Positions 1-40,521 of a stretch of DNA of 40,521 nucleotides are shown here, one piece after another. The position numbers were made by a program, and so were the translations under genes. This stretch comes from a virus. Each line of letters starts with the position of its first letter. Within the stretch, counting starts at the first letter, position 1. Location of the stretch: the IMG/VR virus record IMGVR_UViG_3300045922_000337, positions 1-40,521 of that record, one strand, 5' to 3'. The notes under the pieces were generated by a model. The model searched no databases, was not told the origin of the DNA, and was given only the letters and a program-made list of their open reading frames with translations.

Positions 1-26
1 TGGTCACTCATCCGCTCGAAGGTTAA
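1..26 (+). CDS. 3' end of small gene that crosses the contig join
   Basis: These bases repeat the last codons of the gene seen whole at 40117-40347. The stop TAA falls at 24-26. It is partial here only because the circular genome was opened inside it. Confidence 0.5.
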
Positions 27-29
27 TTG

Positions 30-58
30 CCCCACCCCGCTGTTATCTTCGGGGCATG
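30..58 (+). promoter_or_regulatory. Leaderless phage promoter for the portal gene
   Basis: A C-rich box (CCCCACC, 30-36) is followed by TTATCTT (43-49), then CGGGGC, then the ATG at 56. The -10 hexamer TATCTT ends 6 nt before the ATG, so transcription should begin at or next to the start codon. There is no Shine-Dalgarno sequence. CCCCG (35-39) and CGGGG (50-54) are complementary and flank the -10. The same arrangement recurs at 4126, 11303, 24128 and 33341. Confidence 0.65.
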
Positions 59-1555
59 GCCGATCTTAACCCGAACATGGCCCCCACCCCTGACTCGCCA
101 CGAGTGATGGCAGGTCGCACCACGGACGACCCTGCATACACGCCACCCGCGAATGCTCGCGAAATCGAAGATGCTCTCTTTCGAGAGGTTGTCATCGACT
201 ACCGCCCTCGGACGGTTTGGTCGGCCAATTCAGAACAAGAAAATCCCTTTATCATCTTCCAAGACATCGAAGCGATGCGTCGTGACGATGTGGTTTCTTT
301 ACCTCTTTCGTGGATCATATCCCCTCTGTCGCAATGCGAATGGGAGATCGAAGCTAGTAGTCCCCCCGTTGCCAAATTCGTCGAACAGCAGATGAACTGG
401 TTCTGGACGGACGCTGTTTGGGAAGTGACCCGTGAAGGCTACCCCTACGGTTGGTGTGCAGGGGAGATGGGGTACACGGAAGAACGGGGATTGTTGGTTC
501 AAGGCAAGTTCGATACCTTCAGCGCTCGAGATGTCTCACCTCTGTTTTACAAGGGAAAGCCCGTCGGCGTGCAGGTCAACCACGTCAATCCGGGATCGGA
601 GAGTAATGGCTTAACCCGTCTCTGGGGATTCCGAAAGGATGTCCCTTCCAAAGCCTTTTGGTACGCGCATCAAGCACGACACGGAAACTGGTTCGGAGAG
701 TCTCAGATTCGAGGGGCATGGCGTCCGTGGCGAAGACTCGCGGGGCGGGATGGAGCCGAAGAGATTTCCGATATGGCCCTGTACCGTTATGGGGTGGGGT
801 ATCTCGTAGCTCGATACCCAGCGAGTGAAACCAAAGTCTCAGCGGGATCGAAAAATACCGATGGTTCGGGTCTGATGAGTGGTCGCGATGCCATGCGACA
901 AGTGGCTGCCAACCTCAAGTACGGTGGAGGGGTTCACCTTCCCAGTATCCGAGATGCCCACGGTAATTACCTTTACACTCTCGACGTCGAAACCCCTCAA
1001 CTCAATATCGAAGCGATTGACAACAAGTGCATTCGGTTAGAGAAGAAAATCTCGAAAGCCATCGGAGTGCCACCAGAACTCTTCGAGGCTGCCGAGACGG
1101 GAAGTGGGTGGAGTGGTCGAGCGGTTCCTTGGTTTGGTTTTCTCGTCGCTCGCCAACCCGATGCAGATCGGATGACCCGTGCGTGGGCAAATCAGATCGG
1201 CACACCACTTGTGCGATGGAACTTTGGCCCGAACGCATGGTTCAAGATCACGGCTAAGAGGCTCACCGAAAGTCACGGGGCTCCTCCACCCGGAGGCGAA
1301 GCGATGACCAAGCCCACCGGTGGACAACTCCCTCCTCAAAAACCTCCGCAAGCTCCACCAGCTCCCGATGAAGACGACGAGGATGATAACCCCGAAGAGG
1401 AGAACACGCCCTCTCCGAAATCGGGTGATGACCTTCTCAAAGACCTGAATGACCGTGAAAAGCAATCCGTGCAGAACTTAGCAACGGAACTTCCCCACAT
1501 GACTCTGGAACAACTCGAAGAACTCCGCGAATCGCTGTTAGCAACGGTGGAATAA
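56..1555 (+). CDS. Portal protein
   Basis: A 499-residue protein resembling portal proteins of the Mu gp29/DUF935 and SPP1 gp6 type. The portal is the dodecameric ring at the head vertex through which DNA is packaged and ejected. The call rests on the overall layout: a central segment with FGESQIRGAWRPWRRL (about 211-226) and a C-terminal region with IGVPPELFEAAETGSGW (about 338-354), typical of the portal clip and stem. The tail is proline-rich and very acidic (about 420-455) and probably faces the head interior. The start at 56 lacks a ribosome site but sits on a leaderless promoter. The next gene begins 5 bp after the stop. The family call is by eye. Confidence 0.8.
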   Translation: MADLNPNMAPTPDSPRVMAGRTTDDPAYTPPANAREIEDALFREVVIDYRPRTVWSANSEQENPFIIFQDIEAMRRDDVVSLPLSWIISPLSQCEWEIEASSPPVAKFVEQQMNWFWTDAVWEVTREGYPYGWCAGEMGYTEERGLLVQGKFDTFSARDVSPLFYKGKPVGVQVNHVNPGSESNGLTRLWGFRKDVPSKAFWYAHQARHGNWFGESQIRGAWRPWRRLAGRDGAEEISDMALYRYGVGYLVARYPASETKVSAGSKNTDGSGLMSGRDAMRQVAANLKYGGGVHLPSIRDAHGNYLYTLDVETPQLNIEAIDNKCIRLEKKISKAIGVPPELFEAAETGSGWSGRAVPWFGFLVARQPDADRMTRAWANQIGTPLVRWNFGPNAWFKITAKRLTESHGAPPPGGEAMTKPTGGQLPPQKPPQAPPAPDEDDEDDNPEEENTPSPKSGDDLLKDLNDREKQSVQNLATELPHMTLEQLEELRESLLATVE

Positions 1556-1559
1556 TCCC

Positions 1560-4052
1560 ATGAAAGTGACTGATGTTGCTCTGTCTATGATCGAAGCCCA
1601 AATCCAAGCCACACGAATGGGCCGTCCTAATGCTGCTCGTGGAATGCTCAGGGATTTAGCCTACGCCCAGAAAATCCACGTCCAGAACCGCAAGAATTTG
1701 GCAACCGAACCCACTCCAACCCCTGTTCCGTCTGGAAAGACTCCCGACGAAGCCTTCAAGTTGCTTTATGTCGCTTACACCGATGCGATCGAACGTGCCC
1801 AAAACGGTGACAAGCAAGCCGAAGAGGAAGCCGACTACCTCTATGATTTGATGGATGAGTATGGCTATCTCGATGCCAAAGATGTCAAAACTCTTTCATC
1901 GTTGCCGGACAATGTGCAATTCATCACCCTGATGGATTCAGGGGCGTGGACTCGCTACGAAGGGAAACGAGGCGGAAAAGGTTGGAAGAATTCCAGCACG
2001 GGCCGAATTATCTACACCGATTCGGAGTATGCTCCCGGTCATCGCCGACGCCAACAAGAAGCCAGTCACTCGAAGGCCAGCGAGCTCTCCGAAAAAATCT
2101 GGGAGGCCCGTAACAGTGGGCAAGAAATCTCGCACGAACACCTTCGAGAGTTGGCCGATCACCTACCGGCACTCTCGAAGGAAAAGCTCAAATTTGTTCG
2201 TGATACCCTGATGACCTCGTTTGGGAACGCTCGCCGACGTGATGAGATGCTCAAGGCCCTGCAATCCCACATTGCGCGGCGGATCAGTGGGGAACACCAA
2301 GAGCCCAAAGAAGAAGAACCCACACCCAAACCCAAGAAAGCCAAAACGAAATCGGATGTCAAGCTCCGCGAGAATGGCACTCCCCACCAACCCGACAAGA
2401 ACGATGTCTACACGGTCAACCCGTCGCAGATTCATGTTGATCCGAAACGCTTCCAGTACAAGGTATCAGGTATTGGCAAGGATGGGGTGACTGATGAGCT
2501 GAAAGGGGTCAAGACGTGGAACCCCGAGCTAGGTGGTGTGCTGTTAGTGTGGCGAGACCCAGCGGACGGGAAGGATTATGTCATCAATGGTCACCATAGG
2601 CACGAACTCGCCAGTCGGTTGGGGGCGGGTCAGATCAATGTGCGATACATCGATGCCGCTACTGCTGAAGAAGCCCGTGCCCGAGGGGCACTGGCCAATA
2701 TCGCAGAAGGACGCGGAACTGCAACGGACGCCGCAAAATACTTACGGGATACGGGGGCAGACATCGAACACCTGCAAAGGGCAGGTGTGTCCCTGTCGGG
2801 GCGTGTCGCTGCCGATGCAATGCAGTTACGCGACCTCTCGGATCAGGCCTTTAATCGCATGGTCCAAGGGGCAATCCCTGAGGAAACAGCCGTGGCCGTC
2901 GCTCGGCATTTAAAAGATCACGGCCTGCAGGACAAATTGTTTAGCCATCTCGAAAAACGAGCAGAAGAAGGTAAAGACTGGTCGCGTCAACAAATTGAGA
3001 TGGCCGCCAAAAAAATGGCGAATGCTGGCAAGGTCACCACAACAGAAAATACTCTCTGGGGCGACATCGAAGACGAAAAATCCACCTTCGACCAAGAAGT
3101 AGAACTCGAGGCCCATGTCGCAAGGGAATTGGCCAAACGAGCCAATGACTATCAAGCTATCAGTAATCAGAGCCGTGCGGAACGTGTGGCAGATGCGGGG
3201 AATCAGATTGCTGTAGAAGAAAATAAACGCCGACTACAGAAAGCCCAGCAAGATGCCGAAAACTTCCATCGGGAGATCCACTTGGTTGGCGAACATAGTC
3301 GGATCACAAAACAGTTTGCCGCCGAACTGGCTGCGGCTAAAACAAAGAAGGAGAAAGAGAATGTCAAACAAAGATACCTCGCCGCAATCGACGCACTTCA
3401 CAACTCAGACCAAACCCAAGCCATTGACACCGGAACAACTGCGGCGAGTGGAGCAGCAACATCGGGAGATGATGCGGCTGCCGGAAGTGGACCCAATCGA
3501 TCTGACGTCAGATCAGAACTCAGATCGGAAACCGGCACAGAATCAGAAAGAAAAGTAGCGTTCGATGAAGAATTGCCGACGACAAAACCAAAGACGACAA
3601 AACCAAAGACGACCCCCGAACCAGAGCGGTATGCCTCACCGCTATCAAATGCACATTCGCGAGAAGAAAAACTCAAGGTATTGAGAGATTACATCGCCCA
3701 AGAAGAAGGAATAACGAGCGGCCCGCGAACCCTCACACAAGAATCGTTCACCAGACCTGATATCCCGCTGCCCATTTCGGAGGGCGAATTATCGGATTTG
3801 GGGCAGCGGATCAAGGATAAAATCGCTTCCTCTTCTTTCGGTACCCCAACGACCCAACTGTACGAGCAGTTCGGTCAGCCGCTGGGGTTGAGCAAACACG
3901 ATTTCATGCGTGCATTATGGAAACTGAAACAACAAGGATCATTACGCTTGTCACAATGGTCGGGGATGCCGGACGATATCCCAGACCCAGACCTCGTCAT
4001 ACCCCATAGCAGCAAGCTCATGGCTTATGTTCACGCAGACCTAGGTGAATGA
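1560..4052 (+). CDS. Large head-region protein with ParB-like domain
   Basis: An 830-residue multidomain protein directly after the portal, where Mu- and SPP1-like phages carry a head morphogenesis (gpF/gp7-like) gene. Residues about 285-390 look like a ParB/Srx-fold domain: NPSQIHVDP, then INGHHRHEL (342-350) and an alanine-rich helix. ParB-fold phage proteins bind DNA or have nuclease/CTPase-type activity, but I cannot tell whether this one is catalytic. Around 129-154 is a glycine- and tryptophan-rich segment (RGGKGWKNSSTGR). Lysine/proline linkers lie near 247-265 and 670-690 (a short KTTKP repeat). A predicted helical domain ends the protein. The last codons and stop lie inside the 14-bp tandem repeat at 4041. 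The portal context suggests a head protein; the role is uncertain. Confidence 0.6.
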   Translation: MKVTDVALSMIEAQIQATRMGRPNAARGMLRDLAYAQKIHVQNRKNLATEPTPTPVPSGKTPDEAFKLLYVAYTDAIERAQNGDKQAEEEADYLYDLMDEYGYLDAKDVKTLSSLPDNVQFITLMDSGAWTRYEGKRGGKGWKNSSTGRIIYTDSEYAPGHRRRQQEASHSKASELSEKIWEARNSGQEISHEHLRELADHLPALSKEKLKFVRDTLMTSFGNARRRDEMLKALQSHIARRISGEHQEPKEEEPTPKPKKAKTKSDVKLRENGTPHQPDKNDVYTVNPSQIHVDPKRFQYKVSGIGKDGVTDELKGVKTWNPELGGVLLVWRDPADGKDYVINGHHRHELASRLGAGQINVRYIDAATAEEARARGALANIAEGRGTATDAAKYLRDTGADIEHLQRAGVSLSGRVAADAMQLRDLSDQAFNRMVQGAIPEETAVAVARHLKDHGLQDKLFSHLEKRAEEGKDWSRQQIEMAAKKMANAGKVTTTENTLWGDIEDEKSTFDQEVELEAHVARELAKRANDYQAISNQSRAERVADAGNQIAVEENKRRLQKAQQDAENFHREIHLVGEHSRITKQFAAELAAAKTKKEKENVKQRYLAAIDALHNSDQTQAIDTGTTAASGAATSGDDAAAGSGPNRSDVRSELRSETGTESERKVAFDEELPTTKPKTTKPKTTPEPERYASPLSNAHSREEKLKVLRDYIAQEEGITSGPRTLTQESFTRPDIPLPISEGELSDLGQRIKDKIASSSFGTPTTQLYEQFGQPLGLSKHDFMRALWKLKQQGSLRLSQWSGMPDDIPDPDLVIPHSSKLMAYVHADLGE

Positions 4053-4092
4053 GACTAGGTGAATGAGACTAGGTGAATGAGACTAGGTGAAT
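4041..4092 (+). repeat. 14-bp tandem repeat encoding chained mini-ORFs
   Basis: The unit CTAGGTGAATGAGA is repeated 3.7 times (4041-4054, 4055-4068, 4069-4082, 4083-4092). It holds the stop of the preceding gene. Each unit contains ATGA, and from each ATG the reading is five codons (MRLGE) to a TGA that overlaps the next ATG. It lies 35-100 bp before the next promoter and gene. Confidence 0.85.
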
Positions 4093-4125
4093 GTCTGACC
4101 TGATGCATCAGTCAAAAACCTAATG

Positions 4126-4155
4126 CCCACCCAGACCCGTTAATCTCATGGCATG
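4126..4155 (+). promoter_or_regulatory. Leaderless phage promoter
   Basis: CCCACCC (4126-4132) precedes TTAATCT (4140-4146). CATGGC separates the -10 from the ATG at 4153, the same 6-nt distance as at 56. An ATG at 4148 is too close to the -10 to be the main start. Confidence 0.6.
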
Positions 4156-5508
4156 GTGACGATTGACGGCAAACCGTGCGTAGACCCTTCTTCGCTTCTC
4201 GAAGCGTGTTCGCTTGCGGATCCTCCTCTCTCGACCGCGTGGTACGGAGAGGCGAATCGGTATTTCAATCCCATCGGTTTAAGTCCCGGTTACGGTAAAC
4301 TTCTCCTCAAACGCCAAACTCTCGACGAACTCCTCACCGAACCTCATGCTCCGCGAAGGCTTGTCTTTGCCGAAAAGCCCGAACTCGGAAACGAGTATCG
4401 AGTTGAGATTCCCAATATCCGTTTGTGTGGCAATCCTATTTGTGTTACACCCGGAAGCATTCGCAATCCCGAGAGTGTGTACCTCGTGGATATCACAGAT
4501 CGGAGAATCGATTGCGAGGGGTTGACCTCGAAGCGGTACAACTGGCGGGTGGATCCCATTTCTTCGGTGAATACGAACACCCTCAATGGGGGAAGCGAAT
4601 GGACTTGGACACAATTGATCCAAGACCTTTGGAATAGTGTGAGTGAATTGGGAGATTATCCGGGGCTTCCCGTTGATCCTATCGGACTCTCTACCGACAC
4701 TCCCACGCAGATTGATTGTCATGCCTTTCGAGCTGCCGATGCTCTCGAAGATGTGTTGACTCTCAATGGACTCGCGGTGAGTTACGATCCCGTTCGCGAT
4801 AAGTTCAGTATCGTCTATCTCTCGCAATTCGACCAAGCCCTTCGAGCGACCGATGTAGCTCTCCGGAATGCTGGCCTCCGAATCGGTGATGATGATAAGC
4901 ACGATGGGGGGATTTGCGAGTCTCCCGAGTATGCGCGAGTGTTATTCCCGATTTGGACAGCAGAAGGGGATTCGGCGGATCCCCGACGAGTTTACGCGGT
5001 CGATGTGCGACGACCCGATAACACCCTCAATACACGAGTGGGTACGTTTGCACTAATTCAAGACTATCGTCCCTGTCGTTTGAACTCGGCGGGGACAATT
5101 CAAGATTTGGCGGGAATGCTGACTCGCGCAAGTGTGGCTGCGAGAGTGTACTTTGATCGATTGTGGACACAAAATCACGCCGATCCCCTCAACACGGTTT
5201 ATTCGGGTTACCACAAAGACCAACCGTTCTTGAGACACAATTCTCTCGATTGCATTGGCTGGCAAGACTATGGCGAAGGCCCGATGACAATCGTGATGCG
5301 TTCAGGCCGACAGGGGGTAAGTCCTCTGTATGCGCTTGGATTAAGCTCCCCTCTGACTTCGGGAAGTATCCTCTCCGATATTACTTCATTCACTCCCGTC
5401 CGAGTCCGTGTCCGTGGCGGAAATGCGGGTAATGGTTGGCGTCGGGGTGGAGGACTTCCCCCAACTCCGAGAGAATCCCGAATGGATCGCATGGGAGAAC
5501 GACCATGA
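4153..5508 (+). CDS. Putative tail/baseplate protein
   Basis: A 451-residue protein I do not recognise firmly. It sits between the head genes and the tail collar gene. Residues about 150-235 (EWTWTQLIQDLWNSV, then AADALEDVLTLNGLAVSYD) recall the fold of tail hub or baseplate domains that open with a helix and an alanine-rich repeat, but this is weak. Many short beta-type segments and no membrane segment or signal peptide support a soluble structural role. It starts on a leaderless promoter, and its stop overlaps the next start as ATGA, so the two are probably co-translated. The C-terminus is arginine- and glycine-rich. Confidence 0.5.
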   Translation: MVTIDGKPCVDPSSLLEACSLADPPLSTAWYGEANRYFNPIGLSPGYGKLLLKRQTLDELLTEPHAPRRLVFAEKPELGNEYRVEIPNIRLCGNPICVTPGSIRNPESVYLVDITDRRIDCEGLTSKRYNWRVDPISSVNTNTLNGGSEWTWTQLIQDLWNSVSELGDYPGLPVDPIGLSTDTPTQIDCHAFRAADALEDVLTLNGLAVSYDPVRDKFSIVYLSQFDQALRATDVALRNAGLRIGDDDKHDGGICESPEYARVLFPIWTAEGDSADPRRVYAVDVRRPDNTLNTRVGTFALIQDYRPCRLNSAGTIQDLAGMLTRASVAARVYFDRLWTQNHADPLNTVYSGYHKDQPFLRHNSLDCIGWQDYGEGPMTIVMRSGRQGVSPLYALGLSSPLTSGSILSDITSFTPVRVRVRGGNAGNGWRRGGGLPPTPRESRMDRMGERP

Positions 5509-6479
5509 ATCCCATCCAAATAGCAGGTGATGCCCACGGGCCCATCCTTCGACGAGCAGGCTCTCTCCGTTGGGGCGAGTGGCAAACATTGGGGTGCAAT
5601 GGGCACAACCTGATTGCTTCACGATTGTGGCGCATGTGGCGTGATCCTCGCGATGGTCTCACCTCTAACACCGGTGGGGGAGGAAGTGGGGGAAGCGGAG
5701 GTTCTGGAGGGTCAGGGGGCAATGGTGGATCAGGTTCGGGGGGAAGTGGCGGATCAGGAAGTGGAGGAACCCCGTGGACTGGTGGCAACGCTTATCCCTA
5801 CCAAGCTCAAATAGTCGAGCAAGTGTGTCCGATCTATGAAGACGATCCTTCAATTTGGACGACCGATGCTTTCGGTGGCGATGTGAGTGGGACTTACTCG
5901 AATCTCTCGGTGATTAGGTTGCAAGGCAGACCGGTAAGTTCAACGGCTCCTTCGACAGGGCAAGCCCTCTTGTGGAACGGAACAAACTGGATACCCGGCA
6001 ACGTGAGTGGCGTACCTGTTGGGACTGTGGCTGCTTTCCTCAACACAGTGCCGTCGGATTGGTTGGAGCTTGTCGGGGGGACTGCCAACCGCATAACCGA
6101 TGCGAATTTGTTCGCCTACGTAGGGACTCTTTATGGTGCGGGGGATGGCTCGACGACGTTTGGGATTCCCGATGCTCGGGGCCGAACTTTCATTGGGGCT
6201 GGAACTGGACCGGGGCTTACTTTGCGGACTCTCGCTGCAACTTTGGGGGCTGAATCGGTTGCACTTAGCTCGGCAAACAACGGGGCGCACACGCACGGCC
6301 CATCGGCTGGATTTACTGGGTTCTGGCTTTGGAATCCGGCAGGACCGACGACGATGGCTGCGGGCGCGAATTGGAATATGCAAGCCGCAGAAAACACAGC
6401 AACCGCATCAAGTGGATCGGGGACGCCCCACGAAAACATGCAACCTTCCCTTGTGATTCGGTGGGCAGTTAAACGGTAA
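5505..6479 (+). CDS. Tail fibre protein with tail collar domain
   Basis: The likely start is the ATG at 5505, which overlaps the preceding stop as ATGA; an in-frame upstream ATG at 5436 lies inside that gene. The 324-residue product has three parts: a conserved-looking head of about 55 residues, a pure Gly-Ser-rich linker of about 32 residues, and a C-terminal phage tail collar domain (PF07484-like). The collar is shown by VGTVAAFLNTVPSDWLELVG, FGIPDARGRTFIG, the GAHTHG histidine motif and the terminal PHENMQPSLVIRWAVK. Such proteins form fibre tips or collars that touch the host surface. The linker probably gives the receptor-binding end freedom to move. Confidence 0.85.
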   Translation: MNPIQIAGDAHGPILRRAGSLRWGEWQTLGCNGHNLIASRLWRMWRDPRDGLTSNTGGGGSGGSGGSGGSGGNGGSGSGGSGGSGSGGTPWTGGNAYPYQAQIVEQVCPIYEDDPSIWTTDAFGGDVSGTYSNLSVIRLQGRPVSSTAPSTGQALLWNGTNWIPGNVSGVPVGTVAAFLNTVPSDWLELVGGTANRITDANLFAYVGTLYGAGDGSTTFGIPDARGRTFIGAGTGPGLTLRTLAATLGAESVALSSANNGAHTHGPSAGFTGFWLWNPAGPTTMAAGANWNMQAAENTATASSGSGTPHENMQPSLVIRWAVKR

Positions 6480-6484
6480 AAACT

Positions 6485-7147
6485 ATGGCATATCCTGACA
6501 CGAATTTGATAATCGAAAGGCTTCTCTTTACGGAAGAGCCGTTGGCTCTGGTTGCTGCCGAGCGATTGGGGCAATACCGATTACTTGCTGCAACTCAGCA
6601 ACTGAACATTGAAGAGATTCGAGCGGAATGCAATCGATTGCAGGTGATTGCAAATGTAGTTCCTCTACTCGAAAACCGTATCAAGGAACTCGAAGAGGAA
6701 AGGGATCGTTTGAAGTTCTGGTGGTTCGACACACTTGCCGAAGAGCTCGCCAAAGGCGAATATGAGACGGCGATTGCCAATGAGGACTCCGTCGCTATAT
6801 GGGAATTGCTGAGTGCAAAAACGATCCAATCGCAACCCGATCCCATTCCGGTGGATGTGGTCAAGCGAGATTTGAATAACCTTCTGACAAAAGCCTACCT
6901 ACATCCAACCCTCGACGCTGACACTCGTTCACGGTGGGTAGGGCTTTGCCAAGCTCAGGTTCAAATGCTTGACGGGAAACCAGTGCCTCGTGCCGTCGTC
7001 GAAGCCCTCAAGCCTCTCGCAGTTCAAGCGGAATTGATTCTTGCGGATTATCCCGTTGGTCTGGTGACAGAATCTCGACTCGATCAACTCGGCTTGGTGG
7101 GTGTCGTGAAAGGCCCCAACGAAATCAAACGAGCTATGGGGTGGTAA
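6485..7147 (+). CDS. Coiled-coil protein beside the tail fibre gene
   Basis: A 220-residue soluble protein of unknown function. Residues about 30-85 are a strongly charged heptad-type helix (LLENRIKELEEERDRLKFWW), probably a coiled coil. The rest is helical with conserved-looking tryptophans. It begins 5 bp after the collar gene, where many phages keep a fibre assembly chaperone, and a chaperone role would fit the coiled coil. No specific family is recognised. The next gene begins immediately after its stop. Confidence 0.55.
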   Translation: MAYPDTNLIIERLLFTEEPLALVAAERLGQYRLLAATQQLNIEEIRAECNRLQVIANVVPLLENRIKELEEERDRLKFWWFDTLAEELAKGEYETAIANEDSVAIWELLSAKTIQSQPDPIPVDVVKRDLNNLLTKAYLHPTLDADTRSRWVGLCQAQVQMLDGKPVPRAVVEALKPLAVQAELILADYPVGLVTESRLDQLGLVGVVKGPNEIKRAMGW

Positions 7148-7699
7148 ATGAGTGCATCAGGAACAGGATCGGGCACACGTCGAAGGATTGCAGGGTTTAC
7201 CGTGCAGACTCGGCTCGTGAATGTTCTCGTGCCAACAGCAACCCCTCCGGGGAATGCGACGTGTGCGACCAATCCGACGACCTGTTGCCCAAGCGGATCG
7301 GGTTCGGGTGGGTCTGGGAGTGGCAGTGGGTCTGGAGTTTCACTCGTTTACATTTCCGGATGTGCTTACGGCTACCCACAAACAATCTATGGCACATGGG
7401 GCGGGTTTTCAGGGTCGTGCAGTTGCTTTGTGGGATCGTTCCCGTTAACGTGGAACGGGACGGCGTGGGTGGGAACCTTCACAGGATGCGGAACGGGAAG
7501 CCCCAATGGGCCCATCACAGTAACAGTCACTCCGCCAGCAACATCTGCCGGGACTTGGGCATTTGCGATAACAGGAACGAACTATACCTTTATCACAAGT
7601 CCCACTTACCCGCTCACTTGTGGGGTTCTTTTCAACACAACCAGTATTACAGTTTCGGGAGCTTGTAGCGGGGCTACGCAACTCGGCGTCACGGTGTAA
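7148..7699 (+). CDS. Cysteine- and glycine/serine-rich structural protein
   Basis: A 183-residue protein. Residues about 1-45 are an N-terminal arm, then a CC pair and a Gly-Ser linker of about 20 residues, then a beta-rich domain with TWNGTAWVGTFTGCG and many Cys, Thr and Gly. There is no signal peptide. The linker resembles those of the collar protein and the tape-measure-like protein, so a virion role (fibre or surface adhesin) is likely. No named family is recognised. Its ATG abuts the preceding TAA. Confidence 0.5.
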   Translation: MSASGTGSGTRRRIAGFTVQTRLVNVLVPTATPPGNATCATNPTTCCPSGSGSGGSGSGSGSGVSLVYISGCAYGYPQTIYGTWGGFSGSCSCFVGSFPLTWNGTAWVGTFTGCGTGSPNGPITVTVTPPATSAGTWAFAITGTNYTFITSPTYPLTCGVLFNTTSITVSGACSGATQLGVTV

Positions 7700-7700
7700 A

Positions 7701-8723
7701 ATGCAACAATGTAAACACGGCAATTTGCTCCTCAACTCTCCGTATTGGCCTGAAGGTCAGACTCCGTATTGTCGAATATGTTGGCTGACCCAAGCGTGGT
7801 CAACCGCGCCTCATTCGGGGGAATGTCGCTATCTCGCTGAATCGCTTCTGGGTTCGGAGAGAGAAAAACTCGGCTTAGATCATTCGAGGGATTGGAAACA
7901 CTGCGAACACCCGACACAACCACTTGGGCCTGTTGTGTGCCGATGCGCAGGCTGTGGGGTGAATTGTCGAGGGTACGAGGTGGAACCGAGCGAATCGGTT
8001 TCTCTCGGCAAGCGACACTTACTCTTTCATGTGATGCCGGTATCGCACAATGGAACGTGGCAACGATGTTTGGCTCAACTCCTTCAACGCATCGACCAAT
8101 TCGATGGGCAACGCTTAATCGCTGTAGTGACCCGATCCGAATCCACCCCACAGCAACTCGATGCGGTTGAGACTGTTCGGGAATTTGTTCGGGGGCAATG
8201 CGAAGTGATACCCGTACTGAACGATCCTTCCTTACGAGAGGTTCGCTCATGGTTAGCTCTTTGGCCGATGCTTCGAGCGAATCCTGACGATGTTGTTTTC
8301 TGGGGACATGCCAAGGGTGTAACTAGGCCATTCAACGCAGGTGTAACCGTTCACTCGTGGACTCGAATGCTTTTCGAGACGTTGCTCGAATTCCCTGAAC
8401 GAGTTGATTCACTTTTGCAACAATATCCCATCGTTGGTTCATTCTGCAAAATCGGGAATGGCTTTCAACCGTCGCAATCTTCTTGGCATTATTCGGGAGG
8501 GATGTATTGGCTCAGATGGAAAGAGGCGCAACACTATTGGCAGACCATTGATCGGCATTGGTGGGGAACGGAATCGTGGCCGGGTATTCACTTTGCTGCA
8601 AGCCAAGCAGGATGTGTTTTCAAGAGGGGAACGGTTCCCCAACTCGACCTTTACGATCCAAATTACCTGACGACTATTCTTGAGGAATATCAGACATGGA
8701 AGCAACAGCAACGATCCCGATGA
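7701..8723 (+). CDS. Glycosyltransferase-like protein with cysteine-rich N-terminus
   Basis: The start at 7701 directly follows the preceding stop; the open frame extends upstream to 7620, but that part overlaps the earlier gene. The 340-residue product has a Cys-rich N-terminal third (about 10 Cys, including CRICW and CRCAGCGVNC), likely to bind zinc. A Rossmann-like segment follows (LLFHVMPVSHNGTWQRC), then motifs seen in sugar-transferase-like proteins: VVFWGHAKGVTRP, YSGGMYWLRW and WWGTESWPGIHF. I infer that it adds a sugar to a virion or host glycan. Its place after the fibre genes and before an oxygenase and a methyltransferase suggests a joint modification pathway. No donor-binding DxD motif is clear, so the enzyme class is uncertain. 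Confidence 0.5.
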   Translation: MQQCKHGNLLLNSPYWPEGQTPYCRICWLTQAWSTAPHSGECRYLAESLLGSEREKLGLDHSRDWKHCEHPTQPLGPVVCRCAGCGVNCRGYEVEPSESVSLGKRHLLFHVMPVSHNGTWQRCLAQLLQRIDQFDGQRLIAVVTRSESTPQQLDAVETVREFVRGQCEVIPVLNDPSLREVRSWLALWPMLRANPDDVVFWGHAKGVTRPFNAGVTVHSWTRMLFETLLEFPERVDSLLQQYPIVGSFCKIGNGFQPSQSSWHYSGGMYWLRWKEAQHYWQTIDRHWWGTESWPGIHFAASQAGCVFKRGTVPQLDLYDPNYLTTILEEYQTWKQQQRSR

Positions 8724-9409
8724 AGAAAGACCAAGTGAATTGGGACAATAAATTCTCGGTCAATTGGGATCATGCAATGGCAACTCATCGCGTTCCGTTC
8801 CGTTGGTGGTCGATCAAGGATTTTTGCCGTCCGCTTCCTGAAATCTCAGATATCGAATGGGAAGCCCAATACGACAACGACATCGAAAAGGGAAAGCAAA
8901 CCTGCCGAGAATTACCTCCTGCGCTCGAAAGCATCTTTGATCGGTTGCAGTATGGCGCTTTCAAGTTTGTCCACTATTTTGGTGGTATTCTCCACTCTGA
9001 TCCGACCCGACACGGGGCCGGATTGCATCGCATGAATTCCGGTGGGTGGTTGCAAGTTCATCTTGATTACAACCGACACCCAAAACTTCCTAACTTTGCC
9101 CGTCGGTTGAATGCAATCCTCTTCCTCCATCACCGGTGGGAACCCGAATGGGGTGGACGACTACTCCTCTGCAATGCACAGGGCGAAGCTATCCAGAAGA
9201 TCGATCCTCTTCCCGGTCGGCTCGTGATCTTCGAGACCAGTGATATATCCTTTCATGGCGTTGAAGAAATCTCGAAGGATGCCGAACCCCGAATCTCTCT
9301 CGCCACATATTTCCTCGGAGAAGCTCGTCCCGAAGAGACTCGGCTTCGGGCGATGTTCCTCCCAAATCGTAACACCCCTTACGCCCCCAAAGAAGTCCGC
9401 TTACCATGA
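8696..9409 (+). CDS. 2-oxoglutarate/Fe(II)-dependent oxygenase
   Basis: The 237-residue product fits the 2OG-Fe(II) oxygenase superfamily (prolyl 4-hydroxylase-like, PF13640 type). These enzymes hydroxylate a substrate using oxygen, 2-oxoglutarate and iron. The iron ligands are visible as H122 and D124 (VHLDYNRHP) and H187 (ISFHGVEE), with R199 as the likely 2OG anchor (RISLATYF). The ATG at 8696 has GAGGAA upstream; an ATG at 8720 overlapping the glycosyltransferase stop (ATGA) is an alternative. The substrate may be the glycan or protein handled by its neighbours. The C-terminus overlaps the methyltransferase start as ATGA. Confidence 0.85.
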   Translation: MEATATIPMKKDQVNWDNKFSVNWDHAMATHRVPFRWWSIKDFCRPLPEISDIEWEAQYDNDIEKGKQTCRELPPALESIFDRLQYGAFKFVHYFGGILHSDPTRHGAGLHRMNSGGWLQVHLDYNRHPKLPNFARRLNAILFLHHRWEPEWGGRLLLCNAQGEAIQKIDPLPGRLVIFETSDISFHGVEEISKDAEPRISLATYFLGEARPEETRLRAMFLPNRNTPYAPKEVRLP

Positions 9410-10065
9410 TCTGCCGATTCTGCCATTCACAAAACCATTCCTTGCTCTGGGTAGATCGAGATAACGGAAACTGGTATCGCTGCGATCATTGTGGCTCACA
9501 CAATTCGACACACCCCTATCGAGCCGAGCAGTACGAAACGCTTGATCTTACCCCTGTAGGTCGAAGGGAATCCTTCCAAGCCCCGGCGGATTGGTTTGGT
9601 CATTATGCCCACCTTGCACCAACTCGGGATTTTCTCGATGTGGGATTTGGTGACGACATAATGATGTCGGTCATGCAAGAAAAGGGTTGGTCGGTTCATG
9701 GCTTTGACGTTCACGAATCTCGGAAGTTAGGCCCCCACACGACGATTCACCCTCACTTTACGAGTGCCCTTTTTAGCAATCACTTCGATGCGGTTTTTTG
9801 TTCGCATGTCATTGAGCATGTCGAGCATCCCACCCAATTCCTTGTCGAGCTTCGAGCGGTTTGTCGAGATGGTGGGTTAATCCAACTCCGATGCCCTCGA
9901 CCACAAGTATTCAATCACGATGCGATCTACGCAAAAGGGCATCTCTGTATCCCATCACTTATAGGGTTGGAGTTGGAATTCTTGCGATTGGGTTTAGAAA
10001 TCCTTGATCAACGGGCTGACGATAATCAACAAGAATGGTTACTGCGACGACACGGTAAATTGTAA
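9406..10065 (+). CDS. SAM-dependent methyltransferase with zinc ribbon
   Basis: A 219-residue class I methyltransferase (Methyltransf_23/11-like). An N-terminal zinc ribbon is formed by C3, C6, C26 and C29. The SAM site begins with FLDVGFGDD (76-84), followed by an acidic residue in the next strand (GFDVHES) and the post-II segment FCSHVIEHVEHP (131-142). This architecture is common among sugar and lipid O-methyltransferases of bacterial surface-glycan clusters. It overlaps the oxygenase gene as ATGA and ends the three-gene modification cassette. The substrate cannot be read from the sequence. Confidence 0.85.
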   Translation: MICRFCHSQNHSLLWVDRDNGNWYRCDHCGSHNSTHPYRAEQYETLDLTPVGRRESFQAPADWFGHYAHLAPTRDFLDVGFGDDIMMSVMQEKGWSVHGFDVHESRKLGPHTTIHPHFTSALFSNHFDAVFCSHVIEHVEHPTQFLVELRAVCRDGGLIQLRCPRPQVFNHDAIYAKGHLCIPSLIGLELEFLRLGLEILDQRADDNQQEWLLRRHGKL

Positions 10066-10161
10066 TCAGCACAAATTAACAATAAAACTTACCGAAAATC
10101 TAACACTACCCCTTGCGCCCGCGCAGGTCAAGCGCTATGTTAATACCAACACTAATGAGAG

Positions 10162-10197
10162 GGGTGGAGGATACTTCGCTATCGGTATCCTCCACCC
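10162..10197. repeat. 13-bp perfect hairpin after methyltransferase gene
   Basis: GGGTGGAGGATAC (10162-10174) is exactly complementary to 10185-10197, with a 10-nt loop. No T tract follows on the plus strand, so it may stabilise an mRNA 3' end or act as a pausing structure rather than a simple terminator. Confidence 0.7.
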
Positions 10198-10348
10198 GAG
10201 AGATCCTTTACTAACTACATATCCTTGGAGCGCCAAGCGAGAGAATTGGAACTAAGGCAGGATCAGGAAGCCAAAGACGTTTGGCGGAATGATCTTGAAT
10301 ACATCGTCAAGAACCGAATCGATACGGCTTGACAACAAAACAGCAGGA

Positions 10349-10386
10349 GGGAGTCAGTAGCTTCGGTTACTGGCTCCCTTTCTCAT
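10349..10386 (+). terminator. Rho-independent terminator with UUCG loop
   Basis: A 13-bp stem (10349-10361 with 10366-10378, two G-U pairs) closes a C(UUCG)G tetraloop and is followed by TTTCTCATTT. It should end transcription of the modification cassette before the gene at 10531. Confidence 0.85.
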
Positions 10387-10449
10387 TTGATGGGGTGATT
10401 TTTTTGCTTGCCCGCAGATGTGATTAGAGTTGCTGACGTTCCTTTCAAT

Positions 10450-10481
10450 GGGGATCGAAGGCCGTCACCCCTTCGATCCCC
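10450..10481. repeat. 12-bp perfect inverted repeat upstream of zinc-finger gene
   Basis: GGGGATCGAAGG (10450-10461) pairs with 10470-10481 around an 8-nt loop. It lies 50-80 bp before the start at 10531, so an operator or a 5' mRNA structure is possible. Confidence 0.65.
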
Positions 10482-10530
10482 TACACGAATTCCCCCGTGC
10501 ATTTCCATTATACGTCATGGCGTGTAAAAA

Positions 10531-11295
10531 ATGAACTGTTTTGGTTGTGGCGCTCGAAATTTCGATGCCGGAAATCACTATAAAGAACTCGGCTTATGTC
10601 TCTGGTGTGAACAAGACTCCATTATTCTTGCACGCCGAATTGATGATATTCAATTCGAGAAAGAAAATCCTCCTTTTACGTGTGCTCATTGTGGCGAGTT
10701 AAGTCATTTTCGTGGTCGTCAATTCTCTTTCTTTGGCATGTGTGATACCTGTCGTGATGATGTTGGCATTGTGTGCAACGAACTGCGATTGCGAAGATTG
10801 AAATGCCGACCGGCTCAACCAACTCATTACCCACCGGGAAGTGCTGGCAAAATCCTTGTGATGCAAGAACGCTACGAGCAAGGTCAGGAACTCTTTGCCG
10901 ATGGCGATGCCGATATGTCTGGAGCGGTTGCAAGCACAGATCCCGAACTTCCGGAATCTCAACTCTATGTGGTCACTCCACGAGAAGATGACTCGTGGGC
11001 ATTGGATGAGGATTTGAACGCGGCGAGAGTGGGCATCGAGCGGGACAAGAATCGCCGCTATCGAGCAAGGCCGTATTGGTGTGGCCGAAAGCATAACCTC
11101 GGGAGCTTCTTGACAGAGCAAGAGGCAGCGACGGCTATCGTAGGTTTTTGGTTAAATCACTTCGGATTGTTTTGGCGACACCGTCACTCGGCTCCTTTGT
11201 GGGTCGGGGATCGGATGGTCGGCGGGGCTCGCAAAGAAAGACGTGTTCCACGTAAACGAAAACCCAATCCCGATCAGCAATACATCTGGAATTAA
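10531..11295 (+). CDS. Zinc-finger protein with AP2-like DNA-binding C-terminus
   Basis: A 254-residue protein. The N-terminal 85 residues carry repeated CxxC pairs (C3/C6, C23/C26, C50/C53, C71/C74), i.e. two zinc knuckles. The middle is acidic. Residues about 175-215 (RRYRARPYW, GRKHNLGSFLTEQEAATA) match the pattern of the AP2 DNA-binding domain found in phage HNH endonucleases and in integrases. The C-terminus is very basic. No HNH motif is present, so I infer a regulator or a homing-nuclease relative without its catalytic domain. It stands alone between a terminator and a promoter. Its ATG overlaps a tiny upstream ORF as ATGA. Confidence 0.6.
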   Translation: MNCFGCGARNFDAGNHYKELGLCLWCEQDSIILARRIDDIQFEKENPPFTCAHCGELSHFRGRQFSFFGMCDTCRDDVGIVCNELRLRRLKCRPAQPTHYPPGSAGKILVMQERYEQGQELFADGDADMSGAVASTDPELPESQLYVVTPREDDSWALDEDLNAARVGIERDKNRRYRARPYWCGRKHNLGSFLTEQEAATAIVGFWLNHFGLFWRHRHSAPLWVGDRMVGGARKERRVPRKRKPNPDQQYIWN

Positions 11296-11300
11296 CGATG

Positions 11301-11329
11301 CCCTCGAAGTCTGTTAATTTCGGGGCATG
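11301..11329 (+). promoter_or_regulatory. Leaderless phage promoter for secreted-protein block
   Basis: CCCTCGAA (11301-11308) precedes TTAATTT (11314-11320), CGGGGC and the ATG at 11327; the 6-nt gap is identical to that at 56 and 33376. GCCCTCGAA and TTCGGGGC are near-complementary and flank the -10. TTAACG (11292-11297) lies 17 bp before the hexamer and could act as a -35. Confidence 0.65.
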
Positions 11330-12100
11330 CGATCCATCCTTCTGCTTTTGATTATCTCGCATTGTGCATGGGGCCAAGTCGGTTCGGACACGCTTCCGAA
11401 ACCTCGACCTGTTGGATCCCCAAAGGCACTTATCCGTGAAGAGGATTCCCTCGGTGGGCCCACATTGATCTTGGCTGGCGAAGTCAGAATCAACGTCGGT
11501 GAATTCGGATTCGTGAAAGCCAACACGACTGGGAAGATCGTTCGCTGGAAAGCCGTCGATGCTGGGTTATCCGTGATTCCTTCGGAGTTACTTCGGGACA
11601 CCAAAACGGCGGTAGTGATTGCCAACAAACCCGGACGGTATCGCCTTCATGCTGTGACCGCAGAAGGAGATATTCCCTCGGCGATTATGGAAGTCGTTAT
11701 CGTCGTGGGTGACGTTGTCCCGCCCGGCCCCGATCCGAAGCCACCGGAACCAGTTCCCGACGATCCGTTGACGAGCAAACTTAAAAAGGCTTTCGACTCC
11801 GACCGATCCCTTGCGGATTCCGCCAAGCATCTCGCCACGCTTGCAGGGTTCTACGAAGCGATGGCAAACCATACCAAGGGCACAAGCGCGAAGACCGTAG
11901 GGGAATTGCTCGCCGATTATCGGGCTGCTATCCCCACCGTGTTACCCGACGGTTCCATCCCTGCACTGCGAAGGGCTTGCGGGGAAGAGATTGCCTTACT
12001 TGTTGGAGATGATCCCGAAGCCCTACTCGATCCGACCTTGCGCCCGAAACTCGTTGACCTGTTTACCCGTATTCAAACTTCGTTGAAGAAAATCAAATGA
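11327..12100 (+). CDS. Secreted protein with Ig-like domain and proline linker
   Basis: A 257-residue protein with a clear signal peptide (MRSILLLLIISHCAWG, cleavage probably before QVGS). Residues about 45-125 look like a beta-sandwich, Ig-like domain (KPGRYRLHAVTAEGD, then MEVVIVVGDV). A proline-rich linker (VPPGPDPKPPEPVP) leads to a helical domain of about 110 residues. This layout is frequent in planctomycete secreted proteins and is one reason for the host guess. It starts a block of exported products and overlaps the C1 peptidase gene as ATGA. Function unknown; an envelope or lysis-related role is inferred from context only. Confidence 0.6.
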   Translation: MRSILLLLIISHCAWGQVGSDTLPKPRPVGSPKALIREEDSLGGPTLILAGEVRINVGEFGFVKANTTGKIVRWKAVDAGLSVIPSELLRDTKTAVVIANKPGRYRLHAVTAEGDIPSAIMEVVIVVGDVVPPGPDPKPPEPVPDDPLTSKLKKAFDSDRSLADSAKHLATLAGFYEAMANHTKGTSAKTVGELLADYRAAIPTVLPDGSIPALRRACGEEIALLVGDDPEALLDPTLRPKLVDLFTRIQTSLKKIK

Positions 12101-13482
12101 GCACCCCAGACGTACCTACACCCACACCCGACCCGAAGCCGGAGAATCTTTCTCGTTGGGCTCCGATTTTTGCTTACCTTGTGCGATTGCTTCCCTTGAA
12201 CTGGAAGGCAATCATCTGGTGGTTAGTGGCCTCGGTGGGTATCACCAGTTGGAATTGCATCACGAAAAAACAAGGTGACGATGCAATCCCTATTCCACCG
12301 GCTCCGATTCCCGAGTGGCCTACGGGTTGGATTGCACCGACGGAGGAAGACCTGAAGCTCGTAAGTCAGATTCTGCCTCATCCCTACTTTGCCGATACCG
12401 AAGCAGGGAAGACCGATCTTGCCAAAGACTTCGAGAAGGGCGATGTGTTGCTCTATCGGCTCGCTGCGAAAGGGCGTGGGGTGAAAGTTTGGCCCACGCT
12501 CGATCAAGGCCCGTTGGGTTCTTGTGTGGCCTTTGGTGGGGCAGGGGCTATCGAGACCTTAATTGCTCTTCTCGTGGCTCTCAAAAAATCCACGTTCGAT
12601 CCACAGATTCAAATCTCGACTGAGGTTCTCTATGGTGGCTCTCGGATTCAAGTGGGTAAAAAGAAAGTCGATCCTCGCGCTCCCTTCCCAAAAGAAGGGT
12701 CGACGGGATCGTGGCTTGCAATCTGGCTTTCGACAGGGGGAGCTGTGGCTCGTGGGAAGTACGGCGAATATGACCTGAGCAAGTATGACGTGGAGCTATG
12801 CCGACGTTGGGGAGATCAGGGTGTTCCCAAAGAGATTCAAGAGATCGCCAAGAAGAACCTCATCACTTGCACGAAGGTTGCCAATGCCGATGAAGCCGAA
12901 AAAGCAATTCGACAGGGCTACCCCATGTTCGTGTGTTCTGATGTGGGGTTTGGCCCACTCCAAGGGAAATCCATTCGGGATTCGGAAGGGTATCTTCGAC
13001 CTCAAGGAAGTTGGGGGCATTGCATGTACATCTCGGGATACCGAGAGAACCCTCGACCGGCGTTCTTGATCGTGAACTCGTGGATTGCAACAGGCTCGCA
13101 ATCGTGGGTAGGTGGGCCCAAAGGAGCTCAGTATCCCGATATTCCCGATGGGGGATTCTGGGCCGAACGATCCGTTGTCGATGGCATGCTCCGACAAAAC
13201 GACTCTTACGCTGTTTCCGATGTGAAGGGTTTTCCTCGCAAGAAACTTCGCGTAGAAGACTGGATCGTAGTTGCGCCTACCCCGCCTGTGCGCAATGCTG
13301 AACTCGAACCAAACTCCAAGATCGCTACTGCACAAAGGAACGTGCCATGCGATTCTGGCTTTTCTTGCTGTCCGCTCTCTCCACGGGATGTTGTTTCTCG
13401 GAATCCCATCGACATCAACACTTTCCGGCTCCGTCGGTTCTCAATCCGACCTATCCAATCAACGACGACAAGCCTGTTCTAA
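12097..13482 (+). CDS. Membrane-anchored C1 (papain-like) cysteine peptidase
   Basis: A 461-residue protein with an N-terminal proline-rich tail, a transmembrane anchor (about 24-52, rich in W, L and I) and a papain-family domain. The papain signature is exact: DQGPLGSCVAF gives Q137 (oxyanion) and C143 (nucleophile); H308 lies in SWGHCMYISGY and N327 in FLIVNSW. The catalytic triad is complete, so an active peptidase is expected, probably facing the periplasm. Such a gene is unusual in a phage late block; it could cut envelope protein at lysis or process a surface protein. The last 45 residues overlap, out of frame, the lipoprotein gene at 13347 and look less conserved. Confidence 0.85.
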   Translation: MSTPDVPTPTPDPKPENLSRWAPIFAYLVRLLPLNWKAIIWWLVASVGITSWNCITKKQGDDAIPIPPAPIPEWPTGWIAPTEEDLKLVSQILPHPYFADTEAGKTDLAKDFEKGDVLLYRLAAKGRGVKVWPTLDQGPLGSCVAFGGAGAIETLIALLVALKKSTFDPQIQISTEVLYGGSRIQVGKKKVDPRAPFPKEGSTGSWLAIWLSTGGAVARGKYGEYDLSKYDVELCRRWGDQGVPKEIQEIAKKNLITCTKVANADEAEKAIRQGYPMFVCSDVGFGPLQGKSIRDSEGYLRPQGSWGHCMYISGYRENPRPAFLIVNSWIATGSQSWVGGPKGAQYPDIPDGGFWAERSVVDGMLRQNDSYAVSDVKGFPRKKLRVEDWIVVAPTPPVRNAELEPNSKIATAQRNVPCDSGFSCCPLSPRDVVSRNPIDINTFRLRRFSIRPIQSTTTSLF

Positions 13483-13619
13483 GACCAGTTCCCGAATTGC
13501 CCACGAAACCGGCTCCTCCAAGATCGATTCCTTCGAGTGCTCCCCTCTTGCTTCCGCAGACCATTGGTGATGACGATCCCCCTCGCCCGTATGGGGGGAT
13601 TAAAGTCAATGGGCAATGA
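13347..13619 (+). CDS. Small proline-rich lipoprotein, Rz1-like
   Basis: A 90-residue protein with its own ribosome site (AAGGA, 7 nt before the ATG). The N-terminus MRFWLFLLSALSTGCC is a lipoprotein-type signal with a Cys at 15, although the lipobox is imperfect. The mature part is proline-rich (PVPELPTKPAPPR). Its first 136 bp overlap the 3' end of the peptidase gene in another frame. Short proline-rich outer-membrane lipoproteins overlapping an inner-membrane partner are the hallmark of Rz/Rz1 spanins, so a spanin-like lysis role is plausible but not shown. Confidence 0.6.
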   Translation: MRFWLFLLSALSTGCCFSESHRHQHFPAPSVLNPTYPINDDKPVLRPVPELPTKPAPPRSIPSSAPLLLPQTIGDDDPPRPYGGIKVNGQ

Positions 13620-13732
13620 AAGACGTTTGCCAACTCTTGCTCGTGATGTTGCTCCTGCTTTGTTGTGCGGGTTGCTGTGGGTGGGGTGACAAATGGCTCT
13701 ACGTGTTCATTCGACCCTTTCAGGGGAAGTGA
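13616..13732 (+). CDS. 38-residue hydrophobic cysteine-rich protein
   Basis: A small gene whose ATG overlaps the preceding stop as ATGA. The product starts MKDVCQLLLVMLLLLCCAGC and ends with a short basic tail (FIRPFQGK). It has one membrane segment or a lipoprotein signal (Cys 20). The coupling to its neighbours supports translation. Possible holin-like or spanin-partner role in the lysis/envelope block; no family is recognised. Confidence 0.5.
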   Translation: MKDVCQLLLVMLLLLCCAGCCGWGDKWLYVFIRPFQGK

Positions 13733-13739
13733 GGTTCAA

Positions 13740-14468
13740 GTGAGTTTGGTTGCTAAAATCTGTGCCCTTCCCCCCGATATCCTTCGGGAGATATTTGTGG
13801 GGACTGTGTTTGCCTCGTTGCTTTGGGGGTGCGATCCTGCCAAGACTCGCGGACAGGATGCAACCATTAAATCGGCTCTGGCCTTGGCTGAAGCCCAGCG
13901 AGAACGAGAAGCCCTGACTAAGGCTCGACAAGAGAATCCCTGTCTTGACGACAAGGTGAAGTCTGTGGAGCTTGCGAAGAAAACAGGTCGAATGCTCGTG
14001 TGGTGGGTGGGAATGGATTGCTGCGAATTACCCGCCTTGCGGGTGGGCTTACAGGATGCGATCCATTGTCACTGCGACGATGTGAAAGGAGATAAGACTC
14101 CGAGGGTGATCGTGTTTGACCCGACGGACTTCTCAATCGCGAAGCGTTGGACGAAGCCTGCCATCAAGGGAAAAGAGACTGCCGACGAAATGAAGCAGTG
14201 GTGGGGTGACAAGAAGAAAGTTGGGGCTGCCGAGATGGAGAAAGTTTCTCGACGAGTAGCACCCAGTTCTCCGTATCGAGGGCCTGCTAGAGACGATCTG
14301 GATCGTGAACCATCAGGGCCAGCAATGATTCCCTTTCGTGGAACGGGTGAACCGATACCGGGATTTCCCTTCGAGGATCGTTCAAGCATTCCAAGACAGT
14401 TCATTCCACAACAGACTTACCGACCGGTTGTGATACCGTCTTTCGGTGGGCCTGATTGCCCAACTTGA
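13740..14468 (+). CDS. Putative lipoprotein with thioredoxin-like domain
   Basis: The start is taken as GTG at 13740 (GAGG 5 nt upstream), directly after the 38-residue gene; the open frame runs further back but would overlap two genes. The 242-residue product has a signal segment (IFVGTVFASLLWGC) with a lipoprotein-type Cys. A charged helix follows, then KTGRMLVWWVGMDCCELPALR, which recalls the first half of a thioredoxin fold with a CC in place of CxxC. The C-terminus is rich in Pro, Arg and Ser. Proteins with this layout are, to my knowledge, common in planctomycetes. Redox or envelope role unproven. Confidence 0.5.
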   Translation: MSLVAKICALPPDILREIFVGTVFASLLWGCDPAKTRGQDATIKSALALAEAQREREALTKARQENPCLDDKVKSVELAKKTGRMLVWWVGMDCCELPALRVGLQDAIHCHCDDVKGDKTPRVIVFDPTDFSIAKRWTKPAIKGKETADEMKQWWGDKKKVGAAEMEKVSRRVAPSSPYRGPARDDLDREPSGPAMIPFRGTGEPIPGFPFEDRSSIPRQFIPQQTYRPVVIPSFGGPDCPT

Positions 14469-14628
14469 AGGTAGTTTTATCCCATCCGTGCGATGGGTTG
14501 GACAACAAGAAACATGATGCTCAACGCAAGGTCTTGGAGGGAGAGTTGAAGGCAATTGGCAACAAAAAGATCTGCCCGATTAGCTCCGCTACACTGCGGC
14601 ATTCACAATTACTCAGGAGATTCCGAAC
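14469..14628 (+). other. Short intergenic region with weak hairpin and promoter-like site
   Basis: CCCATC (14481-14486) pairs with GATGGG (14492-14497) and is followed by TTGG, a weak terminator. CCGC, TACACT (14590-14595), GCGG forms a small inverted repeat around a possible -10, 34 bp before the ATG at 14629, which has CAGGAGA as ribosome site. Confidence 0.4.
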
Positions 14629-14964
14629 ATGGCTGCTATTGCTGAACTCAAATCCAAAATTGAATTCTGGTTTGATCGACTCGAAGTGCGGGTCAAGCCG
14701 ATACTCTTCTTCAACGGCTACTACTTCAAGGCACTACGAACCTTCGCGCTGACCAACCTCGATTCGGTGAAAGCCCAGATCGAGGACTTTTTCAACCGAG
14801 GCGACTACGCGGGTCTTGTGGAGTTCCTGCGAGTGTGGGCCAACGGGAACCTTCCGGTCTCGTGGATCATGCGACCCTTTGCCAAGATGTTCTTGAATGC
14901 TCTGGCGGAATGGGCTATCGCTAATCAAAACCAACTCCGTGATGCGATTGGGATGAACCGATGA
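14629..14964 (+). CDS. Small helical protein, unknown
   Basis: A 111-residue soluble protein with a good ribosome site (CAGGAGA, 8 nt). It is aromatic-rich and predicted helical (IEFWFDRLEVRVKPILFF; WANGNLPVSWIMRPFAKMF). No family is recognised. It is coupled (ATGA) to the small membrane protein that follows and closes the secreted/envelope block, so a lysis-associated partner is possible. Confidence 0.5.
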   Translation: MAAIAELKSKIEFWFDRLEVRVKPILFFNGYYFKALRTFALTNLDSVKAQIEDFFNRGDYAGLVEFLRVWANGNLPVSWIMRPFAKMFLNALAEWAIANQNQLRDAIGMNR

Positions 14965-15134
14965 AAATCAACGGCAAAAAGGTCAACTGGGACGAAGAGT
15001 ACCAACGTCTTGCCGAGAAGCTCGACGAAGAGAAACGATCCTCTATCGGCTGTCTCGGATCGGCCTTTTTGCTGGCTGTCGGTTGTGTGATTGGCATTTT
15101 CTGGCGAGAAGTGTTTCGCTTTCTTTTCGGATAG
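14961..15134 (+). CDS. 57-residue single-span membrane protein
   Basis: The ATG overlaps the preceding stop (ATGA). The N-terminal 28 residues are highly charged (KVNWDEEYQRLAEKLDEEKR). One transmembrane helix follows (GCLGSAFLLAVGCVIGIFW), then a short basic, aromatic tail (REVFRFLFG). Size and topology fit a small holin or a membrane anchor in the lysis block; the sequence gives no family. About 110 bp of apparently non-coding DNA follow before the convergent minus-strand genes. Confidence 0.5.
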   Translation: MKINGKKVNWDEEYQRLAEKLDEEKRSSIGCLGSAFLLAVGCVIGIFWREVFRFLFG

Positions 15135-15246
15135 TCACACCCCACCTTTGAGCAAGTTCCCGCACGGGATCGACACAATTTCCGAACCGACTTGAACGAG
15201 ATGATTTCTTGGCTTACCAGTACTCACACCCACAATCACTCCTCGT

Positions 15247-15915
15247 TTACCGTGATAGGGCATCGGGTGGCGTTCCTAAGCAATGTATTCTGACACGGAT
15301 CATATGTTCCGGTGACTGTTTTTGTCGGTATCGCCACTTATATCTTGGATTCCCATCATCAACACCAATCCAGTCCGCAAGGGTGTCGCGTATACTTTTG
15401 AAAGCATAAGCCAAATTGTCATCGTCAAATTTCTGAGGGCCAAATCGTGTAAAGATCACAACGCATGGCATCGTCACAATTCGGGGGAGCTTATCTAACA
15501 CATCTTGCATCATTTTTTTGATTGCCGTCTTCCGTCGTATAAAAGCCTGTAACTGGCCGCCGATATTCGCTTCGCTGCGAATTCTGATCGGAGCATCAAA
15601 CTCAAGAGTAAACCCATCCCTGCAATCATTAGGTTTTGGCTTTGCGGCTTTCTTTTTTCGTCGCTCTTGTGCATCTGCAAAAGACGGCAAATCCACTCCG
15701 TAAAACTCCGGCTTTTTGAGTGGCTCTGCAATTAACGGCGTTGAATTAAAGTAACCATGCAAAGGAGCGGGCCTTGCGATTTCCGTTGAACCAAATCCTT
15801 TTGCTTCGAGTTGCCGTTTGGCATCAGCACTTAGTAAATCACGGACTTCGGAGTATTTCACATTCCCATTTTCGACCCACTTTATCAACTGTTCGTCGTT
15901 AGGATTGAGACCCAT
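15247..15915 (-). CDS. RusA-family Holliday junction resolvase
   Basis: A 222-residue protein whose C-terminal half matches the RusA pattern: FDDDNLAYAFKSIRDTL supplies D164-D166, N167 and D177, and IGVDD supplies D186-D187. These acidic residues bind metal in RusA, which cuts four-way junctions. The N-terminal 90 residues are an extension with a basic linker (QERRKKKAAKPK), unusual for the family, which is normally about 120 residues. GAGGTGAG precedes the ATG. It is last in the minus-strand early operon with recombination genes and probably resolves replication or recombination intermediates before packaging. Confidence 0.8.
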   Translation of the reverse strand: MGLNPNDEQLIKWVENGNVKYSEVRDLLSADAKRQLEAKGFGSTEIARPAPLHGYFNSTPLIAEPLKKPEFYGVDLPSFADAQERRKKKAAKPKPNDCRDGFTLEFDAPIRIRSEANIGGQLQAFIRRKTAIKKMMQDVLDKLPRIVTMPCVVIFTRFGPQKFDDDNLAYAFKSIRDTLADWIGVDDGNPRYKWRYRQKQSPEHMIRVRIHCLGTPPDALSR

Positions 15916-15923
15916 AACTCACC

Positions 15924-16175
15924 TCATGCTTTCGGTGTTCGATGCTCGCTTTCCGTTCTAACCACAACCCGCCAATCATCGTAATTGCCCGTATGTCCAT
16001 TGCTTTCGAGGATTTCAGCCAGCCCCGAATCTGAGATAATCCCCGTGTGCGTAGTCCCTTGACAGTACCAACCTGACACTCCACGGACAAGTGGCTTCCG
16101 ACATTCAGGGCAGAGCCAACCTCGATTCACACAAACGCTGTGTTCGTCGATGGGGCAGAGTTTCTTTTTTGCCAT
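15924..16175 (-). CDS. Small zinc-ribbon protein
   Basis: The start is placed at 16175 because its ATG overlaps the TAA of the upstream gene (TAATG); the frame is open further but inside that gene. The 83-residue product has C6, C14, C21, C24 and C37, with LCPECRKPL as a zinc knuckle. It probably binds nucleic acid or is a scaffold partner in the replication operon. No family is recognised. Confidence 0.6.
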   Translation of the reverse strand: MAKKKLCPIDEHSVCVNRGWLCPECRKPLVRGVSGWYCQGTTHTGIISDSGLAEILESNGHTGNYDDWRVVVRTESEHRTPKA

Positions 16176-17752
16176 TAGGACTCCAATAGTTTGGGGTTTG
16201 CTTCGATTAGAGGACTGCCTCTTTGACCTTCGACTTTTCGGTAACGGAGCCAATTTAATTTTCTCAGAAGCTCAATCGGATCGATTAAATCCTCTGGCTT
16301 AGTTATTAACGAGTTGTGTCGAATCGAATCATAAAGTTCAGCCCTTTTGAAGAGGGGCCTGTTTCTTTCCTTAATCCACTCTAATATCCGTGTGGCCAAT
16401 GCAATTCGTTTGTCTGTCTTCGCAACTCGATAAACCCGATGTGCCATACCTGCAAAATACTGACAGAGCCTCAGTGATTTCTCGATATCTACAGCATCGA
16501 TATTTTGCCCCGAACGAACACCTTCGCACGCATCATCTAATAATCGCATTGAAAGTGAAAGCCGAATGCCAACACCTTCCATTTTCCCAATAGCCGAGAT
16601 GTAATCGGAGTGAGCGGAGTTGTTGTTAATTTCATCGGCGATCCACTGAGTGGCCCCAGTCCATGCCTTTCTTGCACTGTCTGAAAAAGAATAGATATTT
16701 GGATAGAGAGTTTTATTTCCATCTCGATCTTCTTCGGTGATAAGGTTCAGTTCAAGCAATCGGCTTATCGCAAGATTCCACTTTCCGCGTATCTCAAAAG
16801 GGACAGACCTCCATTCTTCGGGCTTGCGTTTGATCGGATCGGGATAGCACCAGAGGAAACGTGCAGAGAGCCCATCTTTGTCTTGGAGGATCGCAGGCAC
16901 TTTATCGGGTTGGATTCCACCGAGAATCGATAAGCAAGTGTTGGGAATCCGGATTGTCTTTGACCCATAGATGACGTCGATTGAAGAACCATCGTACAGC
17001 TCAAGGTAAACAGCACGATCATCTCCACGACCACCTTTTTTGAACTGGTTCATCCCCTCGAACCAACCCGATAATTCGCTCCGGTTATAGAGCAGGCCAC
17101 GACGTTGCCGACGAAAAAATTCGTGTAATCCTGCAATAGTAGCGGTACTCGCTACCAGAGCGCCTTCATCGTGTTCGTAGATTGGGAACTGAACTTCATC
17201 CCCCTCTTCGCATTCGACGGACTGATTGCGACGACGCTTCCGCAAATCGTCTCGCTGTTTGGCGAGCTTGGCCCGAGCTTTCGATATCTCAAAGTAAGGC
17301 GAGCGAATATCGACCATCGGTGGAGTTTTCTTTTGGGAAGAATCCCCGACCAAGGCAATCCAAAGATTCGCTTGCTCAAACCAATTATCCTTGACGTGAA
17401 CCTTGCAAGTTGCCCCAATCGAGGCAGCAATTATCCCAAGGCAGGAGCATGCACAATAATCCAGCGAACACCCGATAGAATCTGCCGACCTGAGAATGTA
17501 CTCTTGGATCGACTGGGGAAACACGTCCAGCGGAAAGATAGGAGCCTTTTCGGTTTCGCTTTTCAGTTCGACCGGTTCTTGCCACTCCAAATCAGGTGGA
17601 GTGAGTACTGGCGTTTTTAGTGAAGTTGTCTCGGCATTCGGGAAGGGCAAGGTCACAGGATCAGCGTCACCATTCGCTTTGGTGTTGGCCTTCTGTTGCT
17701 TTTCTCGCTGCTGCTTGGCTTTGCTTTCTTGGATTCTACGTTCCATGTTCAT
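16175..17752 (-). CDS. DUF3987 family replication protein
   Basis: A 525-residue protein with the DUF3987 layout (PF13148): a disordered basic N-terminus (1-70), PLDVFPQSIQEYI, and a helical core. A P-loop-like turn GDSSQKKTP (136-144) stands where relatives have a Walker A; the usual GxxxxGKS is degenerate, so ATP hydrolysis is doubtful. Later come YNRSELSGWFEGMNQFKKG and LSILGGIQPDKVP, both typical. These proteins occur in phages and plasmids next to primases and are thought to be helicase-like replication factors. No other primase or helicase is evident here, so this is the main replication candidate. It starts 2 bp after the upstream gene. Confidence 0.8.
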   Translation of the reverse strand: MNMERRIQESKAKQQREKQQKANTKANGDADPVTLPFPNAETTSLKTPVLTPPDLEWQEPVELKSETEKAPIFPLDVFPQSIQEYILRSADSIGCSLDYCACSCLGIIAASIGATCKVHVKDNWFEQANLWIALVGDSSQKKTPPMVDIRSPYFEISKARAKLAKQRDDLRKRRRNQSVECEEGDEVQFPIYEHDEGALVASTATIAGLHEFFRRQRRGLLYNRSELSGWFEGMNQFKKGGRGDDRAVYLELYDGSSIDVIYGSKTIRIPNTCLSILGGIQPDKVPAILQDKDGLSARFLWCYPDPIKRKPEEWRSVPFEIRGKWNLAISRLLELNLITEEDRDGNKTLYPNIYSFSDSARKAWTGATQWIADEINNNSAHSDYISAIGKMEGVGIRLSLSMRLLDDACEGVRSGQNIDAVDIEKSLRLCQYFAGMAHRVYRVAKTDKRIALATRILEWIKERNRPLFKRAELYDSIRHNSLITKPEDLIDPIELLRKLNWLRYRKVEGQRGSPLIEANPKLLES

Positions 17753-17754
17753 AG

Positions 17755-18324
17755 CTAAAATTCCCCGCGAAAACGAGAAAAAGCTATGTAACAGTTTTCT
17801 AGCTTATCTTCTAGTTCACTAATATCTTGAGATAGCTCATCGAGACGGGCATCCCGTTTGGCGAGCGAATCGACTAAATCGGCAATTTCTGCATTGTGTC
17901 GCTTGCGTTCTTCCATAAACGCACTGCGGACAGGTTGGAGCAAATGAGCAACAATCTCTTTCACGAGGATCGTGAGAGAATCAGCTTCAACGACAGGGGT
18001 TTTAACAACAGCTTTTGGTGCTTTGGCAGGGCCTATCTGCTGGCTAGGTGCGGGGTATTCAACCTCGGCACTTTCTCCGAGTGGAAGCGGGACAAGCTCA
18101 TACTCATCGTAACTCGCTTTGAAATTTGGGCTCGTGGCCCAAATGTTAGAAGGATGCCAATCCGCACGGGCCACCGGATAGCTCGGAGCTTCCTTGGAGG
18201 GTCGGAATAGGTCTTTGAATCGAAGTCCTTCCTTCGAGCCGATGTCGGTAGGTGGGGTATTGGCATCCATGTCCAGTCCTAAAAAAGGTGCTTTCTTTCG
18301 TCCCATTTTCCACTTCTTTTTCAT
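17755..18324 (-). CDS. Coiled-coil protein in replication operon
   Basis: A 189-residue protein with a basic start (MKKKWKMGRKK), a proline-rich middle and a C-terminal coiled coil (about 125-180, AKRDARLDELSQDISELEDK). No family is recognised. It sits just before the DUF3987 gene and may be its loader or partner. A small hairpin (GTGTGA with TCACAC, 18327-18344) directly precedes the ATG, which has no Shine-Dalgarno sequence, so the start may be controlled by RNA structure. Confidence 0.55.
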   Translation of the reverse strand: MKKKWKMGRKKAPFLGLDMDANTPPTDIGSKEGLRFKDLFRPSKEAPSYPVARADWHPSNIWATSPNFKASYDEYELVPLPLGESAEVEYPAPSQQIGPAKAPKAVVKTPVVEADSLTILVKEIVAHLLQPVRSAFMEERKRHNAEIADLVDSLAKRDARLDELSQDISELEDKLENCYIAFSRFRGEF

Positions 18325-18347
18325 GGGTGTGAACTATCTCACACAGC

Positions 18348-18451
18348 GCCACGTGGGGAATCGAACCCGTTTTTCCGTTTGGTCAACCGAGAAGGTGTTT
18401 CCGCCGAAACACCTTCTCGAACCAATCGGGTTACACCAGTAACTCCGTGGC
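18348..18451 (-). ncRNA. tRNA-like element A with long arm
   Basis: Read on the minus strand, GCCACG (18451-18446) pairs with CGTGGC (18353-18348) as an acceptor-like stem. GTTAC/GTAAC (18430-18443) forms a D-arm-like hairpin with a TGGT loop. A T-arm-like GGG-TTCGATT-CCC lies at 18355-18368. In place of an anticodon arm is a very long hairpin: a 14-bp perfect stem (18388-18401 with 18406-18419, 4-nt loop) extended by TTGGT/ACCAA. So a cloverleaf can be drawn, but no 7-nt anticodon loop exists. It lies between two early genes. It may be a processing signal or a decoy rather than a tRNA. Confidence 0.5.
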
Positions 18452-18497
18452 AATTCTTTCGAGAATTTCGAGCGACAAACAAAACTGTCGCTCGAAA

Positions 18498-19241
18498 TTA
18501 GGCATCCATCCTGTAATGCTGCTCCCAGTACCGTTTGACACATCCCCAGAACTCTTCCCCCTTTTCGAGGATTAGGGCTTGGAGCTCGGGGTCGGGTCTC
18601 ATTTCGACAATGGCGAGTTGTTGCTCGGTAGAGAATCGTTTGTTGTCGGTGAAGCTCACATACCACAGTAAATCACTTCCCGTTGTAAGTAGCTGGTACT
18701 GGCATTGAGTCTGGTAGTAGCTCGGCACTAGACCTGCGAGCGCCACCGAGTGCATTTCCCAGTTGGGACATTTGATTTCGAGTATCTCACCCGACGTCTT
18801 GTTATAACCGTCGAGAGATACCCGCATCCAATCACACTCGTCGTGCTGCACACAAACGGGGGTGTAGGCTTCCCCTTTAAGTTTCTCGAACTGATGTCGA
18901 GCTTCGGGTTCCATGCGTGAACCCCGTCGCATCGAATAGTTAGCGAGAACCACATCATTCTTGCGAGAGGTTTTCAATGCGAAGACCACATCGGCCCGTG
19001 AATCCGTGAAAGGCCATTTATCACCGAGGACGATAGCCCCGATGTCGGAGCCACCAAGACCTTCGGATCGCCACTTGTGCCACTGGGGAGTCCCTTGTTC
19101 GAGTTGCAGGAGTTTCATTTTTGTTCCTCGATCTTTGCCTTCGATAGTGAGTAATTCTTCGTAGTAATGCCCCAACGTGATGATGATTGCATCACACATT
19201 GTGAGTTGGCGTTTTTCGGTAGCGGGTTCCAGAGTTGTCAT
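18498..19241 (-). CDS. YqaJ-family exonuclease (viral recombinase)
   Basis: A 247-residue protein matching YqaJ/lambda-exonuclease nucleases, which resect DNA 5'-3' to expose single strands for annealing. The motifs are in order: QGTPQWHKWRSEGLGGSDI (49-67), RRGSRMEPEA (105-114), then catalytic D144 (VSLDGY) and E155-x-K157 (LEIKCPN), then the helical YYQTQCQYQL. The first 41 residues are an extension; M42 is an alternative start, but AGAGG 7 nt before 19241 and the ATGA overlap with the upstream gene favour the long form. It forms a recombination pair with the Sak4-like ATPase three genes upstream. Confidence 0.85.
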   Translation of the reverse strand: MTTLEPATEKRQLTMCDAIIITLGHYYEELLTIEGKDRGTKMKLLQLEQGTPQWHKWRSEGLGGSDIGAIVLGDKWPFTDSRADVVFALKTSRKNDVVLANYSMRRGSRMEPEARHQFEKLKGEAYTPVCVQHDECDWMRVSLDGYNKTSGEILEIKCPNWEMHSVALAGLVPSYYQTQCQYQLLTTGSDLLWYVSFTDNKRFSTEQQLAIVEMRPDPELQALILEKGEEFWGCVKRYWEQHYRMDA

Positions 19242-19762
19242 TTTTGGGCCTCTTGCAAGAACTTCTGAAGCTCTGCTTCCGGGGTGTCTCCAAGCTGAGC
19301 AAGCAAGAACAATCTTTCGCGGGTCTCCTCGGCATCAAGGAACACTTGGCGAGCTTCGCGATACATCACGATTAGCTCGGTGTTTTCTTGCAGGAACTCG
19401 CAATGATCAACGGCCATCGTGAATGTCACGCCTTCAAGTTCGACTGGTTCTCCGCCTTCATAATCAACGCAAACTTTGATGATCTCGTCACTCAACTGAA
19501 TTCCATCAGACTCGGACTCGTAGCAAGCAGTCCCGACGATACTATCCCCACACTTGCGGTGACTACTCGGCGGAAGAAGCCACTCACGCCAGTGGGTCGG
19601 TTGGTAGTTGTTGCACACTGTCCCATCAATGAAAAACCATACCCCTGAGTCCCATTGCAAGGGAATCTCACGATCTCCCCAGATGGGAACGTCGATCTTG
19701 GTTCGCACGAATTGACCGTTCTTTGGTGGATTCGATTTGCAGTTAAACCATACTTGCTTCAT
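19238..19762 (-). CDS. DUF551-like protein
   Basis: The start is placed at 19762, where ATG overlaps the stop of the upstream gene (ATGA). The 174-residue product begins with a segment like DUF551: PPKNGQFV, then GVWFFIDGTVCNNYQPTHW and REWLLPP, the PTHW-LP ending being characteristic. The C-terminal half is acidic and helical with a possible coiled coil. DUF551 proteins are small phage proteins of unknown function. It lies inside the coupled early operon. Confidence 0.55.
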   Translation of the reverse strand: MKQVWFNCKSNPPKNGQFVRTKIDVPIWGDREIPLQWDSGVWFFIDGTVCNNYQPTHWREWLLPPSSHRKCGDSIVGTACYESESDGIQLSDEIIKVCVDYEGGEPVELEGVTFTMAVDHCEFLQENTELIVMYREARQVFLDAEETRERLFLLAQLGDTPEAELQKFLQEAQK

Positions 19763-19956
19763 GCTGGGTACTCCTTTGAAGCCCGCTTGTCGGAATCGAA
19801 CCGACTCAGAATTTCCGGGGGATATTCTGTTCCGTCCCATGCCACAAAACCCCCATCGGAAAATGGCATCAGACTAGCGGACATAATTAACGGGCGATTC
19901 GAACCGATGTTTTGTTTGGCCCACATCTCTGCATCTGCAAGCGTGCGAAAGAGCAT
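19759..19956 (-). CDS. Small early protein, unknown
   Basis: A 65-residue product whose ATG overlaps the stop of the ATPase gene (TGATG) and whose stop overlaps the next start (ATGA). Double coupling supports real translation. Composition is normal (FVAWDGTEYPPEILSRFD). No domain is recognised. Its 3' part contains a perfect T-arm-like sequence that I regard as chance. Confidence 0.55.
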   Translation of the reverse strand: MLFRTLADAEMWAKQNIGSNRPLIMSASLMPFSDGGFVAWDGTEYPPEILSRFDSDKRASKEYPA

Positions 19957-21335
19957 CAGTGGCTCGCTTGCTGCGCCTTTGACTCGGCAAAATTCGAGAG
20001 CTTGTTTACTTCCTGCAACAGCAATGCAATCTCGACTCCCGACAGATGCACGATCTTGGTTTCGTTGGTGATAACCCGATTCAGTTTCCCTTTGGCAAAC
20101 TCACGAATATCGGGCCACGTCATGTTCTTCTTGTGGGCAGCTTCGAGGAGCTCCTGAGCGATAGTGCCTAGACTCGCTTCCAGATCGCGACTTCCACTCG
20201 AAGCGGGTTCGGAATCGTCAATCGGATCGTTTTCCCACGGCTCCATTGGAACCGATCCTTTCTGCAACTCCGAAGGCGTTGTCGTGGTCTCGCTTGCCGA
20301 TGGGGTCGGTGTGGGATTGGGGCTTGGTGTGGGCGTAACGGGTGAGCCACCATCTCCACCCTTACCGGTGTTTGGTGGATTCTTGCGGAAAGACTCCAAG
20401 ACCTCGGTTGCTTGGTCTTGTGTTAAGTCCTTGTGGCTTGTGATGTGGTTGCCGTATTTAGCTTTCAACCGAGTTACGAAAGTCTCGAACTTGATCTTCC
20501 GGGAGCTGCACTCCGTCTCGATTTCTTGCCACAATGTGTTCTTGGGTTCTCCGCCAATATGCCCCTTCTTTTTCGCAACTGCGAGAGTTTGCTCAAAAGT
20601 TCGCCACCCTTGTTCGGGACTGTTTCCGCATCGGATAACATCAGGCAAACCGTAGCGATTACCAGCCACACACGAGAGACTACCCGTTGTCCGAATGATT
20701 CGATCGCCCGTGCGAACCTTCTTCTCGTCGGTGAATTCCATCTCGAAGTCGCCGTGCATGATCACGTCGGCCCACTTATGGGTCAATGTCCAGAGCTTCT
20801 CGATCCCCTCGGGCCGGAACTGATCGTAGTCATCCCCTTCGGGATTGTTGACCGACTTGATCTTCGTGTGGGCCAACAGGATTATGTTCATCCCTCGGCG
20901 AGTCCGACATTCATCGAGCATTGCCAGCAATCGGACCCACTCCACCGAGGTTGCAAGGTCACCTTTCCCAAACTGACCATACTTGGCGACCTTACCCTCA
21001 AAGTCTTTCCGGAGGATGTGTTGGAATGCCAATCGCTCGGCCCCATTCGCCGTGTCAATCACCAGAGTTTCGTAGGAATGATCTTCCTTGAGAAGTGCAT
21101 TCACACAATCGATCAACTGCATCCAAGTCTTGCAGTCATCTGGGAAGTGAGCCGTTTCGGGGATCCGACCTGCTTCGAGAAGCGAGAGCAATCCTGTCTC
21201 ACCCTCGGTCATGATGAAGATGGGGTTCTTGGCAAACGCGGCTTGCGAAGTCTTACCGAACTTCTCACGAGCATAGAAATATACCCGATAGGGCATCGGT
21301 TTGGCCTTCGTTGCAACTTTGGACATCAGCGACAT
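19956..21335 (-). CDS. Sak4-like RecA-fold ATPase
   Basis: A 459-residue protein with a RecA-like ATPase domain (AAA_24/Sak4 type): P-loop EKFGKTS (24-30), EGETG (44-48) in the next strand, Walker B LVIDTANG (91-98) and an ILLAHT sensor segment. Sak4 proteins assist single-strand annealing with an exonuclease and SSB. A Pro/Ser/Thr-rich linker (about 325-370) joins a C-terminal helical domain of about 80 residues. AAGGAG precedes the ATG at 5 nt. With YqaJ and RusA it forms a full recombination set; no SSB is seen, so the host protein may be used. Confidence 0.8.
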   Translation of the reverse strand: MSLMSKVATKAKPMPYRVYFYAREKFGKTSQAAFAKNPIFIMTEGETGLLSLLEAGRIPETAHFPDDCKTWMQLIDCVNALLKEDHSYETLVIDTANGAERLAFQHILRKDFEGKVAKYGQFGKGDLATSVEWVRLLAMLDECRTRRGMNIILLAHTKIKSVNNPEGDDYDQFRPEGIEKLWTLTHKWADVIMHGDFEMEFTDEKKVRTGDRIIRTTGSLSCVAGNRYGLPDVIRCGNSPEQGWRTFEQTLAVAKKKGHIGGEPKNTLWQEIETECSSRKIKFETFVTRLKAKYGNHITSHKDLTQDQATEVLESFRKNPPNTGKGGDGGSPVTPTPSPNPTPTPSASETTTTPSELQKGSVPMEPWENDPIDDSEPASSGSRDLEASLGTIAQELLEAAHKKNMTWPDIREFAKGKLNRVITNETKIVHLSGVEIALLLQEVNKLSNFAESKAQQASH

Positions 21336-21382
21336 AACAACTCCTTAAAGGAATCACACACTCACAAACACACATAAAAGCT

Positions 21383-21464
21383 GACCTGTCGAGGACTCGA
21401 ACCTCGTGAAGCCCTGAGAGTCACCACCTCGGAGAAAACAGAATAACTCTCACTCGCTCAGGTC
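21383..21464 (-). ncRNA. tRNA-like element B
   Basis: On the minus strand, GACCTG (from 21464) pairs with CAGGTC (ending 21383), and the T arm CGAGG-TTCGAGT-CCTCG (21390-21406) is perfect, with consensus T-loop bases. The element is 82 nt, the size of a class II tRNA, with A as discriminator and no encoded CCA. The interior does not give a standard D arm or a 7-nt anticodon loop; GAGAG/TTCTC with a 10-nt loop is the best arm. It shares GGTGGTGA and ACTCGCT words with element D. It lies between two early genes. Confidence 0.5.
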
Positions 21465-21468
21465 TTGT

Positions 21469-21768
21469 TCACTCACCAATCCCGCCATCACACAGAATCT
21501 CAGCAAGAGACTTTGTGCGGGGGCTTAACTCGCTCGGATCGACCGTCTTCACGGAAGTCGTAAAAAGCAGACTTTCGGAAGGATCGTTTTTCTTTGGAAC
21601 GAACATTCGAATCAAGATTCCCTTCGCCACCGTCGTCACCACCTCGGCAGGGCCTCGTTGTTTGGTCTTGTCCTCGGGTTGATACCACACAGCACTCCCA
21701 GACTTGAAAGTCTGCGAGAGACTCCCATTCGCTTCGGGTTTCGTTTCGGCTTCCACTGTCGCCACCAT
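21469..21768 (-). CDS. Small early protein, unknown
   Basis: The start is set at 21768 because AGGAGG (21776-21781) stands 7 nt upstream; an earlier in-frame ATG at 21822 lies within RNA element C. The 99-residue product contains SGSAVWYQPEDKTKQRGPAEVV, GILIRMFVPKKND and a charged C-terminus. It looks like a small beta-barrel (SH3- or KOW-like), but this is a guess. It is flanked on both sides by tRNA-like elements, which is notable. Confidence 0.55.
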   Translation of the reverse strand: MVATVEAETKPEANGSLSQTFKSGSAVWYQPEDKTKQRGPAEVVTTVAKGILIRMFVPKKNDPSESLLFTTSVKTVDPSELSPRTKSLAEILCDGGIGE

Positions 21769-21796
21769 CGCCAATCCTCCTCTTGGTTGATTCAGT

Positions 21797-21920
21797 TCTC
21801 TCAGGTGGAATCGCACCACCACAACGCATCCTGCGAAGTTCTCGGTTTTGGGTTGCTATCTGCTATCGATCCCATCCCAATGGCAGTCATTGCCACGACC
21901 AAAGGTCTTTCCGTGAGAGA
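21797..21920 (-). ncRNA. tRNA-like element C
   Basis: On the minus strand, a perfect 7-bp acceptor-like stem (TCTCTCA from 21920 with TGAGAGA ending 21797) directly abuts a perfect 5-bp T arm, GGTGG-TGCGATT-CCACC (21804-21820). The 88-93 nt interior has several small hairpins (GACC-TTT-GGTC; TGGCA-ATGAC-TGCCA; TTGGG with CCCAA; CGCA-GGA-TGCG) instead of D and anticodon arms. The T-loop has TG instead of TT at its first two positions. It ends 15 nt before the ribosome site of the gene at 21768. Confidence 0.5.
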
Positions 21921-22007
21921 TTGAGGGTTGCTCTCTACCCCAAAGTCTCTTCGTTTCGTCGAAGTTCCACGTCGCATCATGCGATTCGTGCACTGTCTCC
22001 TATAGCT

Positions 22008-22077
22008 GCATCAAGCCGGAATCGAACCGACGTGAGAGTCACTCGCTGTTCTGACACTCACCACCTTGGATTGATGC
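22008..22077 (-). ncRNA. tRNA-like element D
   Basis: On the minus strand, a perfect 7-bp acceptor-like stem (GCATCAA from 22077, TTGATGC ending 22008) encloses a T arm, GTCGG-TTCGATT-CCGGC, that directly abuts the 3' acceptor strand. Total 70 nt plus an A discriminator. The interior forms one long hairpin (GTGAG-T-GTCA with TGAC-T-CTCAC, 10-nt loop) and has no D arm, resembling armless mitochondrial tRNAs or a viral tRNA mimic. Confidence 0.5.
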
Positions 22078-22085
22078 GACAACTG

Positions 22086-22253
22086 GATGGGGTGAACCAA
22101 ACCCCAAGATCGGAGTGAGAACCCACCCAGTCGTATTCCGTCATGTTTCGTTGTTACTGGGCCGGTTCCCGAACCTGCCCATCTGGTGATGCAAGATCAC
22201 CATCACTACCCTTGTCGATGATCTTGGCACATCGCGAAGCCGAATTCCAGAGC
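22086..22253. other. Structured non-coding stretch downstream of element D
   Basis: No gene is seen. It carries GGGGT-gaaccaa-ACCCC (22090-22106), a two-part hairpin TGGGC-c-GGTT with AACC-t-GCCCA around 22158-22183, and AAGATC/GATCTT near 22193-22226. With elements C and D, about 430 bp between the genes at 21768 and 22254 seem devoted to RNA structure. Confidence 0.45.
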
Positions 22254-22571
22254 TTACTTGCACAGCCCGTGAACCAGAGCTTCGTATTCTTTCGGGGTGT
22301 CTTTTTTCCACGAGATAGTCGGGATCAAAGCAGGAAGAACCGAAATAGCGTCTTTGCAAACCGTGTTGTAAGCAGCTTGCGTGAGCTTCTCTTGTCCAAT
22401 CTTGTTAGCCTGATCGAGGAAAGCAGACTTGAGCCTCTCGGCCTCATCAGGGGTAATCTCGACCGTCACAAACTGAAGGTTTGTTGGCGGCACATCGACG
22501 AACGTCGGTTGATCCGACACAGTGTTCGTTGAAGTCGGTACGCTCTCTGGGGCTTGAATTTCTTTAGCCAT
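22254..22571 (-). CDS. First gene of early operon, unknown
   Basis: A 105-residue protein with AAGGAG 6 nt before the ATG. The N-terminal 35 residues are disordered (Pro, Thr, Val). The rest is helical (EITPDEAERLKSAFLDQANK) and ends with ISWKKDTPKEYEALVHGL. No domain is recognised. It is the first standard gene after the early promoter, its leader peptide and the attenuator-like hairpin, so it is probably among the first phage products made. Confidence 0.6.
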   Translation of the reverse strand: MAKEIQAPESVPTSTNTVSDQPTFVDVPPTNLQFVTVEITPDEAERLKSAFLDQANKIGQEKLTQAAYNTVCKDAISVLPALIPTISWKKDTPKEYEALVHGLCK

Positions 22572-22597
22572 ATTTCGCTCCTTAAAAGCGGTGTTGG

Positions 22598-22642
22598 ATC
22601 AATCAGATGTCCTGATTGATGATGTTGCAGTTTGTTGATTGA
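22598..22642 (-). promoter_or_regulatory. Attenuator-like alternative hairpins
   Basis: In the early transcript, ATCAATCAG and CTGATTGAT (22620-22612 with 22606-22598) form a 9-bp hairpin with a 5-nt loop. An earlier TCAATCA (22642-22636) can compete for the same CTGATTGA strand. The hairpin lies between the leader peptide stop and the ribosome site of the gene at 22571. Confidence 0.45.
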
Positions 22643-22660
22643 GGTCGGGCAGAGTGAAGA

Positions 22661-22678
22661 CTAGGAAGTCATTTTCAT
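22661..22678 (-). CDS. Five-residue leader peptide MKMTS
   Basis: ATG AAA ATG ACT TCC TAG, with AAGGAG (22691-22686) at good spacing, begins about 28 nt downstream of the predicted early transcription start. Followed by competing hairpins, it looks like a regulatory leader peptide rather than a functional protein. Confidence 0.45.
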   Translation of the reverse strand: MKMTS

Positions 22679-22712
22679 GGGGGTTCTCCTTGAAGTATTT
22701 GGTGGTAAGGGT

Positions 22713-22740
22713 AAGATACCAGAATTGAAACTTGTGTCAA
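22713..22740 (-). promoter_or_regulatory. Early promoter, minus strand
   Basis: TTGACA (complement of 22735-22740), a 16-bp spacer and TATCTT (complement of 22713-22718) form a near-consensus sigma70-type promoter firing toward the early genes. The palindrome at 22725-22747 overlaps the -35 and spacer, so repressor binding there should block it. Confidence 0.75.
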
Positions 22741-22747
22741 GTTTCAA
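22725..22747. promoter_or_regulatory. Palindromic operator over the early promoter
   Basis: TTGAAACTTG (22725-22734) and CAAGTTTCAA (22738-22747) are perfect inverted repeats around TGT. The site covers the -35 of the early promoter. It is a likely target of the ribbon-helix-helix protein encoded 100 bp away. Confidence 0.65.
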
Positions 22748-22832
22748 ATAGCAAGATTTTATTATCATTTCATTTTGATAATTGAATCTTGCTATTTGAT
22801 TCATATTGTACAATTTACAGATAGCAGGATTT
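22746..22832. promoter_or_regulatory. Long inverted repeat with third half-site
   Basis: AAATAGCAAGATT (22746-22758) is exactly inverted at 22785-22797, and ATTATCA (22761-22767) is inverted at 22776-22782, giving a nearly continuous AT-rich palindrome. A related half-site GATAGCAGGATTT (22820-22832) lies just upstream of the start at 22844. Three half-sites suggest cooperative repressor binding. Confidence 0.6.
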
Positions 22833-22843
22833 GAGGGAATCGC

Positions 22844-23113
22844 GTGGAGAATACAGAGAAAGGAAACTCGGGCACTGTTCGCCTCGATAGCGACTTGATG
22901 CGAATGCTTCGGCTCATTTGTAATGATCGAGGCATTTCGATGGCCGAATATATTACGCCCATCGTTGAAGAGACGGTGAAGGCGAACTACAAGGCGACCC
23001 TTGACAAGTTGATCGAAGAGCGTGACCAGTTGGGCAGTAGTAGCTCCGACGAGGACGATGAACCGGAACCCGCCCCGAAACCCAAGAAGGGCAAGAAGGG
23101 CAAGAAGGGTTAG
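22844..23113 (+). CDS. Ribbon-helix-helix regulator
   Basis: An 89-residue protein starting with GTG, with GAGGGAA upstream. Residues about 10-48 (GTVRLDSDLMRMLRLICNDR, then GISMAEYITPIVEETV) fit a ribbon-helix-helix fold: a short beta strand and two helices, as in CopG/Arc repressors. A helix follows, then an acidic stretch and a Lys/Gly tail (KKGKKGKKG) that could bind DNA or RNA nonspecifically. It is transcribed away from the early operon, beside three AT-rich operator half-sites, so it is the obvious candidate for the repressor of both directions. Confidence 0.65.
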   Translation: MENTEKGNSGTVRLDSDLMRMLRLICNDRGISMAEYITPIVEETVKANYKATLDKLIEERDQLGSSSSDEDDEPEPAPKPKKGKKGKKG

Positions 23114-23481
23114 TCGTTGCGGTTCGGTCGTTTCTTGCGTTTGAGCCATTTCTTCACTGCGCCTTGTTCGTGTTTTTCTTGTTCTTGTGCTCGCCTTGAT
23201 GCGAAGACAATCTCCTCTTTGTGGGCCCGTTCTACTTCTTCCGCTTGCTGAGCTGCTTGGGCATCGTACTCAGCGAGTTCCAACCCTTCGAGCTTCCGAT
23301 AGCCCAGTTCGTGGGCCACTTGGAGGATCACTTGGGTTAGCTCAATATTCGTGGGGAATCTCCTGCCTTTTGCTTTCAGACTCTCGATATACTCTTGGAT
23401 CGCCTTGAGGTATACTGATTCATCGTCGGTGTAAACCTTCGTCTCTTGGTAGGCTGTCGGCCCCTTGTATCCTGTTGACAT
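23110..23481 (-). CDS. Helical protein convergent with the RHH gene
   Basis: A 123-residue protein with AAGGAGA before the ATG. The first half is mixed (YLKAIQEYIESLKAKGRRFP, then IELTQVILQVAHELGY, which looks like a helix-turn-helix). The second half is a long charged helix ending in a basic tail (KKWLKRKKRPNRND). Its last codons overlap the end of the RHH gene tail-to-tail. Possible DNA-binding early protein; no family is recognised. Confidence 0.55.
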   Translation of the reverse strand: MSTGYKGPTAYQETKVYTDDESVYLKAIQEYIESLKAKGRRFPTNIELTQVILQVAHELGYRKLEGLELAEYDAQAAQQAEEVERAHKEEIVFASRRAQEQEKHEQGAVKKWLKRKKRPNRND

Positions 23482-23523
23482 CGTTGTCTCCTTTGGCTTG
23501 ATTTTCGCAAGCCTTGCGGGAAA

Positions 23524-23757
23524 CTACCGTCGTTTGGGCTTCAACCCGTTCACCCTGTCGAGTACACGTTGGGTCTTCGTTTTACCCGTATCTGACTTCG
23601 GTTCGGGTTCTTTCGGCCTGCCGAAAGCTTGTGATATTCTCGCGGCACTTTGTCCTGCTTGGAATCGTAGGACTGCTTGTTTGCTCGTTGACCACTGCTG
23701 ACCGTTTCGTTTTGCTTGTTGAGGTACTATATCGGCCAAAAATAGTTTCGTCAACAA
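23524..23757 (-). CDS. Small basic protein, start uncertain
   Basis: An open frame of up to 77 codons, beginning with TTG at 23757. Its C-terminal 60 residues look protein-like (QQWSTSKQAVLRFQAGQSAA, then basic RVNGLKPKRR). However, the good promoter at 23754-23726 lies inside the 5' part of the frame, and no ATG or GTG is available after it. Either the promoter serves only the next gene (23481) or translation begins at a non-standard codon. Coding status is therefore moderate at best. Confidence 0.4.
   Translation of the reverse strand: MLTKLFLADIVPQQAKRNGQQWSTSKQAVLRFQAGQSAARISQAFGRPKEPEPKSDTGKTKTQRVLDRVNGLKPKRR
23726..23754 (-). promoter_or_regulatory. Minus-strand sigma70-type promoter
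   Basis: TTGACG (complement of 23749-23754), a 17-bp spacer and TATAGT (complement of 23726-23731) give a near-consensus promoter directed at the gene at 23481. It is back to back with the plus promoter at 23779. Confidence 0.7.
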
Positions 23758-23778
23758 TAATTACATTAAAAAACATAA

Positions 23779-23806
23779 TTGAAAAAATTGTCTTTGTGTG
23801 TATAAT
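23779..23806 (+). promoter_or_regulatory. Plus-strand sigma70-type promoter
   Basis: TTGAAA (23779-23784), a 16-bp spacer and a perfect TATAAT (23801-23806) lie 50 bp before the RHH/AT-hook gene at 23857. The divergent pair is set in AT-rich DNA, a likely autoregulatory site. Confidence 0.7.
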
Positions 23807-23856
23807 TCTGTATTGCGTGGTGTGTCTAATGGGCGAAAAGTTACAGGGAGGCAAAT

Positions 23857-24120
23857 ATGATTGAACTCATGGGAAAAAAGAAGCCAGTTGGAAGACCAAC
23901 AAAAGGCGATCAAGCTGCTGTTCATATTGCTTCTCGGGTGCATCCTGATATTGAGGCTGCAATCGCGGGGGTTGCGGAAGCGAATCGCCGGTCGAAATCG
24001 ACGGAGATCGAAATTGCTATCGAAGAAAGGTTACTTCGACACGAAGCAGTGCTTCGAGAGCTTGGGCTTTGGACAGAAGCCCTTGAAAGGCTCAAGCCAA
24101 AACCACCTTCACCACAGTAA
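23857..24120 (+). CDS. RHH-type regulator with AT-hook-like N-terminus
   Basis: An 87-residue protein with GGGAGG 5 nt before the ATG. Residues 5-17 (GKKKPVGRPTKGD) carry the AT-hook core GRP flanked by Lys, which binds the minor groove of AT-rich DNA. Residues about 24-60 (ASRVHPDIEAAIAGVAEANR, RSKSTEIEIAIEERL) fit a ribbon-helix-helix domain. The gene sits beside its own divergent AT-rich promoter region and next to the first RHH gene, so the two probably make up the transcription switch. Confidence 0.65.
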   Translation: MIELMGKKKPVGRPTKGDQAAVHIASRVHPDIEAAIAGVAEANRRSKSTEIEIAIEERLLRHEAVLRELGLWTEALERLKPKPPSPQ

Positions 24121-24127
24121 CTTCCTG

Positions 24128-24157
24128 CCCCACCCAACCCATTATCTTCGGTGAATG
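24128..24157 (+). promoter_or_regulatory. Leaderless phage promoter
   Basis: CCCCACCC (24128-24135) precedes TTATCTT (24142-24148). CGGTGA then separates the -10 from the ATG at 24155, keeping the 6-nt spacing although the bases differ from CGGGGC. No ribosome site. Confidence 0.65.
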
Positions 24158-26008
24158 CCAAGCATTCTTCCGGGTAACGGCGTTATCTGCACCTACAACG
24201 GGTTTACCTTCGACCCTGCGTGGACAGAGACGCTTACGTGCGATATTTCCCCCAAACTCGACCGCGCCGGTCGAACGGTCAGCCACAACCAGTATGCGAT
24301 CCGCCTTCGCACAGTTATTACTTCCTCCCACCCGACAACAACCGATGCGCTCGTTCAAGATGCGATCCAAAGACTTACCACACCGGGCCAAGACTTCTTC
24401 TTCCAAGATCGCGGATTCGGCACGCTCTCTGTGAATGTGGCAGGGACTCGAAGGAAGGATGTGAAGTGGGGGCCAAAACCAAAGCTCGTGAGCCTCAAGC
24501 ACATTGGGGATAAATACGCCCAAGAGCTCATCTGGCAGGTTGAGGTTGCAACGGTTGATTGCAATGCAGCACGATACCAGAACACTCCCATTGAGTTCAA
24601 TTACGAGGTCATCTACAGTCACGATGAGAATCGGAACACTACCCGTAAAGTGAACGGCACTTTAACAATTGCCCAAACCCGCCAAGCCGGTGGACGGCAA
24701 GTCTTCACGAGTGCTGATGAGTGGCGAGAGAAGATCACCCCTGCCCTGATTGAGGGGTTCAGGAGGGGCCCCGAGTCTTGGAATCTATCCGAGGATAGAG
24801 CGACGATTAAGTTTGATGTGACTGATACCCAGATGGGGCGGTTCTACCCACCTCCGGGGGTCATTTCAGTTAAGGCATCGCGGAGTTGGGATAATAAAGA
24901 GAACATGAACTTTATTGCTTGGCATGGCCGAATTAATGCCGAGTACACTCTCGCAAGGGATGCCGACAATCGGATTGCGTTCCAGCATTTTCGATCTATG
25001 TGTGAGACCTACCTCAAAACAGCCGAAGATCAATTGATTGCTGCGGACATGGTTGATGTTGAGGGTAAGCAAAAAGAGAAAAACAAGGTAATAAAAGATA
25101 TTGCAAGAGTTGCTGGCTTTATCTGGAATCCCGGACTGGCTATCCTTGCTGGGATACAGAAGGATTTTGGTAAAAAACCTGCACAACTACCGATTTCCTT
25201 TTCCGCAAGCGAACCGGAGATTTACGGGCCAAACGTCATTGCTCGTTTTTCGCTTACCGTCCTTCAAGTTGGCTTTCTCCCCGTTTTCCTAACCGCAGGA
25301 CTTTGGTCACCTGTCCCTCAATCGAACTGGAAGCTCTGGGCTCAGAGTATGGCCTTTGGTCCTCGTGCCAGTGGAGGTCTCGCATTCAACCCTCTCGACG
25401 ATGCGATTATTGATGCGTGCCGAGGGGAACCTTCGAGTCTCAAGTTCCAATCTTCAAAACCCATCCCCATTACCATCCTTGGGGGGTCGAACCCTGTTGG
25501 CACAATAAGTCCTGAATCCTCATGGATGGACTACGAAAATAGCATCCGTTACGAGCAAGGCGGCGATGTGGTGTTCCACAATCCCCTCTCCGAGGAGAAG
25601 TTCGCCCAGAACCCTGTTCTTCGTGGCATGGCAGGCCCCCTGAATATCGGTGGCGGAAGGTTCGGCAAAGTCTCCGAGGAGGTTTCCCTCTCGTCCTACG
25701 GGAATGCCCTCAAAGCCAAATCGACAATCTATCGTCGCACAGCTCCGACTCGAAGAGTGGTTATGACGGGCCGAGCCGTTCGAGCCGGTTGGCCTGCCTA
25801 TCCTCCTGAGCTGGTCAGTGTCGGAGGAATCCCTGCGACCTGTATCGGTGGGCCTATTGAGACGAAGGTGGTAGGACATGTGGGTGTGCCGATCTATGCG
25901 TGCCGATGGCGACTCACTTATATCTTGCCCGAAACACCACGGAGTATTGAAGCTCCGAGCGACCCTAATTTCGGGATGAGTAACAACGGTTTATTAGGTG
26001 GATCATAA
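24155..26008 (+). CDS. Large structural (tail/baseplate) protein
   Basis: A 617-residue protein I do not recognise by family. It has many beta-type segments (RLRTVITSSHPTTTD; WQVEVATVDC), no signal peptide and one hydrophobic stretch near 320-340 (VAGFIWNPGLAILAGI). It is driven by its own leaderless promoter and is followed 2 bp later by the tail chaperones. In most siphophages the genes around the chaperones are tail genes, so a tail or baseplate function is inferred. Its separation from the other tail genes (39144 onward and 4153) by the replication half of the genome is unusual. Confidence 0.5.
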   Translation: MPSILPGNGVICTYNGFTFDPAWTETLTCDISPKLDRAGRTVSHNQYAIRLRTVITSSHPTTTDALVQDAIQRLTTPGQDFFFQDRGFGTLSVNVAGTRRKDVKWGPKPKLVSLKHIGDKYAQELIWQVEVATVDCNAARYQNTPIEFNYEVIYSHDENRNTTRKVNGTLTIAQTRQAGGRQVFTSADEWREKITPALIEGFRRGPESWNLSEDRATIKFDVTDTQMGRFYPPPGVISVKASRSWDNKENMNFIAWHGRINAEYTLARDADNRIAFQHFRSMCETYLKTAEDQLIAADMVDVEGKQKEKNKVIKDIARVAGFIWNPGLAILAGIQKDFGKKPAQLPISFSASEPEIYGPNVIARFSLTVLQVGFLPVFLTAGLWSPVPQSNWKLWAQSMAFGPRASGGLAFNPLDDAIIDACRGEPSSLKFQSSKPIPITILGGSNPVGTISPESSWMDYENSIRYEQGGDVVFHNPLSEEKFAQNPVLRGMAGPLNIGGGRFGKVSEEVSLSSYGNALKAKSTIYRRTAPTRRVVMTGRAVRAGWPAYPPELVSVGGIPATCIGGPIETKVVGHVGVPIYACRWRLTYILPETPRSIEAPSDPNFGMSNNGLLGGS

Positions 26009-26010
26009 CT

Positions 26011-26400
26011 ATGCTGTTAAGTGCGAACAAAGGGATGATGATTCTGGGAATCGAATACGATGGAGATGAGGACAACCCGACTCCAAAGGTCATCAAGCGA
26101 AAGTTTGATGTCCTCGAAACAAGTGACAAACTTCGAGAGATTCACGAGAGTTTCGAGGGGGCCCCCAGTGGTCACTTCGAGGCCGAAGTCGTGAAGCTCA
26201 TGGTCGCGATTGGTTATCCCGAACCAATTCCCCTGTTCACGGCCAGCGAGTTTGCCAAAGCTGTCTGGGATCGGGCAACTCAACTAAAAAAATGGTTGTG
26301 GGAGACCCCCACCTCCGCAGGGTCTCCCGCCTCACCCGTTTCTTCGGATTCGATGGACGAGACCTATCCCCGTTTGATGCACGACAATGGGAATGGTTGA
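26011..26400 (+). CDS. Tail assembly chaperone, short form (gpG-like)
   Basis: A 129-residue protein two genes upstream of a tape-measure-like gene. It is acidic and helical (KVIKRKFDVLETSDKLREIH), as in siphophage chaperones, but no family motif is certain. The main support is the frameshift signal at 26286-26328 near its 3' end, which makes a longer gpGT-like product. Residues 1-94 are shared with that product; the unshifted tail is Ser/Pro/Asp-rich. Confidence 0.7.
   Translation: MLLSANKGMMILGIEYDGDEDNPTPKVIKRKFDVLETSDKLREIHESFEGAPSGHFEAEVVKLMVAIGYPEPIPLFTASEFAKAVWDRATQLKKWLWETPTSAGSPASPVSSDSMDETYPRLMHDNGNG
26286..26328 (+). promoter_or_regulatory. Programmed -1 ribosomal frameshift signal
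   Basis: The slippery heptamer A AAA AAA (26286-26292) is in the proper phase relative to the 26011 frame (codons CTA AAA AAA). A 7-nt spacer follows, then a 9-bp perfect GC-rich stem (26300-26308 with 26320-26328, 11-nt loop). Slipping back one base enters the frame of the 26292 ORF exactly at its first codon. All three required parts are at standard spacing. Confidence 0.9.
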
Positions 26401-26570
26401 TGGACTACGCCTACGCCGACGAGCTCAAACGCGAGCGATCCGGCGAGCTTTCACCCGATGGATGGAAGTGGGTCGAGACGATTCTCACGGGTGATCCGAA
26501 GATGGGTGAGGTTGCAAAGGCAAAAGCAATTCTCGAGAAGATCAAGGCACAGAGGGGGATTGAAGGGTAG
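26292..26570 (+). CDS. Frameshift extension of tail chaperone (gpT-like)
   Basis: Ninety-two codons entered by -1 frameshift, giving a fusion of about 186 residues with the first 94 residues of the upstream gene. The extension is rich in W and charged residues (PFDARQWEWLMDYAYADELK; DGWKWVETIL). An ATG at 26292 could in principle start it alone, but it has no ribosome site. In lambda-like tails the T domain recruits the tail tube protein while the G part binds the tape measure. Confidence 0.75.
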   Translation: MVVGDPHLRRVSRLTRFFGFDGRDLSPFDARQWEWLMDYAYADELKRERSGELSPDGWKWVETILTGDPKMGEVAKAKAILEKIKAQRGIEG

Positions 26571-26572
26571 GG

Positions 26573-27664
26573 TCACACCCCATCAAACACCCCCAATCCC
26601 ATTCGCCCATCCCCTAACCGAGGTGCTTCCCCACGTGCTCCGGGCCAATCCGCCATCTTCGCTGAGTTGTCCCAAATCTCTTTGAATATCTCTTTGCCAT
26701 CTTTCTTGTTGCGTCCCGTAATCGCATCGGCAATCCGTTCGGGTAACTCTTCAAACATTCTCTCGACGATCTTATCCCATCGACCCGTAACGAAGTCGCT
26801 CATATTGCTGAGTGCTGCTCCAATGAGCTCACCCGTCACTTGCAGGACTTCTAGCACCCCTGTCTTCTCCACCAACGTCAACAGGGTATTGAGAATCCGA
26901 GCCACTCCATCCTTGATGGGTGTAAAGGCATCCTGAATACCCGTCTCGAATCTCGACTTGGTATCGATCAGATTCCCGACATTCTCGCCAGTTCGATTCG
27001 CTTCCCGAAGGTCAGCCATGAGTTTCCGTTGATCGGCCTGAGCAGAAGCAAGAGCCAGATTCGCATCAAGGTTTTTGAGCTCCTTCCCCCGAGCTACCAA
27101 CGCTTCCGTCGCATCATCGAGCGCACCCACTACTTTCTTCACACCCGGCGGCAGAGGTGCAAAAGAATCGACTAACCCTCGCCAGTCGTTCTTGGCGAGC
27201 ATCCCTACACCCTGAGCTGCCTTCTCACTCCAATTCCCGAGTTGATCGAATTTGTCTTTCCAATCGCCACTTCCCCCCGAACCTGATCCACCACTCCCAC
27301 TCCCACCTCCATTTCCGCCTCCACCACCATTCCCACCCGATCCTCCACCCCCCGGAAGGTTCGGCGGTTGGGGTGGACTGTAAGTCGTCCACGAGCTTGG
27401 CCCACCACCCCCGGGATTTGGGCCACCTGATCCTCCACCCCCCGGAAGGTTCGGCCCCAGATCGGCACTCCTCAGTAGGTTCGTAAACTGATTCCCATTT
27501 GAGCCGAGAAGCTTTTGGAAATACGAACTGGCATTCCCCGCTCCCTTCATGGCTTGCAGGGAACTACTAAGACCTGCGCCCGATGTGGACGCTGCGGCAG
27601 TTCCTGTGGAACCGGCAAGAGTGGGTGCAACACGGGCAACGGTGGAAAGAATAACTGGGATCAT
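26573..27664 (-). CDS. Tape-measure-like protein on the opposite strand
   Basis: A 363-residue protein. An Ala/Ser/Gly-rich N-terminus is followed by a Gly/Pro/Ser linker (about 78-145, PGGGGSGG repeats). A helical domain contains LALASAQADQRKLMADL, then a segment typical of tape-measure C-termini (NVGNLIDTKSRFETGIQD, then ILNTLLTLVEKTGVLEVLQ). If it is a tape measure, about 360 residues predict a short tail. Tape measures normally follow the chaperones on the same strand; here it converges with them, 2 bp between stops. It could be a minor tail or ejection protein instead. Confidence 0.5.
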   Translation of the reverse strand: MIPVILSTVARVAPTLAGSTGTAAASTSGAGLSSSLQAMKGAGNASSYFQKLLGSNGNQFTNLLRSADLGPNLPGGGGSGGPNPGGGGPSSWTTYSPPQPPNLPGGGGSGGNGGGGGNGGGSGSGGSGSGGSGDWKDKFDQLGNWSEKAAQGVGMLAKNDWRGLVDSFAPLPPGVKKVVGALDDATEALVARGKELKNLDANLALASAQADQRKLMADLREANRTGENVGNLIDTKSRFETGIQDAFTPIKDGVARILNTLLTLVEKTGVLEVLQVTGELIGAALSNMSDFVTGRWDKIVERMFEELPERIADAITGRNKKDGKEIFKEIWDNSAKMADWPGARGEAPRLGDGRMGLGVFDGV

Positions 27665-27673
27665 GGAATAAGT

Positions 27674-27911
27674 CTAACCAGCAAGAGGGGATAGCTTTTC
27701 TTGTTTCATCTCGTCGATCCTAATCAAATCCGGAATAAAATTATTGTTCAGGAAGTCGATCTCATAGTCCGCATCGAACACAATCTCTCTAAGACCTGCA
27801 ATCTGTCGTCCACATCGGACAATGGCCTTCGAGAGTTCTATCCATGCCTTTGTAGCATTTGGATAGCCAAAATGCCAGAAAATCTTCGTGTTCGTAGTAC
27901 GCCAACGACAT
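27674..27911 (-). pseudogene. Small gene probably broken by a frameshift
   Basis: An ATG at 27911 opens a 40-codon frame (MSLAYYEHEDFLAFWLSK...) ending at 27789. The neighbouring frame continues convincingly to a TAG at 27674 (AWIELSKAIVRCGRQIAG, then FDADYEIDFLNNNFIPDLIR) but has no good start of its own. One +1 shift around 27850-27870 would join them into a product of about 78 residues. A sequencing error, a real pseudogene or programmed slippage could explain this. It lies directly upstream of the tape-measure-like gene. Confidence 0.45.
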
Positions 27912-27913
27912 AA

Positions 27914-28108
27914 TTATTTGCACCAAGTTCCGTCGAAAATTCGGGGTCGAGAGAGCCGTTCTTGCTCCCGTTTCCATCGCTCATGGCGATTGGATTCACG
28001 GATCGCACTGACCCATTCCATAAAAGCAACACTGAGTAGGAAGCATACCAACAAGCCGAAAAGAGCGCAAGCGATGTGAAGAAAGATCGCAGGAGAATCA
28101 CCAGTCAT
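27914..28108 (-). CDS. Small single-span membrane protein
   Basis: The start is taken at the ATG at 28108. The 64-residue product has a strong transmembrane helix (AIFLHIACALFGLLVCFLLS) near the N-terminus and a long basic cytoplasmic tail (RESNRHERWKREQERLSRPR). Size and topology suit a holin or an Rz-type inner-membrane protein, but the gene is far from the envelope block at 11327-15134. It ends just before the frameshifted gene. Confidence 0.5.
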   Translation of the reverse strand: MTGDSPAIFLHIACALFGLLVCFLLSVAFMEWVSAIRESNRHERWKREQERLSRPRIFDGTWCK

Positions 28109-28162
28109 TGGGATCACTCGAAACGGTCTTAGGATTTGGTTCAACAGATTCTATCGACCCAA

Positions 28163-28426
28163 TCAACTCTCTCCTTTACGTCGGATTTTTTTTGGGTCCG
28201 CACAAAACAACCGATACATATCGGGACTGGCACCGGCGACCATTGTTCGAATAATTACTTTTTTCCATGCTGGGCTATCTCGGAAAATATCTTTCATCCT
28301 TCGGGAACCCGACGATCCTAGACATTCCGTTATCAGGAAATCACCAGAGGCGTAACTCACCCCACTGATCCACTGAGTGTAGAGACCTTCAAGAATCAGA
28401 GCTTGCGAGGTCGTAATTGGAAACAT
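28163..28426 (-). CDS. Small unknown protein
   Basis: The start is set at 28426 (MFPITTSQALILEGLYTQWI), although no strong ribosome site is visible; an upstream ATG at 28483 is possible. The 87-residue product ends in a basic stretch (CADPKKIRRKGES). It is first in the short minus-strand group that leads to the tape-measure-like gene and abuts the putative origin. No family is recognised. Confidence 0.4.
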   Translation of the reverse strand: MFPITTSQALILEGLYTQWISGVSYASGDFLITECLGSSGSRRMKDIFRDSPAWKKVIIRTMVAGASPDMYRLFCADPKKIRRKGES

Positions 28427-28512
28427 AATAGGCGGCGAGCGAATGTAACCCCCTTTTGTGAATAAGATGTGTAAAATTTGCAAGCTCAGTAGGCAGGTTT
28501 TCTCTTCCTGAT

Positions 28513-29206
28513 CCGGAGCAAAACCGGAGTAGCCGGAGTTGGCCCGGAGTTGCTACTCCGGACGAAATTCTCTCATAATGTTACGTTTTCGTCGAGAAAA
28601 CAAGAGTGTAATTATTAAGGTGGAGCATGTCCGGAGCAATCGGAGCGCTTTACGGGGGGAGGGGGTGGGAGCCTCCCCCAGAGGGGGTAACCGGCCATAT
28701 TATGAGGGTCTGGGATATCTCGGGAATCTGGGTAAACTTTAACGATTGCTAGAAAGAGAGACACTATCTAATATATATATTACTTTATATTATTATATAT
28801 ATTAGTATATATTATTATATTATTATATTATATATAGAATATATACTAGACAGCGAGCGCAGAAGCGAAAGCCCAGTTGTGTTTCCCGAATCCTTCTCGG
28901 AGCGGAGTATTTCCTGACATCTTTGGGTGAGGAACCGGTCTCGGAGTTGCGACAAAAGCACCTCAAGCCGTAGGCAAGGCTGCTCAGGTTGCTGCTAAGA
29001 TGGGGTAGCTAGGTAAGATTATCACCCCACTTACCCCCTCCCCATGGCCTCCCACCCCCTCCCCCCGTAAAGCGCTCCGATTGCTCCGGTTTTGGATTCT
29101 CTCATAATCTTGTTCGACAAAATACGGTGAAAAAGCGTATTTATGAGCGTTTTTCATCCGGAGTAGCAACTCCGGGCCAACTCCGGCTACTCCGGTTTTG
29201 CTCCGG
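28513..29206. repeat. Nested inverted repeats around AT-rich core, candidate origin
   Basis: Two perfect inverted repeats are nested on one centre near 28860: an outer pair of 50 bp (28513-28562 and 29157-29206) and an inner pair of 41 bp (28631-28671 and 29049-29089). The outer arm holds four direct CCGGAG words at 9-11 bp spacing plus one inverted CTCCGG, like iterons. The core (28769-28850) is almost pure A/T. ATTCTCTCATAAT occurs twice in the same orientation (28567 and 29096). No convincing gene lies inside; short ORFs on both strands share a peptide only because they read the inner arms. Gene direction changes across the element, as expected for an origin. Confidence 0.65.
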
Positions 29207-29269
29207 CTGTTGATGTTTGAGGCTTGCCCAGAAAGGTTTGGTAACTTGATTTTGCCCCGAGGGAATGTC

Positions 29270-29359
29270 ATGTCAGTAGTAAAACTGAAAGCCAAACAGG
29301 ACGAAGAACGTGCTCAACAATTTGGACACGAAAGGGGAGGGGATGATCTATTCTCTTGA
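29270..29359 (+). CDS. 29-residue charged peptide
   Basis: The ATG at 29270 has GAGGGA upstream and reads MSVVKLKAKQDEERAQQ, ending at 29359 within the next gene in another frame. It is small but well placed, just right of the putative origin and before the terminase group. Function unknown. Confidence 0.4.
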   Translation: MSVVKLKAKQDEERAQQFGHERGGDDLFS

Positions 29360-29579
29360 AGTTCCCGAAAAACCTGAAATACCCATCGATGCGGACGCTA
29401 TCGAGGCTTGGCAGTTGATTGCCAAGTTAAACCGAGAGGCGATATTGCGATATTTGCAGAACTCGAATCTAACCAGTCCGGACGACCTTGTGATAATGCA
29501 GGACGTCTTGTATGGGGCGATGCAGATTGAGCGTGAAGCCCATCGCGTAGATTGGTTGACGGGATTCAATTCGGAGTGA
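29343..29579 (+). CDS. Small protein upstream of terminase
   Basis: The start at 29343 is preferred because GGGGAGGGG immediately precedes it; an in-frame ATG at 29310 has no ribosome site. The 78-residue product is acidic and helical (PIDADAIEAWQLIAKLNREA; LVIMQDVLYGAMQIEREAHR). It ends 3 bp before the small terminase gene, so the two are probably co-translated. Possibly a packaging accessory; no family is recognised. Confidence 0.55.
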   Translation: MIYSLEVPEKPEIPIDADAIEAWQLIAKLNREAILRYLQNSNLTSPDDLVIMQDVLYGAMQIEREAHRVDWLTGFNSE

Positions 29580-29582
29580 CCG

Positions 29583-30020
29583 ATGGCTAAGTCCAAGAAA
29601 AAAGAGCAACCCAAAAAATCGGTAGGTCGTCCGCCGATTGAGCTCACACCCGTTCGACGAGCCAAATTCTTACAAGGGATTCGAGATGCCAATACAGTGC
29701 GAATCGCTTGCAAGAATGCCGGGTTCGGTGTGGGGGTGTACAACCGATTCCGACGAGAAGCGCGAGAAGGCGATCCTGAGAAAATGGCTTTCGTCGAGGA
29801 AGTCGATCGGGCCCAAGCCGAAGTGATTACTCCTCTGATAGCCATTATCAAGAAAGCGGCCTCACACGATTGGCGAGCGGCGGTGTGGTTACTCACGAAA
29901 TTGGCTCCGGATGATTTTGGTTCTGATTCCCAAGAGCTCCGCACCCTCAAAAAGGAATTAGCACAACTTGCGAAGGCGGTAGACGAGATCATCAATGCCA
30001 GTCAAGAATCTACTCCGTAA
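29583..30020 (+). CDS. terS: Terminase small subunit
   Basis: A 145-residue protein. The N-terminus is basic (KSKKKEQPKKSVGRPP), followed by a helix-turn-helix-like segment (RAKFLQGIRDANTVRIACKN, then NAGFGVGVYNRFRREA) that would bind the packaging site. A helical oligomerisation region and an acidic C-terminus follow. TerS recognises phage DNA and regulates the large subunit's ATPase and nuclease. The size and the 26-bp overlap with TerL are typical. The packaging site is expected in or near this gene. Confidence 0.75.
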   Translation: MAKSKKKEQPKKSVGRPPIELTPVRRAKFLQGIRDANTVRIACKNAGFGVGVYNRFRREAREGDPEKMAFVEEVDRAQAEVITPLIAIIKKAASHDWRAAVWLLTKLAPDDFGSDSQELRTLKKELAQLAKAVDEIINASQESTP

Positions 30021-31659
30021 GGTTAAAAAGACCCGCCAAAAGCTCTACAAGTTTAAGCTCGAAGCAACCGCTTCCGAGATCAAAAAATACGAGCAATACA
30101 AAGACGATCCCAACGGCTTTGCCAATAAAGTCCTTGGGGTTCAGCTTGTGCCAAAAGCTGCCGAGATCATCGAATCCTTGGGACACCCTCCTTATCGCAC
30201 ACTTGTCCCGAGTTGTAATGCCTACGGCAAAACCTTTCTCGCTGCGGTCACGGTCCTCTGGTGGTTCTGCACTCGCTCTCCGTGCATGATCCTGACCACG
30301 GCCCCGAGTATGAAACAGGTTAAGGACAACCTGTGGAAAGAGATTCGCAGACTCGCTCGAAACGCTCGACTTAAGCTTCCTTTCTCTCCAAAAGCTTGTC
30401 GGATTGAACGTCGGGACGATGACTTTGCTTTCGGCGTCACGGCGAAAGACGACACTGGATTACAGGGTAAACACGGGCCGAACCAACTTTTTATTATCGA
30501 TGAAGCGACTGGTGTGGCCCCCTTGATTTGGGAAGCCATACTTTCGATGTGGCGTCCACCCGGTCACGCATGGCTCGCGATCCTCAATCCCACCAACACG
30601 AACAACCAAGCTTATTACGAGTACTCTCAGGCCGGTCGCAATCGCTCGTGGAAGGTGATCCGCCTTGATGCCCGAGAGCACCCCAACGTCCTTGCTGGAC
30701 TCCGAGGTGAAGAACCACCCGTTCCCGATGCCGTTCGCTTAGAGCAATTTGAGACCCAACTGATTGGCTATTCGCAACTGGTGGGGGGATCGCCCCTATC
30801 CAGTGACGTGCAATGGCCTCCCGAATGGGCAACGGATTACATTGCTCGAACGGGAAAGAAACCCCAGTGGTATCGGCCTGGCCCCCTTGCTGAAGCTCGG
30901 CTCTTAGGCCGATACCCATCACAAGGAATTAGGTCGGTTTGGAGCGACGGGGATTGGATCGCAGCGACCCGAGTGGGACTTGATCCTCTCAAGTTTGAAA
31001 TCGGGGTGATCCCTGAATTAGGGGTAGACGTTGCTCGTGAAGGGGATGATAACACGGCTCTGCACTCTCGGTGTGGGTGTATATCGCTGTCGCACGAAGA
31101 GGTGAACGGTTGGCGTGGAGATGAGGTCATTGGGGCGGTCATTCAATCCTGTCGATTCTTGGCTTATTGGTTTAACAGTGCCGAATGGAATCAACAGTCG
31201 TTTCGACGGGGAGATTTTCGTGCCATTGATGAATACCAGATCCCCATCAAGATTGACTCCACAGGGATGGGAGGAACCCTCGGAGATATACTCCGGTCGA
31301 TGGGGTATCGAGCGGTGGACATCGATGCCAGCACTCTACCCAATGACCCGAAGAATTATCCTCGACGTCGGCATGAACTCTGGTTCTCGGTGGTGATGAT
31401 GGCGAGGATGAATCTTCTCGACCTTTCGCGATTAGATGAGGAAGACCTTGAACAGCTTCGGATTCAGGCAATGGCCCCGACCTACGAACTAGATCATTTG
31501 GGCCGTCGAAAGGTCTGCGAGAAGAAAATAACCAAGAAACTGATTGGTCGATCCCCCGATGGGATGGACGCCCTGAACCTAGCTTATGCCGAAACATTCA
31601 CGGATGAGATTCCCGAAATTGCATTCACGAGGGGAAACCCGTTAGGGGAAGAGAGGTGA
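29995..31659 (+). CDS. terL: Terminase large subunit
   Basis: A 554-residue packaging motor. The ATPase domain has a variant Walker A, PSCNAYGKT (72-80), and Walker B LFIIDE (165-170, with E170 catalytic). The RNase H-like nuclease shows GVDVAREGDD (343-352), IKIDSTGMG (418-426) and PDGMDAL (521-527), supplying the metal-binding aspartates D345, D421 and D525. It translocates DNA into the prohead through the portal and cuts the concatemer. The start overlaps terS. A strong inverted repeat lies 9 bp after the stop. Confidence 0.9.
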   Translation: MPVKNLLRKVKKTRQKLYKFKLEATASEIKKYEQYKDDPNGFANKVLGVQLVPKAAEIIESLGHPPYRTLVPSCNAYGKTFLAAVTVLWWFCTRSPCMILTTAPSMKQVKDNLWKEIRRLARNARLKLPFSPKACRIERRDDDFAFGVTAKDDTGLQGKHGPNQLFIIDEATGVAPLIWEAILSMWRPPGHAWLAILNPTNTNNQAYYEYSQAGRNRSWKVIRLDAREHPNVLAGLRGEEPPVPDAVRLEQFETQLIGYSQLVGGSPLSSDVQWPPEWATDYIARTGKKPQWYRPGPLAEARLLGRYPSQGIRSVWSDGDWIAATRVGLDPLKFEIGVIPELGVDVAREGDDNTALHSRCGCISLSHEEVNGWRGDEVIGAVIQSCRFLAYWFNSAEWNQQSFRRGDFRAIDEYQIPIKIDSTGMGGTLGDILRSMGYRAVDIDASTLPNDPKNYPRRRHELWFSVVMMARMNLLDLSRLDEEDLEQLRIQAMAPTYELDHLGRRKVCEKKITKKLIGRSPDGMDALNLAYAETFTDEIPEIAFTRGNPLGEER

Positions 31660-31668
31660 TTTACTGAC

Positions 31669-31705
31669 CGATACAAGCGATACAAAACTTGTATCGCTTG
31701 TATCG
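31669..31705. repeat. 17-bp perfect inverted repeat after terL
   Basis: CGATACAAGCGATACAA (31669-31685) is exactly inverted at 31689-31705 around AAC. Each arm is itself a doubled CGATACAA. ACTGAC (31663-31668) and GTCAGT (31717-31722) are complementary outside it, asymmetrically spaced. No T tract follows, so this is more like a protein-binding or recombination site than a terminator. Confidence 0.8.
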
Positions 31706-31791
31706 AAGGGAAAACCGTCAGTGTGAATCCTAGAATCGCTGCGAGGATAATGAAAAGGGTCATCCCCAATCATACACCCTATTTCAGGCTT

Positions 31792-31833
31792 CCCCTTCCC
31801 GTTTGTTAGATTCGGTCTCAAGGGAGATCGAAA
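31792..31833 (+). promoter_or_regulatory. Phage promoter with ribosome-site leader
   Basis: CCCCTTCCC (31792-31800) precedes TTAGATTCGG (31806-31815). This variant has an untranslated leader with AAGGGAGA before the ATG at 31834, unlike the leaderless members of the family. Confidence 0.5.
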
Positions 31834-33072
31834 ATGGCCACACGCCGAATGATTGGAGCTGCGGGTCGAACTAAACAAGTGATGACCATCACGGTCGGCT
31901 CTGCGACTGTTGGGCATACCTTCACGATTACGATCAATTCCAAGTCGGTGACCTACACGGCGGTTACCGGTGATACCACAACAGACATCGCAACGGCTCT
32001 CGTGGCCCTTTGTGTGGCATCGAGTGACCCTGAATTTTACACAATGCTCTCGTGGAAATCGTCGGCTGCGGTTATCACAGTGACGGCTATCACAGCAGGG
32101 GAACCGTTCACGATTTCGCTGAGTGGTACAGGGACACTCACCCTTGCCACAACGACTGCGAATTCGAGCCCCGAAGATATTGCTAACCCCCTGAACTGGT
32201 CGGGTTCTACGTTGCCTGTCAACGGAGACACGGTCATCTTCCAATTCACCCCTGAATCGGCACGCTGGAATCTCGAATCGGCGCTCAGTGCAGTTGCACT
32301 CGCCAACCTTTCGGTGCTGGATTACCCTGCTCGAATCGGCAATGACCTAATCCTGCCTTCGGGGATCCGTGAATATCGAGGAACCGAACTCACCCTCGCC
32401 GGTTGCACAATTCTCGATTTGAACCTTACTGATAACACGCCGGGACGATTTCGCTTCAATGTCGGCTCGGCAGCGTGCGCCCTGAATATCACAGGGCCCG
32501 GAAATGTCACGCCGGGTAACGTGGGTGTCGTTGTGTGGCGAGGAACGCACGCCAGCAACAACATCGTTAAGGTTACGGGTTGCTCTTTGGATGTGGCAAC
32601 CGACATATCCCACACGGCTTCGATAGATGCTCTCTCGGTCGAAAATGGGGCGATCCGATTAGGAGCGGGTGTGACTAAATCTTCGACGACGGCGGTATTA
32701 CTGAATAGCACGTTGATAACATTCTCGAACTTTGCCAATCTCACTTTGGATCGAGGATCGACAGCGATCTATCAAGAAGCCACAACGGGAACTCTGATCA
32801 CGCTTCGTGGGGAATCTACCCTCATTTGGGCATCGTCGGGTAACGTGACTTCGCTTGTGATTGGACCGAATTGCACGGTAGACTTCTCGCAGGCCATCGG
32901 GCCGATTACGATTACGAACGTCGAATTCCGTGCGGCAAACGGTGCTCGTTGGCGTGATCCAAACGGACGGGTCACGGTCACTAACGGAATGAAGTTCAAT
33001 CAGTGTGGCCCTCGCGATCTCGCAGAATTGGACGTGGGTCGGCACCTAACTTTTACCACTTCGGCTTATTAA
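31834..33072 (+). CDS. Beta-rich structural protein
   Basis: A 412-residue protein with almost no predicted helix. Residues about 15-120 are a Thr/Val-rich domain (VGHTFTITINSKSVTYTA, then TTTDIATALVALC) found in phage tail and fibre proteins that bind sugars or other subunits. The remainder has short repeated strands (LTLAGCTILDLNL; ENGAIRLGAGVTKSSTT), consistent with a right-handed beta-helix, as in tailspikes. It lies between terL and the head genes, which is unusual for a tailspike, so head fibre or decoration is also possible. It has its own promoter. Confidence 0.55.
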   Translation: MATRRMIGAAGRTKQVMTITVGSATVGHTFTITINSKSVTYTAVTGDTTTDIATALVALCVASSDPEFYTMLSWKSSAAVITVTAITAGEPFTISLSGTGTLTLATTTANSSPEDIANPLNWSGSTLPVNGDTVIFQFTPESARWNLESALSAVALANLSVLDYPARIGNDLILPSGIREYRGTELTLAGCTILDLNLTDNTPGRFRFNVGSAACALNITGPGNVTPGNVGVVVWRGTHASNNIVKVTGCSLDVATDISHTASIDALSVENGAIRLGAGVTKSSTTAVLLNSTLITFSNFANLTLDRGSTAIYQEATTGTLITLRGESTLIWASSGNVTSLVIGPNCTVDFSQAIGPITITNVEFRAANGARWRDPNGRVTVTNGMKFNQCGPRDLAELDVGRHLTFTTSAY

Positions 33073-33074
33073 CC

Positions 33075-33338
33075 ATGAAAACACGCGCAGAACACCTTCT
33101 CGAAACGGACTGGGTTCTGGTTCAATCCACGACTATCGCTCGCTATCGGGTGGACGATATTGGGGATGCGAACTCGGCAGACCTCGTGATTCAGTTCAAA
33201 AGTAAAGACAATCCTATGTACGTTTACTACCGCGTCCCTTTGAGCATGATCTCAGTATTTGCGAATGCCCAAAGTAAAGGAAAATGGTTAGATGCCCACT
33301 TGAAAAAGACCAAGTGGCCTTGTGACAAAATCGCGTAA
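33075..33338 (+). CDS. KTSC-domain protein
   Basis: The start is set at 33075, just after the preceding stop; an in-frame ATG at 33003 lies inside that gene. The 87-residue product resembles the KTSC domain (PF13619), a small domain of unknown function: DLVIQFKSKDNPMYVYYRVP, then SMISVFANAQSKGKWLDAHL. It is followed by a terminator, so it closes the terS-terL transcript or that of the beta-rich protein. Confidence 0.65.
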   Translation: MKTRAEHLLETDWVLVQSTTIARYRVDDIGDANSADLVIQFKSKDNPMYVYYRVPLSMISVFANAQSKGKWLDAHLKKTKWPCDKIA

Positions 33339-33340
33339 AT

Positions 33341-33361
33341 CCCCGTTGCCCGACGGGGTTT
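33341..33361 (+). terminator. Rho-independent terminator
   Basis: CCCCGT (33341-33346) and ACGGGG (33353-33358) form a 6-bp stem with a 6-nt loop, then TTT. It is preceded by AAAT and overlaps the C-rich box of the promoter for the gene at 33376, so termination and re-initiation are packed into 40 bp. Confidence 0.7.
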
Positions 33362-33378
33362 GCTAATTTCGGGGCATG
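33341..33378 (+). promoter_or_regulatory. Leaderless phage promoter for head genes
   Basis: CTAATTT (33363-33369) followed by CGGGGC and the ATG at 33376 is the third exact copy of the -10/CGGGGC/ATG arrangement. Here the C-rich element is the terminator stem just upstream. Confidence 0.6.
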
Positions 33379-34818
33379 GTTCCCGATAACTGCTACAAAG
33401 CGACACTCGTTCCCATTGGTACGTATCACTCGCCCCAAGGAAAGGTGGTTGTCACTCCCAAGCGAGTGAAGCATTGGGTCGAGTCATTCAACAAGCTCAA
33501 ACAAGACGGAATTCACTTCCCGACCCCGTGGGGTCACCAAATCGCAGCTATCCCTGCTGATAATCACGAAGCTCGCAAGCAAGCGTATGCCCAGTGGAAC
33601 GCCGGTTATATCGAAAAGCTCGAACAAGACCCGGAAACCGGCGGACTGGTGGCTTACCAAACGATCCCACCCGGTTACGAGCTCGACAAGAATGGCGATC
33701 TCATCAACAAGACCACAAGCACACGGATTCGAGAACTGAGTGCGGCAATCGGCAACTGGCAAGATGGTCGAGGACGATGGCACAAAGACATCATCCTCCA
33801 TTCGGCTCTTGTTCCCTTTCCCGTAGTCGGTGGTCAAAAGGGGTTCTCCCCTGCGACTCTGGCAACGGATAGCACACAGCTTTTAACTCTTTCGACTGAC
33901 AACGCCCAAGTTCTATTTACCTTCGCAACTAAGATTGGAGGCTTTTCGATGGCCACTGAAGATGATGACAAAAAAAAGAAAGGGCCTCCATTTCCTTCGC
34001 AATTCCAAGATGACGACGGGGACGACGGAGATGGGGACGAAGGTGTTGATGATGCCGAGATTGATCCTGAGCTAGAAGAGCTTACGGTCAACCCGACAGA
34101 TGACGAGCCGACCGTTACGCCTGATGAAACCCCAGAACCTCCGTTGAGTCAGACCATCGACCAGAGCAACAAGCTCATCGCTATCTTGCGGTCGATGGGA
34201 TTAAACCTCCAAGACGACACCAACGAAAAGAACCTCTTGGATCGCTTGCTCACGGGATTCTCGATTCTGCATCATCAGGGGATCACGCTCACTCCAAGGT
34301 CTTCGGGCCCAGACGACACCACAGCCAAGATCGACACCACAGCCAAGATCGACACCAGCATCCCTGATGGGGCCACGCCCGGCCAACCGGGAATGGGTTC
34401 GGTGATGATGTCCACCCTCACGGGTAAACCGATCCAGTTGCAGAGTGAATCATCTCGCATGGCCCACAAGCTTGGCGAGGACTGCCGCAAAAAGCTCAAA
34501 GCTAAATGGAAGAAGCTCCGCCGACGTGGAATCCTTCCTCAATCCGTGGTGGAAGCAGAATGCATGCTTCTCGATCAAGCTAATCTCAGTTTCGATCCCG
34601 AGAGCTTAGTTGTTGCTTGCCCCGAGGGGGAACGACGATTGGAGTTTGCTCAAGAGATCGCCAAGCATGTGATTAAGTCTGGCTTGATGAGCTCGCTCGC
34701 CACCAGCATCACGAATCCCGTGACGCTCAGTAGCGATGAGAAGAAGGAAGTCGAAGCGATTGCCGAGGCCACTTTGGTTTACGAGCGGGTCACTGGAAAG
34801 AAAATCAAAGCCCAATAA
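33376..34818 (+). CDS. Prohead protease fused to scaffold
   Basis: A 480-residue protein. The N-terminal 175 residues resemble the capsid protease of Mu-like phages (gpI type): VTPKRVKHWVESFNKLK, a TPWGHQ segment with a possible catalytic His, and ILHSALVPFPVVGGQKGF. The rest is scaffold-like: an acidic, disordered middle (about 200-270), a short TAKID repeat, and a helical basic C-terminus (DCRKKLKAKWKKLRRRG) of the kind that binds the capsid protein. In Mu and lambda the scaffold is also made separately from an internal start; here M192 has GGAGG 7 nt upstream. The active-site residues cannot be assigned with certainty. Confidence 0.65.
   Translation: MVPDNCYKATLVPIGTYHSPQGKVVVTPKRVKHWVESFNKLKQDGIHFPTPWGHQIAAIPADNHEARKQAYAQWNAGYIEKLEQDPETGGLVAYQTIPPGYELDKNGDLINKTTSTRIRELSAAIGNWQDGRGRWHKDIILHSALVPFPVVGGQKGFSPATLATDSTQLLTLSTDNAQVLFTFATKIGGFSMATEDDDKKKKGPPFPSQFQDDDGDDGDGDEGVDDAEIDPELEELTVNPTDDEPTVTPDETPEPPLSQTIDQSNKLIAILRSMGLNLQDDTNEKNLLDRLLTGFSILHHQGITLTPRSSGPDDTTAKIDTTAKIDTSIPDGATPGQPGMGSVMMSTLTGKPIQLQSESSRMAHKLGEDCRKKLKAKWKKLRRRGILPQSVVEAECMLLDQANLSFDPESLVVACPEGERRLEFAQEIAKHVIKSGLMSSLATSITNPVTLSSDEKKEVEAIAEATLVYERVTGKKIKAQ
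33949..34818 (+). CDS. Nested scaffold from internal start
   Basis: An in-frame ATG at 33949 follows GGAGG (33937-33941) at 7-nt spacing and would give a 289-residue product starting MATEDDDKKKKG. It coincides with the junction between the protease-like and acidic scaffold parts. This mirrors lambda Nu3 within C. The evidence is the ribosome site and the domain boundary only. Confidence 0.55.
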   Translation: MATEDDDKKKKGPPFPSQFQDDDGDDGDGDEGVDDAEIDPELEELTVNPTDDEPTVTPDETPEPPLSQTIDQSNKLIAILRSMGLNLQDDTNEKNLLDRLLTGFSILHHQGITLTPRSSGPDDTTAKIDTTAKIDTSIPDGATPGQPGMGSVMMSTLTGKPIQLQSESSRMAHKLGEDCRKKLKAKWKKLRRRGILPQSVVEAECMLLDQANLSFDPESLVVACPEGERRLEFAQEIAKHVIKSGLMSSLATSITNPVTLSSDEKKEVEAIAEATLVYERVTGKKIKAQ

Positions 34819-34835
34819 CGCATAAAACCCTTCGC

Positions 34836-34873
34836 CCCACTGAGTTTGTTATCAACAGGTAAGGAGATAAAGA
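34836..34873 (+). promoter_or_regulatory. Phage promoter with ribosome-site leader
   Basis: CCCCAC (34835-34840) then GTTATCAAC (34848-34856) resembles the family at the same spacing. AAGGAGA (34861-34867) then gives a Shine-Dalgarno leader for the ATG at 34874. Confidence 0.5.
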
Positions 34874-35590
34874 ATGCCACCTATTGGACCTATCGTTGTT
34901 GGCTTACCCGGTCTACGGGAAGCTAAAACCGCTTCTTACCGAGTTGTATTCCTCTCGGCCGAAAAAGCACACTTGCCCGGTGGGCGCTATCTCGATGGCA
35001 CAAAATCCCGAGACACGAGCAACTCTGGGGATACGGATCGATTGCAAGCCGGAACGATCATCGGGAAGCTTACCGCTTCTCCGAATGATTACGCGAACTC
35101 GATCATCGGGTTAACCACTGTTGCTCTGACGACCGTCGCCACGACGCTTCAGACGACCCCAGCGGTGGCCCTCGAAATCGTTCGTCGGATCGGGACCTCG
35201 GGAACCCTGAAACTTATTGGCCCACCCACCGCTGGGGGAACCGTGGCTATCACCACAGTCACGTTCTCGGCGGTGAATACCTCGACAGGGGCTATCACCA
35301 TCACGGCAACGGGTGTGGCCCACGTGATAAATTCGATCATCGCTCCCACCGATGGCTCGGAAACTCCGGTTACGTTCATCTCGGATGTGGATGGGGATTC
35401 TGTGATCGTGACCGATTCCGATGGATCGTCGCTCTCTCGTGTGGAATTGCCGAAGTTCCCGATTGGTGGAGTGGTGATCTCCAGTCAGTTGATCTTCTAT
35501 TCGAGCTTAGATAGCTCGCTGAAGACATGGCTCAAGCAACAACTCAGCACGGCGTTAGGGCCGAAGTTTGTCTTCGACGACAACGTGTAA
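34874..35590 (+). CDS. Head decoration-like protein
   Basis: A 238-residue beta-rich protein directly upstream of the capsid gene, where lambda-type phages carry the decoration protein gpD. The N-terminus contains HLPGGRYLDGTKSRD, the middle is an Ig-like Thr/Val/Ile-rich repeat (ATGVAHVINSIIAPTDGSET), and the C-terminus has VISSQLIFYSSLDSSLKTWL. It is about twice the length of gpD, so an added surface domain is possible. AAGGAGA gives a strong ribosome site, in keeping with high expression. A terminator follows. Confidence 0.55.
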   Translation: MPPIGPIVVGLPGLREAKTASYRVVFLSAEKAHLPGGRYLDGTKSRDTSNSGDTDRLQAGTIIGKLTASPNDYANSIIGLTTVALTTVATTLQTTPAVALEIVRRIGTSGTLKLIGPPTAGGTVAITTVTFSAVNTSTGAITITATGVAHVINSIIAPTDGSETPVTFISDVDGDSVIVTDSDGSSLSRVELPKFPIGGVVISSQLIFYSSLDSSLKTWLKQQLSTALGPKFVFDDNV

Positions 35591-35609
35591 TCGAAGGTTA
35601 AGCAAAAGG

Positions 35610-35666
35610 AAAGGCTAGGCTCGCTACCGAAAAGGGGTTTTACTTCGACCCCCTGCCTTTTCTTTT
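35610..35666 (+). terminator. Terminator between decoration and capsid genes
   Basis: An inner stem GGGGT/ACCCC (35634-35638 with 35648-35652) and an outer AAAGGC/GCCTTT (35610-35615 with 35655-35660) lead into TTTTCTTTT. It probably sets expression levels of the capsid transcript relative to upstream genes. Confidence 0.65.
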
Positions 35667-35718
35667 AACGAAGTATTGCTGGTGAAGTAACAGCGACATC
35701 CCGCTTGGGGTTTCTCAA

Positions 35719-36810
35719 ATGGCAAAATCAGTCAGAGACTTGTTAGGTTGGACATCCCTCTGCGGGATCATCAAAGCCACAACGGATGGCATTCCATTCG
35801 TTCTCCCAGAAGGCTTCCGAAAATCGGTTGGTAAAACCATCGGGGATACGGGTCGATACACCGAGACTCGTGGGACTCGTACCGTCGCTCGGTTGAACCA
35901 GTACGGTGCAGGATCGAAGCAAACGGCGAAGAAGCAGATCGCTATTCGGGATGTGAAGTTACTCCACTCCCTTGAATCGATCCAACTCGATCCGCTCGTG
36001 TTGCAAGCTCTTCGCAACTACGACAACTACGATCTCCAAGATCGCGGCAAAGACGAAGTGATCCGTCAAGTTGATGGGTTTAAGACTCGTTTCGATAACC
36101 TGCGCACCGCAACTTCGACGCTGGCACTTGCTAAGGGCCACATCTGGACGGATAGCGATGGCAACGTGTTACCGAGCTCCTCGGGCGCGGTGAACGACTT
36201 CAGTTACAACATCCCCGCAGCAAACGTCGGGACAATCGCCACGGTAACTGGTGTTCCCGGTGACATGGCTGATCCGGCTACGAACATACCGAAGCAATTT
36301 CGGGCTCTGAAACAACTGGCAATCCAAACCAGTGGGTACAGACTGGGTTGTTGCTTGTATGGTCGAAACATCCCTGAGATGATCACCGACAACTCTTACA
36401 TCAAGGATTACGCCGCACGCGAACCCGTGCGACGTGAAGCGTACCTCAAAGAGGGTGATCTGACTCCCGAATACACCATCGAAGGGATCAAGTTCTACCC
36501 CGGCTACGAAGCGTTCTTCGAGGACAAGAACGGAGTGAACCAAAAGATCGTCGACGACAACGCCTTGATCTTCTTCCCCGATCCGAATCCTGATTGGTGG
36601 GACATTCTCGAAGGAACCTATGAAGTTCCCACGACCATGAATCCGTTCGCGGATGGGATCGCGGCACGGGAAGCCCTCAAACAGGTCTATGGGAAGTTCA
36701 GCTACGCGATGTATGGCTACGATCCGGTGGGGATCAATATGTACTCGGGAGATACCTTCTTCCCCTGTATCAAGGTTCCGGCTGCGGTCTTCCAGTTGAC
36801 CAGCTCGTAA
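35719..36810 (+). CDS. Major capsid protein
   Basis: A 363-residue protein of the lambda gpE capsid family (PF03864-like), which adopts the HK97 fold and forms the icosahedral shell. Support comes from length, position after protease/scaffold and decoration genes, and E-type C-terminal segments: QFRALKQLAIQTSGYRLGCC, LTPEYTIEGIKFYPGYEAFF, DDNALIFFPDPNPDWWDILE and EVPTTMNPF. The ATG has only a weak ribosome site, surprising for the most abundant virion protein. A 9-bp inverted repeat spans its stop codon. Confidence 0.85.
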   Translation: MAKSVRDLLGWTSLCGIIKATTDGIPFVLPEGFRKSVGKTIGDTGRYTETRGTRTVARLNQYGAGSKQTAKKQIAIRDVKLLHSLESIQLDPLVLQALRNYDNYDLQDRGKDEVIRQVDGFKTRFDNLRTATSTLALAKGHIWTDSDGNVLPSSSGAVNDFSYNIPAANVGTIATVTGVPGDMADPATNIPKQFRALKQLAIQTSGYRLGCCLYGRNIPEMITDNSYIKDYAAREPVRREAYLKEGDLTPEYTIEGIKFYPGYEAFFEDKNGVNQKIVDDNALIFFPDPNPDWWDILEGTYEVPTTMNPFADGIAAREALKQVYGKFSYAMYGYDPVGINMYSGDTFFPCIKVPAAVFQLTSS

Positions 36811-36841
36811 TCACCGGCGGTTGGAAATCATTCGAGCTGGT
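36799..36841 (+). repeat. Hairpin spanning the capsid gene stop
   Basis: ACCAGCTCG (36799-36807) is exactly complementary to 36833-36841, with a 25-nt loop. It overlaps the last codons and stop of the capsid gene and has no T tract. It may protect the capsid mRNA from 3' decay. Confidence 0.55.
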
Positions 36842-36893
36842 TGGGGAAGGTTTCTTTCTCACCGGTTCTTTTCTGTTACGAGGATTGTTTACC

Positions 36894-37379
36894 GTGAAGT
36901 TAAAACCATCTCAAGGACTCGAAGCAGCTCAAGCTCTTCCGGTTCCGACGAACGACACCCCAGTGAAGGAAGCTCATGCCGGGACACCACCACCCGAAAC
37001 ACAAGCCCACCCCGAAAAAGCTCCGCCCCCAGAAGGGAAAGAAAAGCCCAGCAAAGGGAAAGCGAAAACGAAAGTCAAAACGGTTGAAGTCAAGTATTCT
37101 GGGGTCGACACTTCGAATGGCACAATCACCGTCCCTGTTGCACGAAAGCCAGCTCGTACTTTTCAACATGGCGAGCAGGTGACTTACTTCACAGGTCACC
37201 TGACGACCGATGCTGCGATTCCATGTATCGCTTGGGTGCAATCGCAATCGCTGACAAACCCTGAACAGTGGTTTATCTGTTACTTCATCCCGGGGTCATC
37301 GAGCATCCACTGGAACACGGTGAGTGTGTGTGATCCCAAAGAACCCAAAGTCGGCTGTATCGCCCCTCGCAGTGAGTAA
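36894..37379 (+). CDS. Small virion-region protein with Lys/Pro linker
   Basis: The start is most likely the GTG at 36894 (GAGGA 9 nt upstream), or the TTG at 36885. The 161-residue product has a Pro/Lys-rich disordered first half (GKEKPSKGKAKTKVKT) and a beta-rich second half (FQHGEQVTYFTGHLTTDAA; WFICYFIPGSSSIHW). It lies between the capsid and connector genes. Possibly a minor head protein; no family is recognised. Confidence 0.5.
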   Translation: MKLKPSQGLEAAQALPVPTNDTPVKEAHAGTPPPETQAHPEKAPPPEGKEKPSKGKAKTKVKTVEVKYSGVDTSNGTITVPVARKPARTFQHGEQVTYFTGHLTTDAAIPCIAWVQSQSLTNPEQWFICYFIPGSSSIHWNTVSVCDPKEPKVGCIAPRSE

Positions 37380-37384
37380 TCCCC

Positions 37385-37912
37385 ATGCCTCCTCCGGCCC
37401 CCACATATCCGTTGACCGATGCTGATTCCATCAAGGATCTGCTTTCGGATTTGGGCTTGCAATACAAGCTCGATGATAACTCATCGGGTAGCGTCGATGT
37501 CGCTGAGGATCGAACAGATCGAGCGGTAGGCGTTGGTACTTCATGGGTGTTCAATCGCTTGGGTGGCCTTTATGATCCAGTCTCCATGCAATCGAATTGG
37601 AGTTGTTGGTATTGGGCCACACTCCAGGCGATTCATTGGTTGTGCATGCGTCGAATGCAAACACCCAGTTCTGTCCTCGAAGAGGAACTCAAGCGGTGCG
37701 ACGAAGAGATGCAAATGGTTCGCAATGGGGAACTGACTCTCGATATTCCGATGCGAGCGATCCTTGCTCCGGGGGTAGATAACTACCGAATCGATGGTCG
37801 ATTCTGGGAACGCCAGTTGCGAAGACAAGGAGCCTTGTCTGACAAGACACCCGTTCGTCACAAGGTCAATCGTGACGTTCTCTCGGATATTCTCGTGGAG
37901 CCCTTCTCGTGA
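37385..37912 (+). CDS. Head-tail connector protein (gp36/DUF1320-like)
   Basis: A 175-residue protein, first of the connector genes after the capsid. YPLTDADSIKDLLSDLG and the helix ATLQAIHWLCMRRMQTPSSV fit the helical adaptor type that docks on the portal (DUF1320, gp6 or gp15-like). The stop overlaps the next start as GTGA. The family call is tentative, based mainly on position and helix pattern. Confidence 0.5.
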   Translation: MPPPAPTYPLTDADSIKDLLSDLGLQYKLDDNSSGSVDVAEDRTDRAVGVGTSWVFNRLGGLYDPVSMQSNWSCWYWATLQAIHWLCMRRMQTPSSVLEEELKRCDEEMQMVRNGELTLDIPMRAILAPGVDNYRIDGRFWERQLRRQGALSDKTPVRHKVNRDVLSDILVEPFS

Positions 37913-38466
37913 GCCGACATGCACGCTCTGCCCTCCATCTCGCCGTTCGCGATGCCATTCGGACTTATTGCAGCTTCGACAATGGATTGTGCGAAGTGTG
38001 TCAGAATCCGGGTAAACCCCATCCGCGAGCCGGAAAGTGGTTCGCAGCGGTTTGTTCCGGAAGTCGCTCGTGGATTCACAATCAGTCTGTCGCGAATCTT
38101 ATCGGATGCAAAGTGGTGCTCACGATGCAAACGGGGGAAGCAGAGCAAGATCGGGTTGGTGCTTTCCAGCTCAACACCGTCACCGATGGTCTGTTCGACA
38201 AGATGGCCGATATTGCCAATGCCTTGATGCTGTACCGTTACAACGTGATTGCTTTGGCCAACAGCTATCTGGGTGCAAGTTTTGATGGGGGATCAGGAAA
38301 GACAGGCTTTGTGGAACCGCTAATCCCCAAACTGGAAGGGTCAGAGATCGCTTGCAATGCTGATTGGTTTGGCGGATCAGGGGCAGGGGTGTTTGGGTAT
38401 CGATTAGAGTTATCGCTTGAAGGGGCCAAGCTCTTGCAAGCATTAGGAGCTGAAGCAACATCATGA
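37909..38466 (+). CDS. Tail completion or head closure-like protein
   Basis: A 185-residue protein starting with GTG, overlapping the previous stop (GTGA). It has four or five cysteines in the first third (CSFDNGLCEVCQNPGKPHPR), perhaps a zinc site. A helical middle follows (FDKMADIANALMLYRYNVIA). The C-terminus, SLEGAKLLQALG, resembles minor tail or tail completion proteins. The order capsid, connector, this gene, tail tube candidate is the usual siphophage order. Confidence 0.45.
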   Translation: MSRHARSALHLAVRDAIRTYCSFDNGLCEVCQNPGKPHPRAGKWFAAVCSGSRSWIHNQSVANLIGCKVVLTMQTGEAEQDRVGAFQLNTVTDGLFDKMADIANALMLYRYNVIALANSYLGASFDGGSGKTGFVEPLIPKLEGSEIACNADWFGGSGAGVFGYRLELSLEGAKLLQALGAEATS

Positions 38467-38867
38467 CCGAAGTGCATTATTCTGTACCATCTGTATCAAG
38501 CGAAACAGGTGTAAAATCGAAGCCGTTGGGCTTATCAGGTGGGGCAACTCGGGAAGAGTTGCTTGATATTCTGACGGCGGATATGTCCGGTGGGCGGTAT
38601 GCGATTGCTTGCGGAAAGCCGTGGTTGACTCATACCGAAGCTGAAGCGGGTGTAGCCCGTCCCGTGAGTGGCGAAGCGTTCTGTGTGACTTGTCCTAAGT
38701 GCCAACAGGATATCCGTTGGAAAACGGCTATGCACACTTGGGTAATGGGTGTTGAGAACCCCATGAATCTACCTCCTAACATGAAACGAGCTTATGTCCA
38801 CTGGCTTACCAATTTCAGTGATTTCAAGCCCGAACCTAACCCAGAAGACGCTCTTCAAGCCACATGA
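38463..38867 (+). CDS. Small protein with zinc knuckle
   Basis: A 134-residue protein; ATG overlaps the preceding stop (ATGA). FCVTCPKCQQDIRW is a CxxC zinc knuckle, followed by aromatic helices (KTAMHTWVMGVENPMNLPPN). No family is recognised. It is coupled at its end to the next gene (ATGA), in the connector-tail operon. Confidence 0.5.
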   Translation: MTEVHYSVPSVSSETGVKSKPLGLSGGATREELLDILTADMSGGRYAIACGKPWLTHTEAEAGVARPVSGEAFCVTCPKCQQDIRWKTAMHTWVMGVENPMNLPPNMKRAYVHWLTNFSDFKPEPNPEDALQAT

Positions 38868-39283
38868 TCCTTCCTGAATTCCGACCAACCGAACTTGATG
38901 ATCGACGGGAGATATTCCGGTTGCTGGAATTGCTTTCTCCGCAAGCCCGAAGAGTCTGGTTAGAGTGGTGTTGTGAGTTTGCTAGTCGAGGGCATCCCCC
39001 TGTTTTTGTAACCCGTTTTGGAGGCACGGCTAACGAGGCTTATCTCGATGCCATGACTATCATCGGGCAAGGGGAATTGACACTCGAAGTTGCAGGCGGA
39101 ATGGCAGTCGAACTCGTGAAAGCCTTCGAGAAAGGGGAAAAACATGGCATTGGGCACATTCGCAGCCGGGGCTTACTCGGGAACCTACACCCCTCCATCG
39201 GGATCGGTACTTCCTCTGGGCATCACCCAATCGGGTTACACGCTGTCATGGAAAAACCACCAACGAGCGATTGCAGGGAGTGA
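38864..39283 (+). CDS. Small protein overlapping the tail tube gene
   Basis: A 139-residue frame whose first 93 codons look real (YLDAMTIIGQGELTLEVAGG, then AVELVKAFEKGE). The last 46 codons overlap the next gene out of frame and look like a shadow of it. Either the C-terminus is overprinted or a nearby frameshift hides the true stop. No family is recognised; in the tail operon it could be a tube chaperone or terminator. Confidence 0.5.
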   Translation: MILPEFRPTELDDRREIFRLLELLSPQARRVWLEWCCEFASRGHPPVFVTRFGGTANEAYLDAMTIIGQGELTLEVAGGMAVELVKAFEKGEKHGIGHIRSRGLLGNLHPSIGIGTSSGHHPIGLHAVMEKPPTSDCRE

Positions 39284-39662
39284 TGTCTACGGAGACTCCA
39301 CCGTAGACAAGGTAGATCGAGGACTCGATGTCTTTCTGTCTGCGGTCTTCTGGGAACGCAAAGCGGGGCCCATGGCTATCGTCTCCCCCTTCAATCAAAT
39401 GGCAGCCAACGGTGCTGTGAATATCGATATGGGGATCCGTGGGAAGCTTGCCACAGAAACGGCAGGCCAAGTGGTTCTCACGGTCACGGCAGGAACCCCC
39501 AGTGCGACAAACGGGCCTGCAACTTTGACTTTGCCGCTGGTGCGATTGAGTGACGGGCTAACGAGCTTCGTGTTTGACTCGGCACATCAAACGATCCCGT
39601 TCGATGGACAGGTTTTCCCATACGCTGCGAGCTCAAATACTCGCTTCGGCGTAGGGACGTAA
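39144..39662 (+). CDS. Putative major tail tube protein
   Basis: A 172-residue beta-rich protein with AAAGGGG before the ATG. Strands GVYSGTYTPPSGSV-like at the start and VVLTVTAGTPSATNGPATLT, ending with a beta hairpin (VFPYAASSNTRFG), suit a tail tube monomer of the gpV/Hcp-fold type. Size and place downstream of connectors fit. It is followed by an inverted repeat. No strict family match is claimed. Confidence 0.5.
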   Translation: MALGTFAAGAYSGTYTPPSGSVLPLGITQSGYTLSWKNHQRAIAGSDVYGDSTVDKVDRGLDVFLSAVFWERKAGPMAIVSPFNQMAANGAVNIDMGIRGKLATETAGQVVLTVTAGTPSATNGPATLTLPLVRLSDGLTSFVFDSAHQTIPFDGQVFPYAASSNTRFGVGT

Positions 39663-39691
39663 TTTTTACATTTTCCTTGGTTTACTTCTTG

Positions 39692-39718
39692 GATACTGCT
39701 GGATATGTGTACAGTATC
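39692..39718 (+). promoter_or_regulatory. Inverted repeat upstream of small gene
   Basis: GATACTG (39692-39698) and CAGTATC (39712-39718) are exact inverted repeats with a 13-nt loop. They lie 22 bp before the ATG at 39740 and just before its ribosome site TAGGAG. An operator or a leader hairpin is possible. Confidence 0.5.
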
Positions 39719-39739
39719 AACCTCTAGGAGTGTACCACA

Positions 39740-40057
39740 ATGGATCCGTTTTCCAACCAACCCCTCATTGTTCGCTATGTTCCCGTTCGTATGGCAGATA
39801 ACGGGATGAAAGGCCCGTATGTGATGGACGCCGATGGCTTTCCACACGTCCTGCAGAACACCGGCCCGATGGAACTCGTCGGGAACAAAATCGGTTATCT
39901 TTGTTGTTTTGCGGTAGAGCTTCGATCCGTCGGAGATCGGCATCTCGTGCAATTCTTCGACGGGACGCAATGCTGGGTTACCCCATTTGACCAATGGGTT
40001 CACGTTCCCGATGTCTTACCCAAATGGGTGAACCGCCTCCTTTCTCTCGCAGCGTAA
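39740..40057 (+). CDS. Small protein, unknown
   Basis: A 105-residue protein with TAGGAG as ribosome site. It is beta-rich with Trp near the end (CWVTPFDQWVHVPDVLPKWV) and no membrane segment. No family is recognised. It lies between the tail tube candidate and the gene before the portal. Confidence 0.5.
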   Translation: MDPFSNQPLIVRYVPVRMADNGMKGPYVMDADGFPHVLQNTGPMELVGNKIGYLCCFAVELRSVGDRHLVQFFDGTQCWVTPFDQWVHVPDVLPKWVNRLLSLAA

Positions 40058-40116
40058 AGCTATGCAAGGTATCGCTTTACTCGCTTCGGAGTTACCTGTC
40101 GATTTTCTGAGCCGAG

Positions 40117-40347
40117 ATGCCATCATTCGACGGACACATCTTCGGGGGGACTTGCGAGAGAAAAGAGATTGTTGCAATTCACGTAAACGATCAAGGAAAT
40201 TCGCTTATTGTGGATCACGCACTTCGAGGTTTTGGGGTAAATGCTGTTGGGTGGTGGATCGACTGTATTGGAATCCTACCATTTAAGGGGCCATACGAGA
40301 GTCTGGAAAAGTGCCATGAAATGGTCACTCATCCGCTCGAAGGTTAA
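40117..40347 (+). CDS. Small protein before the portal gene
   Basis: A 76-residue product starting at the first ATG after an in-frame stop. It carries EIVAIHVNDQGNSLIVDHAL and RGFGVNAVGWWIDCIG. The upstream ribosome site is weak. Its stop is repeated at 24-26 across the circular join. No family is recognised. Confidence 0.5.
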   Translation: MPSFDGHIFGGTCERKEIVAIHVNDQGNSLIVDHALRGFGVNAVGWWIDCIGILPFKGPYESLEKCHEMVTHPLEG

Positions 40348-40350
40348 TTG

Positions 40351-40379
40351 CCCCACCCCGCTGTTATCTTCGGGGCATG
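40351..40379 (+). promoter_or_regulatory. Second copy of portal promoter (redundant end)
   Basis: Identical to the promoter at 30-58, present again because of the terminal redundancy. The -10 is TATCTT at 40365-40370 and the ATG is at 40377. Confidence 0.6.
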
Positions 40380-40521
40380 GCCGATCTTAACCCAAACATG
40401 GCCCCCACCCCTGACTCGCCACGAGTGATGGCAGGTCGCACCACGGACGACCCTGCATACACGCCACCCGCGAATGCTCGCGAAATCGAAGATGCTCTCT
40501 TTCGAGAGGTTGTCATCGACT
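40377..40521 (+). CDS. Portal gene, 5' fragment (redundant end)
   Basis: The first 48 codons of the portal gene at 56-1555, cut by the end of the contig. The only difference is A at 40394 in place of G at 73, which changes codon 6 from Glu-type CCG context: at 71-73 the codon is CCG (Pro) and here CCA (Pro), so the change is silent. Confidence 0.85.
   Translation, partial: MADLNPNMAPTPDSPRVMAGRTTDDPAYTPPANAREIEDALFREVVID

Follow-up and report, generated by a model that had tools for sequence, protein, structure and literature searches.

The first gene of the uncultured phage record IMGVR_UViG_3300045922_000337 is preceded, close to the left end, by a C-rich element, a -10-like hexamer and six nucleotides that lead directly into the ATG at 56. 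This arrangement raises the question of whether the phage has a whole family of promoters that place the start of transcription on the start codon itself. The window, that is, the complete stretch of DNA analysed here (positions 1 to 40,521), probably represents an entire phage genome. The first 203 bases recur, with one mismatch, as a direct repeat at its right end, and the motif copy at 40364 is therefore the one at 43 counted a second time. The window encodes a Mu-type portal, the large and small terminase subunits and a capsid-E-like major head protein, as well as collar fibre, DUF3987, YqaJ and AAA_24 proteins; the match to a tail sheath was weak.

The first 20 kb of the window, searched against a phage collection, revealed no similar DNA. 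Two IMG/VR contigs, G001 (3300044941_000120, a 25.5-kb fragment) and G002 (3300036768_000459, 41.6 kb), are syntenic relatives, with an identity to the window of about 25–47% across most of the shared virion proteins. No additional close family members came from queries with three of the proteins: terminase, major capsid protein and the candidate activator described below. The scan of a wider viral set with the strict promoter pattern returned 31 stretches, roughly the number expected by chance, and contigs with at least two sites occurred only within the family of the window, G001 and G002. Distant relatives of the terminase showed no convincing class with the six-nucleotide spacing.

Twelve gene starts in the three genomes share the pattern TG[AC]CC-N11-13-(nAnnnT)-N6-ATG, a small set of about 11 independent sites (G001 2131 and G002 16856 are near-identical DNA) from which the spacing was itself partly learned. 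The offset of TG[AC]CC from the ATG or GTG of gene starts gave a single peak at -29 in the three genomes, with nine boxes at -29, two at -28 and one at -30 against a background of 0.63 per offset, and all 12 box-bearing starts are ATG. When all spacings were tabulated, boxes with TANNNT-N6-ATG occurred two, six and one times at N11, N12 and N13, respectively, and nearly all other cells were zero. The fixed distance between the -10 element and the start codon, claimed in the preliminary description, was confirmed: in the window, [CT]TANNNT precedes a possible start ATG by exactly 6 nt in six cases and by each of the other distances from 0 to 20 in 0–3, and the -10 at N6 from ATG also peaks in G002. 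Leaderless transcripts from sigma-70-type promoters would call for a -10 hexamer that ends 6–7 nt ahead of the start codon, in agreement with this peak.

The motif is likewise far more frequent than in shuffled sequence, the comparison that had been proposed for the family. TGCCC-N9-12-[CT]TANNNT occurs seven times in the window against a shuffle mean of 1.3, and none of the 60 shuffles reached seven. Matches to TTATCTTCGGGGCATG with at most three mismatches also number seven (counted with the copy at 40364), where 0.35 are expected. The exact form TGMCC-N12-TANNNT-N6-ATG is present three times against an expectation of 0.01; sites 56 and 11327 have a spacer of 11 bp and hence fall outside this count.

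All five sites named in the preliminary description are real and present as described, on the plus strand. However, its "C-rich box" is better defined as TG[AC]CC at -29 to -25, the longer C runs being peculiar to the window phage. The promoter of the portal gene 56 (28–58) consists of the box TGCCC at 28–32, the -10 TATCTT at 44–49, CGGGGC at 50–55 and the ATG at 56–58, and the portal orthologue of G002 (12463) keeps the box with N12 spacing and N6. The counterparts of genes 56 and 1560 form one open frame in both G001 and G002. The promoter of gene 4153 (4124–4155; box 4124–4128, -10 TAATCT at 4141–4146, then CATGGC and ATG) has kept its architecture at the orthologues G001 2131 and G002 16856. 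Gene 11327 (promoter 11299–11329; box 11299–11303, -10 TAATTT at 11315–11320, CGGGGC, ATG) has its orthologue at G002 19751, which also belongs to the 12-site class. The promoter of gene 33376, a probable capsid protease/scaffold, covers 33347–33378 (box 33347–33351, -10 TAATTT at 33364–33369, CGGGGC, ATG), and the orthologues G001 15561 and G002 2978 keep the box and the N12/N6 spacing with weaker -10s. The scan of related phages thus found the architecture at orthologous starts in both relatives, at about 30–47% protein identity, although three sites there have poor -10s (AAATAT, CAAAAT and AAAAAT). At gene 24155 (24126–24157; box 24126–24130, -10 TATCTT at 24143–24148, CGGTGA, ATG) the box was not conserved in the G001 and G002 orthologues.

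All 12 sites have A(-11), T(-7) and C(-26); C(-25) occurs in 11, and C(-1) precedes A(+1) in 11 of 12. Within the -10, sigma-70 is most selective at A(-11) and T(-7), and a pyrimidine-purine step is preferred for transcription initiation. As judged from the sequence, the invariant A(-11) and T(-7) together with C(-1) match what is expected when a sigma-70 -10 element is combined with a CA initiator placed on the ATG. The -10 elements of the class often have G or TG directly before them. With a threshold of -5 kcal/mol or better, a Shine-Dalgarno sequence was detected at none of the 12 class sites vs. 23 of the 32 other window genes, which upholds the earlier claim that the named starts lack a ribosome site. 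Moreover, the intergenic gaps at 11327, 24155 and 33376 are only 31–37 bp long, so that the box and the -10 barely fit. Leaderless initiation is therefore well supported by the N6 spacing, the CA initiator on the ATG, the missing Shine-Dalgarno sequences and the conservation at orthologues: transcription would begin at the A of the ATG, and the resulting leaderless mRNAs would be translated by ribosomes binding the 5'-terminal AUG.

The class also includes promoters of messages with leaders, for which a weight matrix trained on most class sites was used; as the matrix also yields many weak, chance-level matches, the claim is limited to members that score highly and lie at gene starts. A strong addition, overlooked in the preliminary description, lies at 29225–29247 on the plus strand (box TGCCC at 29225–29229, -10 TAACTT at 29242), upstream of the terminase genes, and drives a message led by a Shine-Dalgarno sequence. 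Its counterpart in G002, 39734, stands upstream of the terminase of that phage, and both sites were outside the training set. The two leadered copies reported earlier at 31806 and 34848 hold, each with four of five box bases and 12-bp spacing: 31790–31812 (plus strand; box TTCCC, -10 TAGATT at 31807) feeds gene 31834, and 34833–34855 (plus strand; box CGCCC, -10 TATCAA at 34850) feeds gene 34874, both with Shine-Dalgarno leaders and both found by the matrix. Since the same box and -10 drive leadered messages (the terminase operon, 31834 and 34874), what defines the class is transcription, and whether a message is leaderless depends on the position of the start codon. TTATACG at 10508, suggested as another copy, lacks T(-7) and has a poor box, and it was rejected. 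A possible leaderless member, also missed at first, precedes the minus-strand gene starting at 27664 (27662–27693), with TATCC at -29 to -25 (three of five box bases), the -10 TAGACT, N6 and ATG.

Two further elements were noted in this part of the window. Positions 28513–29206, upstream of the terminase operon, contain nested inverted repeats of considerable length (94% over 66 nt, 100% over 41 nt) with a very AT-rich centre, possibly a replication origin. Immediately before the major capsid gene, positions 35608–35674 match the Rfam int-alpA RNA with 45 bits vs. a gathering cut-off of 35.8.

The box differs between the phages in a concerted manner. The six strongest boxes of the window are TGCCC, whereas the class boxes in G001 and G002 are TGACC (p = 0.0006; six and seven sites), and the searched patterns permitted both letters in every genome. 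To judge from these sequences, such a difference is the behaviour expected of the site of a trans-acting factor. A relative-type promoter that appears to be dead is present in the window at 4096–4118 (plus strand; alignment and matrix), where the box TGACC (4096–4100) is followed by CAAAAA in the place of the -10 TAAGTT of G001 and G002, and the window's own TGCCC promoter lies 28 bp downstream. Blocks of the gene at 1560–4052 are 98–99% identical in DNA to G001 and, in the 3' part, also to G002 (L005 10515–12566, L006 12183–12904). In the blocks from 2397 to 4065, upstream of 4153, the identity is likewise 98–99%, and beyond 4065 the similarity goes on across the TGACC box of the relatives and its spacer. 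Among the neighbouring proteins, identity to the relatives is no more than about 30–45%, and the near-identity of the DNA blocks despite this suggests that a gene segment whose end lies in the 4153 promoter region was recently transferred between phages. It looks as if, at this one locus, a foreign TGACC promoter came with the transfer and was then not kept. Positions 4060–4095, between gene 1560–4052 and the 4153 promoter, are made up of tandem copies of a sequence of roughly 15 bp (GACTAGGTGAATGA), of which the relatives carry fewer.

We consider that these sites form one class of promoters for virion (late) genes with leaderless starts, the box being bound by a phage activator acting together with sigma-70 RNA polymerase, and we assign this reading a probability of about 0.7. 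The TG[AC]CC box would stand in for the -35 element. In the middle promoters of T4, the MotA box takes the place of the -35 at a distance of 12 ± 1 bp from the -10, with TGn at about half of the sites (PMC2988021). The promoters described here resemble them in having a phage box about 12 bp from a sigma-70 -10 (spacers of 11, 12 and 13 bp only) without a -35, TGn at some sites, an A-rich stretch directly upstream of the box and a box that starts with TG. It is this likeness that favours a sigma-70 polymerase with a phage activator, which by analogy with MotA may be phage-encoded and act on the box. However, the MotA box is TGCTTtA rather than TG[AC]CC, and in the window family the start codon lies at the predicted +1, virion genes are driven and relatives of MotA/AsiA were not recognised; PHROGs and Pfam scans, which covered part of the small ORFs, reported no such family among the proteins tested.

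A candidate for the activator is a protein common to the window and G002, encoded at 10531–11295 (plus strand) and at G002 24384–25106, respectively; no counterpart was found in the 25-kb fragment G001. It has zinc-finger-like CxxC motifs and a possible AP2-like DNA-binding domain, and the evidence for it is weak. The structure model is of low confidence (mean pLDDT 40), its top fold matches being AP2/ERF domains (E 0.2–0.7, probabilities mostly 0.84–0.99), and the excised C-terminal stretch matches phrog_99, an HNH endonuclease family, weakly (5e-4). We know of no phage transcription activator of the zinc-finger/AP2 type, and on the basis of the model the protein is proposed as an activator candidate only. 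An inverted repeat of about 17 bp flanks the start of the G002 24384 gene (L012 around 4384) and extends into the coding sequence.

The preliminary description had left the choice between a dedicated sigma factor and an activator, of which the activator fits better. A phage sigma factor reading the box with region 4 and the -10 with region 2 gains some weight from G002, where a 240-aa sigma-70-family protein with regions 2 and 4 above the Pfam cut-offs (38776–39498; L012 18776–19498) is encoded next to the terminase promoter. However, neither domain could be detected in the window, even with E values up to 1 allowed, nor in the G001 fragment; a tblastn search likewise gave no counterpart. Sigma -35 elements begin about 22–23 bp before the -10, whereas the box begins just 17 bp before it, and its 12-bp distance is too close for an ordinary region 4 contact. 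We regard this explanation as unlikely. An inverted repeat in which the box pairs with the GGGGC preceding the ATG, acting either as a dyad operator or as a start-codon RNA hairpin, would account for the GCCC...GGGC arms at 56, 11327 and 33376, for TGACCT...AGGTCA at G002 19751 and for the long inverted repeat at G002 24384. Yet the predicted folds vary among the sites, and comparable pairing is absent at 24155, 4153, G002 16856 and G002 746, which makes this reading extremely improbable.

The sites might also be ordinary promoters of a leaderless-rich host, whose sigma-70 would read the (extended) -10 alone, the box being a host element or incidental. TANNNT near start codons is a common leaderless signature in several bacterial phyla (PMC5397173), several of the -10s here are preceded by TG or G, and a G-rich stretch follows the -10s of the window. 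An incidental element, however, would not be expected to keep a fixed distance and to change in concert between phages, and Shine-Dalgarno leaders are found at the majority of this phage's other genes. The nearest terminases in cellular genomes, about 45% identical to that of the window, belong to Chloroflexota prophages (L066–L070), and the TANNNT-N6-type signal was missing from the sampled DNA, presumably Herpetosiphon-like, which may not be that of the host. Taken together, a host origin of the whole arrangement is quite improbable. The assignment of the phage to a Chloroflexota host on account of these terminases was rejected: no other window protein was matched in the prophage regions with the terminase, and the sampled genomes lack such promoters. 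Bacteroidota-type -33/-7 promoters were rejected as well, as their spacing does not fit and the presence of TTGAAA-N16-TATAAT at 23779 would speak against them.

The late-gene signature put forward in the preliminary description stands as far as gene content is concerned (portal, probable capsid protease, terminase operon), but the contrast with TTGACA-type early promoters is at chance level, seven such sites being found in the supposed early region vs. 6.8 expected, and it rests on a few good-looking sites.

Phage transcripts without leaders are already known from the Thermus phage phiYS40, whose middle and late transcripts are leaderless (PMC3594737). That phage shares with the window a temporal class of leaderless messages, but both phage and host are different, and PMC3594737 mentions no activator box at -29. 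The Thermus phage P23-45 has extended -10 middle/late promoters, at which gp39 displaces sigma region 4 without binding DNA (PMC7403470). These promoters are similar in being independent of the -35 contact and used following the early genes; they differ in that an upstream box is not described in PMC7403470 and gp39 is not a DNA-binding protein. Leaderless promoters were predicted in Cluster O mycobacteriophages (PMC4351075), where the predicted +1 is also the first base of the start codon, but they are SigA-like, few in number and not a box-defined class of virion genes. No description of a -29 box combined with leaderless virion genes was found in the open-access literature.

A broader reading, which we put forward tentatively and consider doubtful, is that of a regulon of virion-gene promoters in which box, -10 and start codon lie within 32 bp and the box co-evolved with its activator, perhaps of the zinc-finger/AP2 type, so that phages exchanging DNA keep the distinct codes TGCCC and TGACC and the foreign promoter at 4096–4118 was lost and bypassed. 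If the proposed class is true, an uncultured phage group has a readable promoter code, and a 32-bp pattern would point to true gene starts, virion operons and the presence of a late regulator. An activator box tied to leaderless translation would raise the question of how host ribosomes favour leaderless virion messages, and the concerted TGCCC/TGACC change would provide a naturally occurring case in which to test how an activator and its sites co-evolve.

Several tRNA-like stretches (T-loop GGTTCGATTCC and similar) were observed on the minus strand of the window near 18340, at 21380–21440 and at 22006–22077; they were not called by ARAGORN, and one of them gave a sub-threshold Rfam match. In G002, ARAGORN identified a tRNA with the anticodon TTA (L012 15468–15546), a possible ochre suppressor.

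Follow-up and report, generated by a model that had tools for sequence, protein, structure and literature searches.

Anticodon-less tRNA-like elements in the early-operon gaps of a tailed phage: possible mRNA-processing cassettes

Why should a phage keep, in the gaps between its early genes, a series of RNA elements that resemble the upper half of a tRNA and have no 7-nt anticodon loop? The question is raised by a 40,521-nucleotide stretch of viral DNA, referred to here as the window, whose gene families include portal, terminase, capsid, Sak4, YqaJ exonuclease and DUF3987 helicase. An initial annotation had described three minus-strand elements, B, C and D, each joining an acceptor-like stem of 6-7 bp to a 5-bp T arm, in non-coding gaps around one small early gene. 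All three lie where they had been placed, the small gene being 21469-21768, and the set is larger, since two further elements, F and G, had been missed (Table 1). It is almost certain that these five are real tRNA-like or tRNA-derived structured RNAs of one kind. As for what they do, the chances that they are tRNA-derived processing cassettes punctuating the early mRNA are, in our estimate, only a little short of even.

Five elements in the early operon

The early operon comprises the minus-strand genes from approximately 22571 to 15247. The likely promoter in Table 1 is the best minus-strand match upstream of it, and a ribbon-helix-helix gene at 22844 is divergent from it; between that gene and the operon, adjoining the promoter region, lies a long A+T-rich inverted repeat (AAATAGCAAGATT...AATCTTGCTATTT, 22744-22800), which is possibly the operator of the ribbon-helix-helix gene. 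Tandem hairpins are also seen around 22150-22200. Elsewhere in the window, the int-alpA RNA (RF02996, 45 bits, full length) is found at 35608-35674 on the plus strand, directly upstream of the capsid gene, instead of the place between integrase and alpA that the family name implies. The gene starts of the early operon were corrected by their Shine-Dalgarno sites. In particular, the small gene between C and B likely starts at ATG 21768 and not as a 109-aa ORF running into C, and the start of the gene after sak4 is probably ATG 19762 over 19840, which places F in a gap.

Table 1. Positions of the elements, gaps and neighboring features in the window, and of related elements in L012, L013 and L016
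Feature	Positions	Strand	Description
Virus record IMGVR_UViG_3300045922_000337	1-40,521		source of the window, 40.5 kb
Likely early promoter	22713..22740	-	TTGACA-16-TATCTT; consensus match only
Gap	22253-21769		holds D and C
Element D	22008..22077	-	acceptor GCATCAA/TTGATGC (7 bp); T arm GTCGG-TTCGATT-CCGGC, one G-T pair
Hairpin block	21921..21946	-	GACTTTG-GGGTAGAGAGCAACCCTCAA; directly 5' of C
Element C	21797..21920	-	acceptor TCTCTCA/TGAGAGA (7 bp); T arm GGTGG-TGCGATT-CCACC
Small early gene between C and B	21469..21768	-	99 aa; Shine-Dalgarno site AGAGGAGG
Gap	21468-21336		holds B
Element B	21383..21464	-	acceptor GACCTG/CAGGTC; T arm CGAGG-TTCGAGT-CCTCG; middle arm TGAGAGT/ACTCTCA
sak4	19956..21335	-	Sak4-like ssDNA annealing protein (AAA_24)
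Gap	19955-19763		holds F
Element F	19781..19895	-	acceptor GCCCGTT/AGCGGGC; T arm GTCGG-TTCGATT-CCGAC; multi-hairpin interior
Gene after sak4	19238..19762	-	probable start ATG 19762, Shine-Dalgarno site AAAGGAG
Gap	18497-18325		holds G
Hairpin of ~15 bp	18461..18497	-	directly 3' of the yqaJ stop codon, 5' of G
Element G	18347..18452	-	acceptor TGCCACG/CGTGGCG; D-like arm GTTAC-TGGT-GTAAC; long hairpin replacing the anticodon arm; T arm
L013 element	2419-2493		ends 42 nt before the sak4 ATG
L016 element	5819-5897		ends 25 nt before the sak4 ATG
L012 upstream element	5560-5639		counterpart of C
L012 downstream element	7375-7449		just 3' of sak4, the position of F in the window

In B, C and D the acceptor and the T arm form one directly contiguous helix of 11-12 paired positions, which is the stacked helix of tRNA dimensions expected of an RNase P substrate. 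The acceptors of C and D, described as perfect by the initial annotation, are indeed Watson-Crick at seven of seven positions, and that of B consists of 6 bp with an A.A mismatch at the junction. A G replaces the second T in the T loop of C, whose 93-nt interior folds into several hairpins, and D has a single middle arm (9 bp with a U.U mismatch and a 10-nt loop) and no D arm. The acceptor is followed by an A, the commonest discriminator base of tRNAs, in B, C and D and in four of seven related elements. F and G are weaker than these three under a stringent criterion, F having an alternative acceptor (TCCGCT/AGCGGG) and G a short T stem with only 3 good pairs; at the same time, G is the clearest fold of the set, with a folding-energy z of -5.4. 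The words shared by B and D, of 10, 9 and 9 nt (GTGACTCTCA, AGCGAGTGA, AGGTGGTGA), do occur in permuted order, as had been claimed, and the seven 8-mers that the two elements share are matched in none of 5000 shuffles. Separately, B's GTGAGAGT is exactly complementary to D's ACTCTCAC, so that, judging by this complementarity, the B and D RNAs could pair with each other. Directly 5' of D, at 22081-22133 on the minus strand, an acceptor-like pair ACTGGGT/ATCCAGT surrounds a 5-bp hairpin GGGGT-TTGGTTC-ACCCC; it was left out of the count because its loop does not follow the T-loop consensus.

Could such structures have arisen by chance? B alone folds no better than its shuffles (z -0.8), the values for C and D (-2.4 and -1.9) are modest by energy alone, and for any one given T arm a loose acceptor, with six of seven pairs and G-U allowed, is common by chance. 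The signal therefore comes from the T arms and from acceptors paired at 7/7 positions, together with the way these cluster. Namely, a stringent scan of the window gave three matches, exactly B, C and D, as against 0.043 expected in shuffles (Poisson P ~1e-5), and the same scan of eight other phages (297 kb) gave none. A match had to have a consensus T arm of 5 bp, no fewer than 4 of them Watson-Crick, an acceptor with no fewer than 6 Watson-Crick pairs, and an interior of 12-130 nt. What is more, the early operon has four intercistronic gaps longer than 50 nt and every one of them holds at least one element, and in a looser scan four of the five matches fell within these gaps, which make up 1.2% of both strands (P ~1e-7). 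Together with the homologues discussed below, these computed figures for non-randomness and gap placement refute chance for the set as a whole and leave it a next to negligible probability. Within the gaps, the elements end 18-47 nt ahead of a start codon, near the Shine-Dalgarno site; B, for instance, begins 4 nt past the stop of the 99-aa gene and ends 47 nt ahead of the sak4 ATG.

Recurrence and conservation in relatives

Relatives were retrieved with a two-row Sak4 alignment; scans with Sak4, YqaJ or the DUF3987 helicase as a single protein returned none, nor did scans of genome contigs, and a DNA-level search with the stretch 19000-26000 matched no phage record. Three of the relatives, L012, L013 and L016, have Sak4 proteins that are 53%, 42% and 40% identical, respectively, to that of the window, and in all three tRNA-like elements lie beside sak4. 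B is the positional counterpart of the L013 and L016 elements in Table 1. The hairpin block directly 5' of C is identical at 25 of 28 aligned positions in L012, where it likewise stands directly 5' of the element (0 of 300 shuffles); the stems of C and its counterpart differ in sequence yet remain paired. A reading of this block as a conserved peptide (VESNP) was rejected, as the frames soon diverge or stop, and the block was treated as RNA. The L013 and L016 elements, in turn, share their 3' half and the downstream leader (0 of 200 shuffles).

Among the positional homologues, 5-8 of 12 upper-half pairs have changed on both sides with pairing kept. Covariation in the stems, the absence of which the initial annotation had named as a refutation, thus appears to be present, with counts that come from few relatives and are partly circular, because the acceptors were located by pairing. 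The pairs were counted on hand-set structural coordinates; a whole-element MAFFT alignment misplaces the stems. We regard the flanking sequence blocks as an independent and stronger anchor of homology than the pair counts.

The same theme appears in two more distant relatives found by TerL, at 852-932 in L038 and 18961-19022 in L041, each element standing 20 nt before a start codon. The former is followed by TCCA and so encodes CCA; the latter has perfect acceptor, D and T arms and scores 52.7 bits as a tRNA, with an anticodon arm of only CCC-TTAA-GGG. Overall, the L012val, L013b, L016, L038 and L041 elements end 20-42 nt ahead of start codons. For the L012 upstream element and the one at L013 1454-1558, the distance to the next start exceeds 100 nt. 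The gaps at L013 3992-4176 and L016 9723-9977 hold no detectable element, and more distant Sak4 or TerL relatives are mostly without them.

Do the elements, then, act in place, as regulators in the 5'-UTR whose fold a phage or host protein (such as Sak4, a synthetase or EF-Tu) would bind without cutting it, thereby controlling translation of the next gene, or as antitermination signals like the put RNA of HK022? The distance of 18-47 nt from the start codons, near the Shine-Dalgarno sites, would suit such a role, as would the recurrence of the sak4 leader element in three lineages. That said, the interiors of the five elements are unlike each other, and what they have in common is only the generic upper half of a tRNA, as one would expect if a general tRNA enzyme and not a specific binder recognized them; we therefore consider cis-regulation rather unlikely. 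The contrast between the two halves runs through the whole collection. Namely, 11-12 paired positions of the upper half are kept in most elements, whereas the lower halves are not conserved: they are almost canonical in L013 (with a six- or eight-nt anticodon loop), a triloop hairpin in the Val-like L012 element, without a D arm in D and L016, expanded by multi-hairpin insertions in C, F and L013 1454-1558, and a long hairpin in G.

Relation to tRNAs and other tRNA-like RNAs

Neither ARAGORN nor the Rfam tRNA model (RF00005) calls a tRNA in the window, so that none of B, C and D scores as one. Like tRNA genes and degenerate phage tRNAs, the elements have the 7-bp acceptor (7/7 in C and D, 6/7 in B, with reservations for F and G), the 5-bp T arm with its consensus loop and often A73. 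They differ from them in that the D arm is missing or replaced and the 5-bp anticodon stem with a 7-nt loop is absent, just as had been said of their interiors, which are 39-93 nt long and unlike each other. When the words common to B and D were turned into a DNA pattern, it matched ordinary phage tRNA regions, mostly tRNA-Met. Three of the related elements (L013 2419, L012 7375 and L041 18961) score above the RF00005 cut-off, and a tRNA origin is therefore likely. Could all of them be neutral, decaying remnants of tRNA genes once acquired by phages of this lineage? The scores of these three are what one would expect of such remnants, but decay should hit both halves, whereas here the upper halves stay paired and the lower ones have been wholly replaced by stable hairpins, most clearly in G; moreover, a small phage genome has retained elements in four of four gaps. 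We take this explanation to be quite unlikely.

Among known RNAs, the tRNA-like domain of tmRNA is similar in that the acceptor and the T arm are kept and the anticodon arm is replaced by an insertion. An identity with tmRNA was rejected, as none of the five elements has the G3-U70 pair, a tag ORF or an ARAGORN or Rfam tmRNA match. A Plastid-ycf2 match at D was rejected as well, as it lies on the opposite strand, reaches 26.2 bits against a cut-off of 65.7 and is simply the acceptor and T arm in reverse complement. T4 makes, together with its tRNAs, the stable small RNAs C and D of unknown role; they are comparable by description only, as stable phage small RNAs, and differ in lying among real tRNA genes. 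The MHV68 virus tRNAs are viral tRNA-like elements that are processed, and the plant virus TLS is another viral RNA that imitates the upper half of a tRNA (PMC4810235). Here too the likeness is one of description, with no homology claimed, and these systems belong to eukaryotic RNA viruses or are Pol III transcripts.

By presenting a tRNA elbow and acceptor, the elements might also work in trans, as stable mimics or decoys whose targets could be, e.g., host defences directed at tRNAs, RNase P, the CCA-adding enzyme or EF-Tu, and the unusual words common to B and D would fit this. Yet elements without an anticodon loop would not serve against anticodon nucleases, and a decoy does not need to sit in a gap just before a start codon, which makes this role improbable. 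What about attachment or priming sites, both of which the initial annotation had entertained? Phages often integrate at tRNA 3' ends, and tRNA 3' fragments do occur in relatives (L029 8587-8610 and L014 1180-1229). The elements of the window, on the other hand, are five in number within one operon, each with both acceptor strands present and paired, where an attachment site would be one 3' fragment of a tRNA next to an integrase gene; neither an integrase family nor a reverse transcriptase was matched among the ORFs searched. Integration is accordingly unlikely, priming is unsupported, and we would give the two together a very small probability. The L029 and L014 fragments, for their part, are unlike the elements studied here and are probably of the attachment-site type (in G003, beside an integrase-like ORF). 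As readings of the elements, attachment site, priming site, tmRNA and chance were thus all rejected.

A possible role in processing the early mRNA

Of the ideas put forward in the initial annotation, cutting by RNase P and RNase Z appears, from the arrangement of the elements, to be the best supported, because they fill every gap of the early operon longer than 50 nt and because no part of the tRNA is kept other than the half read by RNase P. In mitochondrial transcripts, working tRNAs punctuate the genes; the window is similar in that each sizeable gap between early genes is occupied by tRNA-shaped elements, and differs in that its elements have no anticodons. RNase P binds and measures the acceptor/T-arm stack, and RNAs of other kinds are cleaved too if they offer such a stack (PMC4919913); hairpins consisting solely of acceptor and T arm, phage C4 RNA and mRNAs are among them (PMC11143913). 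Such non-tRNA substrates, i.e. model hairpins, the P1/P7 C4 antisense RNA and operon mRNAs, are like the present elements in offering the stack with no need of an anticodon. They differ in that their cleavage is known, whereas here it is predicted from sequence, and in that here there are several cassettes per operon, one or two per gap, a layout that we have not seen described so far. In the literature searched, mostly without subscription papers, there was likewise no report of tRNA-like elements lying between the cistrons of a phage early operon. None of the five elements is followed by an encoded CCA; a 3' RCCA is helpful and not essential, and RNase P and many hosts manage without an encoded CCA.

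How might processing proceed? In each cassette, the acceptor stacked on the T arm is kept, and the D and anticodon arms have been replaced by other hairpins. The early transcript probably starts near 22713 and runs to approximately 15247. Host RNase P would measure the acceptor/T-arm stack and cut at the 5' end of each cassette, with RNase Z or exonucleases trimming its 3' end. In this way, the polycistronic early mRNA would be divided, each downstream piece acquiring a 5' end 18-47 nt ahead of its start codon, while each upstream message would end near its own stop codon, with the hairpins that immediately precede C, D and G serving to cap the 3' ends so formed. Transcription, cleavage and a benefit to the phage are what we infer from the arrangement.

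The presence of the elements in distant relatives suggests that the phage uses the tRNA-cutting enzymes of its host on its own early message. More generally, a group of tailed phages may punctuate the early operon with dedicated, anticodon-less tRNA-like cassettes, from which host RNase P and RNase Z would produce separate mRNAs with defined ends; we advance this tentatively, with chances clearly below even. If true, a DNA virus would separate its messages by a tRNA-shaped cut signal unrelated to decoding, much as mitochondria do with real tRNAs. There is also a warning for annotation here, as a phage 'tRNA' that has an odd anticodon loop and closely precedes a start codon may in fact be a processing or regulatory element. 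Finally, the set provides natural sequences with which one can ask what RNase P and RNase Z require.
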